Positions 1 through 64,000 of a stretch of 64,000 nucleotides of DNA are shown piece after piece (positions within the stretch are counted from its first letter, which is position 1; every line of letters begins with the position of its first letter). A program made the translations under genes and the position numbers. Under the pieces are notes generated by a model that worked only from the letters and a program-made list of their open reading frames with translations, had not been told where the DNA came from and searched no databases. This DNA comes from Candidatus Hydrogenedentota bacterium (lineage in GTDB: Bacteria; Hydrogenedentota; Hydrogenedentia; Hydrogenedentales; JAEUWI01), in NCBI GenBank assembly GCA_016791475.1, contig JAEUWI010000002.1, positions 124,001 to 188,000 on the forward strand, in the 5' to 3' direction.

Positions 1-846
1 CAGGTTCGCCTAATGCAGTTTTTGCATAAGCTGGTATCTGCAAGCTCGTTTCGAGTGGTTGTTGCTACTCACAGTACAGCAATTTTGGGCGCGATTGAGA
101 GTCTTAGCCACACTCGGATTGTGTTCCTCACATTTGGCCAAAAGGAAATTTTTTTCAAGTCAATATCGGCAATCTACAAAAAGATCCTACCGGTATTTGG
201 TGCACATCCCCTTTCAAACGTGTTTAATCAGGCACCATTGCTGCTGCTGGAAGGAGAGGATGATGAGCGGATCTGGCAGCAAGTAGTTCGTTCGGCGAAT
301 GGTCGAATAAGTTTATACCCATGTTCTGTCGATGGGTTGGGAGATATGAACAAGTTTGAAACTGAAGCGATTACGGTTATGCGCTCAGTCTATGACAATG
401 CACGTGCCTTCTCGCTACGGGACATGGATCTGACGAGTGATGAGATCCAGTCTATGGCCCCAATGGTTAGGATGCGGTTGTCCTGTAGAGCAGCGGAAAA
501 TCTGATGCTGACTAACGAGTCTTTACAATCGATGGGGTTGTCATGGGAGGATTTGAAATCAAGAATTGAGCATTGGCTACAAACTAACCGTGAGCACGTT
601 CACTTTGGCGTCATGGAGAAGTTCAAGTTAGGAGGATTTGATAGAAGAACCTTTGATCTTAAAGTCATTCGAAACGACTTGATGGGTGTCATGGGCAGTT
701 GTAAGCCATGGGAAATCGTAGTTGGCAAAGTTATCGCAAAAGTGGAATGGGATGGAACAACTACGTTTGACCAAGAAGGAACTATTCTTGCGTATCTTGG
801 CGAGAAAGTTGTAAAGCATCTGTTGCCCAACAAGTCCGATGCGTGA
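1..846 (+). CDS. OLD-like ATPase/TOPRIM nuclease, C-terminal part (cut by window edge)
   Basis: The reading frame is open to base 1, so the first ATG at 13 is probably internal and the N-terminal ATPase with its Walker A motif lies outside the window. The visible part begins with the end of an ABC-type ATPase domain (VVVATHSTAILG, the His-switch region). A TOPRIM-like nuclease domain follows: LLLLEGEDDE supplies the conserved Glu and Asp residues, and RDMDL about 45 residues on fits the DxD motif. This AAA-plus-TOPRIM arrangement is the plan of OLD-family and AAA15-type endonucleases, often phage-defence or plasmid-associated proteins. Base composition here is clearly lower in GC than in the following genes, which suggests acquisition. 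Family is fairly sure; the exact role is not. Confidence 0.7.
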   Translation, partial: QVRLMQFLHKLVSASSFRVVVATHSTAILGAIESLSHTRIVFLTFGQKEIFFKSISAIYKKILPVFGAHPLSNVFNQAPLLLLEGEDDERIWQQVVRSANGRISLYPCSVDGLGDMNKFETEAITVMRSVYDNARAFSLRDMDLTSDEIQSMAPMVRMRLSCRAAENLMLTNESLQSMGLSWEDLKSRIEHWLQTNREHVHFGVMEKFKLGGFDRRTFDLKVIRNDLMGVMGSCKPWEIVVGKVIAKVEWDGTTTFDQEGTILAYLGEKVVKHLLPNKSDA

Positions 847-995
847 TGTTTTCCAAATTCTCGTGCGCCAAACAATCCAGAGCAGTGATCTCCGTGATTC
901 ATACGCGTATTTGCAAGACGAGCGTTATAAGACAAAATTGACCAACGGCTCGGAGCGAATGCATTCTGATTTACACAGAGAGCATTCTCGATCCT

Positions 996-2531
996 CTACC
1001 GCATCAGCCCGCGCAACATCTCCGCATCCTCCGCAGCGCCAACGTAGACCAGCACACCCGCTCCCGCCGCGATACTAACCTTGTACCCACCCTCGCCCGA
1101 GATCTCCGCCCCCGTTTTCAGGTCGTAGACACCGCCCCCAGCCCCCTTCTCCGACACCGAAAACCGAACTTCCATGTGATCGGAGAAAGGTACATACCCC
1201 ACCATATTTCCATCGTCGTCGACTTTAATCGGGTCGTCGTCTTTGAACATCGTCCGGCTCTCGGCGGGCCAGATGCCGACGTTGGCATTCTGCATCACGA
1301 TAACGCGCCCCTTGAGTCCGGGGAAGGTGAAGGCGTTGGCGTGGATGTTCTTGTCGTCGGTCTGGACGGGGCAATCGGGGGCCTTGGCCATCCGGGTGAT
1401 GATCTTTTCGTAGGCGCGGATCTCGCGCGATGCTTCCGCGAACTCCGCGAGCTGGGGGTTGTCCATGTCGGGGCGTCCGGCCAGGGTGACGTATTGGATC
1501 TCTCCGAGGCCGGAGCGCGCGGCCTGCTCGGCATTCAACATCCGATCCGGATTGCCGACGGGCTCGTAGTGCCACAACAGGAACAACTTTGCGCCTTCCA
1601 GCACACCGGTCCAGGCCATGGCCTTCACGCAGTTCTTCGGGGCGCGGTAGTATTTCCATACGTTGTAGAAATCGCCGTCGGGCGTCGTGAACTTCCGCCA
1701 GCCCATGCGGCCTTCCTCCGCAAAGGCGAGGACCTTCTTCTGCATGGCCAGTTGCTCGTCGGGCGTCGTGGGGTAGGCCACTTCATGGGGCTTGTTGGCG
1801 AGGGTGTTGGCCCATTGGGGCATGAGCATGCCGCTGGCCGTGGTCACCAGCATGAAGTCCGCGCCGCGCCTGGCCGATTCCTCGTAGTACACCGCCGCCT
1901 CGCGCCGCGTCCAATCCAGGGCGAAGGCGGGAGAGGCAAGATAGCCGCCACCGGAGAATTCCCACCAGAACGCATAGCGGTCGGTCCCCGAGATGATCGG
2001 ATCGGGCACGGGTTGATCCTTCGCCGCGCCCAGAGCATTGTGGAGCGTGAAGAATTTCGTATCCGGCGCATGCTGGAGAATCTGGAAGTAATACTTCGCC
2101 AGGCGATTCACATCGGCGCGGAAAACTTCCTCCTTCACGCTCCACGCGAGTACGCGCGGATCTTTGGCATGTTCAAGCAGGAACGCGCCCGCCTGTTGCG
2201 CCCTGGCCTCCTGGGCTTCGTCGCTTTCCGCCGCGTTGAAGTACACGAAATCCAACTGGGGCAGGAGCTTGATGCCGTACTCTTCGGCCAGGCGCAGATG
2301 CTCGCCAAACTGAGCGGGCTTTGAAACCGCCAGGTGGATCACGTTAACGCCATGGTCCTGGAGGATTTTGAGGTGTTCTTCCAGAAAGGCAAAGTAGTCT
2401 TTCCCCACGCTCTCGGCCGCGGCGGCCAACTGGTAATCGTACACGTACACGCCCATATAAAAGGGCTTCGACTCTTCCGCGTGGCATAGACTGGCAACGA
2501 TAAGAACGGTCAAGACCAAGAGGTGCTTCAT
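996..2531 (-). CDS. Secreted TIM-barrel-like protein, possible glycoside-hydrolase relative
   Basis: A 511-residue protein. I start it at the second of two adjacent ATGs because MKHLLVLTVLIVASLCHA is a clear signal peptide; the open frame runs further upstream, but that would overlap the next gene and bury the signal. The mature part opens with FYMGVYVYDY and alternates short hydrophobic strands with helices (VNVIHLAVSKP, IKLLPQLDFVYF, VLAWSVKEEV), the pattern of a (beta/alpha)8 barrel such as GH42- or GH5-like hydrolases. The KEE motif could carry an acid residue, but I cannot assign catalytic residues. The last 120 residues look like a beta-rich domain. It probably acts outside the cytoplasm on carbohydrate. 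No family name is certain. Confidence 0.7.
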   Translation of the reverse strand: MKHLLVLTVLIVASLCHAEESKPFYMGVYVYDYQLAAAAESVGKDYFAFLEEHLKILQDHGVNVIHLAVSKPAQFGEHLRLAEEYGIKLLPQLDFVYFNAAESDEAQEARAQQAGAFLLEHAKDPRVLAWSVKEEVFRADVNRLAKYYFQILQHAPDTKFFTLHNALGAAKDQPVPDPIISGTDRYAFWWEFSGGGYLASPAFALDWTRREAAVYYEESARRGADFMLVTTASGMLMPQWANTLANKPHEVAYPTTPDEQLAMQKKVLAFAEEGRMGWRKFTTPDGDFYNVWKYYRAPKNCVKAMAWTGVLEGAKLFLLWHYEPVGNPDRMLNAEQAARSGLGEIQYVTLAGRPDMDNPQLAEFAEASREIRAYEKIITRMAKAPDCPVQTDDKNIHANAFTFPGLKGRVIVMQNANVGIWPAESRTMFKDDDPIKVDDDGNMVGYVPFSDHMEVRFSVSEKGAGGGVYDLKTGAEISGEGGYKVSIAAGAGVLVYVGAAEDAEMLRGLMR

Positions 2532-2632
2532 CATACTCTTATATACTCCAGTCTTGAGAAAGTTTGTGCGCTGTTCCGTCCCCTGCATGCGTGTCACCGC
2601 TTCGCGTTGGATAGTGCGCTGGAGGAAACCCC

Positions 2633-3676
2633 TCACAGGCCCTCCAGCAACTTCGCAATTTCCTCGGGCGACGGCAATTGTCCCTTAAGCGCTTTGGGCA
2701 AGGTCTTGCGTATTTCATAGGTCGCCACGCCGATGGGCTTCCTCGCATCGTGGAGCGCGTATTCGACGACGGTGCGGTTCTTTTCCTTACAGAGAATGAT
2801 CCCGATGGATGGATTCTCGCCTTCCTCGCGGACCAGGCGGTCCAAAGCGGCAAGGTAGAACTGCATCTTGCCGACGTACTCCGGCTGGAACTTACCGATC
2901 TTTAGATCAAGCGCCACCAGTGCCCTCAATCGCCGGTGGAATAGCAGGAGATCGATAACGTATTCATCACCGTCCACGTCCAGTCGAAACTGGCTCCCAA
3001 CGAAAGTAAACAAGCCGCCCATGGCGCGGAGAAAGTCTTCGATTCGAGAGATGAGCGCGCGTTCCAGGGTCCGTTCGCTGTGTTCCTCGGCCAGATCGAG
3101 AAAGTCGAAGGTGTACTCATCCTTGACCGCCAGTTTGGCCTGCGCGCGCAACTCCGGTGTCAGCGCTTGATCAAAATTCGTCTGGCCAAGCAGCGATTTC
3201 TCATAGCTCTGGTTTTCGATCTGGTGGATCAGGACATTCTTCGACCAGCCGAACTTGCGCGTCATACGAAGGTAAAATTCGCGTTCCTGAGCGTCCTCGC
3301 AGCGCTCCAGAATGAGCAAGTTGTGGCTCCAGCTAATTTCTCGCACCAGTGGTGCGAGTTTTTCTATCCGCGCATAGGCATCGAAGAAGGCCCGCATGCG
3401 CCACAGATTGGAAGTCGAAAACCCTCCGACGCCCGGGAAGGCCGACCGGATGTCTGAGGATAGTTGTTCAACGACCGCCTTGCCCCAGCCCTCGTTGGCC
3501 TGCCGCGTCACAATCAAGCGCCCGATATCCCAGTACAGTCCGACCAGCTCCGTGTTCACCGCCTTCAGCGCCTCGTACTGCGCCTTGCGGATGCGCTCCT
3601 TCACCTCGGCCAGCAGACTTGGGTAGTCGCCGTTCGTGTCGCCTGAGTTTCTCGATACGGGTTTCCGCTGCTTCAT
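2633..3676 (-). CDS. DUF1016/YhcG-type PD-(D/E)XK nuclease family protein
   Basis: A 347-residue protein started at an ATG with GGAGGG six bases upstream; a longer open frame extends 29 codons further but has no better site. The N-terminal half has the DUF1016 signature: helical, with TELVGLYWDIGRLIV, then WGKAVVEQLSSDI and FSTSNLWRMRAFF. The C-terminal half is a PD-(D/E)XK-like nuclease domain with FVGSQFRLDVDGDEYVIDLL and LRALVALDLKIGKFQPEYVG, which place Asp and the LK element of the fold. Members occur near restriction-modification and other defence genes and as solitary genes. Here the nearest defence-like neighbour is the OLD-like fragment at the window edge, with one secreted protein between them. 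Family is confident; biological role is inferred. Confidence 0.88.
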   Translation of the reverse strand: MKQRKPVSRNSGDTNGDYPSLLAEVKERIRKAQYEALKAVNTELVGLYWDIGRLIVTRQANEGWGKAVVEQLSSDIRSAFPGVGGFSTSNLWRMRAFFDAYARIEKLAPLVREISWSHNLLILERCEDAQEREFYLRMTRKFGWSKNVLIHQIENQSYEKSLLGQTNFDQALTPELRAQAKLAVKDEYTFDFLDLAEEHSERTLERALISRIEDFLRAMGGLFTFVGSQFRLDVDGDEYVIDLLLFHRRLRALVALDLKIGKFQPEYVGKMQFYLAALDRLVREEGENPSIGIILCKEKNRTVVEYALHDARKPIGVATYEIRKTLPKALKGQLPSPEEIAKLLEGL

Positions 3677-3796
3677 GATTGCCCTCCAACTCTTATTATT
3701 ACACCTCGCCACGGCAGCCGAGTATATCAGAATGTTCCACCGCGTAGACGTTTCGAGTGTCAAAGCGTCGTGGAATCGGGGGGCGAGACGTAGACC

Positions 3797-4771
3797 CTAC
3801 TCCCCCTCATCCACCCGGTCCACCACATACACCGGTCGACACTTCACCTCATCGTAGATCCGCGCGATGTATTCACCCAGCAGCCCGATGCCGAAGAGGT
3901 TGATCCCGCCCAGAAATGACGTGGCGGCAAGGATGGCCGGCCAGGGGCCCACGTCGTTGCGGGTGAGGTGGAGGTAGACGGCGATGGCGATGAGTACCAG
4001 ACTCAGGAGTATGCTGAGCACGCCCGCGATGCGGAAGACGAATAGAGGCACATAGGAAAAGGAGAAGATGGCGTTCATCCCCAGGGTCCACAGGCCGCGC
4101 AGGCCCACGCGCGTGTGGCGGTCATAGCGGGCGCGACGGGGAATGGGCACGCCCGTCTGGCGAAAGCCCACCCAGGCGCGGAGCCCGGGCAGATATCGGT
4201 TGCGTTCGGGCAGCTTGCCGAGCTGATCGACCACGCGGCGGTCCATCAGGCCGAAGGTGCCCGCGTCCAGGGGCGACTGGGTGGCGGCCACCCACTTGAA
4301 CACGCGATAGAAGAGCCAGAAGGCACCGCGCGCCAGCGGGTTTTCCTGACGCGACGCCCGCTCGACATAGACCACGTCGTAGCCTTCGTTCCACTTCGCC
4401 AGCAGCGGCGCAAAGGCGGCGGGGTCATCCTGGAAATCGGCGTCCATCAGGATCACCGCATCGCCCCGGGCGTGATCGAGCCCGGCGGCCACGGCGGCGC
4501 CATGGCCGAAATTGCGCGCGAGATGGACCACGCGAATCGCACCGTGGTCGGAAGCGGCCAACCGATTGAGGATGGCCCCCGTGCCGTCGGTGCTTCCGTC
4601 GTTCACCAGCACCAGCTCAACCCGTCCGCCACATTCCAGCGCCGCCGCGTGTTCCCGCACTTCCCGCACGAAGCCCTCAATGCCCTCGGCCTCGTTGTAC
4701 ACGGGCGCAACGATCGACAGCAGGAATTCAGGTCCGCAGGCGCGGCTGGTGTTGGGCGGTGGCGTGGTCAA
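3797..4771 (-). CDS. Family 2 glycosyltransferase, membrane-anchored (DPM1/GtrB/ArnC type)
   Basis: A 324-residue protein beginning with TTG; GGAAGGA lies six bases upstream and supports that start. The GT-A domain covers roughly residues 18-240: SIVAPVYNEAEGIEGF, LVNDGSTDGT and the metal/nucleotide motif ILMDADFQDDP. Two transmembrane segments follow (FVFRIAGVLSILLSLVLIA and WPAILAATSFLGGINLFGIG), then the typical tail LLGEYIARIYDEVKCRPVYV. Family members transfer a sugar from a nucleotide donor to polyprenyl phosphate on the cytoplasmic face of the membrane. It is the last gene of the minus-strand sugar cluster and likely feeds polysaccharide assembly by the neighbouring transferases. A TTCCAA-N18-TATAAT promoter candidate lies just upstream, so it may be transcribed separately. 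Confidence 0.93.
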   Translation of the reverse strand: MTTPPPNTSRACGPEFLLSIVAPVYNEAEGIEGFVREVREHAAALECGGRVELVLVNDGSTDGTGAILNRLAASDHGAIRVVHLARNFGHGAAVAAGLDHARGDAVILMDADFQDDPAAFAPLLAKWNEGYDVVYVERASRQENPLARGAFWLFYRVFKWVAATQSPLDAGTFGLMDRRVVDQLGKLPERNRYLPGLRAWVGFRQTGVPIPRRARYDRHTRVGLRGLWTLGMNAIFSFSYVPLFVFRIAGVLSILLSLVLIAIAVYLHLTRNDVGPWPAILAATSFLGGINLFGIGLLGEYIARIYDEVKCRPVYVVDRVDEGE

Positions 4772-4800
4772 GGGGAATCCTTCCCTGGCGGTAGTGCCGC

Positions 4801-4830
4801 ATTATAGGGAAAGTGCGGTCGCAGTTGGAA
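4801..4830 (-). promoter_or_regulatory. Promoter candidate for the GT2 gene
   Basis: On the minus strand, TTCCAA and TATAAT are separated by 18 bases, about 30 bases upstream of the TTG start at 4771. The -10 hexamer is a perfect consensus and the -35 is weak. Identified by eye only. Confidence 0.45.
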
Positions 4831-4861
4831 GCAGGCAGGTGTTTAGTGACCGTGGTGGCAA

Positions 4862-4932
4862 ATGGGTCGTATGGGACCAATGAGTCATAGGACATCGACT
4901 CCCATACGACTCATACGACCCATACGACCCAT
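4862..4932. repeat. 9-base tandem repeat forming a 14-bp perfect inverted repeat
   Basis: ATGGGTCGTATGGG at 4862-4875 is perfectly complementary to CCCATACGACCCAT at 4919-4932. The right half is built from tandem CATACGACY nonamers at 4903-4929. It starts 13 bases beyond the stop of the epimerase gene on the minus strand, so a hairpin here could end that transcript. No T-run follows. Confidence 0.75.
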
Positions 4933-4945
4933 AAGAACCCTTGCG

Positions 4946-5872
4946 CTATCCCTGATTCGCGCGGATGTATTCCGCCGTTTCGCGCAGACCGGCTTCGAGG
5001 CCGACTTCCGGTTTCCAGCCCAGCACCCGCGCAGCCTTATCGCCGGTGATGTAATTCTCCTTCACTTCGCCGGGGCGCAGATCCGCCAGCACGGGCTCGC
5101 CCTCGAAACTGAGGGCATCTTTGAAAATATCGAAGAGTTCCCGCACCGAGGTGCCCCTGCCCGAGCCGAGATTGATGATTTCGCCATCGCCCTTGTCCAG
5201 GGCCAGCAGCGCGCCCCGGGCGATATCCTTCACGAAGACATAGTCGCGCAGGGGCGTGCCATGGCCGAAGAGGGTGGGCGTCTTGCCCGCGAGCATCAGC
5301 CCCGCGAGGATGGAGCATACACCCGCTTCGCCGTCGGGGCGCTGCCGTGGCCCATAGACATTGGGGAAGCGCAGTACCGTGTAGCGCAGGCCGTAGAGGC
5401 GCTCATAAAGCGCGATGTAGTATTCGTAGGCGAGCTTGCTCGTGGCGTAGTGACACTCCGGCTTGGGGACGGATTCCTCCGAAGCGGGCAGATGCTCCTG
5501 CTCGCCGTAGATCGCGCCGCCGGTGGAGGAGAAGAGGAACTTCGTAACGCCGTGCTTCACGCTCAGTTCGAGGAGATTCAATCCGCCGAGTATATTAATC
5601 TCCGCGTCGAAGATGGGCTCGCGAATGCTCCGCCGCACGTCCATTTGCGCGGCAAGATGAATAACGTAGTCCGGCTTCTCCGCCTCGAACAACTCCGCCA
5701 CGGCGGGCGCGCGCAGGTCCATTTCATAAACCGTAGCCGCAGGATTTACATTGGCCCGCGTTCCCGTGCTGAAGTCGTCCAGAATCGCCACGTCGTGACC
5801 CGCGTCGATACACGCGTCCACCACGTGGCTGCCGATAAATCCGGCACCGCCGGTTACAAGAATCTTTGCCAT
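4946..5872 (-). CDS. NAD-dependent sugar epimerase/dehydratase (GalE-like)
   Basis: A 308-residue extended short-chain dehydrogenase. The chosen ATG has CAGGAG nine bases upstream and begins MAKILVTGGAGFIGSH, the glycine-rich NAD-binding motif of UDP-glucose 4-epimerases. Other landmarks are ILDDFSTGTRANV, VIHLAAQMDV, the SSTGGAIYGE segment supplying the catalytic Ser/Thr, and YATSKLAYEYY with the YxxxK pair. LRFPNVYGPRQRPDGEAGV matches the substrate loop of GalE-type enzymes. It interconverts nucleotide sugars in the cytoplasm, probably UDP-glucose/galactose or UDP-GlcNAc/GalNAc, to supply the glycosyltransferases on both sides. The exact substrate cannot be read from sequence alone. Confidence 0.92.
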   Translation of the reverse strand: MAKILVTGGAGFIGSHVVDACIDAGHDVAILDDFSTGTRANVNPAATVYEMDLRAPAVAELFEAEKPDYVIHLAAQMDVRRSIREPIFDAEINILGGLNLLELSVKHGVTKFLFSSTGGAIYGEQEHLPASEESVPKPECHYATSKLAYEYYIALYERLYGLRYTVLRFPNVYGPRQRPDGEAGVCSILAGLMLAGKTPTLFGHGTPLRDYVFVKDIARGALLALDKGDGEIINLGSGRGTSVRELFDIFKDALSFEGEPVLADLRPGEVKENYITGDKAARVLGWKPEVGLEAGLRETAEYIRANQG

Positions 5873-5935
5873 GAATTGCTCCTGTCGATTGCCCTGCAAG
5901 TTTTCCGTAGTCTACCCGATGGGCCGCCAGCCATG

Positions 5936-7075
5936 CTATCCGTGACGTGGTCCCGCCGCGTTCTTCAAGATCAGGGACATCTCCTCCACCATGCGGTCCA
6001 AAGAAAAGCGGGTCGTCGCCCGGTTCCTTCCCGCTTTTCCCATCGCCCGTGCCCGGTCGGGATTGGCGAGGAGATCGTGAATCGCGGCGGCCAACGCCGT
6101 TGCATCGCCCGGTGCCACCAGCACGCCGTTCACGCCCTCCTCGATGATTTCGAGCGGTCCGCCGGCCGCCGTGGCGATGGGCGGACAACCCGCCGCCATG
6201 GCCTCCACCAGGGTCCGCCCAAAGGGCTCCGGGTCCACCGAAGGCAGCACCAGCAGCGTGGCCATGCGTAGAATTTCAGGAACATCCATTCTTGGTCCGG
6301 TGAAGATTACCCGCGCCACGATGCCCAACTCGGTGCAGCGTGACTGCAGGCCCGGAAGATATTCGGGCTTGTTTACCGCCGGGCCACCGACAAACCAGGC
6401 CCGCGCATCGGGGTGTTTTGCAAGAATCTCCGGGAGTGCCTCCACCAGCACATGCTGCCCCTTCCACGGTTCCAGGCGCCCCACACAGGCGATAAGTGGC
6501 TCCCGTGGCGTCGTGCAGTCCGGATCGGGATATTCGCAGAGATCGATGCCGTTGTAAACCACGCGGACTCGATCACCACAGGCCGCGAGACTCTCCGCCA
6601 CGGCGTTTGAATTGGCCACGGCGATGTGGGCCAGCCGCTCCACAAGCCCGCGCATGGCGCGGCCAATCCGGCCCTCGCCCGCGATTTCCCGCACATGCCA
6701 CACCAGTGGGCGGCCCGCCAGCCTCGCCGCCACCGGCCCCTGGAGATTGTTAATCGTATTAACGTGGACGACCTCAATCCGCCATTTTCGAAGCAGCCGC
6801 GCCGCACGCAGAGCATGGGGGAGGAAGGTGATGAAGAAGGCCGCGAGCTTTCGAAACGCCAACGCTTTGCGCGGCGGAACGAACGAAATCTCCGCCACCG
6901 TGCAGCCCGCCTTGCGATAGGCACCCGCCAGGGGATCGCCCGAGCGCAGGATCATGAACGGGGTGAACTGAGTCCGGTCCAGGTGGGTTACCAGATCGAA
7001 AAGGGAGCGGTCCGAGCCGCCGCCGACATCCGAGGTGTAATGACAGAACGCAACGCGTAACGGTGCCTGGGCCAT
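5936..7075 (-). CDS. Family 4 glycosyltransferase (GT-B fold)
   Basis: A 379-residue enzyme. The N-terminal Rossmann domain has the acceptor loop HYTSDVGGGSDRSLFDLV and VEVVHVNT-like strands (IEVVHVNTINNLQ). The C-terminal domain starts with YNGIDLCEYPDP and LIACVGRLEPWKGQHVLVEA, followed by the donor-binding segment PSVDPEPFGRTLVEAMAAG, which carries the E-x7-E motif of GT4 retaining transferases. Such enzymes add sugars from nucleotide donors to growing lipid-linked oligosaccharides on the cytoplasmic face. It lies 63 bases from the epimerase gene on the same strand and 33 bases after the TPR gene, so the three are probably co-transcribed from the promoter near 7950-7979. Donor and acceptor sugars are unknown. 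Confidence 0.93.
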   Translation of the reverse strand: MAQAPLRVAFCHYTSDVGGGSDRSLFDLVTHLDRTQFTPFMILRSGDPLAGAYRKAGCTVAEISFVPPRKALAFRKLAAFFITFLPHALRAARLLRKWRIEVVHVNTINNLQGPVAARLAGRPLVWHVREIAGEGRIGRAMRGLVERLAHIAVANSNAVAESLAACGDRVRVVYNGIDLCEYPDPDCTTPREPLIACVGRLEPWKGQHVLVEALPEILAKHPDARAWFVGGPAVNKPEYLPGLQSRCTELGIVARVIFTGPRMDVPEILRMATLLVLPSVDPEPFGRTLVEAMAAGCPPIATAAGGPLEIIEEGVNGVLVAPGDATALAAAIHDLLANPDRARAMGKAGRNRATTRFSLDRMVEEMSLILKNAAGPRHG

Positions 7076-7108
7076 GGAGCGATCCTCATGCGCCGCCGGG
7101 CGCGGGCT

Positions 7109-7888
7109 TCAGGGGGTGCCCTGTCGCGCCGCATCGGCGGCGATCTGTTCCAGCAAATGCCGCCCGGCCCCCTGAAGTGTGGGGCTGTCCGTATTCTTTA
7201 CCAAAGCCTCCGCATGTGTCCTGGCCTCTTCGAGTTTGCCCTGGCCGCGCAGGATCCTCGCGACAGTGACGCGCGCGTCGCTGCCCGGCTCCAGCGCGAG
7301 TATCGCGTTGCCCTGGGCGAGCGCGCCTTCCAGATCGCCCCTCGCATTCGCCACCTGCATGAGCACATTCCGCGCCCAGACCTCTTGGTCCCGCTGCGCT
7401 TCTTTCTCGGCCAATTCGAGCCAAACCTGGCCCAGGCGCGCCGCATCGTCCAATTGGCCCGCGCGCCACAGCGATGTCACATACCCCGTGTAGGCCCCCG
7501 AACGACCGTACGCCTCCTCTGGCAGGGCCTGATAGGCCTCCAGCGCCTCGCCGAAGCGGTCCTGCCTGAAGAGTAGGTCACCGATAGCCAGACCGCACTG
7601 GGTGCGCAGGTCCTCGCTGGCAAACTGTCCCTCCATCGCCTGGCGATACTTCTGCACGGCGGGGGCGAGGTTACCGCTCGCCTCCAGTTTCTGGCCCGCG
7701 TCGAAAGCGGCCTCCGCGCAGGCTTCATCCAGCCCGGCGGTCAACTGCGCCCCAAAAACCCGGTAGACGCCCAGGCAGAGAATCATGGCGACAAAGGCGA
7801 AGCCGCCCAGGCCCCAGAAAATTTCCTGGGCGCCCTTTGGCGCGATCGGGGCCTGTTCCGTCGGCATTTCATGGTCCAGCTCGGTCAT
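7109..7888 (-). CDS. Membrane-anchored TPR-repeat protein
   Basis: A 259-residue protein. I start it at the ATG of MTELDHEMPTEQ; the frame stays open upstream but runs into the divergent promoter region. A single transmembrane segment at about residues 26-46 (FWGLGGFAFVAMILCLGVYRV) is followed by an all-helical region with tetratricopeptide-like repeats, for example AFDAGQKLEASGNLAPAVQK, DLLFRQDRFGEALEAYQALP and RILRGQGKLEEARTHAEALV. TPR proteins in polysaccharide loci act as scaffolds for export or polymerisation machinery in the periplasm; that role is inferred here from position. It is first in the minus-strand sugar operon and divergent from the O-antigen-ligase gene. Confidence 0.82.
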   Translation of the reverse strand: MTELDHEMPTEQAPIAPKGAQEIFWGLGGFAFVAMILCLGVYRVFGAQLTAGLDEACAEAAFDAGQKLEASGNLAPAVQKYRQAMEGQFASEDLRTQCGLAIGDLLFRQDRFGEALEAYQALPEEAYGRSGAYTGYVTSLWRAGQLDDAARLGQVWLELAEKEAQRDQEVWARNVLMQVANARGDLEGALAQGNAILALEPGSDARVTVARILRGQGKLEEARTHAEALVKNTDSPTLQGAGRHLLEQIAADAARQGTP

Positions 7889-7949
7889 GGTTCTCAGGTG
7901 TCCGGAGATTGAAGGAAAAACCGGGGCGCGGCCCGATACGACGCCGCCG

Positions 7950-7979
7950 ATCCTAGCAGATTCATCCCGTGTGTTGAAA
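7950..7979 (-). promoter_or_regulatory. Promoter candidate for the TPR/GT4/epimerase operon
   Basis: Minus strand TTTCAA and TAGGAT are separated by 18 bases and sit about 60 bases before the TPR start at 7888. Found by eye; the -35 is weak. Confidence 0.4.
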
Positions 7980-8029
7980 GGCGAAGTGGCGAAATACGAC
8001 CCGACGGGCGTCTCCTCCGGCCGGGCGAA

Positions 8030-8059
8030 TTGCGATGCCGCCGGGGCCAGTGCTAGCAT
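8030..8059 (+). promoter_or_regulatory. Promoter candidate for the O-antigen-ligase gene
   Basis: TTGCGA and TAGCAT are 18 bases apart, about 150 bases before the GTG start at 8209. It forms a divergent pair with the minus-strand promoter at 7950-7979. Together they account for most of the 320-base gap between 7889 and 8208, in which I see no gene. Confidence 0.4.
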
Positions 8060-8208
8060 GGGGCACCGATTCCCCCGCAACCCGCTTCAATGGAAGTCTC
8101 CCGTCGGGCGTCTCGGGCGCATCCAATTCATTGCCGCCATCCGGTTGGAGGCGTGCCCGCGCAGGGCCGGCCCCGTTCCAGAGCGGCCACCCCCAACAGG
8201 AGATCCAC

Positions 8209-11106
8209 GTGAGCCAGCGGCATTTCACGGTTCAGCGTTTCTATCGTTTCGCACTTGGCACGTATCTTTTCGTGCTGGTGCTGGCGCTCTACGCCGGCAC
8301 GAACGACCCCACGATCCATGTCAAGCACCTGCTTACGGCCTGGGCGGCGGGGCTCCTCGCGGGCAGCTACCTCCTCGTCGCATCGTTCCTGCGCATCCCC
8401 CTGCGCAGGCCGGCCGTCTTCCTGGAAGTGAGCCTCTGCCTGCTGGCCTTCTTCCTCATCAGTTCCCTCTTCTCCGAGTTTCGCGCCATCAGCCTGCTGG
8501 AGACCAGCCGATTCTTCTCCCTCTTCGCCCTGTACTGGCTGGCCACCCAGGTCTACGGTTCCACCGCCCAGGTTCTCCGCCTCTTCGCCGTTTTCTGCTG
8601 CGCGGTATTTTTCGCCGCCATCTATGCCGTCATGCAGGCCGCCGGACTCGATCCCTTTCCCTGGACCGACACCACCAGCGACACCTACACCAACCTCCCC
8701 GCGACCTACGGCAATCCGAACTTCGCGGCCCACGCGCTGATTCTCGCCTTTATCATGCTGGCCTGCCTCATTCGCTCCAATTTCCGCTGGGGCTTCTGGA
8801 TCGCGCCGCTCCTTTTCTTCCACTTCTACAGCACCGACCAGCGCGCCGGTTGGATTGCCCTTGCGGGGGCCGCCCTGCTGGTCGGTCTCGGCGTACTTCT
8901 CCTGCGCCGGCCCCGGCGTCCCGTGGCGCGCGTCGCGGCGCTTCTGGGCGTATTCGCCCTGTTGGGCGTAGCGGGACTCGGTGCGGCCATGTTCCTGGTT
9001 CACGCGCGCACGGGGCACATCTTTCCCCTCGATCTCTCCCTGCTCCTGCGCTATCAATCCTACGTAAGCGCCACCCGAATGCTCTTCGACGCGCCCATCC
9101 TCGGGCACGGCCCCGCGGTTTATGGCCTGGCCTACGCGCCCTACTGGACACCCTTCGAGCAAGCCTGGTTCGCCCAGGAAGTGCGGATGAACGCGCACGT
9201 GCACAATGATCTGCTTGAGATCGCCATCGACGGCGGACTCGCCGCCGCCGGGCTCTATCTGACCCTGCTCGTACTCGGTATGGCCTATGGGCTTCTTCTT
9301 GCGGCCCAGTCCAGCACCCCGGAACAGCGCCGTGTCGGTTTTACCTTCGCCGCGCTGTTTTGCGCCTTCGCCATCGACGGGCTCTTCGGCTTCAACCTCC
9401 GTGTGCCGGTTACCGCAGCCCTCTTCTTCCTGATGATGGGAACACTGGATGGAATCTGGACCGCGGGGCGACCGGTCCAAGTGCCGGCGCGGGCGCTTCG
9501 GCCCGGTCAGTTGTTTCGACTGGCCTTTCTGGCCCTGCTTGTCGTGTGCACCTGGTTTGAAACGCGGACCTTCGCCTCGGAGTACCACATGTACGCCGGC
9601 ATGAAAGCGCAGGGCAAAGAACAATACGAAATCGCCAGGGTGGAATTCGAAAAGGCGGGCAAGCTGGCCCCGTGGAACTGGCACTATGCCCGGCGGCTGG
9701 GCCTCGTCGCCCTGGATCAGGGAAAACTGGACGAAGCCCTGGCCAACTTCGATCGCGCCCTGGTATTGAATCCGCACTATGTGCTGACCCACCTGCCCAT
9801 GGCTCGCGCCAATTTGATGCTCGCCCAGCAGGCCGTCTCCGCAAAAGGTGCGGGGGCCGACGCGGCCATTGAAAAGTTAAATCTGGCCCGCGCCCATGCG
9901 GAAGCGGTGTTGAAGATTGCGCCGGACTTCCCCTCCGCCATCGACGTACTCGGGCGCATAGAGTCCATCGCGGCGATCATCAACCGCGATCACTCGGCGA
10001 GCCCGGATCCCGCGGTCCAGGCAAAGCACTGGGAAAACGCGCGCCAGTATCTGCGCCGCGCCATCGATCAGGGGCCGGAAAATTCCGGTGAGCTCTACCG
10101 CATGCTCATGCAGGTCGAGCTGGGGCTCGGCAATGTGGAAGCGGCCGAATCGGCGCTCATCGGCGCCATTGAGGTGGCCCCCGAGGATCCCAGCCACTGG
10201 CCCGCTTTCCTCAAATTCGCCCGCCAGCATAAACGCTTTGATCGCCTCCGTGACGTCCTCTTTCAGCAGATCGATCGCCTTCTGGCCGTTGAAACACCCA
10301 CCGACGAAGCGCGCGGGCAGTTGGCCACCGCCTATGGCTGGCTGGCTGTGGTTCTCGATACCGGCTTCGCCGATGTGCAGGGCGCGATGGATGCCTACAA
10401 TGGGGCCGTCCAGCATGGTCCCCTGCGTCCAGAACTCTGGAGCAATTTTGCCGCCTTCGCCCGAAAGAATGATCGCCTGGCGGATTTCAGCGGCCACTTG
10501 CGTGCATCCTGCGCCCGTGTTCGAGAGCAGGGCGGCAAACCGCTACCCCAGGTTGAGGCGGTCGACGCCGTCCTGAAAGATCCCGGGGCCCAATTGGACC
10601 AGGCAAGCCGTGTGCTCCTGGCCGGCGTTCGCTCCCATCCGCGCGACGGCGGACTATCCATAGGGGCCGCGTATCTCTGGGCCGCTCAAATGTTGCAGGA
10701 GGCCTACGATACCCTCGCCGCGCAAGGTGCGGCCCCCTGCGAAAGCGCCCTGAATCTCGGGGTTACGGCGGCGGGGCTGAACGAACTCTCCCTGGCCAAC
10801 ATCCTCTTCGAGAAGGCCATGGCCTGCCTCTCCGACGAGCGGCGCGCCTCCGCCGCGGTCCATTGGGCGGACACCCTCGTCCGGCTGAATCAGCGGGACA
10901 AGGCACTGGCCATTCTGGAGGAGGTCGAAGCGCAGTTTCCCGGTCATTTCGACACGCGCTGGGCGAAGGCGCGCACCCTCGTCCACCTGAAGCGCCCCGA
11001 TGAAGCACGCGTCATCTACGAATCCCTGCTGGGAGAAGCGGACCTGCCCCAGGAGGGAAAAAATCAACTGGAAGCCGAATTGAAGGCGCTTCAGCCCGCG
11101 AAATAG
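8209..11106 (+). CDS. O-antigen ligase/polymerase-like membrane protein fused to TPR repeats
   Basis: A 965-residue protein. The GTG at 8209 has ACAGGAG just upstream and gives the short N-terminus VSQRHFTVQRFYRF before the first membrane helix; longer versions read through GC-rich non-coding-like sequence. About ten to twelve transmembrane helices fill roughly residues 15-460. They include the Wzy_C (O-antigen ligase) landmarks YGNPNFAAHALILAF, the motif DQRAGWIAL, and HVHNDLLEIAIDGGLAAAGL before the C-terminal helices. From about residue 490 the protein is soluble and helical with TPR-type repeats (ARVEFEKAGKLAPWNWHYAR, LDEALANFDRALVLNPHYVL). The membrane part should join or polymerise lipid-linked glycans in the periplasm, and the TPR tail may dock partners. 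A long C-terminal TPR domain is common in such proteins outside the Proteobacteria. Confidence 0.9.
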   Translation: MSQRHFTVQRFYRFALGTYLFVLVLALYAGTNDPTIHVKHLLTAWAAGLLAGSYLLVASFLRIPLRRPAVFLEVSLCLLAFFLISSLFSEFRAISLLETSRFFSLFALYWLATQVYGSTAQVLRLFAVFCCAVFFAAIYAVMQAAGLDPFPWTDTTSDTYTNLPATYGNPNFAAHALILAFIMLACLIRSNFRWGFWIAPLLFFHFYSTDQRAGWIALAGAALLVGLGVLLLRRPRRPVARVAALLGVFALLGVAGLGAAMFLVHARTGHIFPLDLSLLLRYQSYVSATRMLFDAPILGHGPAVYGLAYAPYWTPFEQAWFAQEVRMNAHVHNDLLEIAIDGGLAAAGLYLTLLVLGMAYGLLLAAQSSTPEQRRVGFTFAALFCAFAIDGLFGFNLRVPVTAALFFLMMGTLDGIWTAGRPVQVPARALRPGQLFRLAFLALLVVCTWFETRTFASEYHMYAGMKAQGKEQYEIARVEFEKAGKLAPWNWHYARRLGLVALDQGKLDEALANFDRALVLNPHYVLTHLPMARANLMLAQQAVSAKGAGADAAIEKLNLARAHAEAVLKIAPDFPSAIDVLGRIESIAAIINRDHSASPDPAVQAKHWENARQYLRRAIDQGPENSGELYRMLMQVELGLGNVEAAESALIGAIEVAPEDPSHWPAFLKFARQHKRFDRLRDVLFQQIDRLLAVETPTDEARGQLATAYGWLAVVLDTGFADVQGAMDAYNGAVQHGPLRPELWSNFAAFARKNDRLADFSGHLRASCARVREQGGKPLPQVEAVDAVLKDPGAQLDQASRVLLAGVRSHPRDGGLSIGAAYLWAAQMLQEAYDTLAAQGAAPCESALNLGVTAAGLNELSLANILFEKAMACLSDERRASAAVHWADTLVRLNQRDKALAILEEVEAQFPGHFDTRWAKARTLVHLKRPDEARVIYESLLGEADLPQEGKNQLEAELKALQPAK

Positions 11107-11118
11107 CGCCTCGGACTC

Positions 11119-11130
11119 ACCCCGAAAGGG
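11119..11130. terminator. Small hairpin after the O-antigen-ligase gene
   Basis: CCCCGAAAGGGG forms a 4-bp stem with a GAAA tetraloop 12 bases after the stop. No T-run follows, so termination is only possible. Confidence 0.25.
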
Positions 11131-11132
11131 GA

Positions 11133-11516
11133 TCAGGAAAGTCGTTCAGGTCCAATTCCCGCCCGGAGATGCCACTGATACTCGTAGGTCAGTCGGCCAA
11201 GCCGGGTTACCTTGGGAATTTCCTTGCGTTGAGTCACCGTATAGCCCCGGAACCGAACCAGGTACCAGGCCCGCAGCCAGGACGAGGTTTTAGTTTCCGT
11301 AGTCTGCGACAATTGAAAATTGTCCAACCCGTGCTGCACGTCAATCTCCTGCCAGAGGGATAGTGATTGTCGCCCAAGGACCGTTGCGCCCCTGCCTGGG
11401 AGCGTACGATCAAAGGCTCTCTCTGGAGGAAAGAGCAAGAAGCAGGCCACCGGATAGTCCATCACGGAAGGCGCCAAAACCAACACAAACCGATTGGGCC
11501 GGGGTGAAAATCCCAA
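11133..11516 (-). CDS. Uncertain ORF of 127 codons in the gap between two large genes
   Basis: The region 11107-11613 has no recognisable gene. The best frame is this minus-strand ORF; an internal ATG would start MDYPVACFLLF. It contains tryptophan- and tyrosine-rich stretches (WLRAWYLVRFRGYTV, LTYEYQWHLRAG) that look more protein-like than a chance shadow, and nothing overlaps it on the other strand. I do not recognise a family. It may be real, the remnant of a longer gene, or chance. Codon use is less GC-biased at third positions than in its neighbours. Confidence 0.25.
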   Translation of the reverse strand: MGFSPRPNRFVLVLAPSVMDYPVACFLLFPPERAFDRTLPGRGATVLGRQSLSLWQEIDVQHGLDNFQLSQTTETKTSSWLRAWYLVRFRGYTVTQRKEIPKVTRLGRLTYEYQWHLRAGIGPERLS

Positions 11517-11613
11517 GAAAGTCGCGCAGGGCGCACGACGGAGAGTCCCGATTCTGGAATATCAAATTCCCATTTTGAGAATCCGCCCCAAAAATTCCAT
11601 CAAATCTAGACCG

Positions 11614-13455
11614 CTAGAGCATGATATTGTAATCGCTCACCTTCCGATACAGCGTGCTCCGACCGATGTCGAGCAACTCCGCCGCAGCCTTAATGTTGCC
11701 GTCGCAACGGCGCAGGGCTTCGCTGATCTGGCGCTTCTCGGCTTCCGCCAGACTCAGGAATGGTTCCCCGTCTTCCTGGTTCGTTGGACGTCCACCGTCC
11801 CGCTCCAGGTCCTCGGGCCGAATCGCGTCGTAACGGGCCACGACCATCGCGCGTTCCACCGTGTTCTTCAATTCGCGCACGTTACCGTTCCAGGGAAGCG
11901 TGTTGAGATACTGGAGGGCTTCCGGGCTGAATCCCGCGGTGCGGTAGCCCTGGCGTTCCCGAGCGCCGCGATGGAAATGCTCGGCCAGGAGTGGAATGTC
12001 GCCGCGCCGCTCCCGGAGCGGGGGGATGACGATTTCAAACATATTCAAACGGTGGTACAGATCGCGGCGAAACAGGCCACGCTCCACCTCTTCCTTGATG
12101 TCTTTGTTGGTGGCCGCAATGACGCGGACATTCACTTTGATATCGGCCTTGCCCCCGAGGCGCCGGAAGACACCCGTTTCGATGGCGCGGAGAAGCCGCG
12201 CCTGATTGGGCAGGCTCAAGTCGCAGAGTTCGTCGAGGAAGATGGTGCCCCCATCGGCTTCTTCGAAGACCCCCGTTTTCTGGCTATGTGCGCCGGTAAA
12301 TGCGCCGCGCTCATAGCCGAAGAGCTCGCTCTCCAGGAGTTCCGCCGGAATGGCGGCGCAATTGACCACGGTCAGCGGGGCCTCCGAGCGGGCCGAGAGG
12401 CGGTGGATAAGCTTGACCACCAGCTCCTTGCCCGTTCCGGTTTCGCCGAGTATGACCGCATTCAGATCGGAGCGGGCACAGTCCCGGGCGAGGGTACGCA
12501 CCCGGTTAATGGCGGGGCTGTCGCCGATGATGGCCGCGCCCTCCGCCGCGCCGGATACGAGCAGGGTATTTTCCCGCTCCAGCAGCTCCATCCGTTCGAG
12601 AGCGCGAAAGTAAGGGGCCGCCACTTGCGCCTGGGCAAGCAGAAATTCGAGATCCACTTCATCGTAAATGCGGTGGGGTGATTCCGTCTGCACCACCAGC
12701 GCGCCGATGGCGTCCTTCCCCAGTATCATGGGGGCCGCCGCCGTGGTGCGGATACCGGCGCCACCGTCTATCCGGCAACTCTCCGGAATCAGGACGCCCT
12801 GTTGTTGCTCCAGAATCTGTTTGACGGTACCCCGAATTGAGTACTTCGGCCCAAAGATCGATTCCGCCCGCCGGGGATAGAGGGAGAACCCGTTGTCGCT
12901 CGGATGATTCGAGGCGATACACACGGCGCGCGGCTCGAAGCGCTCGGTGATCCGCTGGACAAGGGCCGTAATCAGTCCTGACATCGTGCTGGCTTCGCTG
13001 AGCGCCCGGCCCAGGGTGAAGAGGTCCGCCAGGTCTTCCGCCGTCCTCGGGCGGCCCTGCGCCACCAGGGCAACCCGGTCCCGCGCCATGTAAAGGGGCT
13101 CGCCAATGACCAGCGAGCAGGTGGCCGGGGGCGAGTTGGGCGGCAGGGGGGTATTCATGCCCACTTCGCGTACACGGGTGACGAGGAAGATGGCGCTGCC
13201 GACGGCGACCTCGTCTCCGGCCCGGAGCACGGCCTGCGTCACGGGATCGCCGTTGACGAAGGTGGCGTTGCTGCTTCCCAGATCCGTGAGAACCACCGAA
13301 TCGCCGTCCAGCGTAACCTCACAGTGGCGCCGGGACACGAGGGGATCGCTTACTTTAATATCACACAGGATATCGCGTCCGAAGACAAGGGCGCTGGGTG
13401 TGACAACCCAGGAAGTGCCCTTGGCGCTCCCAGTTTTGGCGGTGATCTGGTACAA
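11614..13455 (-). CDS. Sigma-54-dependent activator with FHA, GAF, AAA+ and Fis-type HTH domains
   Basis: A 613-residue regulator. I place the start at TTG 13455 because GGAGG sits exactly five bases upstream; the frame also extends 14 codons to another TTG without such a site. Domains in order: FHA at about residues 5-95 (LVFGRDILCDIKVSDPLVSR, then DLGSSNATFVNG), a GAF-like sensor at about 140-290, the sigma-54 AAA+ domain at about 310-550 with Walker A GETGTGKE, the GAFTGA loop (ESELFGYERGAFTGAHSQ) and Walker B GGTIFLDE, and a C-terminal Fis helix-turn-helix (AAAELLDIGRSTLYRKVSDY). FHA domains bind phosphothreonine, so a Ser/Thr kinase probably controls it. It sits between the polymerase and transferase genes and is a likely activator of the polysaccharide locus. 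Confidence 0.95.
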   Translation of the reverse strand: MYQITAKTGSAKGTSWVVTPSALVFGRDILCDIKVSDPLVSRRHCEVTLDGDSVVLTDLGSSNATFVNGDPVTQAVLRAGDEVAVGSAIFLVTRVREVGMNTPLPPNSPPATCSLVIGEPLYMARDRVALVAQGRPRTAEDLADLFTLGRALSEASTMSGLITALVQRITERFEPRAVCIASNHPSDNGFSLYPRRAESIFGPKYSIRGTVKQILEQQQGVLIPESCRIDGGAGIRTTAAAPMILGKDAIGALVVQTESPHRIYDEVDLEFLLAQAQVAAPYFRALERMELLERENTLLVSGAAEGAAIIGDSPAINRVRTLARDCARSDLNAVILGETGTGKELVVKLIHRLSARSEAPLTVVNCAAIPAELLESELFGYERGAFTGAHSQKTGVFEEADGGTIFLDELCDLSLPNQARLLRAIETGVFRRLGGKADIKVNVRVIAATNKDIKEEVERGLFRRDLYHRLNMFEIVIPPLRERRGDIPLLAEHFHRGARERQGYRTAGFSPEALQYLNTLPWNGNVRELKNTVERAMVVARYDAIRPEDLERDGGRPTNQEDGEPFLSLAEAEKRQISEALRRCDGNIKAAAELLDIGRSTLYRKVSDYNIML

Positions 13456-13517
13456 CGGACCCTCCTTCTTCCCGTCTATCTTAGCACATCTACACAAATA
13501 GAATACACGCTACCATT

Positions 13518-13565
13518 CCGCTTGCCGCCACGGGAATGGGGTGCCGTTCCCGTGGCGGCAAGCGG
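13518..13565. terminator. Strong hairpin, 19-bp perfect stem
   Basis: CCGCTTGCCGCCACGGGAA at 13518-13536 pairs perfectly with 13547-13565 around a 10-base loop. It lies 60 bases upstream of the regulator's TTG start and downstream of the transferase gene, so it could terminate transferase transcripts or act as a leader structure. No T-run follows on either strand. With the next hairpin it is the main content of the 344-base gap at 13456-13799. Confidence 0.6.
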
Positions 13566-13722
13566 TGCCGTCTGAGATCCGAAATCCTGGCAGGTTTTCG
13601 CGCCGGGGAGATAGTGATGCCATCGGCGGGATTCGTGTCGGTTCCGGCGGCGGCGCGCGAGATGGCGACGCGCGTAAATCGACCTTGCGCCCCTCGCCTC
13701 ATCGGGGTACACGGGGGCCAAA

Positions 13723-13773
13723 CGCCGCGGGCGGGGAGGGAAAACCCGAAGGTCCCGCTCCCCGCCCGCGGCG
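13723..13773 (-). terminator. Strong hairpin, 16-bp perfect stem, after the transferase gene
   Basis: CGCCGCGGGCGGGGAG at 13723-13738 is perfectly complementary to 13758-13773 with a 19-base loop. It starts 27 bases past the transferase stop on the minus strand. The stem is almost pure GC without a T-run, so termination is likely but perhaps factor-dependent. Confidence 0.55.
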
Positions 13774-13799
13774 GCAATGTTGTTCGAACCGGTGGGAGT

Positions 13800-15248
13800 T
13801 CACGAGGCCCCGCGCCCGGCAAAGACGGCCCGGAAAGTCATGAAAAGAATCTTGATATCCAACCAGATGGACCACTGGTCGATATAGTTCAGGTCCAGTT
13901 CAACCCACTCCTCAAATCCGATGTTGTTGCGGCCGCTGACCTGCCAGAGCCCGGTCATTCCAGGGCGTACGCTCAAGCGGCGGCGCTGGCTCCAGGTGTA
14001 CTGTTCCACTTCAGAGGGGATGGGCGGGCGGGGCCCTACAAGGCTCATCTCGCCTTTCCACACGTTAAAAAGCTGGGGGAATTCATCCAGGCTGTACTTG
14101 CGGATAAAGCGCCCAAGACGGGTAATGCGCGGGTCGTTCGTAATCTTGAACACCGGCCCGTCCTGCTCGTTCAGGGCCATAAGCGATGCCTTGATCTCTT
14201 CCGCGTTCGTCACCATCGAGCGGTACTTTATCATCTTGAAACGGCGCTGGTTCTGGCCGACCCGTTCCTGTCGGAAGAAGATGGGCCCTTTGGAATCCAG
14301 CTTGACCAGCAAGGCCAGCAGGGCCAGCATGGGCGAGAGCCCCACAATCAACAGGCTCGAACCAATAAAGTCCACCGCCCGCTTCATGAAAACTTTCCCG
14401 TGCGCCTCCGGAATGGTGGAAAGGTTCAGCAGCGGTATGTCTTCCAGGTGCATCAGTCGGCTGGTGGCCACCCGCATGGGGAACAGATCCGCCACCATGT
14501 GAACCGGGAGCGCGGCCCCCTCGCAGAGGTGGGCGATGCTCTGAATTTCCTCATACCCGGAGCGGACCGGCAAGGCAATGTAGACCTCGTCCACCTCCCC
14601 GTTTGCGATCATGTCTTTCAACCGTTCGACCGAACCCAGAAAGGGTATGCCGGTGCCTTCCAGCAATCCGGCGCGATCCAGTTCCTTATCCAGAACCCCG
14701 ATGATGGCATAACCCAGCCCGGAGTTTTCCTGAAGTACCTCGATTAAATGGCGGCACCGCTCATTCGCGCCCACGATGACCGCGCGCTGCTGGTTATAGC
14801 CCAGATTGCGCAATTCATGAATGGCCAGACGAAGCCCAAAGCGGAAAACCAGCAGGAACACCAGCGTGAACAGGCAGAATACCACCAGAAAGGTGTGATC
14901 CAGCCCCTCCCGCGAATTCTCCGCATCGCTTCGAGTAAACAGCACCATGACGAACACGCAGAACACGCAGGCGTCGCCCACAGCCTTGGTTACCGTCGTG
15001 AGATAATGGACCACATCCTGGCGATTGCGCACCCCCCACAGATTACGCTCGACCGCCGCGCTGTACCAAACCAGAATGACCACGATGAGATAGGGGAGAT
15101 TCTGGAGGATGGGCGGCATCAGCGGTTTCGTCATCGGCGTCGACCAGTGAATGGCCAGCGCAAAGGCTCCCACAATGCAGCACGTGTCTAGAAACACCAA
15201 TACGGCAGGCGGCACAATTCGCTTTCGCGGTTTATTTGAGATCTCCAT
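13800..15248 (-). CDS. Polyprenyl glycosylphosphotransferase (WbaP/EpsL-like initiating sugar transferase)
   Basis: A 482-residue protein started at the ATG of MEISNKPRKR, with GGAAGG shortly upstream. Four or five N-terminal transmembrane helices (about residues 15-145) precede a CoA-binding-like Rossmann domain (RAVIVGANERCRHLIEVLQE). A further membrane helix then leads into the bacterial sugar transferase domain: GPIFFRQERVGQNQRRFKMI, KYRSM, LDEFPQLFNVWKGEMSLVGP, RPPIPSEV and PGMTGLWQVSGRNNIGFEEW. All catalytic-domain motifs are intact. Such enzymes start exopolysaccharide or O-antigen synthesis by moving sugar-1-phosphate onto undecaprenyl phosphate. The next gene upstream is a shorter paralog missing part of this domain. 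Confidence 0.95.
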   Translation of the reverse strand: MEISNKPRKRIVPPAVLVFLDTCCIVGAFALAIHWSTPMTKPLMPPILQNLPYLIVVILVWYSAAVERNLWGVRNRQDVVHYLTTVTKAVGDACVFCVFVMVLFTRSDAENSREGLDHTFLVVFCLFTLVFLLVFRFGLRLAIHELRNLGYNQQRAVIVGANERCRHLIEVLQENSGLGYAIIGVLDKELDRAGLLEGTGIPFLGSVERLKDMIANGEVDEVYIALPVRSGYEEIQSIAHLCEGAALPVHMVADLFPMRVATSRLMHLEDIPLLNLSTIPEAHGKVFMKRAVDFIGSSLLIVGLSPMLALLALLVKLDSKGPIFFRQERVGQNQRRFKMIKYRSMVTNAEEIKASLMALNEQDGPVFKITNDPRITRLGRFIRKYSLDEFPQLFNVWKGEMSLVGPRPPIPSEVEQYTWSQRRRLSVRPGMTGLWQVSGRNNIGFEEWVELDLNYIDQWSIWLDIKILFMTFRAVFAGRGAS

Positions 15249-15270
15249 GTCCCTTCCCTTGGGCCTTCCG

Positions 15271-16449
15271 CTAAACCGGGCTGTCCATCTTTGAAGCCTG
15301 ACCCCGATCATGGACCGGTCCGGCCAGGCTGATCTCCCCAGAAAGAACGTTTAACAACTGGGGTAGCTCGTCAATTCCATATCGTCTCAGGACACTGCCC
15401 ACCCGGGTCAAATTCTCCCCACCGGGTTCCCATGATGCTCCATGGGAAGTGCGAAATACAAGATCACTGAAAATAGCGCCGCCCGGCGCCCGCCGGGGGC
15501 GGCGGATCAGCAGGGGACCGCGAGAATCCACTTTGATGGCCAGCGCCACCGCCAGAAGCACCGGGGAGAGCACCACAATCAAAAGCAGCGACACACCCAT
15601 ATCCACCGCACGGTGCAGGGCAAACTGAGGGCGGCTGTCGGATTCTATCGAAAGGGAGAGCAGGGGGATGTCGCCCAGCCGGCTCAACTCGCTCGTGGCC
15701 ATGCGGAGCGGAAACAGATCCGCCATGAAACGGACCGGCACACCGACGCCTTCGCACAGGTGGGCCGCGCTTTGAATCTTTTCATAGTACGAGCGAACGG
15801 GCAAGGCGATGTATACCGCGTCGATCACCCGATTCACCAGAATCTTGTCGAGCTCGTCCAGGGCCCCGAGATAGGGGACGCCTCGGGCTTCGAGCATTTC
15901 CCGCCGCTCCGGCTCGATTTCCAGAAAGCCCTCAATGTGGTAGCCATATTGTTCGTTCGCGTGGAGAATGTCCACCAGCTTCTGCGTCCGCTCGTTGCTG
16001 CCCACAATGAGGATCCGCCGCGCGTTGAAGCCGCGCCGGCGCAGGTTCCACAGGCTCAGACCCAGGCTCAAGCGGAACAGGAGAAGCCCACCCAGCACGA
16101 AGATTCCAAATACAAACAGGAAGGTGCGGTTCAGTTCCTCGCGCTTAAAAAGGGCCACGATGAACACCGTGAAAAGAAACGCGGTGAAGAACGCCTTGGC
16201 CACGGAAAAAAGGAGCGCCACCAGGGCCTCGCTTCGCCGCGAGAGGAAGAGTCGCTGGTCGGTTGCCACCATGAACCACACGGTCACCAGCGTGAAATAG
16301 TAGGTGAGGTAGCTCTGGAAGATTTCGACCGTCACGGTCGGGGCGAGCAGCCAAATGGTGGCCACAAACACACCGGTGATACAACTCAAATCGAGGAGCA
16401 CGCGCATGATGGCGTTGAGGAATTCATGGCGTCTGGAATATAGGCCCAA
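15271..16449 (-). CDS. Truncated, probably inactive polyprenyl glycosylphosphotransferase paralog
   Basis: A paralog of the adjacent transferase (392 residues from TTG 16449, which has CGGGAG seven bases upstream; ATG 16407 is the alternative). The N-terminal membrane domain and Rossmann domain (RILIVGSNERTQKLVDILHA) match the neighbour closely. The catalytic domain starts normally (RAVDMGVSLLLIVVLSPVLL, KVDSRGPLLIRR), but FxQERVG is replaced by RPRRAPGG. The protein ends 14 residues after LPQLLNVLSGEISLAGP, so the PGxTGLWQVSGR segment is absent. A stop just after the SLxGP motif suggests a C-terminal deletion. It might serve as a regulatory or partner subunit of the intact enzyme 22 bases downstream, or be decaying. 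Confidence 0.8.
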   Translation of the reverse strand: MGLYSRRHEFLNAIMRVLLDLSCITGVFVATIWLLAPTVTVEIFQSYLTYYFTLVTVWFMVATDQRLFLSRRSEALVALLFSVAKAFFTAFLFTVFIVALFKREELNRTFLFVFGIFVLGGLLLFRLSLGLSLWNLRRRGFNARRILIVGSNERTQKLVDILHANEQYGYHIEGFLEIEPERREMLEARGVPYLGALDELDKILVNRVIDAVYIALPVRSYYEKIQSAAHLCEGVGVPVRFMADLFPLRMATSELSRLGDIPLLSLSIESDSRPQFALHRAVDMGVSLLLIVVLSPVLLAVALAIKVDSRGPLLIRRPRRAPGGAIFSDLVFRTSHGASWEPGGENLTRVGSVLRRYGIDELPQLLNVLSGEISLAGPVHDRGQASKMDSPV

Positions 16450-16468
16450 TGGAGGACTCCCGTGAGTC

Positions 16469-16515
16469 CACCGCAGCAATGCGGTGGCTGGGCGTTGCCG
16501 CCCGCCCGGACGGGC
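16469..16515. promoter_or_regulatory. Leader hairpins upstream of the truncated transferase
   Basis: Two small inverted repeats lie in the presumed 5' leader. CCACCGCA and TGCGGTGG (16469-16488) form an 8-bp stem around a four-base loop, and GCCCG/CGGGC pairs lie near 16500-16514. They are within 70 bases of the TTG start. I could not match them to a known riboswitch. Confidence 0.4.
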
Positions 16516-16603
16516 GAGCAATTACAAGCTTGAGACAAATCTCATGTTCAAATAATTCCCCGAGTACGACGAGTCGCCGGGGTGTACCGGAAGTATGGAA
16601 CTC

Positions 16604-16633
16604 ACTCTACTGCGAACGTTAGATTCCTGTCAA
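16604..16633 (-). promoter_or_regulatory. Promoter candidate for the two transferase genes
   Basis: Minus strand TTGACA (perfect -35) and TAGAGT are separated by 18 bases, about 155 bases before the TTG start at 16449. The remaining bases up to 16764 hold nothing else I can identify. Confidence 0.5.
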
Positions 16634-16764
16634 GAATTTACCGACGAATCCAGTGCCAATTCAAGCGCTGGCCCGTGCTTCTAAATCGAACAAATCGGCA
16701 ATACTGCTGAAATTGCCGCCGCGATTTCCCTTGATCGAGGCCTGTTTGACGAACACCATCCGTC

Positions 16765-17220
16765 TCAATCCTTCGGGCTGCCCTGTTCCAACCAGTAGCG
16801 GCTCGGCAAGTGGAAATAGGTTATCGCAAAGGAGAGACCGCAAAGCAAACCGCCATAGAGCATATTGCCCGTGAGCAGCATCAATACGAGCCCGAGCACC
16901 GCGCCGGATTCCGATAAGGCCATGCAAATCAGCGTCGCCTTGAAACGGGCCGCGGCGTCCTGTGTCTCAACCCCCAGTTTTTCCAGAAGAACCTTCTTCA
17001 GCACCATGGAGGTCAGCGAACTTGTCGTACCGAAGGCCAGCAGGGCCAGTGAAATGGGGGTGACCATCGCGGGGTCGAGTTGCCCGATACCGGATGCCGG
17101 CAAGGCGCCAGTGATTTTCATGATGTTGGCCACGGCGACATAGACCAACGGCATAGCCGCGATGGCGCCGGAGACAATCCGGTAAGAGGTAATGGGGTCA
17201 TTCGCCTTATGGGCGGGCAT
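16765..17220 (-). CDS. Small four-helix integral membrane protein, unknown function
   Basis: A 151-residue protein with four hydrophobic segments: residues about 16-34 (IVSGAIAAMPLVYVAVANI), 52-74, 93-114 (LICMALSESGAVLGLVLMLL) and 117-135. Each pair forms a helical hairpin. A buried glutamate in ICMALSESGAVLGLVLML recalls the ion-binding helix of ATP-synthase c-type subunits, but the match is loose and no other synthase gene is nearby, so I do not claim it. It sits 52 bases upstream of the undecaprenyl-diphosphatase gene on the same strand and may share its transcript. No family assignment. Confidence 0.65.
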   Translation of the reverse strand: MPAHKANDPITSYRIVSGAIAAMPLVYVAVANIMKITGALPASGIGQLDPAMVTPISLALLAFGTTSSLTSMVLKKVLLEKLGVETQDAAARFKATLICMALSESGAVLGLVLMLLTGNMLYGGLLCGLSFAITYFHLPSRYWLEQGSPKD

Positions 17221-17272
17221 ATTGGGAACTCCCTGGGCACGGTTCAGTTAAGGGTGCGCGATTGAGTTGGGA

Positions 17273-18076
17273 TTATATCATTTTTGTCATTAACATCACG
17301 AGCACCAGGACGCCCAATATGATGCGGTACACCCCAAAGGCGCTGAACGAGTGCCTCTTTATGAAGGCCATGAGAAAGGCGATGACGCCATAAGCGACAA
17401 GGAAAGAGACCACGGAGCCCAGCGCGATGAGTGCCCACTGATGCCCGGAAAAGCTCAGTCCGTTCTTCAGAATCTTCAGGGTAGTAGCACCCACCATGGT
17501 GGGGATGGCAAGGAAAAAGGAGAATTCCGCGGCGACCACCCGGTTGGCCCCGAGGAGGAGCCCGCCGACGATCGTGGCGCCCGAGCGCGAGGTGCCCGGA
17601 ATCATGGCAAGGCACTGTATCAGACCGATACCCACGGCCTGCTTATAACTGAGTTCCTGGATGGAAGCCGTTTCCCCGGCATGTTTTCGGCGCTCAATTA
17701 GAATCAGGATGATACCGCCGAGGATGAGGGTGACCGCCACGACGGTTTCGCTGTCGAGGAGGGACTCAATGTAGTCATCCAGGAGCAGACCCAGTACGGC
17801 GGCGGGAAGAAAGGCGACGACGACCTTGATCCACAGGGCGATGATGTCCCGGTCCAATCGGCCTTCGCGCACGGGCCAGAGTTGCCGCCAGAAATAGAGG
17901 CACACCGAGAGGATGGCGGGGAATTGTATGATGACGATGAAAGCCTTGTTAAAGGCTTCGTCATCTCCCAGACTCAGGAGCGATTCCACGAGAATGAGGT
18001 GCCCGGTGCTGCTGATGGGCAAGAACTCGGTGATCCCCTCCACCACCGCCAGAATGAATGCGTTTACGAAATCCAC
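17273..18076 (-). CDS. uppP: Undecaprenyl-diphosphatase UppP/BacA
   Basis: A 267-residue membrane enzyme. The start is GTG 18076 (GTG-GAT-TTC) with GGGAG six bases before it, giving the family's usual length and N-terminus VDFVNAFILAVVEG; the longer open frame adds 18 poorly conserved residues. Signature motifs are EGITEFLPISSTGHLILVES and MIPGTSRSGATIVGG, which hold the catalytic Glu, Ser and Arg. It removes a phosphate from undecaprenyl diphosphate to regenerate the lipid carrier used for peptidoglycan and exopolysaccharide assembly, so its place at the end of the polysaccharide locus makes sense. It can also give bacitracin resistance. Confidence 0.96.
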   Translation of the reverse strand: MDFVNAFILAVVEGITEFLPISSTGHLILVESLLSLGDDEAFNKAFIVIIQFPAILSVCLYFWRQLWPVREGRLDRDIIALWIKVVVAFLPAAVLGLLLDDYIESLLDSETVVAVTLILGGIILILIERRKHAGETASIQELSYKQAVGIGLIQCLAMIPGTSRSGATIVGGLLLGANRVVAAEFSFFLAIPTMVGATTLKILKNGLSFSGHQWALIALGSVVSFLVAYGVIAFLMAFIKRHSFSAFGVYRIILGVLVLVMLMTKMI

Positions 18077-18158
18077 CAGGTACTCCCGGGTCAAGAGGGT
18101 TGCGCTGCGACTACCCGCAAAGGGTAGCACACGTCATGGCGGTTGCGCCATACGGCGG

Positions 18159-18785
18159 TTATTCCACAGGGGCCTCGGCTTCGCTTTCCGGTTCCGCCTT
18201 TTCGGTGCCGGGTTCCGCGGCACTGGAATCTCCTTCGGTCGGCGCCTTGGAAGCTTCGCCCTTCTGTCCCCGGCCGAAGCGTCGCTCCTGGGCCTGCTTC
18301 AGCAGGCGCCGCATGTCGCTCTCGAAGTCGACGATGAAGAGATACAGCTTGGCCTTCTGCCAGGTGGTCAATTCAAAGCCGTCGAAATCGATGATTTCGC
18401 GGCGCGCTTCCGCGGCTTTCGCTTCGTGGGCGACCACCTCTTCCAGTACCTTGGCGATGGCCTCTTCATCTTTGCCCTCGCGCACGGCCTGGCGGAGATT
18501 ACGCGCAAGCGTCAGGCGTTCGCGGCGCAGGGCGGCCATTTTGTCTCTGAATTCCGCCAGGTGACGCACCATCAGAACGGTCTGTTCCTCGTCCAGCGCG
18601 AGTTCCCGGGTGAGCCGGGCCATGAGGACTTCCTCCAGAAGCTTCCGGCTCTCGGTCGATCGTTCTTCCCGTGCGGCGCTCTCCGCGCTTCCGCCCTTTG
18701 GGGCGGGCTCATCCGCGAACGCTGGCGCGACGGCCAGGATCAGGGCCAGCGTACAGCAACAGCGATTCCACCAGCGCATTTTCAT
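18159..18785 (-). CDS. Periplasmic helical protein of the ECF operon (Spy/CpxP-like)
   Basis: A 208-residue exported protein: signal peptide WWNRCCCTLALILAVAPAFA, then an all-helical charged region (about residues 45-165) and an acidic, low-complexity tail (EGDSSAAEPGTEKAEPESEA). Helices rich in Arg/Glu, with the repeated LALDEEQT and ELTTWQKAK segments, resemble the LTxxQ motifs of Spy/CpxP/zinc-resistance chaperones. Its start overlaps the anti-sigma stop by four bases (ATGA), so the three genes form one operon. A role as a periplasmic stress sensor that tunes the anti-sigma factor is inferred from this context. Confidence 0.75.
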   Translation of the reverse strand: MKMRWWNRCCCTLALILAVAPAFADEPAPKGGSAESAAREERSTESRKLLEEVLMARLTRELALDEEQTVLMVRHLAEFRDKMAALRRERLTLARNLRQAVREGKDEEAIAKVLEEVVAHEAKAAEARREIIDFDGFELTTWQKAKLYLFIVDFESDMRRLLKQAQERRFGRGQKGEASKAPTEGDSSAAEPGTEKAEPESEAEAPVE

Positions 18786-19426
18786 ACCTCGTTTCCGGCT
18801 GTTGCCAGCAAGTTGTCCAATAGCTCCACGTCTTCTCCTTCAAAGGCGTCCATCATGCCATCGAGATCATGGTGGGCAAAGGGGTCGACAAAGTCCGCTT
18901 CCGAAGAGGCGTCCGCGAGGGCTTCCAGCACGGAATCCAGGGCGACGTCGGGCTCTTCACCCTCGGCAGTCTCATCCAGATCGCCAAAGACATCCACCGG
19001 GATGCCGGCGTCCATCAAGCGCCCCAGGGCTTCCACCACCTGGGCATCGTCCTGCCAGGCGATATTGACGCGCTGTGCCGCGGTGGGCGTCTGCGCGCGG
19101 GGCGCGGACTCGGGAAGCCATCGCCAGCCGCCGGCGGCCGCAAGGCCGATCAGGCAGAGCGCCGCGGCCCATCGCGGGGCGAAGGCGGGGAACCAGACCC
19201 GGGCGCGGGGTACCTCCGCGGTATGGGCCATGACGCGGGTCACGAAGGCGGGATGCGTCTCGGGGGCCTCCAGGGCTTTCAGATGCCCGGACAGTTTCAG
19301 AAGCTGGAGATGGTGCCGGGCGCATTCCGGGCAGGATTGGAGGTGCCGGGCGATGTACTCGGGATCGCGGCTTTCGCCGTCGATGTACGCCGAAAGCTCA
19401 TCCACCACGTGGGGTGACTTTTTCAT
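18782..19426 (-). CDS. Zinc-finger anti-sigma factor
   Basis: A 214-residue protein. The N-terminal zinc-binding anti-sigma domain has the HxxxCxxC pattern in ELSAYIDGESRD then HLQSCPECARHH. A single transmembrane segment follows at about residues 85-103 (FAPRWAAALCLIGLAAAGGW), and the remaining acidic region would be periplasmic. It overlaps the sigma factor stop by four bases, the usual arrangement for translationally coupled sigma/anti-sigma pairs. It should hold the ECF sigma factor inactive at the membrane until a periplasmic signal releases it. Confidence 0.9.
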   Translation of the reverse strand: MKKSPHVVDELSAYIDGESRDPEYIARHLQSCPECARHHLQLLKLSGHLKALEAPETHPAFVTRVMAHTAEVPRARVWFPAFAPRWAAALCLIGLAAAGGWRWLPESAPRAQTPTAAQRVNIAWQDDAQVVEALGRLMDAGIPVDVFGDLDETAEGEEPDVALDSVLEALADASSEADFVDPFAHHDLDGMMDAFEGEDVELLDNLLATAGNEV

Positions 19427-19989
19427 AGCAACTCACCTCCTTGTTCAATTAGAACGATGCGCAACTGCTCGCGCGCCCGCGCGAGCCTGCTTTTGACCGT
19501 GCCCTTGCGGCAGCGCAGGACTTCGGCAATCCCGTCATAGTCCATCCCCTCCACTTCGCGCAGGTGGATGATCATGCGGTGTTCGGGGGAGAGGCGCTTC
19601 AAGGCCGCTTCCACGTGGGATTCAATTTCCTTCATTCGTGCTTCGTGCGCCGGACGACCGGACTGGGACTCCAGTTCCGCCATGCCGTCCAGGGGCTGAC
19701 TTTTTCCCCGACCCCGGCGTTTCATATCGCGCAGGTAATTCAGGGTCAGGTTTCGGGCGATGCCGAAGAGCACCGTGGAAAACTTCGCCTGCGGGTGCAA
19801 TCGGTTCAAGTAGCGGTGCAGCCGCAGAAAGACCTCCTGGGCGACATCCTCCGCGTCCTGCCGGGATCCCGCCATGCGGAAGCAGAAGTGGATAATCGGG
19901 GCATGATAGCGGTGCACCAGGAGCGCGAAAGCATCGCTGTCACCTGATTGCGCCCGCGCTACAAGCGCCCAGTCATCCAAATCCCTCAT
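19423..19989 (-). CDS. ECF-family RNA polymerase sigma factor
   Basis: A 188-residue sigma factor. Region 2 spans about residues 20-90 (FALLVHRYHAPIIHFCFRMA, then GSRQDAEDVAQEVFLRLHRY, binding core RNA polymerase and the -10 element) and region 4 about residues 125-180 (LSPEHRMIIHLREVEGMDYD, then IAEVLRCRKGTVKSRLARAR, the -35-binding helix-turn-helix). It is the first gene of an operon with a zinc-finger anti-sigma factor and a periplasmic protein, so it probably answers an envelope or metal stress. The target genes are unknown. Confidence 0.95.
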   Translation of the reverse strand: MRDLDDWALVARAQSGDSDAFALLVHRYHAPIIHFCFRMAGSRQDAEDVAQEVFLRLHRYLNRLHPQAKFSTVLFGIARNLTLNYLRDMKRRGRGKSQPLDGMAELESQSGRPAHEARMKEIESHVEAALKRLSPEHRMIIHLREVEGMDYDGIAEVLRCRKGTVKSRLARAREQLRIVLIEQGGELL

Positions 19990-20074
19990 GCGGGGGGAAC
20001 CTCGTTGTCATAGGCTTCAACCCGAAGGCGGAAAAAAAGTTCCACGTCGTCCACGCCGAGGCGAAACACCTCGC

Positions 20075-21472
20075 TCAGGCCCGCTTCACCCTGGGGCCGC
20101 CGGGGGTGTCCTCCAGGATCCAGCCCTGCGCCGCCAGGGCGTCGCGGATCTCGTCGGAACGGGCGAAATTCTTGTCCCGGCGGGCCTGCTGGCGCTGGCT
20201 GACCAGATCCAGGATGTCGGCGGGGATTTCACCCGCGCCCGAACCCGCAAAAAGCCCCGTGACCTCATTGAGCCGGTCCAGCAGGGCCAGGGCGTTTCTT
20301 GCGCCCTGCTCCCCCGTGCCGCCTTCGTCGAGTTGTTTGTTGGCGGCGCGAACAAAGTCGAAGACCGCGCCGAGCCCGCCGGAGATGTTGAGGTCGTCGT
20401 CCAACGCCTCGATGAACCGGTTTTCGCATTCCTGGCACAGGGCGGTGAGGTCCTCTCCCGGCCCCCGGATCTCCTCGAGGCGCTGGCGGAAGTCCCGGAT
20501 GCGTTGCAGCGCGTTACCCGCGTCCTCCACCGTCTTGAGAGTGAAGTTGTTGGGCTGGCGGTAGTGAATGGCCAGCAGGGTCCAGCGGATGGCCACCGGG
20601 TCGATGCCCTTTTCCAGCAGGTCCCGCAGGGTGTAGAAATTACCCAGAGACTTGGACATCTTCCGACCGTCCACCATCAGGTGGGCGCAATGGAGCCAGT
20701 AATTCACGAACCGCGCGCCGGTGGCGCAGCAGGACTGGGCGATTTCGTTTTCGTGGTGGGGGAAAATGTTGTCCACGCCACCGCAATGGATGTCGAAATG
20801 GTCGCCGAGAAATTTCATGCTCATGGCGGAGCACTCGATGTGCCAGCCGGGGCGGCCCTTGCCGAGTTCCGTTTCCCAGAATACCTCGCCGTCCTCCGGC
20901 ACATAGGCCTTCCAGAGCACGAAGTCCCGGGCGTCTTCCGCCTCATACTCGTCGTTGTCCACCCGACCGCTGGCGCCGTCCTGGAGTTGGTCCAGATCCA
21001 TGTGACTGAGCTTGCCGTAGTCCTTGAAGCTGGACAGGCGGAAATAGATGCTGCCATCGGCCTCGTAGGTGTGGCCCTTCTCACGGAGCTGCTTGATCAT
21101 CTCCACCATCTCGGGGATGTGATCCGTTGCGGCGGGGTAGGCCTCGGCCGGTTTAATGCCCAGGGTCTTGAGGTCCTCAAAGAAGGCCGCGGCATAGCGT
21201 GCCGTGACGGCCTTGAGGGGTTCCCCGGTTTCTCGGCAGGTGCGGATCAGCTTGTCTTCCACGTCCGTGAGATTCATGATATGCCGGACCGCATAGCCTC
21301 GAAAGCTGAGGTAGCGGCTGAGCAGATCCTCGAACATGTAGGCCCGCAAGTTGCCGATATGGGCGAAGTTATAGATGGTGGGGCCGCAGGTGTACAGGCC
21401 GACCTTTCCCGGAACCAGCGGGGTAAAAGGTTCCTTCGTTCGGGTAAGGGTGTTGTGGAAACACAGGGCCAT
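20075..21472 (-). CDS. cysS: Cysteinyl-tRNA synthetase
   Basis: A 465-residue class I aminoacyl-tRNA synthetase. The zinc/substrate segment VGLYTCGPTIYNFAHIGNLR contains the HIGN version of the HIGH motif, and GRKMSKSLGNFYTLRDLLEK carries KMSKS. GWHIECSAMSMKFLGDHFDI and FPHHENEIAQSCCATG are the remaining active-site and zinc ligands. The C-terminal DALR-type helical region ends with an anticodon-binding tail. Length is normal for the family. It charges tRNA-Cys in the cytoplasm. It lies 85 bases upstream of the ECF operon on the same strand, probably with its own promoter. Confidence 0.98.
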   Translation of the reverse strand: MALCFHNTLTRTKEPFTPLVPGKVGLYTCGPTIYNFAHIGNLRAYMFEDLLSRYLSFRGYAVRHIMNLTDVEDKLIRTCRETGEPLKAVTARYAAAFFEDLKTLGIKPAEAYPAATDHIPEMVEMIKQLREKGHTYEADGSIYFRLSSFKDYGKLSHMDLDQLQDGASGRVDNDEYEAEDARDFVLWKAYVPEDGEVFWETELGKGRPGWHIECSAMSMKFLGDHFDIHCGGVDNIFPHHENEIAQSCCATGARFVNYWLHCAHLMVDGRKMSKSLGNFYTLRDLLEKGIDPVAIRWTLLAIHYRQPNNFTLKTVEDAGNALQRIRDFRQRLEEIRGPGEDLTALCQECENRFIEALDDDLNISGGLGAVFDFVRAANKQLDEGGTGEQGARNALALLDRLNEVTGLFAGSGAGEIPADILDLVSQRQQARRDKNFARSDEIRDALAAQGWILEDTPGGPRVKRA

Positions 21473-21644
21473 GGAGCTTCTCCTTGGGGCTTGGGGTAAT
21501 CGAATCGGCGCGGCCCATAGTTTAGCGCATCAGAGGTGGCGGGATCACGTGGGGGACGGAAATCACGGCGGGAACGCCCATCTCCGAGAGTCGCCACCGT
21601 GCTGCAAGCGAAAATGTTCAAGGCGGTGTTGCGTCCGGCGCGCG

Positions 21645-22733
21645 CTACTCCATCACCTGAACGCCCTTTACGCGGGCAAATACACGGGCGCCCTGCGCCA
21701 GGGCAAGGGCCTCGCAGGATCGGGAGGTCACCAGGGCCATCAGCACCGGTCCGTCGGGCCTTCCCGGCGGCGTCATCTCCACCAGGACCTGGCCGGGGCC
21801 ACGCCCCGAAATCGTCGCGATCTCCGCCTCAAACTGATTGAGTATGCTGCACTCGCGGTCAAAATGCCGCCCGAGAGAAACATCCCGGGCCGCTATCTGG
21901 AGGCGGCGCGACTCTCCCGCGCGGGTGTCTCCGGCGGGCAATTGGAACTGGCCGAAGCCGGTTTGGATCGTGCTTAAGTGATAGTGGCTGTCGTGCGCGA
22001 TGATCGTACCGTCCAGAATCGCCACCGGGTCATCTTCGTGGTCTGGTGATCGGGCGATATGCCGCAGCACGGCGGAGGCGGGCCCCACCGCAACCACGAC
22101 GCCATCCCGAATCTCCACAATGGCCCGTGACAGCCGCGCCACCTCGCGGAGATTGTGGCTCACATACAGAATGGGCAATCCGGCACTGGACTGCAATCCT
22201 TCGATGCAGGGCAGGACTTCCGAGCGGCTTGCCTCGTCGAGGCTGGCCAGGGGCTCGTCCAGGAGCAGCAGGCGGGGATTGGACAGGAGCGCCCGCGCCA
22301 TGGCCACCCGCTGCCGCTCGCCACCGGAGAGGGTCGCGGTGTCCCGCTCGAGCAGGCCGCCCAGGCCGAGGTGATCCACGGCGCTTTCGAAGGTGATGGT
22401 CTGGATTCCCGGGCGCGCGCGCCGGCGCGCATAGTGGAGATTTCCACGCACATTCAGATGGGGAAAGAGGCTCGCTTCCTGGAAAACGTAGCCCGCCCCG
22501 CGCCGGTGGGGCGGCAGATCGACCCCGGCATCGGAGTCCAGCCACGTTTCGCCGTTTACACGGATAGTCCCCCGCGCGCGGCGCTCCAGCCCGGCGATCG
22601 CGCGCAACACGGTGGTCTTGCCCGCACCGGAGGGGCCGAAGAGGCTGGTAATGGCGCCGTGCGGCGCATCGAAGCGCGCGTTCACGGTGAAGGCCGACAG
22701 GGCCACGCGGATATCGATGGAGATCGGGCTCAT
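21645..22733 (-). CDS. modC: Molybdate ABC transporter ATP-binding protein ModC
   Basis: A 362-residue ATPase. The true start is ATG 22733, whose ATGA overlaps the modB stop. The frame remains open far upstream inside modB, but that reading is spurious. ABC motifs: Walker [17 protein letters not shown], signature [20 protein letters not shown], Walker [14 protein letters not shown], and the switch histidine in [16 protein letters not shown]. Residues about 240-362 form the accessory molybdate-binding (MOP/TOBE) domain characteristic of ModC, containing [20 protein letters not shown]. It powers molybdate uptake together with ModB and ModA directly upstream. Confidence 0.95.
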
Positions 22734-23395
22734 GGGAAGGGCCGCGCGCGCCGGTTGAGCGCGTAGACCGCGGTCAGCACGGCGAAAGAAAAGACGACAA
22801 GCGATGCGGCCATGGCATGGGCGGCGGGGAAGTCCAGGGCTTCCACCCGCTCGAAGACCGCGATGGACACCACCTTTGTCTGGCCCGGGATGCTCCCGCC
22901 GATCATGAGCACCACCCCGAATTCCCCCACCGTGTGGGCGAAGCCCAGCACCGCGCCGGTGAGCAGACCGCGCCGTGCGAGCGGCAGCGCCACGGTGAAA
23001 AAGCGGTCCAGGGGCGAAGCCCCCAGGGTGGCGGCGACTTCCATGGGGCGTGGTCCCATGGCGGCGAAGGCATTTTGAATGGGCTGGACGACGAAGGGCA
23101 GGGAAAAGAGTACGGAGCCGATGACGAGACCGGGAAAGGAAAACACGAGCCGCGCGCCACCGAGGGATTCCCAGAGTCCGCCCACCGGGCCTCTCGGGCC
23201 GAGGAGGAGGAGGAGATAGAAGCCGAGGACCGTGGGCGGGAGGACGAGAGGCATGGCGACCAGGCTTTCCACGGCGATGCGCAGGCCGGAGCGCCGTTGT
23301 TCCAGCCACCACGCCAGCGGCGTGGCCACGGCCAGCAGTATGACTGTGGTAACCGACGCGAGTTTCAGCGTGACGCCGATGGCCTGCCAGTCCAC
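22730..23395 (-). CDS. modB: Molybdate ABC transporter permease ModB
   Basis: A 221-residue permease starting at GTG 23395 ([15 protein letters not shown]). It has about five transmembrane helices and the EAA loop that contacts the ATPase: [20 protein letters not shown], followed by [42 protein letters not shown] is typical of ModB/CysU-type permeases. It starts four bases after the modA stop and overlaps modC, so the three genes are translationally coupled. It forms the membrane channel for molybdate or tungstate. Confidence 0.95.
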
Positions 23396-23399
23396 CAGA

Positions 23400-24194
23400 C
23401 TACTCCGCGCCGCCGGGAAGGGTATAGCCCCCGGCGGCGATGATGGCCCGCGCCTCCGGCCCCTTCAGGAAGGTGGCGAAGGCCTCCGCCCCTGGGTTGC
23501 CCTCGCCGTTCTTCAGCAGCACGGCATCCTGGCGGATCGGGTCGTGCAAGTCGCCGGGCACCCGCCACATTTGCTCCGCGGGCCGATCCAGCACCTGGGA
23601 GAGGGCCACAAGTCCCGCCTCCGCATTGCCCGTCTCGACGAACTGAAAGGTCTGGGTCACATTGTCACCCTGGACGAGTTTTGGTTGGATGCTTTCCCAG
23701 AGTCCGAGCTTTTCGAGGGTTTGTCGGGCCGCCAGACCATAGGGGGCGAGCTCCGGTTTACAGATGGCCAGGTGTGGACAGGCGCCCGCCTTCAGAAGCT
23801 CCTCTCCATCGCCCTGAGGCACGCCTCCAGGCACATAGAGCGCGAGTGCGCCCAGCGCATAGGTGAAGGGTTCGCCCGAGACCAGTCCCTCCTTCTCCAG
23901 GCGCTCCGGACGCTCAGAATCCGCCGAAAGAAAGACCTGGAAGGGTGCGCCATTTGCGATTTGGCTGTAGAGCGCGCCCGAAGCGCCAAAACTGGATTCC
24001 AGAGCGATACCGGTCTGTTCGGTAAACGTGGAGGCCAGCTTTTCTTGCGTGGCGGTGAAATTGGCCGCCACGGCGACACGGACAGGTTCGGAGGATTGCC
24101 GGGCGCCCCCGCATCCGGCCAGGAGGAGGCCAACAGCCGCCAGGACGGGAAGCGCCGGTGTCGCGCGTAGAACTGAGTCGAGACAATTGAACAT
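23400..24194 (-). CDS. modA: Molybdate-binding lipoprotein ModA
   Basis: A 264-residue binding protein with a lipoprotein signal ([15 protein letters not shown], cleavage before Cys). The mature protein starts [20 protein letters not shown], then [20 protein letters not shown], and [19 protein letters not shown], the standard ModA ligand-binding landmarks in which Ser residues coordinate the oxyanion. It captures molybdate outside the membrane and hands it to ModB/ModC. A lipid anchor rather than a free periplasmic form is a minor departure from the E. coli type. It is the first gene of the modABC operon. Confidence 0.95.
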
Positions 24195-24288
24195 TCAGGA
24201 TGGGTCCCGGACTGCTTGTTGATCGGCCCTGCGAATACTTGGGATTAGTTCTTGAACAGGAAAACCGCACACGACGAATCTTCCAGAC

Positions 24289-24305
24289 GTTACCATACAG
24301 GTAAT
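24289..24305. promoter_or_regulatory. Inverted repeat upstream of modA, possible operator
   Basis: GTTACC and GGTAAT form an imperfect inverted repeat with a five-base spacer, about 95 bases upstream of the modA start. It does not resemble the ModE consensus, so any regulatory role is a guess. The rest of the 280-base gap 24195-24474 shows only one further palindrome. Confidence 0.25.
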
Positions 24306-24449
24306 CAGAGCCAATTCCAACCCGGTCATACCGCCATCGCACCTGTGGGACCGCGATACGGCGCGGGAATCGACGGAAGCAGGGCTTCTGAAGCCCGTCG
24401 TTCGTTGGCGCCCTATTGTTCGCCCGGGTGAATTCTTCGGCTGGCTCCC

Positions 24450-24465
24450 GTCGGCCCGGGCCGAC
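24450..24465 (-). terminator. Palindrome after the HDOD gene
   Basis: GTCGGCCCGGGCCGAC is a perfect 16-base palindrome located ten bases past the HDOD stop on the minus strand. It could form a terminator stem in RNA only with a very small loop; no T-run is present. Confidence 0.3.
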
Positions 24466-24474
24466 TTCTCCCGC

Positions 24475-25503
24475 CTATCCGGCCACCTCGAAGAGGGCTT
24501 CGAGGGTATCGCTCAAGTCCACGCGGAGGGTTGCCAGTTTGATATCCGAGAGGCCCAGGGCCACGGAGGAGGGGTTGGACGCGAGGAAGGCCTCCGTCTT
24601 TCCCTGCCCCATCCCATAACCTTCGACTTTGGCCAGGGTGTTGGCGAGGGCCGTAATATGGATGGCCTGCATCCAGTCTTTGACGGGGCAGATGGCGGGG
24701 TTGTGGTGGAAGTACACGGCGGCGCGAAAGGATGGGGGGAGGTTCCAGGCCTGGCAGATGATAAGCCCGAGCAGGGGGTGGAGGTTTTCGAGTACTTCGT
24801 TCAGGAGCTGGGGGTTGCTCTGAAGGGCGCGCACGACGCCGGAGCGCGGGGTGGCGACCAGTTCCAGCAGCATGACCTTGCCCACGTCGTGGATCAGCCC
24901 GGCAAGGAAGATGGATTCCAGGTTGGGCACCATGGTGAGGCGCGCGATTTCATTCGCGCAATGGGCCGTGGCCGCGGAGTGGCGCCAGAGCCGTTCCATA
25001 CTTTTCTTGAGCAGGGTGTTTCCGGTGATAAACAAATTGCGGTTGGCCACCAGTTGAACCGTGTTGGCGATTGTGCGCATGCCCAGGCGGGAGCAGGCGG
25101 CGTTGATATCGCGAATTTCGTGGAGGCCGCCGAAGGCCGGGCTATTGGCCTGCTTCATAATGGCCAGGGCCAGGACGGGGTCCTCGCGGATGATCGCGGC
25201 GAGCTGGGAAATGTTGAACTCGGGATCCTTCAAGAGGCCGAGGATTCGCTGGGAAATCTCCGGGAGGACGGGCAAGTCATCGAGCCCGGCGATGGATTGG
25301 GCAAGCAGCTCGGCGCCGATGGAGCCGGCGGGTGCGATGCGACGGATGTCCGGGGCGTCGGGCAGAGGTTGGGCGAGTACGGACGCGCCGCGCCACTCCA
25401 CCAGGAGAGGGTTGAAACAATGGTTGCAGACGCCGAGGCTGGCCGCGCCCCCCGCGGCGGCCTCCTCAGCGAGCGGGGTCTGACATATCGGACACGGATT
25501 CAT
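24475..25503 (-). CDS. HDOD-domain signalling protein with N-terminal zinc ribbon
   Basis: A 342-residue protein. The first 35 residues have two CxxC pairs (NPCPICQTP and GVCNHCFNP), a zinc ribbon. The HDOD domain spans about residues 70-270: LPVLPEISQRILGLLKDPEF, IIREDPVLALAIMKQANSPA, FGGLHEIRDINAACSRLGM, then SIFLAGLIHDVGKVMLLELV, which retains an HD pair. HDOD proteins are usually non-enzymatic signalling modules linked to c-di-GMP, motility or stress, although the HD pair here is better conserved than in many relatives. It lies 36 bases downstream of the GspE-type ATPase gene, so a link to pilus or secretion control is reasonable. Confidence 0.9.
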   Translation of the reverse strand: MNPCPICQTPLAEEAAAGGAASLGVCNHCFNPLLVEWRGASVLAQPLPDAPDIRRIAPAGSIGAELLAQSIAGLDDLPVLPEISQRILGLLKDPEFNISQLAAIIREDPVLALAIMKQANSPAFGGLHEIRDINAACSRLGMRTIANTVQLVANRNLFITGNTLLKKSMERLWRHSAATAHCANEIARLTMVPNLESIFLAGLIHDVGKVMLLELVATPRSGVVRALQSNPQLLNEVLENLHPLLGLIICQAWNLPPSFRAAVYFHHNPAICPVKDWMQAIHITALANTLAKVEGYGMGQGKTEAFLASNPSSVALGLSDIKLATLRVDLSDTLEALFEVAG

Positions 25504-25539
25504 TAACTTCTCCCTGTTGGGCTCGGTGCCGACACGGGG

Positions 25540-27426
25540 CTACTCCGACAGCGAAAGAATCTGCCGCAGGGGGCGGACGCTGAAGGTGCGCGGGGTGTGC
25601 CGGAGTACTTCATCAAAGGTGGTGTAGCCGCGGACGACCTTGGCGCACGCGTCTTCGCGCATGCTTATGAGGCCGGTCGTTTCCACGCTCAACTCACGGA
25701 TCGTGTGGGCGGGCTTCTTGGCCAGGATGGCTTCCTTGACGGGATCGTTCAGGACCAGGAGTTCGTAGGCGCCGATGCGGCCCCGGTAGCCCGTATAGGC
25801 GCAGTGGTTGCAGCCCCGTCCGCGCTTGTATTCGTACTGGCGGAGCTCGTCCAGGCCCAGGCCGACGGATTGGGCTTCTTTGGCGGCGGGCACGTAGGGC
25901 GCCTTGCATTCTTCGCAGATCCGGCGCAGCAGGCGCTGGGCCACGACGGACACGACGGTGGACGAAATGAGGAAGGTCTCGATGTCCATGTCGATCAGGC
26001 GGAGGAGGCCGCCGATGGTGTCTTCGGTGTGGAAGGTCGAATACACCTTGTGGCCAGTCAGGGCGGCCTGGATGGCAACCTCGGCCGATTCCTTGTCCCG
26101 GATCTCGCCCATCACAATGATGTCGGGGTCCTGCCGCACAATTTCGCGCAGGGTCGAAGCGAACGAGCGCCCCATCTTATCGCTGATGCTGCACTGGATG
26201 ATCCCTTCGATCGTGAACTCGACCGGATCCTCCGCGGTGATGATCTTGGTGCTGATGTTGTTGCAATAGGCGATGCTGCTGTAGAGGGTCGTGGTCTTGC
26301 CGGAGCCTGTCGGGCCGGTATAGAGCACCACGCCGGTGGGGGAGTGGAGCACATCTTCCCGGTAGCGGGCGAGCATATTGGGGGCCATGCCGAGCTGGTC
26401 CAGGGTGACGAGGGCCATTTCGCGATTGAGAATGCGCATCACCGCGGATTCACCGAAGACGGTGACATAGAGGGAGAGGCGCAGGTCCACCTCGCGGCCC
26501 TTGAACTCGTATTGGAAACGACCGCCCTGGTGGCGGTGGTGTTCGGCTATGTTCAGTTCGGACAGGATCTTCAGGCGCGAAATCAGCTTGATTAGCAGTT
26601 CCTTGGGCAGATCGGTCTTGTAGACCAGGACTCCGTCGATGCGATAGCGAATACGTACGAGGGACTCCATGGGCTCGATGTGGATGTCGCTCGCACCTTC
26701 CTCGATGGCTTCATTAATGAGATGCTCCAGAATCGGGACGATGGTGTCTTCCTGATTGCGGCCCGCCGTTTGACCGGCGTGTTCACCCCGCGTCCGGAGG
26801 TTCTGGATGTCGTGGATGCACTGGCGGATGGCTTCCCGGGGTCCGAGGGCAAACTTGACGTCCTTCCGGTAGAGTTCCTGGATTGCCTGTCTCGTCTCGG
26901 TATTGCCCAGATCCGACACGATCACGGTGACAATCCCGTCCTCTCCCCGGATAAAGGGGATGAACTGGCTCTTGAGGAGGAATTCCGGGGATATGCCGCG
27001 GAGCAGATCGGGCTCGATCATGTTGAAGTTGGGATCGATATAAGGCACATTGGACTGGTGGGCGATATTTCTCAGCAGGGTGCGCTCGTTAATGGCGCCC
27101 AGGCTGATCAAGGCTTCGCCGAGACGGACGCCCTGCTCCTTCTGCGTCTGGAGGGCCATCGTCAGCGTGTCGGCCGTGATGAGGCCCTGTTCCACGAGGA
27201 GATCGCCAAGGCGCAGGTGGGAACCCTGTTGTGCGATGGCGTCATTAAGCGACTGGCGCGTGCCGTAGCCGAGTTCGACCAGCACTTCGACCAGTTGCTT
27301 CGGGTCTTCCAGCAGGGACTGCACCCGAAGGGCGCGCGTCAATTGCTCGGGGGTGATAGCCCCGGCGTTGACCAGAGCGTCGCCTATTGCGGAGTGGAGT
27401 GCTTTCTCGGCACGGGGGGATGTCAT
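25540..27426 (-). CDS. Type II secretion/type IV pilus assembly ATPase (GspE/PilB family)
   Basis: A 628-residue ATPase started at ATG 27426 (MTSPRAEKALHSAIG). Two N-terminal MshEN-like regions (about residues 10-200) carry the repeated motif LGDLLVEQGLITADTLTMAL and LGEALISLGAINERTLLRNI, which in relatives bind c-di-GMP. The core ATPase follows: Walker A YTGPTGSGKTTTLYSSIAYC, Asp box EDPVEFTIEG, Walker B REIVRQDPDIIVMGEIRD and the His box TGHKVYSTFHTEDTIGGLLR. A four-cysteine zinc element (ICEECKAPYV and GCNHCAYTGYRG) is typical of GspE/PilB assembly ATPases rather than PilT retraction ATPases. No pilin or secretin gene is in the window. Confidence 0.93.
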   Translation of the reverse strand: MTSPRAEKALHSAIGDALVNAGAITPEQLTRALRVQSLLEDPKQLVEVLVELGYGTRQSLNDAIAQQGSHLRLGDLLVEQGLITADTLTMALQTQKEQGVRLGEALISLGAINERTLLRNIAHQSNVPYIDPNFNMIEPDLLRGISPEFLLKSQFIPFIRGEDGIVTVIVSDLGNTETRQAIQELYRKDVKFALGPREAIRQCIHDIQNLRTRGEHAGQTAGRNQEDTIVPILEHLINEAIEEGASDIHIEPMESLVRIRYRIDGVLVYKTDLPKELLIKLISRLKILSELNIAEHHRHQGGRFQYEFKGREVDLRLSLYVTVFGESAVMRILNREMALVTLDQLGMAPNMLARYREDVLHSPTGVVLYTGPTGSGKTTTLYSSIAYCNNISTKIITAEDPVEFTIEGIIQCSISDKMGRSFASTLREIVRQDPDIIVMGEIRDKESAEVAIQAALTGHKVYSTFHTEDTIGGLLRLIDMDIETFLISSTVVSVVAQRLLRRICEECKAPYVPAAKEAQSVGLGLDELRQYEYKRGRGCNHCAYTGYRGRIGAYELLVLNDPVKEAILAKKPAHTIRELSVETTGLISMREDACAKVVRGYTTFDEVLRHTPRTFSVRPLRQILSLSE

Positions 27427-27504
27427 GGGCGCCTCGCTCTCTAAAGGACACACGCTCGCGTAACCTCGCCTGAAGGGCACGCGACAACCGTCGTGGTGCG
27501 ACCC

Positions 27505-28425
27505 TTACGAAAACAGTGCTTCCACGAACTGGTCGGCATCAAATACTTCCAGATCTTCGACACCCTCGCCAATACCGATCATTTTGATGGGAATGCCCAG
27601 TTCCCGTTGGATGGCCACCGCCATGCCGCCTTTGGCGGTGCCGTCTAGTTTCGTCAGTATTATACCAGTAACGGTCAGTGCCTGGGTAAACTGCCGGGCC
27701 TGTTCCAGGCCATTCTGGCCCGTGGTGGCGTCCAGCACCAGGAGTACTTCATGGGGGGCGTCGGGGATGCGCTTCCGCACCACCCGCTGGATTTTTCTCA
27801 GTTCCTCCATCAGGTTCACTTTGTTGTGGAGGCGGCCGGCCGTGTCGATGAGGAGGTTGTCCACCGACCGGGCCACGGCGGCATCGGTCGCGTCGAATGC
27901 GACGGAGGCGGGATCGGCGCCCTCGGCGTGGCGAATCAAGGAGGCGCCCGTCCGCTCACTCCAGATGGCGAGCTGCTCGCTTGCGGCGGCCCGGAAGGTA
28001 TCGGCGGCGCCCAGCATCACGTTTTTTCCGCCGCCGCGGAGTTTGGCGGCGAGTTTGCCGGCCGTGGTCGTCTTGCCCGATCCGTTGACGCCCGCGACGA
28101 GGGTAACGTGGGGCCCGGAGGGGTGGTCCCAATTGATGGCGTGGTTGCCTTCGGAAAGGAGGGCCTTGAGTTCGGATTTCAGCAGGGCAATGAGGGCCTC
28201 GGACTCCTGGATCCCCTGTGCCCGAACGGCCTGACGCATGTCGGCGATGATCTTCAGGGTCGAATCCACGCCGACATCCGCTCCAATGAGGATTTCTTCG
28301 AGCTGGTCGAAGACCTCGTCATCGATGAGGGGGCGTCCGAGCACCCGTTTCACATTGCCCACGAGGTTGGTGCGGGTCTTTTCCAGCTTCTCGCGAAGCC
28401 GGTTCATAAAACCTGAAGATGTCAT
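27505..28425 (-). CDS. ftsY: Signal recognition particle receptor FtsY
   Basis: A 306-residue SRP GTPase. I use ATG 28425 (MTSSGFMNRLREKLEKTRTN); ATG 28407 is possible. The N domain has LIDDEVFDQLEEILIGADVG. GTPase motifs are G1 GVNGSGKTTTAGKLA, the DTFRAAASEQLAIWSERTGA segment, DTAGRLHNKVNLMEELRKIQ and LTKLDGTAKGGMAVAI. The acidic A domain of E. coli FtsY is absent, as in most bacteria. It docks SRP-ribosome complexes to the Sec translocon at the membrane. It lies 78 bases upstream of the GspE-type ATPase gene. Confidence 0.97.
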   Translation of the reverse strand: MTSSGFMNRLREKLEKTRTNLVGNVKRVLGRPLIDDEVFDQLEEILIGADVGVDSTLKIIADMRQAVRAQGIQESEALIALLKSELKALLSEGNHAINWDHPSGPHVTLVAGVNGSGKTTTAGKLAAKLRGGGKNVMLGAADTFRAAASEQLAIWSERTGASLIRHAEGADPASVAFDATDAAVARSVDNLLIDTAGRLHNKVNLMEELRKIQRVVRKRIPDAPHEVLLVLDATTGQNGLEQARQFTQALTVTGIILTKLDGTAKGGMAVAIQRELGIPIKMIGIGEGVEDLEVFDADQFVEALFS

Positions 28426-28561
28426 TTCTGCGGGGTACTCCAATGAGCCGGCGGGCTCAGGCAAAGGTGGTCGGGCCTTGGGGCGATGCTCCCGCTCCGG
28501 GCCGGCAACACCCCGGGCCGCTGCGCCGAAGGGCCCTTATACCGGGGAGAAGTCTGGCCGC

Positions 28562-29296
28562 TCACTGGTCCGGAAGGCGGAAGGCCATGAAGCTGGAACG
28601 TTCCTGTCCATCGTCGCCCATGCATTCCACGGCCCCATTTTCCTGTGGGATGGCCACGCCGGAAATTGGCGTGACGTTGCCGCGGTAATCGATGCCCGAA
28701 AAGTCGGGTAGCGCTATATAGTTGTTTGCTTCGAGCCTGGCGACACCCCGAACTTCGCGGTCATTTTCGAGCCGGGCGGCAAAATAGGCGTCCTGCCCCT
28801 CGATTCGAAAACTCGCGGTTCCGAGAAAGGTTTCTCCGTTGAACAGGGCGTAGATGCCTTCGAGCGTGTCGGCGGGGGCGAAATTCTCCACCGCGGCTTT
28901 GGCGGCTTCGGGCGTCAGCCCGACCGCGTCAATTTCTTCAAACATGGGCCGGAAGTAGGCGTCGTATTGGCCCGTCCACAAGAGATCGGTCGACGGCGCT
29001 TCTTCTTCGATGAGCCAGTCCACGATCATTTCCTGGTTCATGAGCGTGGAGGCGATGAGCGCCAGCGCGAGAACGAAAAAAACACCGGAAAGCCAGGCGC
29101 GTCGACGCTGGCCCGTATGTTCGAGATCCATGGCCTGATCGGCCTGCATGCGGCGATTGCGCTGGTCTCGAAGGTTGTTCCCACAGACCTTGCAAAGGAG
29201 GGTACCCTCCGCATTTACGGTGTTGCACTGGGCGCATACGGCATCCGCATCCAGCTTTTCGACCGGAAATGCTCCGCCAAGATTCACATTATTCAT
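28562..29296 (-). CDS. Zinc-ribbon membrane protein, unknown function
   Basis: A 244-residue protein. The N-terminus has a double CxxC zinc ribbon (AVCAQCNTVNAEGTLLCKVC), followed by a basic stretch and one transmembrane helix at about residues 68-88 (AWLSGVFFVLALALIASTLM). The remaining 155 residues would be extracytoplasmic and include LFNGETFLGTASFRIEGQDA and a beta-rich end. I do not recognise the C-terminal domain. The topology suggests a cytoplasmic zinc-finger sensor tied to an external domain, but no function can be assigned. It precedes ftsY on the same strand with a 136-base gap. Confidence 0.75.
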   Translation of the reverse strand: MNNVNLGGAFPVEKLDADAVCAQCNTVNAEGTLLCKVCGNNLRDQRNRRMQADQAMDLEHTGQRRRAWLSGVFFVLALALIASTLMNQEMIVDWLIEEEAPSTDLLWTGQYDAYFRPMFEEIDAVGLTPEAAKAAVENFAPADTLEGIYALFNGETFLGTASFRIEGQDAYFAARLENDREVRGVARLEANNYIALPDFSGIDYRGNVTPISGVAIPQENGAVECMGDDGQERSSFMAFRLPDQ

Positions 29297-29467
29297 GAGT
29301 TCACTTTACTCCAGAGGACCCCTCTATAATGCCTTGTCCGCCGGTGTCCCGTCAACAACTTTGCATGTTTTGACGGGTTTCGCACTTGTTTCGCCGGGAT
29401 TTGCACGACTTTTGGCGGCTTTGGGGTTCCCAGAGTGCGCGTGCGCCTCCTGGCGGGTGTTGGGGGA

Positions 29468-29501
29468 CAAAAAAATGAGACGCGCCCAATGGGGGCGCGT
29501 C
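29468..29501 (-). terminator. Rho-independent terminator of tpx
   Basis: On the minus strand GACGCGCCC and GGGCGCGTC form a 9-bp stem with a five-base loop, followed closely by a run of seven T residues (A residues at 29469-29475 on the plus strand). It lies 28 bases after the tpx stop. Confidence 0.85.
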
Positions 29502-29528
29502 CCGAGGGGGGGAGGGCTTATGGCGGGA

Positions 29529-30044
29529 TCAGGAAGCGGACTTCGCGGCGGCGATGGCGGCTTCGTAATTCGGGTGATCCGTCATTTCGGGCACGTATTC
29601 AACATGTACGAGCTTGCCCGCGCCGTCCACGACGAAGATGGCGCGCGTGTCCAGGCGCAGTTCCTTGATGTGCACGCCATAGGCGTTGGCGAAATTCATG
29701 TCGAAGTGGTCGGAAAGGGTCTTCACGTTGGAAATGCCCGCCGCGCCGCACCAGCGGCCCTGGGCGAAGGGCAGGTCCGCGCTTACGGTAAGCACCACCA
29801 CGTGGTCGCCGAGTCCGGTGGCCTCTTCATTAAAACGGCGGGTCTGCTGGTCGCAGACGCCGGTGTCCAGCGATGGCACGACGCTGATCAGGCGGACTTT
29901 GCCCGCGCTGTCGGCCAGGGTGACGGGGGAAAGGTCGTTGGCCAGCAGCCGGAATTCCGGGGCGGCGTCGCCCACGGAAAGTTTGTTGCCCAGTAACGTC
30001 AGGGGGCCACCCTTGAACGTCAGTTCGCCAGTGCGTTCACTCAT
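29529..30044 (-). CDS. tpx: Thiol peroxidase Tpx (atypical 2-Cys peroxiredoxin)
   Basis: A 171-residue peroxiredoxin. [20 protein letters not shown] contains the peroxidatic cysteine in the Tpx-specific T-x-x-C context, and [20 protein letters not shown] carries the resolving cysteine. [20 protein letters not shown] and the tail [14 protein letters not shown]-like end ([20 protein letters not shown]) are typical. It reduces hydrogen and organic peroxides in the cytoplasm using thioredoxin. The length is normal, the ribosome site CAGGAG is clear, and it has its own promoter and terminator, so it is monocistronic. Confidence 0.97.
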
Positions 30045-30079
30045 GTTTCGTTCTCCTGCTTGGTTGGGGTTGGGCGATT

Positions 30080-30109
30080 ACTATAACCTCGCAAGGCCGG
30101 GCGTGGCAA
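30080..30109 (-). promoter_or_regulatory. Promoter candidate for tpx
   Basis: Minus strand TTGCCA and TATAGT are 18 bases apart, about 35 bases upstream of the tpx ATG. Both hexamers are close to consensus. Confidence 0.55.
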
Positions 30110-30180
30110 GATTGGAATGGAGGTGAAGGGGGCGGGATTGTGGAAGCCGCGCGGTCAAGGTCGAAGGCTTCCCGCGCGCA

Positions 30181-31548
30181 TCAGGTGTCGCTGACCTGGA
30201 ATTGATCGCCCCCGGCGCTCTTGGCGCGGTAGAGGGCGGTATCGGCAAGGTGTATCAGCGCTTCCGGGGTGTGGCAGGTGGGCATGCCGGTGGTGGCGAT
30301 GCCGCAACTGATGGTGGCGTGGCTGCCATTGCGGTTTCGCCGATGGGGGATCCTGATTGCGCTGAGTCCGTCGATGACCACGTTGGCGACATGTCGCGCC
30401 CCGTCGAGGTTGGTATTGGGCAGCAGGATAGCGAATTCCTCGCCGCCGAAGCGGGCCGCGAAATCCGTGGGCCGGGCGGCGGCGGCTTTCAGGAGGCGTG
30501 CGGTTTGCTTCAGGCACTCGTCTCCCGCGAGGTGGCCGTACTCGTCATTGAATCCCTTGAATTGATCGAGGTCAAAGAGGAGGAGAGAGAGGGGTTCTTC
30601 ATGGCGCACGGCGCGGCTCCATTCCCTGGCCATGGCTTCATCGAAGGCGCGCCGGTTGGCGATGCCGGTGAGCCCGTCGGCCTGGGAAAGCTGGAGCAGC
30701 TTTTCCTGCATTTGTTTGTGGGCGGTCACGTCCTGGATGGCCATCTGGATGCCGACTTCGTCGTCGTAGAGGATGCATCCGATGTGCAGCTCCACGTGGC
30801 GCACGGCCGGATCGCCGGCGGAGAGGAGCTTGCATTCCAGGGGTTCGCTGCGTCCTCCGCAACGGGCGATGTGTTCCAGACGATCGCGGACCATGGCCCG
30901 ATCGGAGTCGCACACGAATTCGTGGAAGGGTCGGCCGCACATTTCCGTGTCGCTGGTGAAACCGAGGATCTGGGTGGCGGAGGCGTTATAGTAGACCATG
31001 GCGCCGCCGACCTGGACGACGATCGGCTGGGGCGAGAGGCTGATCAGGGAACGATAGCGGATCTCGCTTTCCATCCGTGCTTCGTCAAGGGACCTGAGCT
31101 CTTGAATGAGCTTCTCCAGGTCTTTGTTCTTCTGCTCGACTTCGGCGAATTGCCTGCGGATCTGCTTTTCTTTTTCCTGGAGCGCGCAGAAGATCTGTAC
31201 CTTGCGGCGGACGACGGCGGCGACAACGGGTTTGACGAGATAGTCGACGCCACCCGCTTCATAGCCGTCGAGCACATTCGCTTCATCGGCCTTGTTGGAG
31301 GTGACGAAGATGATGGGCATGTTGCAGATACGGGGGTCCTTCTGGATTTGGCGGGCCACATCGTAGCCGTCCATCGATGGCATCTGCACATCCATCAAAA
31401 CGCAGGAAACGTCCCGGTTGCGGACAACTTCGAGCGCCTCCTGACCGGAGTGGGCGGATACGAGGTCGTAGCCTTCTTTCGAAAGCATTTTCTCCAGGAT
31501 TCTGACGTTGGACGGTGCATCGTCCACCAGGAGAATCGTGTGGTTCAT
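30181..31548 (-). CDS. Response regulator with PAS and GGDEF domains (diguanylate cyclase)
   Basis: A 455-residue protein. A receiver domain occupies residues 1-120 (ILLVDDAPSN, the phospho-acceptor Asp in CVLMDVQMPSMDGYDVARQI, and the Lys in FVTSNKADE). A coiled coil of about 40 residues follows (KEKQIRRQFAEVEQKNKDLE), then a PAS domain at about 165-290 (YRSLISLSPQPIVVQVGGAM), then a GGDEF domain at about 290-455. The active-site loop is ARFGGEEFAILLPN, an intact GGEEF. RPTD five residues before it fits the inhibitory c-di-GMP site (RxxD). It should make c-di-GMP when phosphorylated by an unlinked histidine kinase. HDOD and MshEN-type proteins nearby belong to the same signalling sphere. Confidence 0.95.
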   Translation of the reverse strand: MNHTILLVDDAPSNVRILEKMLSKEGYDLVSAHSGQEALEVVRNRDVSCVLMDVQMPSMDGYDVARQIQKDPRICNMPIIFVTSNKADEANVLDGYEAGGVDYLVKPVVAAVVRRKVQIFCALQEKEKQIRRQFAEVEQKNKDLEKLIQELRSLDEARMESEIRYRSLISLSPQPIVVQVGGAMVYYNASATQILGFTSDTEMCGRPFHEFVCDSDRAMVRDRLEHIARCGGRSEPLECKLLSAGDPAVRHVELHIGCILYDDEVGIQMAIQDVTAHKQMQEKLLQLSQADGLTGIANRRAFDEAMAREWSRAVRHEEPLSLLLFDLDQFKGFNDEYGHLAGDECLKQTARLLKAAAARPTDFAARFGGEEFAILLPNTNLDGARHVANVVIDGLSAIRIPHRRNRNGSHATISCGIATTGMPTCHTPEALIHLADTALYRAKSAGGDQFQVSDT

Positions 31549-31665
31549 GGAGCTTCAGTCTCCCTACCGCCCAGTAAAAGGTACTAACTACGTCATCCCC
31601 CGTTACTATAGCATAATCTTCCAGTATTCATAGTTCCTTTTGAGTCGCGATCGGTTCCCGGAGCC

Positions 31666-33987
31666 TCAGTAGGCCAGCATGTTGGCAAAGCAGCGGAGCG
31701 CGCCGGGGTGCAACTCGCGCAACTGCCGATACCAGGCCAGAGCGGTGTAGACGTAGTGGCCCTCTCCGTAGGGCGCCACCAGGAGGGCGCCCGGGGGTAT
31801 TTCTTCGCCGGGGTCGGCCATCGCCAGGAGCGGGGAGAAGTCCTCGCTCCAGGTGTCGGGGAAGTAGAGGCCCCGTTCCTGGATCCAACCGTCCCAGTCT
31901 GCGGGCTGGATGGCGTTTGGCGTGTTGAACAGGGGATGATCGGGGACCAGCAGCGTGACCGGGGCGTCTTCCCGCGTAACGCGATTGCTCGACAGGGTCA
32001 GCGCGTAGGGCGCGAAGTCGGGACTCCAGTCGAAGGTTTTCTGGTACATGACGATCAGGGTGCCGCCCCGCTGGACGAAGTCGAGCAACGCCGCGTTGTT
32101 GGCGGCGAGATCGGGGCGATACTGGTAGGCCCGAATATCGACGATGATGGTGTCGAAGGTGTCCAGATAGTCGGGTCGGTAGTCGTTGGCGCCGATGAGG
32201 GCGAAAGACGCTCCCATCCGCAGGAGGGTATTGGAGAAGGTGTTGTCGTAGCCCTGGATCAGGCCGGTCCGGCGGTTCTCCGCGAGCTGGAAGTCCACGG
32301 CGCGCATCTTCACTTCCGCGCGCGAGGGAGAGCCCGGTATCTGGGCAACCGCGGTGTAGTCACCCGGCGCGACCGGGGTGGGCGGGGTAAGGGTGAAGCT
32401 GACGATACGTTTCCCCCCTTCTTTCGCGAGGGATACCGAGGTCCGTTCGGGGGATACCCGCCAGCCTTCGGGTGGTGTGAGGGCGATGTATTCCGAGCGG
32501 GGCTCCGGATCGTTGTTGGTGGCGAGCACCTCCACACTAAGCGGGGCCCCGGAACCGGCGCGGAGGAGCAGCGGGGGGCCGGGGACTTCCATGGTGATGG
32601 ATTCCGCGATATCAACATAGACCGGGCTAACCATTTCCAGGGTTGCGTCGCCGCAATTAACCTGGGCGAATACTTCGAGCTGGGGCTCCAGGAAATGGGG
32701 GTCAAAGAGGCGGGGCGCCAGGGGCAGGGTCCGGGTGGCTTCGACCGGAATCTTGAAGGTAAATGTGCCTTCGCCTTCGCGCAGCGACTTGAAGGGGATT
32801 TGCAGGCGGTGGTTGCCGATCTGGCCCAGCCCGTGGCGCTGGCGCAGTTCCACCTCGGCCACGAGGGCGTTGGGCTCGCCATGGTCCGTGAGGGCGATCG
32901 ACAGGTTGAGGTTCTGACCGGGTGTCAACAACGTGTCTTTCGTGGTGGCCGTCAGGCGAAGGTCGGACGCAACGATGGCGGCGCGATTGGCCTCGCGCCA
33001 GCGATCCCGCAGGTCGGGCGCCCCTTCCTTATCGGCGGCATTGTTCTTCAGCCACGTGTAAAGCGCGGCACGGGCCTCCGCCCGATTGGCGCAGGGCAGC
33101 ATCAGGGGCTCCAGCGGCAGGGGAAGGCCGTCGAAGAGCGCGCCGTAGCGGCTATCCGCCACCGCGCCCGGCTTCGCGACGGCGGACTGATTCTTTACCA
33201 GGTTGTAGTAGGTCCGGTGGTGGGAGGAGAGGAGCAGATCGATGAATTGCTTCATGCCCTGAGATTCGTGCACCTGGAGTGCGCTCGCCGCGATCTCCGC
33301 GATGGTTCGGCCGCGGAGGGGCTCCAGGGCGGCGATCTCGGTGGGAATGGTGCCCTCGCCGCCGCGGAAATCGCGGATGTAAAGGCGTTCGACCTGCCAC
33401 GGCGCGAGGCCCAGCCGGGCGTGATCTGGAAAGCGCGCGGGGTCCGCAGCGACATCGAAGGCCTCTTGCAGCACGGCGCCGATGGCCTGGTGGTGTCCGT
33501 GATCCTTCATGCGCCCGTGGTTTGTGATGACAACATGGGGGCGGATCTCGCGAATCTTTCGCACCATGCGCTCCAGGGCCACCTCTTTGTCCCATTTTTC
33601 GTAGGTTTCTTCGGGGGTCTTGGAGAAGCCAAACTCCGGGAGGTCGAGGAAATGGAGGGACGCGCCCTCAATCTCCGCGGCGGCTTTCATCTCGCGGGTC
33701 CGTATGACGCCGAGCTCATTGTAGAGTTCGGGGCCGATCTCGTTCTGGCCGCCTTCGCCCCGTGTGGCGATTACGGCGAAGGTCCGCGCCCCGTGCATCA
33801 TGCGGTAGTAGGCCAGGGTCGCACCGTCTTCATCGTCGGGATGGGCGGCCACGCACATAAGGCGAAAATCGTTGCCGAGATCTTTCATGGCCTGCTGGAA
33901 GGCAACTTCGCCCAGATCCTGCGCGGTCGCGCCGAAGGACGAGAATATCAAGGCAAGAAGACCGAAGAAGGGAATGCATTTTTTCAT
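31666..33987 (-). CDS. Secreted PIG-L (LmbE) family deacetylase
   Basis: A 773-residue exported protein started at ATG 33987, which gives the signal peptide KKCIPFFGLLALIFSSFGATAQ. The PIG-L domain at about residues 35-300 holds the zinc motif CVAAHPDDEDGATLAYYRMM and the later histidine in KDHGHHQAIGAVLQEAF. The next 300 residues are beta-rich, probably immunoglobulin-like domains similar to NEW3 repeats (SVEVLATNNDPEPRSEYIAL). The last 200 resemble a ThuA/GATase-like fold (FDTIIVDIRAYQYRPDLAAN). The enzyme likely removes N-acetyl groups from an amino sugar outside the cytoplasm. Large PIG-L proteins with such tails are common in Planctomycetes-like genomes. It is divergent from the aldolase gene. 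Confidence 0.88.
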   Translation of the reverse strand: MKKCIPFFGLLALIFSSFGATAQDLGEVAFQQAMKDLGNDFRLMCVAAHPDDEDGATLAYYRMMHGARTFAVIATRGEGGQNEIGPELYNELGVIRTREMKAAAEIEGASLHFLDLPEFGFSKTPEETYEKWDKEVALERMVRKIREIRPHVVITNHGRMKDHGHHQAIGAVLQEAFDVAADPARFPDHARLGLAPWQVERLYIRDFRGGEGTIPTEIAALEPLRGRTIAEIAASALQVHESQGMKQFIDLLLSSHHRTYYNLVKNQSAVAKPGAVADSRYGALFDGLPLPLEPLMLPCANRAEARAALYTWLKNNAADKEGAPDLRDRWREANRAAIVASDLRLTATTKDTLLTPGQNLNLSIALTDHGEPNALVAEVELRQRHGLGQIGNHRLQIPFKSLREGEGTFTFKIPVEATRTLPLAPRLFDPHFLEPQLEVFAQVNCGDATLEMVSPVYVDIAESITMEVPGPPLLLRAGSGAPLSVEVLATNNDPEPRSEYIALTPPEGWRVSPERTSVSLAKEGGKRIVSFTLTPPTPVAPGDYTAVAQIPGSPSRAEVKMRAVDFQLAENRRTGLIQGYDNTFSNTLLRMGASFALIGANDYRPDYLDTFDTIIVDIRAYQYRPDLAANNAALLDFVQRGGTLIVMYQKTFDWSPDFAPYALTLSSNRVTREDAPVTLLVPDHPLFNTPNAIQPADWDGWIQERGLYFPDTWSEDFSPLLAMADPGEEIPPGALLVAPYGEGHYVYTALAWYRQLRELHPGALRCFANMLAY

Positions 33988-34144
33988 GGGAATCGGGTGC
34001 TCTCGATGCTTGCGGTTCCGGCGGCGCATGAGATGCGGCTCCCCGCGCGGATTTGCGATACTGTCGTTTCAACCAGGCTCAAACAGCCAGCATAGCACAG
34101 CCCCGAGGGGGCGCGGTACGCAAGCAAACCGGGAGAGAACGACC

Positions 34145-34798
34145 ATGGACCGCTACCAACGAATTCAATACCTTAAGGACAAGGGGATCGTGGCCATCAT
34201 CCGCGCGGATGAAGGGGGAGACGCCCTGGTGCGCACGGTGGAGGCGCTGGTGAAGGGGGGCATTCATTGTGTGGAGATCACCATGACCACGCCGGGCGCG
34301 TTGCAGTGTATCGAGGCGGCCAGCCGCGAACTTGCGGGCCGGGATGTGCTGCTCGGTGTGGGCAGCGTGCTCGATGCGGAGACGGCCCGCCTGGCCATCC
34401 TCGCGGGGGCGCAGTATGTGGTATGCCCGGTCACTTCGGCCGCGACGATTACCATGGGGCATCGCTACGGCGTTCCGGTGCTTCCGGGCGCGTTTACCCC
34501 GACGGAAATTTTCACGGCCTGGGAGCTCGGGGGCGATCTGATCAAGGTCTTCCCGGCCACGCTGGGCGGACTGGAATATATCAAGGCTGTAAAGGCGCCG
34601 ATGCCCCAGATTCCCCTCGTTCCCACGGGCGGCGTGGACGCGGACAACCTGCACACGTTTGTCGAGGCGGGTGTGGCGGCGGTCGGCGTGGGCACCGCGC
34701 TTGTCAATAAGACCCTGGTGGCTTCGGGTGACTTCGCGGCAATCGAAGCGCGCGCGAAGCGCTTTGCGGAGGCCTACGCGAAAGCGAAGGAGAAATGA
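34145..34798 (+). CDS. eda: 2-dehydro-3-deoxy-6-phosphogluconate aldolase (KDPG/KHG aldolase)
   Basis: A 217-residue class I aldolase beginning at ATG 34145 with GGGAGA upstream. GIVAIIRADEGGDALVRTVE, VEITMTTPGALQCIEAA and LLGVGSVLDAETARLAILAG match KDPG/KHG aldolases, and the Schiff-base lysine is in ELGGDLIKVFPATLGGLEYI. The phosphate-binding end is LVPTGGVDADNLHTFVEAG. It cleaves KDPG into pyruvate and glyceraldehyde-3-phosphate, or a related keto-acid sugar such as 2-dehydro-3-deoxy-6-phosphogalactonate; substrate cannot be fixed from sequence. No other Entner-Doudoroff gene is in the window. Its stop codon is the TGA of the first unit of a long heptamer-repeat array. Confidence 0.93.
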   Translation: MDRYQRIQYLKDKGIVAIIRADEGGDALVRTVEALVKGGIHCVEITMTTPGALQCIEAASRELAGRDVLLGVGSVLDAETARLAILAGAQYVVCPVTSAATITMGHRYGVPVLPGAFTPTEIFTAWELGGDLIKVFPATLGGLEYIKAVKAPMPQIPLVPTGGVDADNLHTFVEAGVAAVGVGTALVNKTLVASGDFAAIEARAKRFAEAYAKAKEK

Positions 34799-35032
34799 AA
34801 GATGAAAGATGAAGGATGAAGGATGAAGGATGAAGGATGAAGGATGAAGGATGAAGGATGAAGGATGAAGGATGAAGGATGAAGGATGAAGGATGAAGGA
34901 TGAAGGATGAAGGATGAAGGATGAAGGATGAAGTGTGAAGTGTGAAGGGTGAAGGGTGAAGGGTGAAGGGTGAAGTGTGAAGTGTGAAGGGTGAAGGGTG
35001 AAGGGTGAAGGGTGAAGGGTGAAGGGTGATTG
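34795..35032 (+). repeat. Heptamer tandem array, 34 units (ATGAAGG then GTGAAGG)
   Basis: The array holds 34 uninterrupted 7-base units: two ATGAAAG, seventeen ATGAAGG, one ATGAAGT, then fourteen GTGAAGG/GTGAAGT. It begins inside the aldolase stop codon and ends 52 bases before the broken four-helix-bundle gene. The antisense frame is open across it, which creates a meaningless Ser-Phe-rich ORF. Confidence 0.97.
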
Positions 35033-35084
35033 GGGGGAGTTAGGATATGGGCAACAATATGGGGGATGAGGACTTGCGACGATT

Positions 35085-35477
35085 ATGGAGAAACGCAGGG
35101 AGCCTGTGCGGGACATACAAGCAGGTACGTTGGCGTAGGCCGTTCGTGCTGTTCGACTTTATCAGGCGTTACAAGAATCGCGAGATGGTGCGGCGTGGGT
35201 TATTGGGAGGCAGTTCTTAAGGTCTGCAACCTCGATAGGTGCCAACGTTGCGGAAGCGCAGTCGGCCGAAAGTCCCGCAGACTTTGTTCACAAGTATGGT
35301 ATCGCTCAGAAGGAGGCGCAGGAGACTGACTACTGGTTATCTCTTATGGAGGCTTCGGACTTGCTTTCCGAAGCACGACTTGCACCAATTCGACAAGAAA
35401 CGAATGAGATCACTGCCATTATCACCACCATTATCGTAAATAAGAAGAAATCGATGAGGTCCAACGATCTACCGTGA
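35085..35477 (+). pseudogene. Four-helix-bundle protein gene (S23/IVS family), interrupted by one amber codon
   Basis: Reading from ATG 35085, the frame gives MEKRREPVRDIQAGTLA, then TAG at 35136-35138, then a complete four-helix-bundle protein: AVRAVRLYQALQESRDGAAW, GRQFLRSATSIGANVAEAQS, AESPADFVHKYGIAQKEAQE, TDYWLSLMEASDLLSEARLA, ending at TGA 35475. The RSATSIGANVAEAQSAES core is the hallmark of the family first known from intervening sequences in 23S rRNA genes. Relatives usually have Tyr or Phe where the amber lies, so one base change explains it. TAG is a normal stop in this window (for example at 11104 and 53865), so readthrough is unlikely. No in-frame start follows soon after the amber. 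Inverted heptamer arrays flank it on both sides. Confidence 0.88.
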
Positions 35478-35532
35478 ATTTTTTCCTTCCGGCCCCCTTA
35501 TGACTCTCGCTCCTCACCTTTCCATCATCCAT

Positions 35533-35567
35533 CACCCTTTACCCTTCATCCTTCAACCTTCATCCTT
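35533..35567 (-). repeat. Inverted heptamer array, five units
   Basis: Five tandem units (CACCCTT, TACCCTT, CATCCTT, CAACCTT, CATCCTT) are the reverse complement of the array at 34795-35032. The CAC form (complement of GTGAAGG) lies nearest the four-helix-bundle gene and the CAT form (complement of ATGAAGG) is distal, mirroring the order on the other side. Irregular related sequence continues to about 35515. Confidence 0.85.
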
Positions 35568-35644
35568 TCCCCTGCTAAAGTTTCCTCGCTCCCCGTCGAT
35601 AACTCTGTTACCACATGGGACCAATCGATGAAAGGGACGAGGCA

Positions 35645-35851
35645 ATGCCAGCAATACTCGAAATGAACGAAGAAGTGAAGGCGACCGCGGCGGACATCCT
35701 CAAGGCGCAGCCCGCGCTGGAATCCACGTTGAAGCGCTACGCCAGCGAGCTTGGCGTCTCTCTCGAACACCTCGTCCTTGGCTCTCTCATGGCCGTGGCG
35801 GAAGAGTATCGCGTGGCCACGGGCAACGGACAGATTCCCTGCCTGTACTGA
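35645..35851 (+). CDS. Small hypothetical protein
   Basis: A 68-residue protein starting at ATG 35645 with GACGAGG just upstream; an earlier in-frame ATG at 35615 lacks such a site. It is predicted mostly helical (EMNEEVKATAADILKAQPAL, then LKRYASELGVSLEHLVLGSL) with an ending that looks structured rather than random. I do not recognise a family. It follows the heptamer element and is convergent with the MscS gene 60 bases away. Coding appears likely from the ribosome site and codon use, but no function can be inferred. Confidence 0.6.
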   Translation: MPAILEMNEEVKATAADILKAQPALESTLKRYASELGVSLEHLVLGSLMAVAEEYRVATGNGQIPCLY

Positions 35852-35911
35852 GTATACCTCGCTCCCCCTCCGGGCTTGCGCGGCCACCGTCGCGCGGGCC
35901 CGGTTTCGTTT

Positions 35912-38278
35912 TCAGGGCTCCGCGGGGCCGTCGTTCACGGCAACTCGGGCGGGCGACAGCGTTACCGGCACCGGGCCGTTGGTGTCGAGGTGAATATCGC
36001 GCTGTGGGTAGGCGAACGTGATGTTTGCCGCCTTGAATCGCTCATAGATGCGGTGAAGCAGGTCGCTCGTTACCACGCGGGCGTCGGGCTGCGCGGGCAA
36101 GTCCACCCAGAAGTACAGGGCGAAATTCATCGCGCTCTCGCCCAGTTCTTCAAAAAGGGCCAGGGGTGGGGGATCGGCAATGACGAGGGGATGTTCTAGG
36201 GCCGCTTCGGCCAGCAGCTCCTGCACCTTGCGCGTGGGCGATCCGTAGGCGACACCGACGGCGATGCGCGCGCGGACGCGCTGATCGGAGTGGGTCATGT
36301 TGGTGACGCTCTGTTCGAGCAACTGGCTGTTCGGGATCAGGATTTCGATGCCGTCGAAGCGGCGCACCCGGGTGCAGCGCTCGCCGATGGCCTCGACCTT
36401 TCCCCGGGTTCCCTCAACCTCGATGATGTCGCCGGTTCGAATGGGGCGCTCGGCGAGTAGAATGAAACCGCTGATGAAATTGTTGATCAGGTTCTGCGCG
36501 CCGAAGCCCACGCCGATGGCGAGCGCGCCGCCGAGAAACGCGAAGACGGTGAGGGGTATCTTCACGGTGATCAGGGCAAGCACCACGACGGCTACGACCG
36601 CGCCGGCGTGGATCACCCGCTCGATGATGAGGCGATTGCCCCACTGGCGACGATAAATCGGGGCGAGTAGAAATCCCGCGCCGCGGCCGATCCAACGGGC
36701 CACGACCAGGCCGGCGGCGAGCACCAGCAGCGCGAGCACGACCTTCCCCACGGTGACGGGGCGCTCTTCCACGATGACCTCGCCGTCCACCATGATGCGG
36801 TCTTCCACCGCGAAGAGCTCGAAGTGCCAGAGATGTTCGACGTCGCTCCTGCGTGCGGCGAACCAGGCCCCGGTGCGCTCGCCGAGGTCCAGCGATTCGC
36901 TGGCGGAAGCCAGTTCGGCCTTCCACAGCGACAGGAACGCCACCACGCCGCGCGCCAGTTCACCGCCACGGGTCAGGCGTTCGGCGCGCCGGTTCAATTC
37001 CTGTCGGTAGGCGTCGTGCTCGGGACCCTGCGCGGTTGCGTTGGCCAACTGCCGATTTACATCCTCGCGGGTCAAATTGACCAGGCGGATCAGATCGGCG
37101 GCCTGGCTGAGGCTGGTGTCGATGCTGTAACTCGACTGCCGCAGCAAATCGGCGGAGGGATTCGTGTCGTACTGATGTCGCCGCTGCCACCAGGTCAGTT
37201 CGAGGTTCAGCCAGACGAGGTGGATGGTGATCAGGTCATCGATGGTGGCCCGGAGATTTGCGGCGCGATCGAGGAGCAGGTGCATGTCCGGGGCCGGATC
37301 CGCGAGGGGTTCCGTTTTTTCCGCGGAGAGTGTGGACGCCGCCTTCGCGCGTTGCAGTTGATCCTGCAGCACTTTGTCTTCTTGCGCCAGCACGACCAGT
37401 GTCGCTTCGATTTCCGTTATTTCCGCCCGAATCGCCGCCTCCCGCGCCTTTAGATCGGCCTCGGGAAGCGACAAGCGCCCGACCACCCTGTCGAGGCGCC
37501 AGGCGGCCTTGCGATGCTGGATTTCATTGCGCGCCGTGATGTCCACGTGGGCCTGCTCGCGGGTCGCGAAGTAATAGACCCGTTCACGGGCAAATTCCCG
37601 GGCCGCGCGCTGCAGCTCAACCTCGGCGCGGGCCAGCTTGATGGCCTCGTCGTTCCTGGCGCCTTCCAGGGATTCCAGCGCGCGGCGATAGTCCTGCGCG
37701 GTCCGCTCCAGCAGGATGTCGGCTTGCTCCCGGCCGCGCGTATAGGTGTTTATGCGGAGCTTATCGGCCTCCTCCCGCTGCTTCAACTCGTCGAGCTCCT
37801 GCCAGATTGCCAGGGCCGCCATGATACCGCCCGCGCCCGCCGCCTCGGGCACGGCCTCGGGCCCGGCCTCCGGTCCGGCCTCCGTCATTTCGTCGGCGCG
37901 AAGCTGCCTCAGTTCCTGTCGGGTCACTTCGACTTCGGCCAGAAGGTCCAGGTGCTGCTTGAGGCCGAGGGCGCGATACCCCTGGATCGTGACCAGTTCC
38001 TTCAGGCTGCTCTCGATTCCGTCGGGCGCCCCCGCATCCAGACGCGTGACGGCGGCCCGGGCGTCGGCCAGGCCCGCACTCGCCTCTTCAAACCGTTGCT
38101 GCGCCCAGGCCCGATCCGCTTCGATGTCGTCCAGCGGGACGGGCATGGTGGTTTTTTCTTCCTCCTGCGCCGTGGCTTTCGCCCCCATCGGGCCGAGCTG
38201 GGCCGGGGCGGGCGTGGCGAGGAAGATTGCGGCAAGCAGAGCAATCGCATGGGGGCGGAGATATTGTGGTGAATTCAC
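35912..38278 (-). CDS. MscS-family mechanosensitive channel with long periplasmic coiled-coil domain
   Basis: A 788-residue protein starting at GTG 38278, whose GTGA overlaps the preceding stop. A signal peptide (HAIALLAAIFLATPAPAQ) precedes about 450 residues of mostly helical, charged sequence with coiled coils (TRQELRQLRADEMTE, ITEIEATLVVLAQEDKVLQD). Three transmembrane helices follow, ending in the MscS pore helix VFAFLGGALAIGVGFGAQNL, then NNFISGFILLAERPIRTGDI and the beta domain VEGTRGKVEAIGERCTRVRR. The C-terminal part is complete. The layout resembles the large MscK/MscM channels, which release solutes on osmotic downshock. It is translationally coupled to the lipoprotein gene. Confidence 0.93.
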   Translation of the reverse strand: MNSPQYLRPHAIALLAAIFLATPAPAQLGPMGAKATAQEEEKTTMPVPLDDIEADRAWAQQRFEEASAGLADARAAVTRLDAGAPDGIESSLKELVTIQGYRALGLKQHLDLLAEVEVTRQELRQLRADEMTEAGPEAGPEAVPEAAGAGGIMAALAIWQELDELKQREEADKLRINTYTRGREQADILLERTAQDYRRALESLEGARNDEAIKLARAEVELQRAAREFARERVYYFATREQAHVDITARNEIQHRKAAWRLDRVVGRLSLPEADLKAREAAIRAEITEIEATLVVLAQEDKVLQDQLQRAKAASTLSAEKTEPLADPAPDMHLLLDRAANLRATIDDLITIHLVWLNLELTWWQRRHQYDTNPSADLLRQSSYSIDTSLSQAADLIRLVNLTREDVNRQLANATAQGPEHDAYRQELNRRAERLTRGGELARGVVAFLSLWKAELASASESLDLGERTGAWFAARRSDVEHLWHFELFAVEDRIMVDGEVIVEERPVTVGKVVLALLVLAAGLVVARWIGRGAGFLLAPIYRRQWGNRLIIERVIHAGAVVAVVVLALITVKIPLTVFAFLGGALAIGVGFGAQNLINNFISGFILLAERPIRTGDIIEVEGTRGKVEAIGERCTRVRRFDGIEILIPNSQLLEQSVTNMTHSDQRVRARIAVGVAYGSPTRKVQELLAEAALEHPLVIADPPPLALFEELGESAMNFALYFWVDLPAQPDARVVTSDLLHRIYERFKAANITFAYPQRDIHLDTNGPVPVTLSPARVAVNDGPAEP

Positions 38279-39369
38279 GGAAGTTCGATCTCGGTCATGC
38301 TGACCAGCGTCAGGGTGCGCGCGGTCTCGCCGTCCGTCAAGTGGTAGGTCAACTGTCGCATGGGGCCCGTCGGCGCGTTATCGGGGTCACCCTCGCGAAA
38401 GACCCGAAAGCGGCGCCCGAGGCTGGTTTCGATGATCGTGAATTCATCCCCCCCGCGATACCCGATCCGGGCCTCTTCCGACAGGGGTGGGATGGTGATG
38501 GCGCTCATGGACTTGCCGCCATTCACCGAGTAGCCGATGATGCCGCCCGCCGCGCCGGGTTCGATGCCGCGAGAATAAATGAAGAATTCGGGCCATCCAT
38601 CCGCGTTAAGATCTTCGATTTCGGCCCCGGTCACCATTCCCTCCACCTGGGTCACCACGAGCCGGCTGTCCTCCGTCAGACCTTCCGGGCGGATGACCAC
38701 CGTGGCGCGGGGTAGCGTATCGTTTGCTGAAATCTGAAAGGTCACCTGCTGCAGCGAAAGGGTGGTGGAATAGGCTTCCCGCGCCACCTGCGCCGCGTCC
38801 ATTGGTTCGGAAATCTGGACGAAGGGGCCCTCCAGTGTTGCCCCGCCCGAGCAGAAGTAGGAAAGGAGATAGCGGTCGTCCTCCGCCGTCACGGCGGCGG
38901 TGAGGGCATTGCCCGCGAGCGTGAATCGGAGCGGATGCCCGTCCACCTGGACCTCCAGCGTGGTGCCGTCGACGGGCGTGCCGACGCCGTCGAAGGTGCA
39001 GGTGGGATTCTTTCGGTCGCCACGGGAACGCACCTTGACGTACGCCGAATGGTCATCGATTTTTTCAATGTCGACGGCGACCCAGTCATAACCCTCGCTC
39101 CGGCGAGCGTAGTCTTCCGTGGCGTAGTAGCCAATAAATGGGTCCACCGATGTTTCGAGGTTGACGACAACCGGCTCTGTCGGCGCTTCCGGCGGAGACA
39201 CCGCGCCGGCCTCGGACGAATCTTCGGTGATTCCGGGCGCCGACGCCCCATCGTTGGCGGGTGTGGCGGGGGGAGCGGCGACTGCCACCGGGGGCGTGGA
39301 AGGCCCGGAGCACGCGCTGAGTGCGAGGACCACAATGACAGCAACAAGGCCGGAGCGACGGGTGTTCAA
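38275..39369 (-). CDS. Lipoprotein, unknown function
   Basis: A 364-residue protein with a lipoprotein signal (RSGLVAVIVVLALSACSG, lipobox LSAC). A Pro/Ala-rich linker of about 55 residues leads to a beta-rich domain (SVDPFIGYYATEDYARRSEG, then YDWVAVDIEKIDDHSAYVKV). A later part resembles a beta-propeller-like or VCBS-like segment (GAEIEDLNADGWPEFFIYSR). I recognise no enzyme motif. It overlaps the MscS-like channel gene by four bases and so is probably made together with it, perhaps in the same envelope stress context. Confidence 0.8.
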   Translation of the reverse strand: MNTRRSGLVAVIVVLALSACSGPSTPPVAVAAPPATPANDGASAPGITEDSSEAGAVSPPEAPTEPVVVNLETSVDPFIGYYATEDYARRSEGYDWVAVDIEKIDDHSAYVKVRSRGDRKNPTCTFDGVGTPVDGTTLEVQVDGHPLRFTLAGNALTAAVTAEDDRYLLSYFCSGGATLEGPFVQISEPMDAAQVAREAYSTTLSLQQVTFQISANDTLPRATVVIRPEGLTEDSRLVVTQVEGMVTGAEIEDLNADGWPEFFIYSRGIEPGAAGGIIGYSVNGGKSMSAITIPPLSEEARIGYRGGDEFTIIETSLGRRFRVFREGDPDNAPTGPMRQLTYHLTDGETARTLTLVSMTEIELP

Positions 39370-39494
39370 GAGTTTAATCCTTTATACGTGAAATAGTTCG
39401 CGGGCCAACATGATAGAAGGGCGCGGTCACGCCAATCAATCGCGGTGTTGTGATAGATATTTAATTTTGCAGGGCCGGTGTGTACACTATGCCC

Positions 39495-40241
39495 ATGCGA
39501 ATACTCATTGTTGCCGATCTACATTACAGCCTCAAGCAGTTCGACTGGGTAGCGGGCGCCGCGGCGAACTACGACCTGGTGGTTATCGCGGGCGATCTCC
39601 TCGATCTGGCCGGGCATGTCGATTTGGACGCCCAGATCGTTGTCGTGCTCAAATACCTCGACCGAATCCGCGCTCAGGTGCCCGTTTTTGTATCCTCCGG
39701 CAATCACGACGGCGATACGCAGAACGAGCAGAACGAGTTTGTGGCCCGCTGGCTGAAGAAGGCCAGGCGGGAGAACCTCCACGTCGACGGCGACAGCGTC
39801 ACGCTGGCCGACGACCTTTTCACGGTCTGCCCCTGGTGGGACGGGCCCGTGACCCGGGAGGCCATGCGCGAATTTGTCCACGCCGAGCGCGAAAAACCCC
39901 GCAAGCGCTGGTTCTGGCTGCACCATGCGCCGCCGGACGCCAGCATGGTGAGTTGGACCGGCAAGAAGCACTTTGGCGACGCTCACCTCAACGAGATTAT
40001 CGCCGCGCACAACCCCCAGTTCATTTTCAGCGGCCACGTGCACAATTCGCCCTTTCAGCGGGAGGGCTCGTGGGTCGACAAGATCGGCGATACCTGGGTA
40101 TTCAATCCCGGTCACGAAACCAGTGCCGTGCCGTCCTTCATCGAGCTTGACCTCGACGCCATGCGCGCCACCTGGGTCTCCTCCATGGGCACGGAAGAGG
40201 TGGATCTCAACGCGCCCCTGATGGCTCGAGCGGAGTATTAG
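39495..40241 (+). CDS. Calcineurin-like metallophosphoesterase
   Basis: A 248-residue enzyme. I use ATG 39495 (MRILIVADLHYS); ATGs at 39489 and 39480 are also possible and none has a strong ribosome site. Metallophosphatase motifs are all present: VADLHYS (Asp-x-His), IAGDLLDLAGH (GDxxD), VSSGNHDGDT (GNHD), and FSGHVHNSPF (GHxH), with the HHAPPD segment providing another metal ligand. The substrate may be a nucleotide, phospholipid or protein phosphate; the sequence does not say. It is convergent with the cNMP-binding gene. Confidence 0.92.
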   Translation: MRILIVADLHYSLKQFDWVAGAAANYDLVVIAGDLLDLAGHVDLDAQIVVVLKYLDRIRAQVPVFVSSGNHDGDTQNEQNEFVARWLKKARRENLHVDGDSVTLADDLFTVCPWWDGPVTREAMREFVHAEREKPRKRWFWLHHAPPDASMVSWTGKKHFGDAHLNEIIAAHNPQFIFSGHVHNSPFQREGSWVDKIGDTWVFNPGHETSAVPSFIELDLDAMRATWVSSMGTEEVDLNAPLMARAEY

Positions 40242-40291
40242 CAAACCGGAGCGCGGGTATTCCCGCCCGCGTATGGCGCAACGGAGTTGCG

Positions 40292-40322
40292 CGAAAAAAG
40301 AAAACGGACAGGAAAGTCCGTT
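40292..40322 (-). terminator. Rho-independent terminator of the cNMP-binding gene
   Basis: On the minus strand AACGGAC and GTCCGTT form a 7-bp stem with a six-base loop followed by a T-rich tract (A-rich at 40294-40304 on the plus strand). It lies immediately after the cNMP-binding stop. A second stem, GCGCAAC/GTTGCGC, lies just beyond. Confidence 0.75.
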
Positions 40323-40329
40323 CTCCCGC

Positions 40330-40848
40330 TTAACTTCGCCTGCGGCGGTCGATATCGCGCGGGTGCTTGTTCATCAGCGCGCCAAGCACCTCGTCCACCA
40401 TCCCCAGGTGATCATCCATATCTGAAAACTGGTGCTTTATGTCCACCAGGTACCGGTTCAGTGAATTCAGCCGCCGCGCCAGAATACGCGCCACATAGAG
40501 CGCCACCTCCGGGTTGTCCCGCAGGAACAACTCCGGATCCATCGCCACCCGCACCTCCACATCCGTCGATGCGATTACCGCCGCCGTATGCACGGTGCGC
40601 AGCAACACCGACATCTCCCCGAAGACCGCCCCCACCTCGCTCACCTCCGCAAGCTGCACCGCGTCCTTGCGAACTTCCAACGTACCACTATCCAGAAAAT
40701 ACAGCGCCCCCGATACGGAGTTTTCCTCGATCAACACCTCACCCGCGGGAAGGGCCCGCACCGGTAACGCCGCAATACACGGGGGAAGGGAATCCGCCAC
40801 CCGTCCCTGACGCCGCTCAGGTACGGCATCAACACGATCTTCAGACAT
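40330..40848 (-). CDS. Cyclic-nucleotide-binding domain protein
   Basis: A 172-residue protein started at ATG 40848 (MSEDRVDAVPERRQ), with GGAG about ten bases upstream; the open frame continues into the heptamer array but that part is repeat-derived. The cNMP-binding fold runs from about residue 28 to 125: LPAGEVLIEENSVSGALYFL, DSGTLEVRKD, and the phosphate-binding cassette VGAVFGEMSVLLRTVHTAAV. The following helices (ALYVARILARRLNSLNRYLV) form the dimer region. There is no DNA-binding domain, so it is not a Crp-type regulator but probably a sensor or partner protein. The ligand may be cAMP or another cyclic nucleotide. Confidence 0.9.
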   Translation of the reverse strand: MSEDRVDAVPERRQGRVADSLPPCIAALPVRALPAGEVLIEENSVSGALYFLDSGTLEVRKDAVQLAEVSEVGAVFGEMSVLLRTVHTAAVIASTDVEVRVAMDPELFLRDNPEVALYVARILARRLNSLNRYLVDIKHQFSDMDDHLGMVDEVLGALMNKHPRDIDRRRRS

Positions 40849-40933
40849 CGAAACGATCTCCACCAAACCCCGACGGTACGGTTGAGTCTCCCGGAGAGAA
40901 CTATAGCGCGACTGGGACCGCGGTATCCAACTG

Positions 40934-41053
40934 ACAATGGACAATGGACAATGGACAATGGACAATGGACAATGGACAATGGACAATGGACAATGGACAA
41001 TGGATGATCGTTGTCAACTGTCAACTGTCAACTGTCAACTGTCAACTGTCAAC
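40934..41053. repeat. Two opposed heptamer arrays with a 7-base spacer
   Basis: Ten units of ACAATGG (40934-41003), then ATGATCG, then six units of TGTCAAC (41012-41053). Read on the opposite strand, the second array is GTTGACA, which matches ACAATGG at five of seven positions when aligned, so the pair can form an imperfect hairpin. The DUF421 stop codon lies within the second array. Confidence 0.95.
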
Positions 41054-41516
41054 GGTCATACCCCAGCACGCTGATTTTTCCATTCGTCTCCAACACCGCG
41101 AGCCGCACGTCCTTCACTGAAAAGAACCCGGCTTCCCGTAGCGTCGTGTCCAGTTCTTCCCGCGTGATGTTGCCCGAGCGCATCACATCCTCAAAGACCC
41201 TGCCGTGGTGGACAATCAACTGGGGACGCCCCTCCACCAACCGCTCCAGCCGCTTGCTCCGGAAGGTCGCCATCGCCAGGGCATAGTTCAGCACCACCAG
41301 CGTCGTGGCGCTGATCATGCCGCCCGCAAGGGAGTTGTCTCCCGCGTTCATCGAATTCTGCACCGCGTTCGAGAGGATTAACAGCAGCACGAGATCAAAA
41401 GGCGACATCTGGCTGATCTGGCGCTTCCCCGTGACGCGCAGCAGCACCAGGAGGAAGACATAGATGACGACACCGCGAACGATAAATTCCCACCAGGGGA
41501 CGGCGAGATTGAACAT
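41049..41516 (-). CDS. DUF421/YetF-family membrane protein
   Basis: A 155-residue protein with three N-terminal transmembrane helices (about residues 10-85: FIVRGVVIYVFLLVLLRVTG, SPFDLVLLLILSNAVQNSMN, ATTLVVLNYALAMATF). A cytoplasmic domain follows, with the family motifs GKRQISQMSPFDLVLLLI and RLVEGRPQLIVHHGRV, and the end GNITREELDTTLREAGFFSV. It is a typical short YetF relative of unknown function. The stop codon falls within the TGTCAAC repeats, so the repeat may have replaced or shortened the original 3' end; the C-terminus LAVLETNGKISVLGYDR is nevertheless normal for the family. Confidence 0.93.
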   Translation of the reverse strand: MFNLAVPWWEFIVRGVVIYVFLLVLLRVTGKRQISQMSPFDLVLLLILSNAVQNSMNAGDNSLAGGMISATTLVVLNYALAMATFRSKRLERLVEGRPQLIVHHGRVFEDVMRSGNITREELDTTLREAGFFSVKDVRLAVLETNGKISVLGYDR

Positions 41517-41719
41517 GAGTTGGGACCTCGGTCGGTACGGGGAAAAGCGACATTGCCTCGGGTAAGAGCGCCGTGCCGCGCCGGATTATACCCCAAGTTG
41601 CGAAGTAACGGGGCGCCACCCCGACAAGTCGAGCGCACGCCGTGCCGCGTCAGACCCAGCGAGGAACCGCTGCTTCGACCGGCGTGATCGCTTGACTCAG
41701 AAAATTCCTCTGGGGCGCA

Positions 41720-41748
41720 TTGTCCTGTTGCGGAAAAACGGTTAAAAT
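41720..41748 (+). promoter_or_regulatory. Promoter candidate for the nucleoside-hydrolase-like gene
   Basis: TTGTCC and TAAAAT are 17 bases apart, about 125 bases upstream of the ATG at 41872. The remainder of the 355-base gap 41517-41871 shows nothing else that I can identify. Confidence 0.45.
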
Positions 41749-41871
41749 GAGCTTTGGTTGAACGTATTCGATACAGTACTAGAACATAATGTTAAGTCCC
41801 ACGCCTGTCGAATCATGGCGCTGGGTTAAGGCCGCGCAAGGTCACATCGTCCCCGGAAAGGTAGGAAACCC

Positions 41872-42855
41872 ATGAGAGTCGCCATCGCCCTCATTACCGT
41901 CGCACTCGCCCTGTGCGGCATGATCTCCACGGCAAGCGCCGAGGATGCCGCCAAGCCCCGCGTCTTCGTCTCCACCGACATCGGCGGCAGCGACCCGGAT
42001 GACTTTCAATCCATGGTGCACTATCTGGTCTATGCCGATCACTTCGACACCGAGGGCCTGATCAGTTCGCCGCCGGACAAAGGCCGCGCGGAACATATCC
42101 TGGAAGCCATCGCGGCCTATGAAAAGGACTACGACAACCTGCGCACCTGGTCGACGGATTACCCGACGCCGGATGCGCTGCGCGCCGTGGTGCGCCAGGG
42201 CGCGATCGATCCACAGCCGGGCGACGTGCCGGAAGCGCCGAGCGAAGGGGCAAAGCTGCTCGTCGAACGCGCCCTGGCCGACGACCCGCGTCCGCTCTAC
42301 GTGCTCGTCTGGGGCTCCATCACCGATGTGGCCCAGGCGGTCCATGCGAATCCGGCGATTAAGACGAAGATTCGCGTTCATTTCATTGGCTCCTGGAACA
42401 CGTCGCAGGACCGGAAGTCGCGCAATTACCTCTTCAACAACCACCCCGATCTGTGGTGGATCGAAAGCGACTTCACCTTTCGCGGCATGTACATGGGCGG
42501 CAACCAGGACGGGGAATGGGGCAATGTAGAGTTTCCCAGACTCCACGTGGCGGGGCACGGCGCGCTGGGCGAACTGTTCATGGTGCAGAAATCCGACATC
42601 AAGATGGGCGACACGCCGAGCGTGCTCTATATGCTTCACGGCGATCCCGCCACGCCGGAAGCGGAGCATTGGGGCGGTGCCTACATCCGCCCCGAACCGG
42701 AAGCTCGCCCGACCTACTGGCACGACAGCCCTGATCCGGCCTTAAAGCACAAGGACAAGCCCGGCGCGGTGACGGTGAACAAATGGCGCGTGGACTACCT
42801 CGAAGACTGGAAACACCGCATGGACCGTGCGCAAGCGAAGAAGCCGACGCCATAA
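41872..42855 (+). CDS. Secreted nucleoside-hydrolase-like protein (DUF1593/Sde182 type)
   Basis: A 327-residue protein with a signal peptide (VAIALITVALALCGMISTAS). The mature protein opens KPRVFVSTDIGGSDPDDFQS, an Asp-rich variant of the DxDxxxDD metal motif of nucleoside hydrolases, followed by SMVHYLVYADHFDTEGLISS. The middle has LYVLVWGSITDVAQAVHANP, typical of the family. It probably binds calcium and acts outside the cytoplasm on a sugar or nucleoside; relatives in plant-polymer degraders carry cellulose-binding modules, which are absent here. The next gene overlaps its 3' end. Confidence 0.88.
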   Translation: MRVAIALITVALALCGMISTASAEDAAKPRVFVSTDIGGSDPDDFQSMVHYLVYADHFDTEGLISSPPDKGRAEHILEAIAAYEKDYDNLRTWSTDYPTPDALRAVVRQGAIDPQPGDVPEAPSEGAKLLVERALADDPRPLYVLVWGSITDVAQAVHANPAIKTKIRVHFIGSWNTSQDRKSRNYLFNNHPDLWWIESDFTFRGMYMGGNQDGEWGNVEFPRLHVAGHGALGELFMVQKSDIKMGDTPSVLYMLHGDPATPEAEHWGGAYIRPEPEARPTYWHDSPDPALKHKDKPGAVTVNKWRVDYLEDWKHRMDRAQAKKPTP

Positions 42856-43256
42856 GGTTCGGGATCCTGCGAATAGCGCGTGGTAAATCGCTCGCCTATC
42901 TGCTGTGCGCGATAGTCGTCGCGCTGCTCGGGTTGGCGTCGCGGCGCTTCGGTGACTCGCTGCCGGCCTTCCTGGCCGAATACGCGGGTGACACCCTGTG
43001 GGCGCTTCTCGTTTTTCTCGGCGTCAGCGCCCTGCGCCCCGATGCCCGGCTTTGGATCCGGGGCGCGATGGCGCTGGGGGTTGCCTTCCTGGTAGAACTG
43101 AGCCAGCTCTACCACGCCCCCTGGATCGATGGGATTCGCGCAACAACGATTGGTGGTCTCGTGTTGGGTTTCGGTTTTCTTTGGAGTGATTTGGTCTGCT
43201 ATGCCGTGGGGGTGACTATCGGAATGTCTCTCGATAGGGCTGTGCGAAGGGACTGA
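42783..43256 (+). CDS. DUF2809-family membrane protein
   Basis: A 157-residue frame whose first ATG lies 73 bases inside the preceding gene. The family-like part starts at about residue 28: SLAYLLCAIVVALLGLASRR, AEYAGDTLWALLVFLGVSAL, ALGVAFLVELSQLYHAPWID and TTIGGLVLGFGFLWSDLVCY. These give four membrane helices with the DTLWA and ELSQLY motifs of DUF2809. No ATG, GTG or TTG lies between 42783 and that region in frame, so the true start may be a rare codon (CTG) near 42868, or the overlap is real. Function unknown. Confidence 0.8.
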   Translation: MARGLPRRLETPHGPCASEEADAIRFGILRIARGKSLAYLLCAIVVALLGLASRRFGDSLPAFLAEYAGDTLWALLVFLGVSALRPDARLWIRGAMALGVAFLVELSQLYHAPWIDGIRATTIGGLVLGFGFLWSDLVCYAVGVTIGMSLDRAVRRD

Positions 43257-43405
43257 CGCGGACCGGTGCACTACGGTCGCGTCGGCATAGTAGACCTAAA
43301 GATATCCGCATCCGAGCGACAGTGACTCGCATGTCCGTGGCTGCTCTGAAAATACACGGGCGGCGGAACCAGAATTTCGAGAAGATCTTTACCAAACGCG
43401 GGAGT

Positions 43406-43497
43406 TTACCCCCCTGGCCCCCCGCAAGCGGGGGGAATGCTACTCACCAAAGGGCACCTCTTGGTCCCCCCCGCTTGCGGGGGGGTAGGGGGGGTAG
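43406..43497. repeat. REP-like inverted repeat (C-run/G-run palindromes)
   Basis: Two near-palindromes built on CCCCCCGCAAGCGGGGGG (43419-43436) and its complement form (43466-43485), each flanked by a TACCCCC-type box, face each other across about 30 bases. The result is a long, very stable hairpin in non-coding DNA, of the sort seen in dispersed REP elements. Confidence 0.7.
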
Positions 43498-43548
43498 AAC
43501 CCGGCACGATTTTCATCCTCTATGGGTGAGGCGAAGCCTCATGAAGGA

Positions 43549-43665
43549 CTGTCCCGTCGTCAGGGAAATGCACGGGATATACCAGCACGCACCCCAGTCC
43601 GCGACACCGGCCCTGAATACGGGCGTTGCGTTTGCGCGGGGTGCGCTCGGGCCACGACGGGACAG
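43549..43665. repeat. Nested inverted repeat of 117 bases, possible MITE or structured RNA
   Basis: CTGTCCCGTCGT (43549-43560) is perfectly complementary to ACGACGGGACAG (43654-43665). Inside lies a second pair, GCACGCACCCC and GGGGTGCGCTC, which pairs over eight bases or more. The gap 43257-43842 contains this and the REP-like element and no convincing gene. Confidence 0.65.
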
Positions 43666-43842
43666 CCACGGACCTCGCGGCATACAATGCCCGTGTAAGA
43701 ACCCCTTAAATTTATCGGCTTTTCCGCTACCACGGAACATGGGTCCGCGTCAGTCCCTATGGAGTGCCATGAACGATTACGAATCAAGTCGTTCAACTTC
43801 CACTTCTGGTAGAATAGGGCATACATAAAGGAGACCCGGCAA

Positions 43843-44046
43843 ATGACAAAAGCCGAAACAACGGCAGAGGGCTTCGTGGCCGTACTGAAAGCGTTGCCTA
43901 AATCGGAACGAGACGCCGTCATAGTTCGAATTGCACAAGACAAAGAATTCGGGCGCGACTTGGCGGACCTTGCGATTGTTGCCGGGCGCAAGGACGAGCC
44001 GAGCCGTCCGTATCGCGCGTATATCGCAAACAGGGCCGCACGATGA
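43843..44046 (+). CDS. Small protein of a RelBE-type locus
   Basis: A 67-residue helical protein with a good ribosome site (AAAGGAG). It begins TKAETTAEGFVAVLKALPKS and ends with RKDEPSRPYRAYIANRAAR. Small proteins of this kind, ending in a similar EPSRPF-like segment, occur just upstream of Phd/RelB-like antitoxins. Here the ATGA at 44043 overlaps such an antitoxin, so it is probably a third component or a second antitoxin. The assignment rests on context and general resemblance, not on a known motif. Confidence 0.7.
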   Translation: MTKAETTAEGFVAVLKALPKSERDAVIVRIAQDKEFGRDLADLAIVAGRKDEPSRPYRAYIANRAAR

Positions 44047-44249
44047 TTCCACTTCACCCACAGTACATTGTTGATGAATCGCACGCGAGGAGATCGATCA
44101 TTCTGCCGCTAGGCGAATGGGAGAAAGTTCTCGATGACCTGGAAGAGTTGGACGACATTCGGGACTATGACGCTGCCATGACCGAGCCCGGTGAACCCTT
44201 GTCGTTTGAGCAAGTGGCACGTGAAATTCGCGAGCAGTACGGCGCGTGA
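44043..44249 (+). CDS. RelB/Phd-like antitoxin
   Basis: A 68-residue protein with the Phd/YefM-type beginning HPQYIVDESHARRSIILPLG, then EWEKVLDDLEELDDIRDYDA and an acidic C-terminal tail that normally wraps the toxin (GEPLSFEQVAREIREQYGA). It overlaps the previous gene by four bases and the start of a truncated toxin by the GTGA at 44246. The partner toxin has been lost, so this antitoxin may now be an orphan with residual DNA-binding autoregulation. Confidence 0.8.
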   Translation: MIPLHPQYIVDESHARRSIILPLGEWEKVLDDLEELDDIRDYDAAMTEPGEPLSFEQVAREIREQYGA

Positions 44250-44296
44250 ACTACACGGTCGAGATCGTAGCGCTCGGGCAGCGCAGGGGTGTCTAA
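44246..44296 (+). pseudogene. Remnant of a RelE/ParE-type toxin (first ~12 codons)
   Basis: Directly coupled to the antitoxin stop (GTGA), the frame reads VNYTVEIVALGQRRGV and then stops. Residues up to about GQR match the usual start of RelE toxins (NYTVEIVPSAQR-like), after which unrelated sequence follows. This marks a deletion of the toxin body. It is too short for a functional product. Confidence 0.6.
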
Positions 44297-44363
44297 AGGG
44301 GCCGCTGATATCCCTTGTTTTCCCGCCTTACCGCGGGGAGAACAGTGGTAACGTGTGGAAACC

Positions 44364-45323
44364 TCATTCCCCGCCCAGTAACTCTTGCGCTCTGTTGCGT
44401 ACGTCGGCACTTGGATGGGTCGTTGCAATTTCTTCGACGAATCGAGTGGCCTCCGGTGTGCCAAGCGAACTTGCGGATATTATGGCCGCGGTAACCTGCG
44501 CATCATTTCCTTGAAGTCCGCGAAGCATGCGCCGCGACTCTGCATCGTCATGGATCAAAGCGAGCGCGACAAGTGGGGCCAAAATGCCCCTGCTCGAAGA
44601 CCCGGACTCCAGTGACTGGTCAATATACTCCCGGATCTCTGGAATATACGCCGCGACGTCACCGGTAGGAAGACGTTCGAGGAAGGGGAGAATCCCGTCG
44701 TCGCTCAATTCGGTAAACCCGGCATAATCGAGTTCGGCATGAGGCTGCATGAGAAAGTCCAGGCTGGCTTTCGTGGGAAGATAAGTAAGCATATTAATCG
44801 CCGACTCGCGGTCTTGAGGACTTACAATTGGGTCTTGTAGATATGCAATCAGACCTTCGACTCCGGCATCGCCCATCCGACTAAGATCATGCAATAGCAA
44901 CAACATATCGGAAAAGCCGCCAAACATTTCACCGCTCCGAAGGCTCGCACGCCGCGCCGTGTCTGCTGTCGCTTCCTGAGCGCCGATGGCTGCGGCCTCA
45001 TTGTCGTCGATCCGTTTAGCCATCGAGGTAAGAAAACCTTGAACGGCGGCTTTCTCTAGTTCCGACATTTCGGCCTGTAATCGAGCCAATTCGCTCTGTA
45101 GTCTCTCGATCTCCACATGCAACGCCTTACATTCATCAGTAGGTAGCGCTGGCGCGGGAGTTACCACTTCCCGCTCGAATTTGGCTCCAGTTGATGAAGT
45201 TGCCGATGTTCCAGAAGGGAAAGTGGGTTCAACAAGCGCGGGAGAGCGAGCAAAGTACGTAGCAGCAAAAGTGAGAACACAAAATAAACCCGTAGTCAAG
45301 ACGTGCCGCAAAGAGATTCTCAC
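44364..45323 (-). CDS. HEAT-repeat-like protein with N-terminal membrane anchor
   Basis: A 319-residue protein. GTG 45323 is preferred because GGGGAG lies six bases upstream; a TTG two codons earlier is less well placed. One hydrophobic segment near the N-terminus (HVLTTGLFCVLTFAATYFAR) is followed by a coiled coil at about 68-95 (HVEIERLQSELARLQAEMSE) and then helical repeats (DRESAINMLTYLPTKASLDF, LVALALIHDDAESRRMLRGL, TPEATRFVEEIATTHPSADV), which look like HEAT/Armadillo-type repeats. Such repeats mediate protein binding. No catalytic motif is visible. The base composition is lower in GC than neighbours, in line with the accessory character of this area. Confidence 0.75.
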   Translation of the reverse strand: MRISLRHVLTTGLFCVLTFAATYFARSPALVEPTFPSGTSATSSTGAKFEREVVTPAPALPTDECKALHVEIERLQSELARLQAEMSELEKAAVQGFLTSMAKRIDDNEAAAIGAQEATADTARRASLRSGEMFGGFSDMLLLLHDLSRMGDAGVEGLIAYLQDPIVSPQDRESAINMLTYLPTKASLDFLMQPHAELDYAGFTELSDDGILPFLERLPTGDVAAYIPEIREYIDQSLESGSSSRGILAPLVALALIHDDAESRRMLRGLQGNDAQVTAAIISASSLGTPEATRFVEEIATTHPSADVRNRAQELLGGE

Positions 45324-45362
45324 AGTCAACTCCCCGTTATATTGGAAACCGCATAGAAATTA

Positions 45363-45614
45363 TCACGTGGTTATTCGAGATCCGACATGCTCTTCCCGCA
45401 AGTAGCGATCATGATTCTCGGACCAATCCGAAGGTAGCTGCTCCGCCTTGCCGATGACACTCGCCAATTGCTCTGCCAGGCTTGGCCCCTGGCCGGAATC
45501 CACCGCCGCAGTTGAGACGGATAGAATTTCAATACGGACCCGCGTGCCTTCCGGAATTCTCGCGGGTTCGTCAAGCACCACTTTGCCTGCCTCGATATGA
45601 CCTGTGTATGTCAT
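45363..45614 (-). CDS. Orphan antitoxin-like protein (paralog of the PIN-linked antitoxin at 54944)
   Basis: An 83-residue protein that shares almost its whole length with the antitoxin at 54944-55180: [27 protein letters not shown] and [18 protein letters not shown], and [12 protein letters not shown]. In the intact copy a PIN toxin starts within ATGA right after EEHAG. Here the reading frame instead runs on through GSRITT, and the toxin sequence is missing from that exact point. The promoter and ribosome site are conserved in both copies. The protein probably still represses its own promoter or cross-neutralises the intact toxin; this is inference. Confidence 0.8.
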   Translation of the reverse strand: MTYTGHIEAGKVVLDEPARIPEGTRVRIEILSVSTAAVDSGQGPSLAEQLASVIGKAEQLPSDWSENHDRYLREEHVGSRITT

Positions 45615-45643
45615 GCTGACCGTCCTTTCTGTTCACCTTTCTC

Positions 45644-45671
45644 AGTATACCCGATGAGCCGGAGGTTGTCA
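45644..45671 (-). promoter_or_regulatory. Promoter of the orphan antitoxin
   Basis: Minus strand TGACAA-N16-TATACT, about 30 bases before the ATG. The same layout (TGACAG-N16-TATACT) precedes the paralogous antitoxin at 55180, which supports both. Confidence 0.6.
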
Positions 45672-45698
45672 CCGAGCGGCAGCAGTTCCGTCCTCATT

Positions 45699-45731
45699 GA
45701 AAAAGCCCGGTGCGCAACCGCGCACCGGGCT
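45699..45731 (-). terminator. Rho-independent terminator of ahcY
   Basis: On the minus strand a perfect 12-bp GC-rich stem (AGCCCGGTGCGC with its complement) closes a four-base loop and is followed by TTTTTC. It lies 24 bases after the ahcY stop. Confidence 0.92.
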
Positions 45732-45755
45732 CTTCAATCTCAATCCAACCGCCGA

Positions 45756-47216
45756 TTAGTAGCGGTAGTGCTCGGGCTTGTAGGGGCCTTCCACCGGAAT
45801 GCCCATATACTTGGACTGGGCGGGGGTGAGCGCGTCGAGCTTCACGCCGAGCTTTTCCAGGTGGAGGCGGGCCACTTCTTCATCCAACGTCTTGGGCAGG
45901 GTATAGACCTTGCCGATTTCGAATTCGCTGGTCTTGGTGAAAAGGGCGATCTGGGCGAGGGTCTGGTTCGCGAAGGAGTTGGACATCACGAAGGAGGGGT
46001 GACCCGTGGCGCAGCCGAGGTTCACCAGGCGGCCCTTGGCCAGCACGATGATGGAGTTGCCGTTCGGGAAGGTGAACTTGTCCACCTGGGGCTTGATTTC
46101 CAGTTCGGTCACGCCGGGCTCGCGCTCGAGGGCCGCGATCTGGATCTCGGAGTCGAAGTGGCCTATGTTGCACACGATGGCGTTGTTCTTCATGGCCTTC
46201 ATGTGGTCCAGGGTGATCACGTCGCAGCAGCCGGTGGTGGTGACGAAGATGTCGCCCTGGGGCGCGGCGTCGTTCATGGTGAGCACCTGGTAGCCTTCCA
46301 TCGCCGCCTGAAGCGCGCAGATGGGGTCGATTTCGGTGACCATCACGCGGGCGCCCAGGCCCTTCATCGCGTCGGCGCAGCCCTTGCCCACGTCGCCGTA
46401 GCCCGCGACCACGACCACCTTGCCGGCGATCATCACGTCGGTCGCGCGCTTGATGCCGTCGGCGAGGGACTCGCGGCAGCCGTAGAGGTTGTCGAACTTC
46501 GACTTGGTGACGGAGTCGTTCACGTTCATCGCGCGGGTGCGAAGCTTGCCCTCTTTCATCATGTGATAGAGGCGGTGCACGCCGGTCGTGGTCTCCTCGG
46601 AGACGCCGATCCAGTTTTCCACCGTGCGGTGCCAGATGTTCTGGTCGTCGGCGTGGACGCGGTGCAGCAGCGAATCCACGATGCGGATCTCGTCGTTGTC
46701 CGTGCAGATGTCGGGCAGCACGCCGTGGGCGTTGTAGTGCTCTTCGAAATCATAGCCGCGGTGGATCAGCAGCGTAGCGTCTCCGCCATCGTCCACGATC
46801 ATGTTCAGCGTGCGGCCGCCGGAGAAGAGCATGGCCTGGTAGGTACACCACCAGTATTCCTCCAGCGTCTCGCCTTTCCACGCGAACACGGGCACGCCCG
46901 CCTTGGCGATGGCCGCCGCCGCGTGATCCTGCGTCGAGAAGATGTTGCAGCTCGCCCAGCGCACTTCGGCACCCAGGGCCACCAGCGTCTCGATGAGCAC
47001 CGCCGTCTGGATGGTCATATGGAGCGAACCCATGATGACCGCGCCGGTGAGGGGCTTGTCCTTGGAATAGCGTTCGCGGATGGCCATGAGACCGGGCATC
47101 TCGATCTCGGCCAGGTCCAATTCCTTCCGTCCCCAGTCGGCCAGGCTCATGTCGGCGACTTTGTAGGGCAGTTCGGCGTCGATGGCCGGGAAAATGTCGA
47201 TTTCGGCGATTGCCAT
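45756..47216 (-). CDS. ahcY: S-adenosyl-L-homocysteine hydrolase
   Basis: A 486-residue enzyme started at ATG 47216, with AAGGAG eight bases upstream; the frame extends 23 codons further without support. Key segments: [76 protein letters not shown], the NAD-binding [20 protein letters not shown], and the C-terminal YKPEHYRY that closes the cofactor site of the adjacent subunit. It splits SAH into adenosine and homocysteine and so keeps methyltransferases active. The ~40-residue insertion typical of many bacterial enzymes is present. It has a strong terminator. Confidence 0.98.
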
Positions 47217-47691
47217 GGGGTGTTCTCCTTGTATCGGTGCTATGGTGGCTGGCACCGCCAGCGATGGTTCTCGGGCAAACTGCAACTAAAGACCCGCACG
47301 GGCGGCAACGAGATACACGGCGGGGAAAATCTGGGAAGGGCGTGGGGGAAGTATACGGCTTTGGGGGCATTTCGAGCAAGTGAAAGAAGACTGATTGGAC
47401 AGGATATACAGGATGGACAAGATTGGACACATACCCGTGAGGTCGTGAAAACCAACCCAGGGTGCCACCCGCACACGCGGGAGCCTGAGCGACCAAGTTT
47501 GCGGGTGATGGAACTGCAATTAGGGAAGATCTCTCCGACGGACAGTGGCGCCCCTCGCCAAAGTCATCTCACCCGTAAGCTCCCCCGCTTCGCTCCGCCG
47601 CGTACGGGTGGCACCCCGTAGTCGGCTTTTCGGCCTGAGCAAATTGCGCTGATGCCCTAATTCGTAATTCTCAATTCTCAATTCTCAATTC
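47217..47691. other. Non-coding gap upstream of ahcY
   Basis: A 475-base stretch without a convincing gene. It contains a degenerate 9-base repeat at 47393-47429 (GATTGGACA/GGATATACA/GGATGGACA/GATTGGACA) and, at its far end, the AATTCTC heptamers that overlap the stop of the ECF-ankyrin gene. I looked for SAH- or SAM-riboswitch features before ahcY and found none. Confidence 0.6.
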
Positions 47692-47700
47692 TTAATTCCC
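47659..47700. repeat. AATTCTC heptamer array, six units
   Basis: Units AATTCGT, three of AATTCTC, AATTCTT and AATTCCC run in tandem. The TAA stop of the ECF-ankyrin gene (minus strand, 47692-47694) lies inside the array. Confidence 0.9.
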
Positions 47701-49293
47701 CTTCCCCACCCCCATCCGCCCGCCGTGGAGATACAGCAGCCGTGCGGCGCTCTCGCGCCCGAAAAACAGCGCCTCTTGGAGGGGCGTCTTCCGAAACATC
47801 CGGTCGCAGCGGTTCACTTCCGCGCCCTGGTGGAGCAGGAGCCGCACAAGGCCGTCCTGGCCGCGTACCGAAGCCGCGTGGAGTGGTGTAAAGCCGAAGG
47901 AACCCGCGTGTTTGTCGATGGTGCCCGGCTGCTGCGCCAGCATCTCCAGCAGGGCCTCGTTGCGCCCGAGGGCGATGGCGCTGATGGGATCCAGCTTGGC
48001 CCCGCGCGCGATCAGGTACTCCGCCAATTCCTCGTGTCCGCGCTCGGCGGCGATATTGAGGGGCGACGCACCGATTTTCAGGCGCTGGTTCACGCTGTCC
48101 GAATCCCGCCGTATCAAGCGGTGGGCCAGGTCCAGATCGCCCAGCGAAGCGGCGGCAAACAAATCGAGCGAGAGGCCCGCGTTACGCGCAATACCGATAA
48201 GTCCCCGGCTCGGGTGTCCCGCCGCGAGGTGCATGAGGCCCTTGCCGTTGTTCATCACGCGGCGCGGATCGCCGCCCGCGCCCAGCAGGAAAGAGAGCAC
48301 ATCACCGTGACCGAAGTCCGCCGCGAGGTGAACCGCCGTGCAGCCCCATTGATCGGGCAGGTTGGGATTGGCGCCGCGCAGGATGAGTTCCTTCGCGAGT
48401 CCGAGATGTCCGCCGCACACGGCCCAGTGCAGCGCGGTGCGCCGCCAGGGTCCGGCGAAATCTATCGTGCCGGCCAGCGGATTGGAGGGGATACCCAGCG
48501 CGCCCCGCTCGAAACGCCCCGGTCGCACGCCGCGCGACAGGAGCATCTGCACCACGCGATCATTGCCGGAGTAGTGGGCCGCATGAGCCGCAAAAAGCAG
48601 CAGAGAAAGGCCCTCGTCGTTAGTAGCCTCGGCCAGCTCGGGCGATTCCGCCAGCAGCGTCTCCACGCGGCTCGCATGGCCGTGCCACGCCGCCATGAAA
48701 ATCTGTACATCGCGCGGAAAGGCCTCGCTCTCGTCGGGCGCATCGTCGCGCTCGTTCGCGGCGGTCTGGCCGAGAAACTCCGCCATCTTCTGCCGCGCAG
48801 TGTAGAGGCGCTTCTTCACCGTGGTCAGGGGCAGGCCCAGGCGCTCGGCGAGGTCTTTCTGGGGCTCATTTTCCCAATAAACCGCATGGATCAAATCCCG
48901 CTGGTCGGGGGAAAGGGTCGTGAGGGCCAGGGCGACGAGCGAGTTGCGACCGTCCGACGCCATGCGCGCCGGGGCCAGAGGCGCCAGGTCCTGCGCGCCC
49001 GACGCCGCCGTCAATTCCACCGTGGGGTGGGATTTGAGCCGCGTCACCCGGTCGCACTGCTTCACCACAATCCGCTTGAACCATGAGGCAAAGGCCACGG
49101 GCGTATCGAGCTGGTGCAGCTTCAGGGCCGCCTCCAGGAAGGCCTCCTGCACGATTTCCTCGGCCCGGTGCCGATCATTGACCCAGGCATGGGCGCGATC
49201 CAGCGCAAAACGCTCAAAGCGCGACACCAGCGTCGTAAACGCTTTGGTGTCGCCTTCTTGCGCGGCGCGGACTATCTGTTCAAGGTCGTTCAT
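47692..49293 (-). CDS. ECF-type sigma factor fused to ankyrin repeats
   Basis: A 533-residue protein started at ATG 49293 (MNDLEQIVRAAQEGDTKAFT) with GGAAG upstream; the open frame extends 37 codons but that stretch is repeat-derived. Sigma region 2 spans about 15-90 (FTTLVSRFERFALDRAHAWV, RHRAEEIVQEAFLEAALKLH) and region 4 about 128-180 (LSPDQRDLIHAVYWENEPQK, DLAERLGLPLTTVKKRLYTA). From about residue 200 to the end there are roughly seven to nine ankyrin repeats (RTALHWAVCGGHLGLAKELI, CTAVHLAADFGHGDVLSFLL, ASPLNIAAERGHEELAEYLI, FTPLHAASVRGQDGLVRLLL). No anti-sigma gene is adjacent, so the ankyrin domain may itself be the regulatory or partner-binding module. Confidence 0.92.
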   Translation of the reverse strand: MNDLEQIVRAAQEGDTKAFTTLVSRFERFALDRAHAWVNDRHRAEEIVQEAFLEAALKLHQLDTPVAFASWFKRIVVKQCDRVTRLKSHPTVELTAASGAQDLAPLAPARMASDGRNSLVALALTTLSPDQRDLIHAVYWENEPQKDLAERLGLPLTTVKKRLYTARQKMAEFLGQTAANERDDAPDESEAFPRDVQIFMAAWHGHASRVETLLAESPELAEATNDEGLSLLLFAAHAAHYSGNDRVVQMLLSRGVRPGRFERGALGIPSNPLAGTIDFAGPWRRTALHWAVCGGHLGLAKELILRGANPNLPDQWGCTAVHLAADFGHGDVLSFLLGAGGDPRRVMNNGKGLMHLAAGHPSRGLIGIARNAGLSLDLFAAASLGDLDLAHRLIRRDSDSVNQRLKIGASPLNIAAERGHEELAEYLIARGAKLDPISAIALGRNEALLEMLAQQPGTIDKHAGSFGFTPLHAASVRGQDGLVRLLLHQGAEVNRCDRMFRKTPLQEALFFGRESAARLLYLHGGRMGVGKGN

Positions 49294-49369
49294 GGGGCTT
49301 CCGTCGGGGTTCTGCCTATTATACCCGGAAAGTCCCGTCGGGCGCTCGGAAAGATACCGTATATCAGAC

Positions 49370-49425
49370 GAATCGGACTGATCTGACCGATCAGATCGGT
49401 CCAATCCGTCAGATCAGTCAGATTC
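49370..49425. repeat. 9-base repeats forming a hairpin with an 18-bp stem
   Basis: GAATCGGACTGATCTGAC (49370-49387) pairs with 49408-49425, with one mismatch, around a 20-base loop that itself contains GACCGATC-A-GATCGGTC. The sequence is made of TCAGATCGG-type nonamers. It starts five bases after the lipoprotein stop (minus strand) and could end its transcript. No T-run follows. Confidence 0.75.
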
Positions 49426-49429
49426 CTCC

Positions 49430-50011
49430 TCAATCCGCCACGCTCATCCCCTTGATCGAGCCATTGGTCTTCAGGTCCGTGCCAAAGTGCATCTGCGCCG
49501 CCACGCGAAGGCTGGGGAAGCCCGAGACTCTTATCGTCGGCGGCGTGGTGTAGCCCGCGCCGCCATCCTCAATCTCGAAGCCAATGATCTGCCCCTGCTT
49601 CACCAGGGCAACCGCCTCCGCCTCGCGCACCTTCCAAAGTTCGCCGGGGCCCGGCGAATAGCGATAGTAGTCCGAAACCTCGTCCAGCCGCGCATTGGTC
49701 ACGCCAAGGGGACCCAGGGTCGCCAGCAGCACCGCCTTGTTCTCGTGGACCCGCTCGCCGCTCGGCGCCGTCCCCGCAGGCGCCGGATTAACGCCGCTGA
49801 AGGCCTGTCGGAACACGTCAGGCTCGACGCCCAGGGCCGCCGCGATGAGCACCACGGGACGACCATGATCCACGGGGTCGGTGTCGTGACCGCCGGTGAA
49901 CTGGACCGGAATGCGGGCGATTTCAGGCGGGGAACAGGAACTCAGGCAAGCGGTGATCAGTGCAAGCGCGCATATACCAAGGCGCCGCAACGACAATAGT
50001 GGGTCATGCAT
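49430..50011 (-). CDS. Lipoprotein, unknown function
   Basis: A 193-residue protein with a lipoprotein signal (LGICALALITACLSSCSP, lipobox LSSC). The mature part contains DHGRPVVLIAAALGVEPDVF and GVNPAPAGTAPSGERVHEN and ends in a domain with IEDGGAGYTTPPTIRVSGFP, a sequence that recurs in secreted proteins with YDG-like repeats. I do not recognise an enzyme. It is divergent from the fadN gene and followed by the nonamer hairpin. Confidence 0.75.
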   Translation of the reverse strand: MHDPLLSLRRLGICALALITACLSSCSPPEIARIPVQFTGGHDTDPVDHGRPVVLIAAALGVEPDVFRQAFSGVNPAPAGTAPSGERVHENKAVLLATLGPLGVTNARLDEVSDYYRYSPGPGELWKVREAEAVALVKQGQIIGFEIEDGGAGYTTPPTIRVSGFPSLRVAAQMHFGTDLKTNGSIKGMSVAD

Positions 50012-50189
50012 GACGTGAATGCTCCTGAGCAGTTGATGACCGTGGGGACCGGCAAACTTCAGTGCTGCCGTCTCAGTATACCGTATAACCTGCCCTGGCC
50101 GTCGCTTCGGTCTTCGTCACTACCAACACGAGCCCAAATAGTTTAAGCTAAGCCCCATGAAGCAAGTGAACCTCCCCGCCCACAAGGCC

Positions 50190-50219
50190 TTGACGCACCG
50201 CGGCAAGGGCCTGTAGGAT
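50190..50219 (+). promoter_or_regulatory. Promoter candidate for the fadN-fadA operon
   Basis: TTGACG and TAGGAT are separated by 18 bases, 71 bases before the ATG at 50291. Both hexamers are good. Confidence 0.55.
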
Positions 50220-50290
50220 GGGGGGTGGGTCTAACGACCGGTAAGTACGCCGCAAGGCACACGGGCGAGTCTAAAAGGAGAAGCAAATCC

Positions 50291-52684
50291 ATGAGTAATA
50301 TCAAGCGCGTTGCCGTGCTCGGCTCCGGCGTGATGGGTGCCGCCATTGCCGCGCACCTGGCCAATTGCGGTGTCCCCAGCATCATGCTGGACATCGTGCC
50401 GCCGAACCTGCCGGAGAAGGACCAGAAGAAGCGTGCGAAGCGCAATGCCATCGCCGATGGCGCGAAAGCCGCCCTGCTGAAGGCAAAGCCGGCCCCCGCC
50501 TATTCGCCCTCCGTCCTCGATATGATCGAGACGGGCAACTTCGACGACGACATGGCGAAGATCGCGGGCTGCGAATGGATCATCGAGGTGGTGAAAGAAG
50601 ACCTGAACATTAAGAGGAAGGTCTTCGAGAGCGTGGCGAAGCACCGCACGCCGGGCACCATCCTCAGCTCAAACACGAGCGGCATCCCCTTCAAGGCCAT
50701 GGCCGAGGGCATGGACGATGAGATGAGCGCCCACTTCGTGGGTACGCACTTCTTCAATCCCCCGCGCTACATGAAACTGCTGGAAATCATCCCCGGACCA
50801 AAGACAAGACAGGAAGTCATCGCCACCATGGCGGACTTCTGCGAGAACGTCCTGGGCAAGGGCATTGTCTACGCCAAGGACACGCCCAACTTCGTGGCGA
50901 ATCGCCTCCTGACCTTCGGCTTTCAGTTCACCGCCCATGAAATGGTGAAAGACGGCCTGAGTGTGGAAGAGGTGGACGCCCTCACGGGGCCGGCCATTGG
51001 CCACGCCTCCTCCGCCACCTTCCGCACCGCCGATCTGGTGGGCCTGGACACCCTCCACGCCGTGACGGGCAATGTGCGCAATGGCTGTCCAAATGACGAG
51101 CGCCACGATATCATGTCGGGCCCCGCCTGGTTCGACGGGATGGTCGCGAAGGGCCTGCTGGGCGACAAGAGCGGTTCGGGTTTCTACAAGAAAACGAAAG
51201 AGCGCGACGAAAAGGGCAAAGCGATCATTCTGGGCATCGATCTGGAAACCCTGGAATATCGCGCACCGATCAAGCCGCGCTTTGAATGCACCGGGGCGGT
51301 GCGCAATCTGGAAAAAATCGAAGACAAACTGAAGGTGATGTACCTCGGCGAGGACAAGGGCTCTCAGTTCGTCTTCAAACAGTTCGCCAACCTCGCGCAG
51401 TACGCGGGCAATCGCATTCCCGAGATTGCCGACGACATTGTGAATATCGACAATGCGGTCAAGTGGGGTTTTGCCTGGGAGAAGGGCATTTTCGAAACCT
51501 GGGACCTCCTGGGCTTCGATGTGGTCGCGGAGAAGATGGCCGCCATCGGCGTGGAGTTGCCCGCCATCGCAAAAGCGCTGAAGGCTTCGGGCAATTCGAG
51601 TTTCTACCGCGTGAACAACGGCGTGGAAGAATTCTTCGACGGCAGCGGCTACAAGGCCGTACCGAAGAACCCGAACGAAATCCGCCTGGCCAATATCAAG
51701 ACAACTTCCACCAATGTAGTGAAGACGAACGACAGCGCAAGCCTCGTCGATCTCGGCGATGGCATCGTCTGCTGCGAATTCCACTGCAAGATGAACGTCA
51801 TCGACCCCGACCTCACCGCCATGCTCAACGCGGGGGTGGATCTGCTGGACGAGGGCCAGTTCGAGGGCATGGTCATCGCCAATCAGGGCCCCCACTTCTG
51901 CGCGGGTGCGAATATCTTCCTGATCCTCGGCGAAATCATGCAACAGAACTGGGAGCGCGTGGAGCAGGCCGTCCGCGCCCTTCAGGGCACCGGCATGCGG
52001 ATGAAATACAGCCGCCGACCCATCGTCGCCGCGCCCCACCACTACACCTTCGGCGGCGGCGTGGAAATCTGCCAGCACACGGCGAAGGTCGTGCTCGCGG
52101 GCGAGACCTACGCCGGCCTCGTGGAAATGGGCGTGGGCCTTATTCCCGGCGGCGGCGGCTGCAAGGAAATGCACGTTCGCGCGATGGAGTATTGCCCGGA
52201 CAACGTCTACACCGATCCCTTCCCCTACCTCCGCCGCGCCTTTGAAGCCATCGGCCAGGCCAAAGTGGGCACCAGCGGTCGCGAGGCCATCGAACTGGGC
52301 TACTTCCGCGAAAGCGATATCGTGCTGCCGAACTACGAACACCAGATCGCCAAGGCCAAGGCCGTATGCCGTGGTTTGGTCGTGAGTGGTTACACGCCCC
52401 CGCGCCCGCCGCGATTGAAGGCCTTGGGCGATGGCCCCGCCGCCGCCTTCAAGGCCGCCGTGTGGAACATGCAGCAGAGCGGCTGGGCCACCGAGCACGA
52501 TGCGCTCATCGCCAGCAAAGCCATCAACGTGCTCGTCGGGGGCAATCGCCTCGCGGGAACGCCGATCACCGAGCAGGATCTGCTTGATCTCGAATGCGAA
52601 GGTTTCCTCAGCCTCTGCGGCACCGAGAAAACCACCGAGCGCATTCAATACATGCTGATGAACAATAAACCGCTGCGCAATTGA
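50291..52684 (+). CDS. fadN: 3-hydroxyacyl-CoA dehydrogenase/enoyl-CoA hydratase (FadN/FadB-type)
   Basis: A 797-residue bifunctional enzyme with AGGAG upstream of ATG 50291; the earlier in-frame ATG at 50225 is less likely. The N-terminal NAD domain has KRVAVLGSGVMGAAIAAHLA, then the catalytic His region SAHFVGTHFFNPPRYMKLLE. Two C-terminal-type dehydrogenase domains follow (VANRLLTFGFQFTAHEMVKD, then GDKSGSGFYKKTKERDEKGK). The enoyl-CoA hydratase domain is at the C-terminus (about residues 495-720), with the oxyanion-hole segments FEGMVIANQGPHFCAGANIF and FGGGVEICQHTAKVVLAGET. The order dehydrogenase-hydratase is that of FadN rather than of E. coli FadB. It performs two steps of fatty-acid beta-oxidation and is followed by the thiolase. 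Confidence 0.95.
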   Translation: MSNIKRVAVLGSGVMGAAIAAHLANCGVPSIMLDIVPPNLPEKDQKKRAKRNAIADGAKAALLKAKPAPAYSPSVLDMIETGNFDDDMAKIAGCEWIIEVVKEDLNIKRKVFESVAKHRTPGTILSSNTSGIPFKAMAEGMDDEMSAHFVGTHFFNPPRYMKLLEIIPGPKTRQEVIATMADFCENVLGKGIVYAKDTPNFVANRLLTFGFQFTAHEMVKDGLSVEEVDALTGPAIGHASSATFRTADLVGLDTLHAVTGNVRNGCPNDERHDIMSGPAWFDGMVAKGLLGDKSGSGFYKKTKERDEKGKAIILGIDLETLEYRAPIKPRFECTGAVRNLEKIEDKLKVMYLGEDKGSQFVFKQFANLAQYAGNRIPEIADDIVNIDNAVKWGFAWEKGIFETWDLLGFDVVAEKMAAIGVELPAIAKALKASGNSSFYRVNNGVEEFFDGSGYKAVPKNPNEIRLANIKTTSTNVVKTNDSASLVDLGDGIVCCEFHCKMNVIDPDLTAMLNAGVDLLDEGQFEGMVIANQGPHFCAGANIFLILGEIMQQNWERVEQAVRALQGTGMRMKYSRRPIVAAPHHYTFGGGVEICQHTAKVVLAGETYAGLVEMGVGLIPGGGGCKEMHVRAMEYCPDNVYTDPFPYLRRAFEAIGQAKVGTSGREAIELGYFRESDIVLPNYEHQIAKAKAVCRGLVVSGYTPPRPPRLKALGDGPAAAFKAAVWNMQQSGWATEHDALIASKAINVLVGGNRLAGTPITEQDLLDLECEGFLSLCGTEKTTERIQYMLMNNKPLRN

Positions 52685-52703
52685 TCGCGGAAAGGACATA
52701 ACG

Positions 52704-53867
52704 ATGAACAACGTATACGTAGTATCCGCCAAGCGCACCGCCGTGGGAAAATCGGGCCGGGGCGTCCTCCGCCTCACACGCCCGGACGACCTCGCCGCCT
52801 TCGCCATCAAGGGCGCCGTCGACGCCGCCGGGATCGACCCCGCCGCCATTGACGACGTCGTCATCGGCTGCGCCACGCCCGAAGCCGAGCAGGGCATGAA
52901 CGTGGCCCGCATCGCCCTCCTCCGCGCCGGACTCCCCCAGAGCGTCAGCGGCCTCACCATCAACCGCTTCTGCTCCTCCGGCACCGAGGCCCTCGCCATC
53001 GCCGCCGCGAAGATCGAATGCGGCATGCTGGATGTCGCCGTGGCCGGCGGCACCGAATCCATGAGCATGGTTGGCGGCGGCGGCAACAAAGTCACCCCCA
53101 ACCCCACCCTCGCCGAAGAACTGCCCGAGATTTTCATCGCCATGGGCAACTGCGGCGACAACGTAGCCCGCGACTTCAACATCACCCGCGAGCAGGCCGA
53201 CGCCTGGGGCGCCCGCAGCCAGCAGCGCGCCGGGGCCGCCGTAGCCGCCGGAAAATTCAAAGACGAGATCGTCCCCGTCGAAGTGCGCACCCCCGATGGC
53301 GGCACCTTTACCTTCGACACCGACGAAGGCCCCCGCCCCGAAACCACCGCCGAAGTCCTCGCCGGACTCCGCCTTGCCTTCGCCGCCTCCCATGATCGCG
53401 GCGTGTGCACCGCAGGCAACTCCAGCCAGACCAGCGACGGCGCGGCCGCCTGCGTCCTCGCCAGCGGCGAAGCCGTGAAGAGGCACGGCCTCAAGCCTCT
53501 GGGTAAAATGCGCGCCTGGTGCGTCCAGGCCGGCGACCCAAAATACCTCGGCCCGCCCCAGGTGCCCGCCATCAAAAAAGCCTGCGAACAGGCCGGCATC
53601 AAGCCTGAAGATCTCGGCCTCGTCGAATGCAACGAAGCCTTCGCCACCCAGACCATCCACGTCGTCCGCGAGATGGGCTTTTCCGAAGACATTGTCAACG
53701 TCAACGGCGGTGCCATCGCCCTCGGTCATCCCCTGGGCTGCACCGGTGCAAAGTTGGTGGCCACCCTCCTCCACGAAATGAAACGCCGCAACGTCAAGTA
53801 CGGCCTCATCACCATGTGCATCGGCGGAGGCATGGGCGGCGCGGGGATTTTTGAGTTGTGTGAGTAG
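52704..53867 (+). CDS. fadA: Acetyl-CoA acyltransferase (thiolase, FadA type)
   Basis: A 387-residue thiolase 19 bases after fadN, with GGAAAGGA upstream. The nucleophilic Cys is in TINRFCSSGTEALAIAAAKI, the general-base His in NVNGGAIALGHPLGCTGAKL, and the second active-site Cys in LITMCIGGGMGGAGIFE. The pantetheine loop AGGTESMSMVGGGGNK is typical. It catalyses the last step of beta-oxidation, thiolytic cleavage of 3-ketoacyl-CoA. The operon lacks an acyl-CoA dehydrogenase in the window. A hairpin follows at 53930. Confidence 0.97.
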   Translation: MNNVYVVSAKRTAVGKSGRGVLRLTRPDDLAAFAIKGAVDAAGIDPAAIDDVVIGCATPEAEQGMNVARIALLRAGLPQSVSGLTINRFCSSGTEALAIAAAKIECGMLDVAVAGGTESMSMVGGGGNKVTPNPTLAEELPEIFIAMGNCGDNVARDFNITREQADAWGARSQQRAGAAVAAGKFKDEIVPVEVRTPDGGTFTFDTDEGPRPETTAEVLAGLRLAFAASHDRGVCTAGNSSQTSDGAAACVLASGEAVKRHGLKPLGKMRAWCVQAGDPKYLGPPQVPAIKKACEQAGIKPEDLGLVECNEAFATQTIHVVREMGFSEDIVNVNGGAIALGHPLGCTGAKLVATLLHEMKRRNVKYGLITMCIGGGMGGAGIFELCE

Positions 53868-53929
53868 TACGCGCAGCAGCGCGATAAAAGAATGTGGCAT
53901 CCGCCGAAGGCGGATCACGGCTGTGAAAA

Positions 53930-53960
53930 ACGCCCCGCTGGACACCCTCCAGCGGGGCGT
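53930..53960 (+). terminator. Hairpin terminator after fadA
   Basis: ACGCCCCGCTGGA and TCCAGCGGGGCGT form a perfect 13-bp stem with a five-base loop, 62 bases beyond the fadA stop. A second small stem (CCGCC/GGCGG) lies just before it. There is no long T-run. The rest of the gap up to 54180 shows no gene. Confidence 0.65.
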
Positions 53961-54180
53961 CTCCATTCAGAGATGGCTTCAAATCAACAGACGTGCCACG
54001 CGATTGCGAGGAACGAGCATTCGTGTGCCTCTCGCGGTTGAAATCCGATCCACCACCGACCATTCGAACGAGCGGTGTGTCCCAACCGCCAAACGCAACG
54101 CCGAGTGCCACCCAAAGTCACCGGCGAAAAGGATCGGATTAATACTGTCCATCACCGTGGCGCGCGACACAATGCATGAC

Positions 54181-54441
54181 CTATTCGGCTAGCCTTTGAT
54201 TGAGATACGCAATTGCCTTCTCAGACAACCTCAGCGGCTGCGGCCCACCTCCGACAATGAACTCGACCATGCGCCCCACTGGGTCGTCTTCGGCTATTCC
54301 GTTGTTAAATTCAATGCCGTGATAATCGCCGCGATAGTCGTGCCAGTATTGCGCAATCAAGTGACCATCTTTGTAGATGTTGTACCAATAATCAGCGAAG
54401 GACTCGCTTCTATCCTCAGCGTGCTTAATCTCAAACCCCAT
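54181..54441 (-). CDS. Small hypothetical protein
   Basis: An 86-residue protein that starts MGFEIKHAEDRSESFADYWY and reads like a small alpha/beta protein: YNIYKDGHLIAQYWHDYRGD and then GIEFNNGIAEDDPVGRMVEF, ending with a helix. Aromatic-rich content and a consistent strand pattern suggest genuine coding. No family recognised. It lies next to a toxin-antitoxin locus; an accessory or defence-related role would be a guess. Confidence 0.55.
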   Translation of the reverse strand: MGFEIKHAEDRSESFADYWYNIYKDGHLIAQYWHDYRGDYHGIEFNNGIAEDDPVGRMVEFIVGGGPQPLRLSEKAIAYLNQRLAE

Positions 54442-54539
54442 GGGAAACTCCCCACTTTGATTGCCCGGAGCCGTTCCCTCCGGCGGGGCCCTTCATTCAT
54501 TTGGTCTTCAAAGTACAAACGTGCCACGCGAGCAATTTA

Positions 54540-54947
54540 CTATCGACGCCCCGGAAGCAACCCAAATCCCGCCTGCTCAAAATGGTGGTCAAAAGAAAGC
54601 GTCTCGACGATGCCACGTTGCTTCATCATTGCAAAAGACACACAGTCGGTCAATGACCATTCTTTATCCAACCTGTCCGCAAAAAGCTCAAGTCCCGCTT
54701 GAAAACTCTCGGGAGACGCAGCACTGACCTCCACCAGATGCGACGAAGCGAGTGCGCCCACAAACTCGACAAAGACTCGGCGCAGATGGGGCGGCGACAT
54801 CAGCGCCCCGAGCTCGCAGAGGACGTACTCGGAGGTCACCGTATTTCCCCGAAACTCCCTCGAAAAAGCTACAGCAATTCCGTGCCACTGGTCGCGCGGG
54901 TTAAGGAGCGCCTGATAAAACGATGTGTCCACAAACACGAGGCTCAT
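54540..54947 (-). CDS. PIN-domain toxin (VapC-like)
   Basis: A 135-residue PIN-domain ribonuclease. The metal-binding acidic residues are visible in [32 protein letters not shown] (Glu), [20 protein letters not shown] (Asp) and [17 protein letters not shown] (Asp). Start ATG 54947 overlaps the antitoxin stop by four bases (ATGA). VapC-type toxins cut tRNA or rRNA and are inhibited by their antitoxin. The upstream protein is not a classical VapB but belongs to a small family repeated at 45363. Confidence 0.9.
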
Positions 54948-55180
54948 CCGGCATGTTCTTCCCGCAAGTACCGGTCATGGTTCTCCGACCAATCCACCGG
55001 AAGCTGTTCCGCCTTGCCAATGACGCCCGCCAACTGCTCCGCCAGGCTGGGAACTGGACCGGCCACCGTTGCCGTGGCGGGTAAAGACAGAACTTCAATC
55101 CGGACGCGAGCCCCCTCTGGAATCCGTGCGGGTTCGTCTAGAACCACTTTGCCCGCCTCGATATGGCCTGTGTATGTCAT
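54944..55180 (-). CDS. Antitoxin of the PIN-domain toxin
   Basis: A 78-residue protein with an AbrB/DUF104-like beta-rich start ([20 protein letters not shown], then [14 protein letters not shown]) expected to dimerise and bind DNA, and a helical tail ([35 protein letters not shown]) that would block the toxin. It is translationally coupled to the PIN toxin through ATGA. Its near-copy at 45363-45614 lacks a toxin partner. Autoregulation of the promoter at 55213-55240 is expected. Confidence 0.85.
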
Positions 55181-55212
55181 CAGAAGAGACCTTTCTCATA
55201 AATCCTGTCCAA

Positions 55213-55240
55213 AGTATAACCCATTCTACGCCCGCTGTCA
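55213..55240 (-). promoter_or_regulatory. Promoter of the antitoxin-toxin operon
   Basis: Minus strand TGACAG-N16-TATACT about 35 bases before the antitoxin ATG; the same layout precedes the orphan paralog. A GAGAAAGG ribosome site follows in both. Confidence 0.65.
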
Positions 55241-55391
55241 TCGTGTCATGATGAGTCCGCAAAGAGCGAAGTTTGAGTCGGCTCTCTGGGTCAGTGACGC
55301 GAAGACCGGTGGCGAAGAGCGTCGCGCCGGGACTTTCCCCGATGTTACACTTCACTCGTTCAAGTATGTTCAAGAGGAATTCCCTTCAAGT

Positions 55392-56105
55392 ATGGCCACC
55401 CAATCCTCCATAGAGTGGACCGAGTCCACCTGGAATCCCCTCACCGGCTGCACCAAGATTAGCCCCGGCTGCAAGCACTGCTATGCTGAGCGCATGGCGA
55501 AGCGATTGCAGGCCATGGGCTCCCCAAACTACCGCAACGCCTTCAAGCTGACTCTGCACGAGCACGCGCTGGAATTGCCGTTGACCTGGAAAAAGCCGCA
55601 GACCATCTTCGTCAACAGCATGAGCGACCTTTTCCATAAGGATGTTCCCTTCGAGTTCATTTCGAGGGTGTTCGATGTAATGAACAGGGCGGATTGGCAC
55701 CGGTATCAATTGTTGACCAAACGGCCAGGACGTTTGGCATCCCTGAGCGACCGCATCCCCTGGGCACCCCATATCTGGATGGGTACCAGTGTCGAGAACG
55801 AGGACTACTTGCCGCGAATCGACGAATTGCGCGAATGCGGGGCGCATGTGAAATTCCTCTCCTTGGAGCCGCTCCTCGGGCCGCTGCTCAATCTCGCCCT
55901 AGACGACATCGACTGGGTAATCGTCGGCGGCGAATCCGGCCCGAAAGCCCGAGAAATGAAACCGGAATGGGTAACGGCAATTCGGGACAAATGCGTGGCC
56001 GCCGATGTGCCGTTTTTCTTCAAGCAATGGGGCGGAAAGAACAAGAAGAAGGCCGGGCGTGTTCTGGAGGGTCGTACTTGGAACGATATGCCAGCGGCGG
56101 TGTAA
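55392..56105 (+). CDS. DUF5131 (phage Gp37/Gp68) family protein, radical-SAM-like
   Basis: A 237-residue protein beginning [20 protein letters not shown]. The cysteine cluster [20 protein letters not shown] (C-x6-C-x2-C) resembles radical-SAM iron-sulfur motifs, and the rest follows the Gp37/Gp68 family: [76 protein letters not shown] and [20 protein letters not shown]. Relatives occur in phages and beside defence or DNA-modification genes; their reaction is not established. The frame is open upstream, but the family N-terminus fixes the start. It is divergent from the TA operon. Confidence 0.9.
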
Positions 56106-56180
56106 AAACATCCTCCGTGACCCCTGCGCCAAGTCCGGGAGCCGTGGGAGATCTGCCACTCTTTTGCGAGACCATAACCG

Positions 56181-56498
56181 ATGACGGCCATAGTACAGCT
56201 CATTGAAGTGCAATGGACTAAAGCATCCCGTGGCGCCCCGGCGGCAGTAATTAGAAACTCTGTTTCGGACCGATTTCCATTAAGTGTTGAAATCGACGAA
56301 GAAGGCATTTTCCTTCAGCACATCTCTTGCCGTGAATCAGAGGGCTTCCGCATTCCACATGACAGAAGTTTAAAGGCCGTGCATGATCTGCAATTGAGTA
56401 AGATCGGGGTGCGGTGCACAGAAATAGACAATACACTGAAGATATGCTACCTGGGTCTGCCACTTCTATTGCCAAAGGAGCCTGGATTCAAGCTCTAA
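56181..56498 (+). CDS. Small hypothetical protein ending at an IS30 junction
   Basis: A 105-residue protein, MTAIVQLIEVQWTKASRGAP, with a plausible alpha/beta pattern (FPLSVEIDEEGIFLQHISCR, LKICYLGLPLLLPKEPGFKL). I do not recognise a family and the ribosome site is weak. Its TAA stop spans the left boundary of the IS30 element. Joining the flanks without the element would also give a stop (TAG) at the same codon, so the insertion does not truncate the protein. Confidence 0.5.
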   Translation: MTAIVQLIEVQWTKASRGAPAAVIRNSVSDRFPLSVEIDEEGIFLQHISCRESEGFRIPHDRSLKAVHDLQLSKIGVRCTEIDNTLKICYLGLPLLLPKEPGFKL

Positions 56499-57483
56499 GT
56501 GCAACATGCTGTTCTTTTCGTTGGGAATAGAAGACTTCATTTGGCGTTCGGTAGCCTAACTTTTTTCTTGGCCTGTTGTTCAGGTAGTCCTCGATGATGT
56601 TTATTTGTTCCGGGGTGATGCTGTCGAAGCGGGTTTTCTTGGGGAGAAATCTTCGTATGAGTCCATTGGTGTTTTCGTTTGTCCCCCGCTGGTAGGAGCT
56701 GTAAGGGGCGGCGAAGTAGATGTCGGCTCCGGTTTCCCGCGCTATTTTTTCGTGCCACGCGAACTCGGATCCGTTGTCGAAAGTAATCGTCTTTATCCAG
56801 GATTTTGGCATGTCCATAAAGACATCGATGGCGGCTTCCGCGGTCTGTTCGGCGTTCTTCGTATCGAGCTTTCGAATCATGGTATGCAGGGCCGTCCGTT
56901 CGACGAACGTGAGCAGGTAGCCCGACTGGCCAGCGCCTACAATGAGGTCGCCTTCCCAGTCGCCGTGGCGTTTGCGTTCGTCCACTTCGGGCGGGCGGTG
57001 TTCGATGCCCACTCGGTTGGGAATGACAGTTGCACGCCCGGTCTTTCCCTGCCCTCGCTTCCTGCGCCTGGGCCTGGCCTGGGGTAGTTCCTTGATGAGG
57101 CAGTGCATGCGCTCGTCCCCATAAATGGACTGGTAAATCGCTTCGTGGCTGATTCGCATCCTGGGGTCCTCTGGAGAATCCAGCGGCAGGCGTCCGGCGA
57201 TGGTTTCGGGGGTCCACCCGTCCGTGATGCGGTCGAAGACGTAAGACCGAAGTGGCGCATAGTCGAGTTTCCGCGCGGGCCTGCACTCCTTGCGCCGCTC
57301 GTTGTAGCGCGCCTGAGCCCGGAGTGGGTCGTAGACGCCGTTGGTCGAATTCCGCTTGATTTCCCGGCCAACGCTGGACCGGTCACGGCCAAGCTGAAGG
57401 GCTATCTGCGCATTGGAATAGCCTGCGGCCAGGTAGGCGCTTATTTCGCCGCGTTGAATTGATGTAAAATGAACATAGGACAT
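56488..57483 (-). CDS. IS30-family transposase
   Basis: A 331-residue transposase started at ATG 57483 (MSYVHFTSIQRGEISAYLAA). An N-terminal helix-turn-helix (NAQIALQLGRDRSSVGREIK) is followed by TPETIAGRLPL and SHEAIYQSIY, then the DDE catalytic domain: GDWEGDLIVGAGQSG (Asp), TITFDNGSEFAWHEKIA (Asp), and YQRGTNENTNGLIRRFLPKK (Glu). The end NNRPRKKLGYRTPNEVFY is typical. The frame reads out of the element through the terminal repeat, and its TGA at 56488-56490 lies in host DNA. It appears intact and potentially active. Confidence 0.96.
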   Translation of the reverse strand: MSYVHFTSIQRGEISAYLAAGYSNAQIALQLGRDRSSVGREIKRNSTNGVYDPLRAQARYNERRKECRPARKLDYAPLRSYVFDRITDGWTPETIAGRLPLDSPEDPRMRISHEAIYQSIYGDERMHCLIKELPQARPRRRKRGQGKTGRATVIPNRVGIEHRPPEVDERKRHGDWEGDLIVGAGQSGYLLTFVERTALHTMIRKLDTKNAEQTAEAAIDVFMDMPKSWIKTITFDNGSEFAWHEKIARETGADIYFAAPYSSYQRGTNENTNGLIRRFLPKKTRFDSITPEQINIIEDYLNNRPRKKLGYRTPNEVFYSQRKEQHVALRA

Positions 57484-57772
57484 CGTGGTGTTCGCTTTCG
57501 GGTTCGGATTTCTAGCAGATGAAGAATACCGAAAGTCCAACGCGATGTCCTCTTTTTTTGCCTGCGATCCCCCCGGAAACGGAGCGACCGCTTTTATGGG
57601 GCGCTCCACTTCGCCCTTGCCCTTCGGGCAGTTCGCCTGCGGCGAACACGGGCTACGCTCCGCGCCCCATAAAAGCCCCCAAGAGCGCCTTGTTGCTCCC
57701 AGAGGGGCCATGTCCTACATTCGGCAAGCCATGACCACAGTGACAAACAGGGAAACGAGACCCTGTTGCACT
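56498..57772 (-). mobile_element. IS30-family insertion sequence, 1275 bp
   Basis: Terminal inverted repeats AGTGCAACA (56498-56506) and TGTTGCACT (57764-57772) flank the transposase gene. The two bases outside each end are TA (56496-56497 and 57773-57774), which fits a 2-bp target duplication as seen in IS30. A shared outer C would extend the repeat to 12 bp if the TA is not a duplication. The element includes a 289-base leader with a long hairpin upstream of the transposase. Confidence 0.88.
57590..57676. repeat. 15-bp perfect inverted repeat inside the IS30 leader
   Basis: GCTTTTATGGGGCGC (57590-57604) pairs perfectly with 57662-57676; smaller stems (CCCTTGCCCTTCGGGC-type and GCCTGCGGCG) fill the loop. 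It lies 106 bases upstream of the transposase start and could block readthrough into it from outside. Confidence 0.8.
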
Positions 57773-57955
57773 TAGTTTATGAATCCAAGCCGGCGTGGCG
57801 CAACTATCACGGCCGTGCCCGATTCGTGTACAATGCGCGGCAGTCAAAACCGCAGTTTACACAGCCGGGGAATTCTCGACCGACGTGCCCATAGCAGATG
57901 ATGATCTCCCCTATGCCCCCGATGCCCGCACCACCATCCCGTGGAGTGCGGGCTG

Positions 57956-59785
57956 ATGGCCTGGTACCTCGCACTCGAAGGCGGCGGCACCCGAACCAGC
58001 GCCGGACTCTACGAGGATGATCGCCTCGTTGCCGAGTCGGTCGCGGGGCCCTCGAACCCCCTGGCCTATGGCGTAGCCACCACGGCGGGTGTCATTGCTT
58101 CCCTGGCCCGTGAGTTGATTCCGCCCGATGTGCACAACGTGACCGTCCTGGCCGGCGTTGCCGGTGTAATGTCGCGGCGCATCGCCCAGGACATCGCCTC
58201 CCAGCTCGCGGCCGTGCCCCGCCTGGGCGCCCTCTGTATCACAACCGATCTCCATCCTCTTGCCTACGCCCATTTCCCCGACAGCCCCGGCATGCTCGTC
58301 ATCGCCGGTACCGGGGCGTCCATCCTGGTGCACGACGGTACCCATCGCTTCGTGCGTGTCGGTGGCAGAGGGCCCGTGATGGGCGATGAGGGCAGCGCTT
58401 ATCAGATTGCCGTCGCCGCGCTGCGGGCCATCGCCCGTGCGGAAGACGGGGTGGGCGCGAAAACTCCCCTGCAGCAATTGCTCCCGGAAGCCTTGAAGCT
58501 TGCCGATTCCGAAGCGCTCATTCCCTGGTCCCTCGTGGCGTCGCGCCAGGAATTGGCGGCGTTGGCCCGGGTGGTGGACAAGGCCGCGCAGGAGGGCGAC
58601 CCGGTTGCCCGCGCCTGCATCACGGCCCAGGCGCGCCAGCTCGCCTCGCTCACGCTGGCCGCTTTGTGGCAATTGCCCGGCTCGGATCCCGTGCCGCTAA
58701 TCGTGCAGGGAAGCGTGATCGAAGATTGTCGTCTTTTTCGCGACACTTATCTGGACGGCGCCTGTTGCGAGCGACGTCTGCAGCTCACTGAATTACGCTA
58801 CAAGAACCATCGCGCCGTACTCGAGTTGAGACATCTCGCGGGCGATGAAGACTGGTGTCATCGCTTTGCGCCGACCACTTCGGCCGTCGCCCCCACGGAA
58901 GGGGCCTGCCGGGGTATGGAGCCGCTGGACCGCATGTCGCCCGCCGCGCTGGTGGCGGCCATGATCGGACACGAAGCGATGGTGGGCCGGGCCCTGCGGC
59001 AGCAGGCCAGCCACCTGAGCGACGTGGTCAAGTTGGCCGGGCAAACGATCAGTCGGGGCGGTCGAATAATATACATGGGCGCCGGAACCAGCGGACGCCT
59101 CGGGGTGCTCGACGCATCGGAGTGTCCGCCCACCTTTGGCGTGGACCCTGAGCGTGTGACGGGGATCATGGCCGGCGGGGATGCAGCCCTCCGGGAGGGC
59201 GCGGAAGGTGCGGAAGACGACGCCTGCCAGGGGGTAGCGGATCTCTTCCAATGCAAGCCCTCTCCCGACGACCTGGTTGTAGGCATCGCCGCGTCGGGTA
59301 CGACGCCTTATGTCCGCGCCGCACTGGATGCGGCACGGGCGGAAGGGATTCCGACGGTGCTGCTGTGCTGCAATCCCCAGATCCCGGAGAACGCCGCCGA
59401 CCACTGCATCACCCTGCCCACGGGCGCGGAAGTGCTCCCGGGATCCACCCGGCTCAACGCCGGTACGGCGACCAAGGTCGCCCTTAATATTATTTCCACC
59501 GGGGCCATGGCCCTGTCGGGTTTCGTTTATCAGGGGCAGATGGTCTGCATGCGGCCCACCAACGCCAAACTGCGCAAGCGTGCCGAGCGCATGGTGGCGG
59601 CCCTCGCCACGGTTTCTGAGGAGGAAGCCCGGCGCGCGTTGGAAGTCGCCGATTTCCAGATCCCCATCGCCCTGATCATCCTTGCGCGAACGTGCACCCG
59701 GGAAGCCGCGATGGAACTTTACGCCGCCCACGGCGGACAGCTACACGCCATCCTGAACGGGGAAGCGACCGCGTGTCCCGAGTGA
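57956..59785 (+). CDS. murQ: Amino-sugar kinase fused to N-acetylmuramic acid 6-phosphate etherase (MurQ)
   Basis: A 609-residue fusion starting at ATG 57956. Residues about 1-310 form a BadF/GlcNAc-kinase-type ATPase: MAWYLALEGGGTRTSAGLYE (phosphate loop), LVIAGTGASILVHDGTHRFV and RVGGRGPVMGDEGSAYQIAV. Residues about 320-609 are MurQ: EPLDRMSPAALVAAMIGHEA, SRGGRIIYMGAGTSGRLGVL with DASECPPTFGVDPERVTGIM, VVGIAASGTTPYVRAALDAA, TLPTGAEVLPGSTRLNAGTA. The kinase should phosphorylate MurNAc, and MurQ then removes the lactyl ether to give GlcNAc-6-phosphate. The gene is coupled to a SpoIID-type enzyme, forming a peptidoglycan turnover unit. Confidence 0.92.
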   Translation: MAWYLALEGGGTRTSAGLYEDDRLVAESVAGPSNPLAYGVATTAGVIASLARELIPPDVHNVTVLAGVAGVMSRRIAQDIASQLAAVPRLGALCITTDLHPLAYAHFPDSPGMLVIAGTGASILVHDGTHRFVRVGGRGPVMGDEGSAYQIAVAALRAIARAEDGVGAKTPLQQLLPEALKLADSEALIPWSLVASRQELAALARVVDKAAQEGDPVARACITAQARQLASLTLAALWQLPGSDPVPLIVQGSVIEDCRLFRDTYLDGACCERRLQLTELRYKNHRAVLELRHLAGDEDWCHRFAPTTSAVAPTEGACRGMEPLDRMSPAALVAAMIGHEAMVGRALRQQASHLSDVVKLAGQTISRGGRIIYMGAGTSGRLGVLDASECPPTFGVDPERVTGIMAGGDAALREGAEGAEDDACQGVADLFQCKPSPDDLVVGIAASGTTPYVRAALDAARAEGIPTVLLCCNPQIPENAADHCITLPTGAEVLPGSTRLNAGTATKVALNIISTGAMALSGFVYQGQMVCMRPTNAKLRKRAERMVAALATVSEEEARRALEVADFQIPIALIILARTCTREAAMELYAAHGGQLHAILNGEATACPE

Positions 59786-61407
59786 GTTTCGACGCCCGCT
59801 GGACAGGGCTTGCGTTGCTGATATGTGGTGCGGCCTGGGTCGGCACTGGCTGCGCGCATCGCGCCGATGTGGACGACGTGCGTCCGCCCCAGCCCGCTAC
59901 GGCCCCGGCACCCGCCCCGGCGGCTCCGCCGCCGCCCAAGGCCCCCCCGACCCCGTCGCTCCCCCCGGAGCAGTTCCCCGTGCGGCTGCAATATGTACAG
60001 ACGACAGACTTCCAGGATGTCACGGCCAATCGGGAGCTGGTGGTCACGGCGCCCGGTCTCGGCCTGAAGCGCCTGCCTCCCGGCAATTGGCGCGTCTCGG
60101 CAAAGCAGACTGCCCCGCCCCAGTTCACCTACCCCGTGTACGTAAAAGCCTACGAGCACAACGAAACCGGCGCACTCCAGGAGGCCATGCGAACCTGGCA
60201 GGCGCAGGGCTATACGCCCTTCGTGACGACGATGGGGCGGGTTATCGAAGGGACCGGCGGAAGTCGCCACGACAATCGCCTCTACTGGCTCGCGCTCAAG
60301 AAATTTCCCACCCGGGAAGAAGCGGAAAAGCTCAAGACCCGACTTCATCGCGACAAGACCTGGGCGTGGGTGAAAGAAGAGGTAACCCGGCCCGCCGAAG
60401 CCGTGGTCACGGTGAGCAGCTCACTGGGTCAGGCCGTTGTTCAGGCCCGCGCCCCAGTCGTGTTCCGCACGGAAGGCAGCTTTGCCCTGCCCGAGGCGCG
60501 GCGTGGGCAGGCGCCCGTCGAGGTGCCTGGACCGCTTGATATCAGCATCGATCAGACGGGCCACATGGCCATCTGTGGTGAATTGCCACTGGAAGAGTAC
60601 CTGCGCGGTATTCTGCCGGCGGAGATGTACCCCTCGTGGCCAATCGAAGCCCTGAAGGCCCAGGCGGTCGCGGCGCGGAGCGAAATCATCGTCCATGCCA
60701 GGGGCAAGCACTACTTCGACGGCTATGACTTCTGTATCGAACAGCACTGCCGCGCCTTCGGCGGTCGCGCGGGGCACGAGGCATCCACCGACCGGGCCGT
60801 GGCCGAGACGACGGGCATGGTCATCGTCAACCCCGACAACAGCATCGTCCCGACCGTGTTTTCGGCGAACTGCGGCGGCTATACGGAAAGCAACGAGAAT
60901 GTCTGGGAAGGCGGGCCCGAAGAAGCCCTTCGCGGTCGCTTTGACGGTGCGGAGAAGGTCGAAGCGCCCGGTGATGTCGCCCGCTGGATTGCCCGCTCGC
61001 CCGACGCCTATTGCGCCCGCGACACCGCCAACTTCCGATGGACTCGAGAGATTCCCGTCGCCAAGATCTCGGCGCAATTCAACAATGAGCACGGAATTGG
61101 CAAGCTGAAATCCATCGATGTGCTGGAGCGCGGCGTAAGCGGGCGGGTGAAGTCTCTCCGCGTCACGGGAGACCGGAAGAGCGTGGTGATTCAGAAGGAA
61201 CTGAACATCCGCCGGGCATTCGAAAACCTGCCCAGCGCCCTGTGCACGTTCACCATCCAGAACGGGGTCGTGCAGATAAAAGGGGCCGGGTTTGGTCATG
61301 GGGTCGGACTCTGCCAGCATGGGGCGCACGGCATGGCCCTCGACAAGTACCCCTACGACGCCATCCTGCGCCACTATTTCACCGGGGTCGCTCTGGTCCA
61401 CCTCTAA
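59773..61407 (+). CDS. SpoIID/LytB-domain lipoprotein (putative lytic transglycosylase)
   Basis: A 544-residue lipoprotein. GTG 59773 has GGAAG seven bases upstream; GTG 59782, overlapping the murQ stop (GTGA), is the alternative. The N-terminus has a signal (TGLALLICGAAWVGTGCAHR, cleavage before Cys) and a Pro/Ala-rich linker. A SPOR-like region spans about 110-200 (YPVYVKAYEHNETGALQEAM). The SpoIID domain follows: LPLEEYLRGILPAEMYPSWP, EALKAQAVAARSEIIVHARG, CIEQHCRAFGG, FSANCGGYTESNENVW and IKGAGFGHGVGLCQHGAHGM. The catalytic Glu of SpoIID corresponds to the PAEM position. It would cut denuded glycan strands in the periplasm and release products recycled by the MurQ fusion. Confidence 0.9.
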   Translation: MSRVSFDARWTGLALLICGAAWVGTGCAHRADVDDVRPPQPATAPAPAPAAPPPPKAPPTPSLPPEQFPVRLQYVQTTDFQDVTANRELVVTAPGLGLKRLPPGNWRVSAKQTAPPQFTYPVYVKAYEHNETGALQEAMRTWQAQGYTPFVTTMGRVIEGTGGSRHDNRLYWLALKKFPTREEAEKLKTRLHRDKTWAWVKEEVTRPAEAVVTVSSSLGQAVVQARAPVVFRTEGSFALPEARRGQAPVEVPGPLDISIDQTGHMAICGELPLEEYLRGILPAEMYPSWPIEALKAQAVAARSEIIVHARGKHYFDGYDFCIEQHCRAFGGRAGHEASTDRAVAETTGMVIVNPDNSIVPTVFSANCGGYTESNENVWEGGPEEALRGRFDGAEKVEAPGDVARWIARSPDAYCARDTANFRWTREIPVAKISAQFNNEHGIGKLKSIDVLERGVSGRVKSLRVTGDRKSVVIQKELNIRRAFENLPSALCTFTIQNGVVQIKGAGFGHGVGLCQHGAHGMALDKYPYDAILRHYFTGVALVHL

Positions 61408-61873
61408 TTCCAGGCCAATCCACCGGCTTTGCCGGTTAGAATTCATCAGGCTCCGCCGTTCCACCGTCAATCTCTGTGACGATAATGCGGGAGGCTGACC
61501 GCCGTTGACGGTATACGCTTCCGCCGTCTCCGGAGGCGCTACGATATGCCGTCCCTGCGGTTCTAAACCCAAAGAGACTTTACACTCAATACACCGTGGC
61601 TCCTTTCAGGGGCCTTTCTCATACCACCGGCGCTACCGGTCACTTGTCTGTTCACATAAAACACACTATTCATATCTGGCGCAGTGGGGCCATATTTAGC
61701 CAATTGTAATTTCGCCCAAACTCTTATATTATTACGATCAGATACTGTGAATAATTTATTCCCGTCAAGCGATCAGCACCGCGCTCCTCGCTTCTGGCGT
61801 GTTTTTTCCGCCTGAGCCTCTGTGGTAAGGAATCAGTCATGACCTGTGCAAAACGGTTTCGGGGATCATTTCG
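61408..61873. other. Non-coding gap before the DUF1800 gene
   Basis: A 466-base stretch with no convincing gene. Its first part has small palindromes (CCGGC/GCCGG near 61422 and CCGGCGCTACCGG near 61630). Its second half becomes AT-rich and includes the promoter candidate at 61704-61732. Confidence 0.6.
61704..61732 (+). promoter_or_regulatory. Promoter candidate for DUF1800-DUF1501
   Basis: TTGTAA and TATTAT are 17 bases apart in an AT-rich patch about 140 bases upstream of ATG 61874. Confidence 0.5.
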
Positions 61874-63526
61874 ATGGCACTGCTAGACCCCTATGAAGTA
61901 GATGTGGACGGACCCTGGTCCGCCCGGGAAGCCGCCCACCTGCTCCGGCGCGCCACTTTTGGCGGAATCCCCGCCGAGATCGATGTGGCGGTTGGTGACG
62001 GCACGCAGGCGGCCATGGAAGCGGCGGTAGATGACCTGGTCACATTTCTGCCCCTCGATCCCCACCTTTCGGGTCCCGCCGGCCCCGACGGCTTCGGGGG
62101 TTCCATCGCGAGTCTGCCGAATGACGATTCCAACGAGGGCAAGACGCGCAGCCCGGTGGACGCTCGCTCCCTTTCGGCTCACCTGTTCTACCGCATGTTT
62201 TTTACCAGCCAGCCGTTCCAGGAGCAGTTCAACCTCTTTCTCCACGACCACTTCGTGTCCACCTATGCCCGAGTGGATCAGGTCATCCACCAGTTTCAGG
62301 CCACCGTGGATCGCGGCGAGGCGACGTCACGCGTTCTGCTGAAACAAAATCGGCTCCTTCGAGAGATCGGGGCCGACAGTTTTCGTGAAACGCTGATTCA
62401 GATCTCCCGCGAGACGGCGATGCTGATTTTCCTGGACAACTGGGTCAACGGTCTGGGTGAAGGACGCGCTCAGGAGAACTACGCTCGGGAAATTATGGAA
62501 TTGTTTTCCATGGGCGTGGACAATTACAGCGAAGAAGACGTCCGCGAGATCGCCAAGTGCTTTACGGGCGAGGGCCTTCCCAATTTTCGGGACGATGGCG
62601 CTCCGGACGCCTTTGACTACGGATTTCGTGTGGGTAATCACGTACGTGGGACCAAGACGGTTTTTGGGATCCAGGTCAGCGAGGATCTCAACGGGGGCGA
62701 GCTTGAACAGGTCGTGGACCTTATCCTGTCCCGCGTGAGCGTGAATCCCGACGTGAGCGGACTCGAGTCGCCCTACAACACGCTCCCCGCGGCGGCGGTC
62801 TACATGTCGTGGAAGCTGCTCCGGTGGTTTTTGAACCAGAATGTGGTGCTTGATCCGCCCGACCCGATCGTGCTGGAGCTTGCGGACTACATGCGGGGCA
62901 CGGACGATGGCGACTACCCCTTGCGGCGCTATCCTTATGATTTCCGGGCATGCATGCGAAAGCTCTTCCTGTCGAAGACGTTTCAGGATGTCGAGAATTA
63001 CTTTTCCATTGTGAAGACACCGGTCGATTTCTGTATCAGTGTCTTGAAATATACCCAGGCCGCCGTGGGCCGCGGGCCGGACACCTTCGACTATAATTCA
63101 CAATTCTTCGGGGGCCAGGCACCCGTCAGTCGTTTGCGCGAAATGGGGATGGAGCTCTTCAATCCTCTGGACGTATCAGGTTGGCGCCATGGACTTGCGT
63201 GGATCAACGCGGAGTATCTGCTCAACCGTTACGCCTTTGCCGAGAACAATCTCCTTCGCGCGCCGGTGGATGCGGAAGTCAACGCGCTGAACACCGCCAA
63301 CGGCGGGTTCCTGGATCCGACGGACCATGGGGGGATGATCGCCTATTTCACGGAGCTGTTTCTGCAAGACGACCTCGAGACCTGGGCGCCCGGCGCGACC
63401 GCCGAACTGACCGCGTTTCTGCAGGAGGCCGAAGCCACCATTTTCAGCACGGAAACCCGCTTCGAAGCCCAGGTGCGCGGCCTCATGTTTCTTCTCATGT
63501 CCCTGCCCGTGTGGCAGATGAAATGA
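61874..63526 (+). CDS. DUF1800-family protein
   Basis: A 550-residue protein. The N-terminus has the DUF1800 signature AREAAHLLRRATFGGIPAEI, followed by LSAHLFYRMFFTSQPFQEQF, NLFLHDHFVSTYARVDQVIH and LLREIGADSFRETLIQISRE. The motif AMLIFLDNWVNGLGEGRAQE, NYAREIMELFSMG and the closing RGLMFLLMSLPVWQMK are standard. No signal peptide is visible. DUF1800 proteins are nearly always paired with a DUF1501 gene, as here, and are abundant in Planctomycetes-like bacteria; the function is not established. The DUF1501 start lies 46 bases downstream. Confidence 0.95.
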   Translation: MALLDPYEVDVDGPWSAREAAHLLRRATFGGIPAEIDVAVGDGTQAAMEAAVDDLVTFLPLDPHLSGPAGPDGFGGSIASLPNDDSNEGKTRSPVDARSLSAHLFYRMFFTSQPFQEQFNLFLHDHFVSTYARVDQVIHQFQATVDRGEATSRVLLKQNRLLREIGADSFRETLIQISRETAMLIFLDNWVNGLGEGRAQENYAREIMELFSMGVDNYSEEDVREIAKCFTGEGLPNFRDDGAPDAFDYGFRVGNHVRGTKTVFGIQVSEDLNGGELEQVVDLILSRVSVNPDVSGLESPYNTLPAAAVYMSWKLLRWFLNQNVVLDPPDPIVLELADYMRGTDDGDYPLRRYPYDFRACMRKLFLSKTFQDVENYFSIVKTPVDFCISVLKYTQAAVGRGPDTFDYNSQFFGGQAPVSRLREMGMELFNPLDVSGWRHGLAWINAEYLLNRYAFAENNLLRAPVDAEVNALNTANGGFLDPTDHGGMIAYFTELFLQDDLETWAPGATAELTAFLQEAEATIFSTETRFEAQVRGLMFLLMSLPVWQMK

Positions 63527-63572
63527 CCGCCGGCCTCTGGCTCGGGAATAGAACCCCCGGAAGGATCACAAG

Positions 63573-64000
63573 ATGATATTGACGCGACGTGATTTTATAA
63601 AGGCGAGTCTGGGCAGTCTGGCCTACGTAAGCGCGGCCACCTCTGTGCCCGTCTGGGTGGCGAAGACGGCCCAGGCCCTCACGGGCACCGATCTCGGCGA
63701 CCGGATCCTCGTCTTTATTCAAATGGCGGGCGGTAACGACGGGTTGAACACCCTCATCCCCTTTCAAGACGACAACTATTTCAATGCGCGCCCCAACGTG
63801 GCCATCCAGTTGGACAATCAGATCGACATCGGGGACGGATTGAACGCGTTTCATCCGCGTCTGGTGGGGATTCGTAGCTGGTACGACGAAGGCAACGTGG
63901 CTTTCCTGCAGAATGTGGGCTATCCCAACCCGAACCTCTCCCATTTCCTCTCCACCGACTACTACGAATTTGGCGGATCCCCCGGGAGCCGCATTCCCCC
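63573..64000 (+). CDS. DUF1501-family protein, N-terminal part (cut by window edge)
   Basis: From ATG 63573, with GGAAGGAT upstream, the frame reads MILTRRDFIKASLGSLAYVS and stays open to the window end (about 142 residues). TRRDFIKAS is a twin-arginine signal, so it is exported folded. LVFIQMAGGNDGLNTLIPF and VAFLQNVGYPNPNLSHFLST are the hallmark segments of DUF1501, a family distantly related to alkaline phosphatases and sulfatases. It partners with DUF1800 directly upstream. Confidence 0.95.
   Translation, partial: MILTRRDFIKASLGSLAYVSAATSVPVWVAKTAQALTGTDLGDRILVFIQMAGGNDGLNTLIPFQDDNYFNARPNVAIQLDNQIDIGDGLNAFHPRLVGIRSWYDEGNVAFLQNVGYPNPNLSHFLSTDYYEFGGSPGSRIP

Follow-up and report, generated by a model that had tools for sequence, protein, structure and literature searches.

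The sigAnk locus and its product

The window, a stretch of 64,000 nucleotides from a Candidatus Hydrogenedentota bacterium, carries on its minus strand a gene, here called sigAnk, that encodes an ECF sigma factor with a C-terminal ankyrin array, and downstream of it ahcY, the gene for S-adenosylhomocysteine hydrolase. The features of the locus are as follows.

45756..47225, minus strand: ahcY, encoding S-adenosylhomocysteine hydrolase; a conserved neighbor and candidate target (Pfam AdoHcyase, E 1e-143; conserved order)
47288..47316, minus strand: putative SigAnk promoter of ahcY, GTATCT-N15-GGGTCTTT, located about 91 bases ahead of the ATG of ahcY (motif search)
47692..49293, minus strand: sigAnk, encoding a 533-aa ECF sigma factor that ends in an ankyrin array; start codon ATG at 49293
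47719..48714, minus strand: ankyrin array of about 10-11 helix pairs, residues 194-525 (Pfam Ank_2; AlphaFold2 secondary structure; PDB matches)
48784..48933, minus strand: sigma region 4, residues 121-170 (Pfam PF08281, above cut-off)
49054..49230, minus strand: sigma region 2, residues 22-80 (Pfam PF04542, above cut-off)
49318..49323, minus strand: TATAAT, conserved within the genus and possibly the housekeeping -10 of sigAnk (read from the sequences)
49329..49357, minus strand: putative SigAnk promoter of its own gene, GTATCT-N15-GGGACTTT (motif search)

The original prediction of an ECF sigma factor joined in one frame to about 330 residues of ankyrin repeats is borne out by this single open frame, in which Sigma70_r2 (22-80), Sigma70_r4_2 (121-170) and, in five stretches, Ank_2 (E 5e-51) all exceed the curated Pfam cut-offs, and which scores 61.9 bits against TIGR02937 (cut-off 42.9). 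The predicted coordinates were also correct, although the strand had been left unstated. Region 3 gave no Pfam match in SigAnk, and the presence of regions 2 and 4 with region 3 absent is the domain composition of the ECF (sigma-70 group 4) factors.

In an AlphaFold2 model the array forms a solenoid spanning approximately residues 194-525, with pLDDT values mostly of 80-95, and the best PDB matches of the model are ankyrin proteins and DARPins. The sigma region is modeled with confidence, while the linkers to the solenoid are less certain. The model offers no evidence of a fixed contact between the sigma and ankyrin parts, to be read in light of a modest pTM (0.67) and the lower confidence of the linker. 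The linker that joins sigma region 4 to the array, moreover, shows poor conservation.

Likewise, the earlier statement that no anti-sigma gene adjoins sigAnk agrees with what is found nearby, as no anti-sigma candidate was seen and the upstream ORF at 49430-50011 has neither a Pfam match nor a relative at other loci. Part of the ankyrin array is also matched by the model for MzaA (NCBIfam NF041931), a protein of the MZA anti-phage system that is named as a sigma-70 family protein. Assignment of SigAnk to this defense system was rejected, as the match scores 44.8 bits where the cut-off is 800 and is confined to ankyrin residues; PADLOC returned just ankyrin-type and weak matches for SigAnk.

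Distribution, conservation, and gene order

Across 68 Candidatus Hydrogenedentota genomes, the full-length fusion occurs in seven, distributed over three families, with no full-length match in the remainder. Four of the seven form the genus of the window (G000, the 7.7 Mb genome in 529 contigs from which the window comes, and G001, G002, and G003; identities of 100, 71, 60, and 60%); those outside the genus (G009, G011, and G035) comprise one genome of a second family (50%) and two of a third (43 and 40%). Because the gene is collinear and full-length in seven separate assemblies, the fusion is no sequencing artefact but a real single gene. A single scan of genome contigs with short peptide patterns returned one fusion-bearing relative (L009), whose contig agrees in length and match with that of G003, and a protein with ankyrin repeats alone (L010), and no sigma-ankyrin fusion was found on plasmids, phages, or viral contigs.

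Among the orthologs, the ankyrin and sigma parts are conserved to about the same degree, with dN/dS of roughly 0.08-0.22 in the former versus 0.13-0.26 in the latter (ratios taken from computed dN and dS). The array, conserved and under purifying selection as the sigma part is, is therefore a functional part of the protein rather than a decaying tail.

Other extended sigma factors occur in the phylum. In two other Hydrogenedentota genomes, the best matches to the SigAnk sigma domain are ECF factors fused to a PheS-like class II tRNA-synthetase core, a domain that possibly serves these proteins as an amino-acid or tRNA-related sensor:

L034 6157-7512, plus strand: ECF factor with class II tRNA-synthetase core (tRNA-synt_2d, E 7e-29; pheS TIGR00468 below cut-off)
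L035 5625-6935, plus strand: ECF factor with class II tRNA-synthetase core (tRNA-synt_2d, E 1e-15; pheS TIGR00468 below cut-off)

The genome of the window itself encodes more ECF factors within long frames, in which an apparent membrane helix is followed by a large C-terminal region (L005 1417-3513 and L006 1387-3615, both on the plus strand).

The gene order around sigAnk is as constant as its architecture. In all seven fusion-bearing genomes ahcY follows sigAnk on the same strand, and 40 ahcY loci examined in other genomes have no gene of this type upstream. The gap between the two genes ranges from 86 to 530 bases, with the exception of G035, where it is 2.8 kb and includes an opposite-strand ORF; in G009 and G011 it is short enough that readthrough into ahcY would be permitted. 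In two fusion-free genomes (L069 and L070), an ordinary ECF sigma factor of 192-196 aa is encoded on the opposite strand, about 0.6-1.2 kb ahead of ahcY. One relative within the genus has an Acido-Lenti-1 RNA between sigAnk and ahcY (L029 1157-1210, minus strand). This RNA was the sole Rfam match at the loci scanned, and with no Rfam riboswitch detected at these loci, control of ahcY or metH by an upstream SAH or SAM riboswitch was rejected.

A promoter-like motif and the genes it marks

Upstream of sigAnk is a two-box, directional, promoter-like motif, GTATCY-N15-GGGWCTTT, with an N14 variant. In a de novo search, the top dyad, GTATC-N15-CGGG, was present in 7 of 14 regions upstream of sigAnk or ahcY, against a maximum of 3 in shuffled sequences, and a relaxed form, GTAWCY-N15-GGGWC, precedes sigAnk in every one of the seven genomes, oriented with the gene and at constant spacing. 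Genome-wide, loose matches are no more frequent than those of a reversed control, so that only their location and their sharing across species are informative. When the loose matches of the four genus members were compared in a search blind to gene identity, metH emerged as the downstream gene common to all four besides sigAnk. The region concerned is the intergenic DNA between the divergent metF and metH genes, where a second site, on the other strand, faces metF. The motif, which is not a palindrome, always faces its target gene, and in this divergent region it does so in both directions; at the metF sites and at the glyA site of G003 the spacing is shorter by one base. The target identities follow from Pfam (AdoHcyase, S-methyl_trans, MTHFR, and SHMT). 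A two-box promoter-like motif common to its own gene and its targets, as is looked for in an ECF factor, is thus present at the level of sequence. Loose matches also lie, in G000 and G001 alone (L121 and L141), upstream of a gene resembling sdhC (succinate dehydrogenase cytochrome b), at different distances and possibly by chance.

A strict pattern, GTATCN{15,16}GGGWCTTT, was searched genome-wide. It has four matches in the 7.7 Mb of G000, at sigAnk, ahcY, metF, and glyA. Both matches in G001 are at sigAnk and glyA, two of three in G002 at sigAnk and metH, all four in G003 at sigAnk, glyA, metH, and metF, and the single match in G035 at glyA; the two in G009 lie at neither methyl-cycle nor SigAnk genes and look incidental. 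Overall, 13 of the 16 matches in fusion-bearing genomes fall at methyl-cycle or SigAnk genes. The 61 fusion-free genomes of the phylum yield 20 matches, and none of the 19 loci inspected encodes these targets nearby.

The relaxed motif was looked for in the 300 bases upstream of ahcY, metH, metF, and glyA. Of 25 such regions in fusion-bearing genomes, 13 contain it, versus none of 106 in fusion-free genomes (Fisher p 2e-11, an optimistic value since related genomes share ancestry and are not independent samples). Two more sites lie beyond 300 bases, at metF in G000 and metH in G002. Six wrong spacings (N17-22) produced 9 matches across the seven genomes with the fusion, and not one of these coincided with sigAnk, ahcY, metH, metF, or glyA in its coordinates. 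The sites are not evenly distributed: ahcY has one in two of seven genomes and glyA in four of six, while a clear site is absent at metF, metH, and ahcY in G035 and at glyA and metF in G009. As a further target metK was rejected, with no motif site in any of the seven genomes.

A candidate sigma factor for the recycling arm of the methyl cycle

Taken together, these comparative genomic data, namely architecture, conservation, gene order, motif, and the set of genes marked, make it quite probable that SigAnk is autoregulated and, as an ECF sigma factor, directs transcription of methyl-cycle and one-carbon recycling genes, its ankyrin array being a built-in regulatory or docking domain. SigAnk would recognize promoters of the form GTATCY-N15(14)-GGGWCTTT and would drive its own gene together with ahcY, metH, metF, and the one-carbon supplier glyA. 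The marked set represents the recycling arm of the activated-methyl cycle, from SAH to methionine, in which ahcY serves to convert SAH to homocysteine, metH to convert homocysteine to methionine, and metF and glyA to supply methyl-folate. Weighing against this reading, some targets have no site in some genomes, and conserved TATAAT-like boxes are found at sigAnk and metH, where SigAnk would therefore serve a second promoter. Of the original interpretation, the architecture and the missing adjacent anti-sigma gene stand, but the link to methyl-cycle genes through the ahcY neighbor and the shared motif had been overlooked.

A quite different explanation would make the motif the operator of a separate SahR- or MetR-like transcription factor for which sigAnk is merely one target among others. 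Consistent with this, the motif at some promoters sits beside a housekeeping-like -10 box or downstream of one, and the gene set resembles the MetR and SahR regulons (PMC4239095). The motif is non-palindromic, however, unlike that of MetR (PMC4239095); its two boxes keep a near-fixed spacing and the orientation of the gene, as in promoters; and it is found at these genes only in SigAnk-bearing genomes, all of which renders a separate regulator improbable. Less probable still is that the association reflects shared ancestry and chance motif matches, with SigAnk having some other function. Because four of the seven genomes belong to one genus, sites could indeed be inherited without function, but they persist where much of the surrounding non-coding DNA has diverged, they recur outside the genus at sigAnk (G009, G011, and G035), glyA (G035), and metH (G009), and matches of the strict pattern elsewhere are few.

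With no anti-sigma gene adjacent, the ankyrin array probably controls SigAnk activity; a regulatory or docking role is the likeliest reading of the conserved extension. The TPR and WD40 extensions known from ECF42 and ECF57 (PMC8999054) make the array, by analogy, the natural candidate for a control domain, which would bind a partner protein reporting the status of the methyl cycle. The signal would probably be an excess of SAH or homocysteine, or a shortage of methionine, the former being favored because metK has no site. More specifically, the array might dock a methyl-cycle enzyme, most plausibly AhcY, so that SAH occupancy of the enzyme would directly set transcription of the recycling pathway; although this is rather unlikely, it would amount to enzyme-sensed control of a sigma factor. 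A somewhat better, if still doubtful, variant has the array folding back to cap sigma regions 2 and 4, so that the protein inhibits itself until a ligand frees them, in the manner proposed for the SnoaL-like extension of ECF41. Fused inhibitory extensions of this kind have been described for ECF41 (PMC8999054), and the lack of an adjacent anti-sigma gene would fit such a cap. The poor conservation and lower confidence of the linker, along with the modest pTM, argue against it. Furthermore, ankyrin arrays usually bind proteins.

Several known systems share individual features with SigAnk. Like ECF41, ECF42, and ECF57, it has a long conserved C-terminal domain and no adjacent anti-sigma gene. 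ECF42 is likewise a two-domain ECF factor without an anti-sigma, whose C-terminal TPR array is proposed to receive a partner protein, and the WD40-like C-terminal extension of ECF57 is also a proposed protein binder (PMC8999054). The SigAnk extension, in contrast, consists of ankyrin rather than TPR or WD40-like repeats, and its neighbor is ahcY within a methyl-cycle gene set, whereas that of ECF42 is a YCII-domain gene. With respect to targets, the MetR regulon includes metH, metF, and glyA, and those of SahR and the SAH riboswitch include ahcY (PMC4239095). All of these genes recur in the SigAnk set, which also omits metK, as the SAH riboswitches do (PMC4239095). MetR and SahR, however, are DNA-binding proteins and the SAH riboswitch is an RNA switch, whereas SigAnk is a candidate ECF sigma regulator.

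ECF factors with C-terminal extensions are already known; what appears to be new is an ankyrin extension associated with a methyl-cycle gene set. An incomplete search of the literature returned no report of an ECF factor that has an ankyrin extension, or of one that serves the methyl cycle, and control of methionine and methyl-cycle genes in the works covered is by the DNA-binding proteins MetJ, MetR, and SahR or by riboswitches. If the proposed role is correct, an uncultured phylum would control this pathway by a different kind of regulator, one identified here along with its promoter and the genes it governs, and an ankyrin-tailed ECF factor would gain a concrete output and a short list of candidate inputs.
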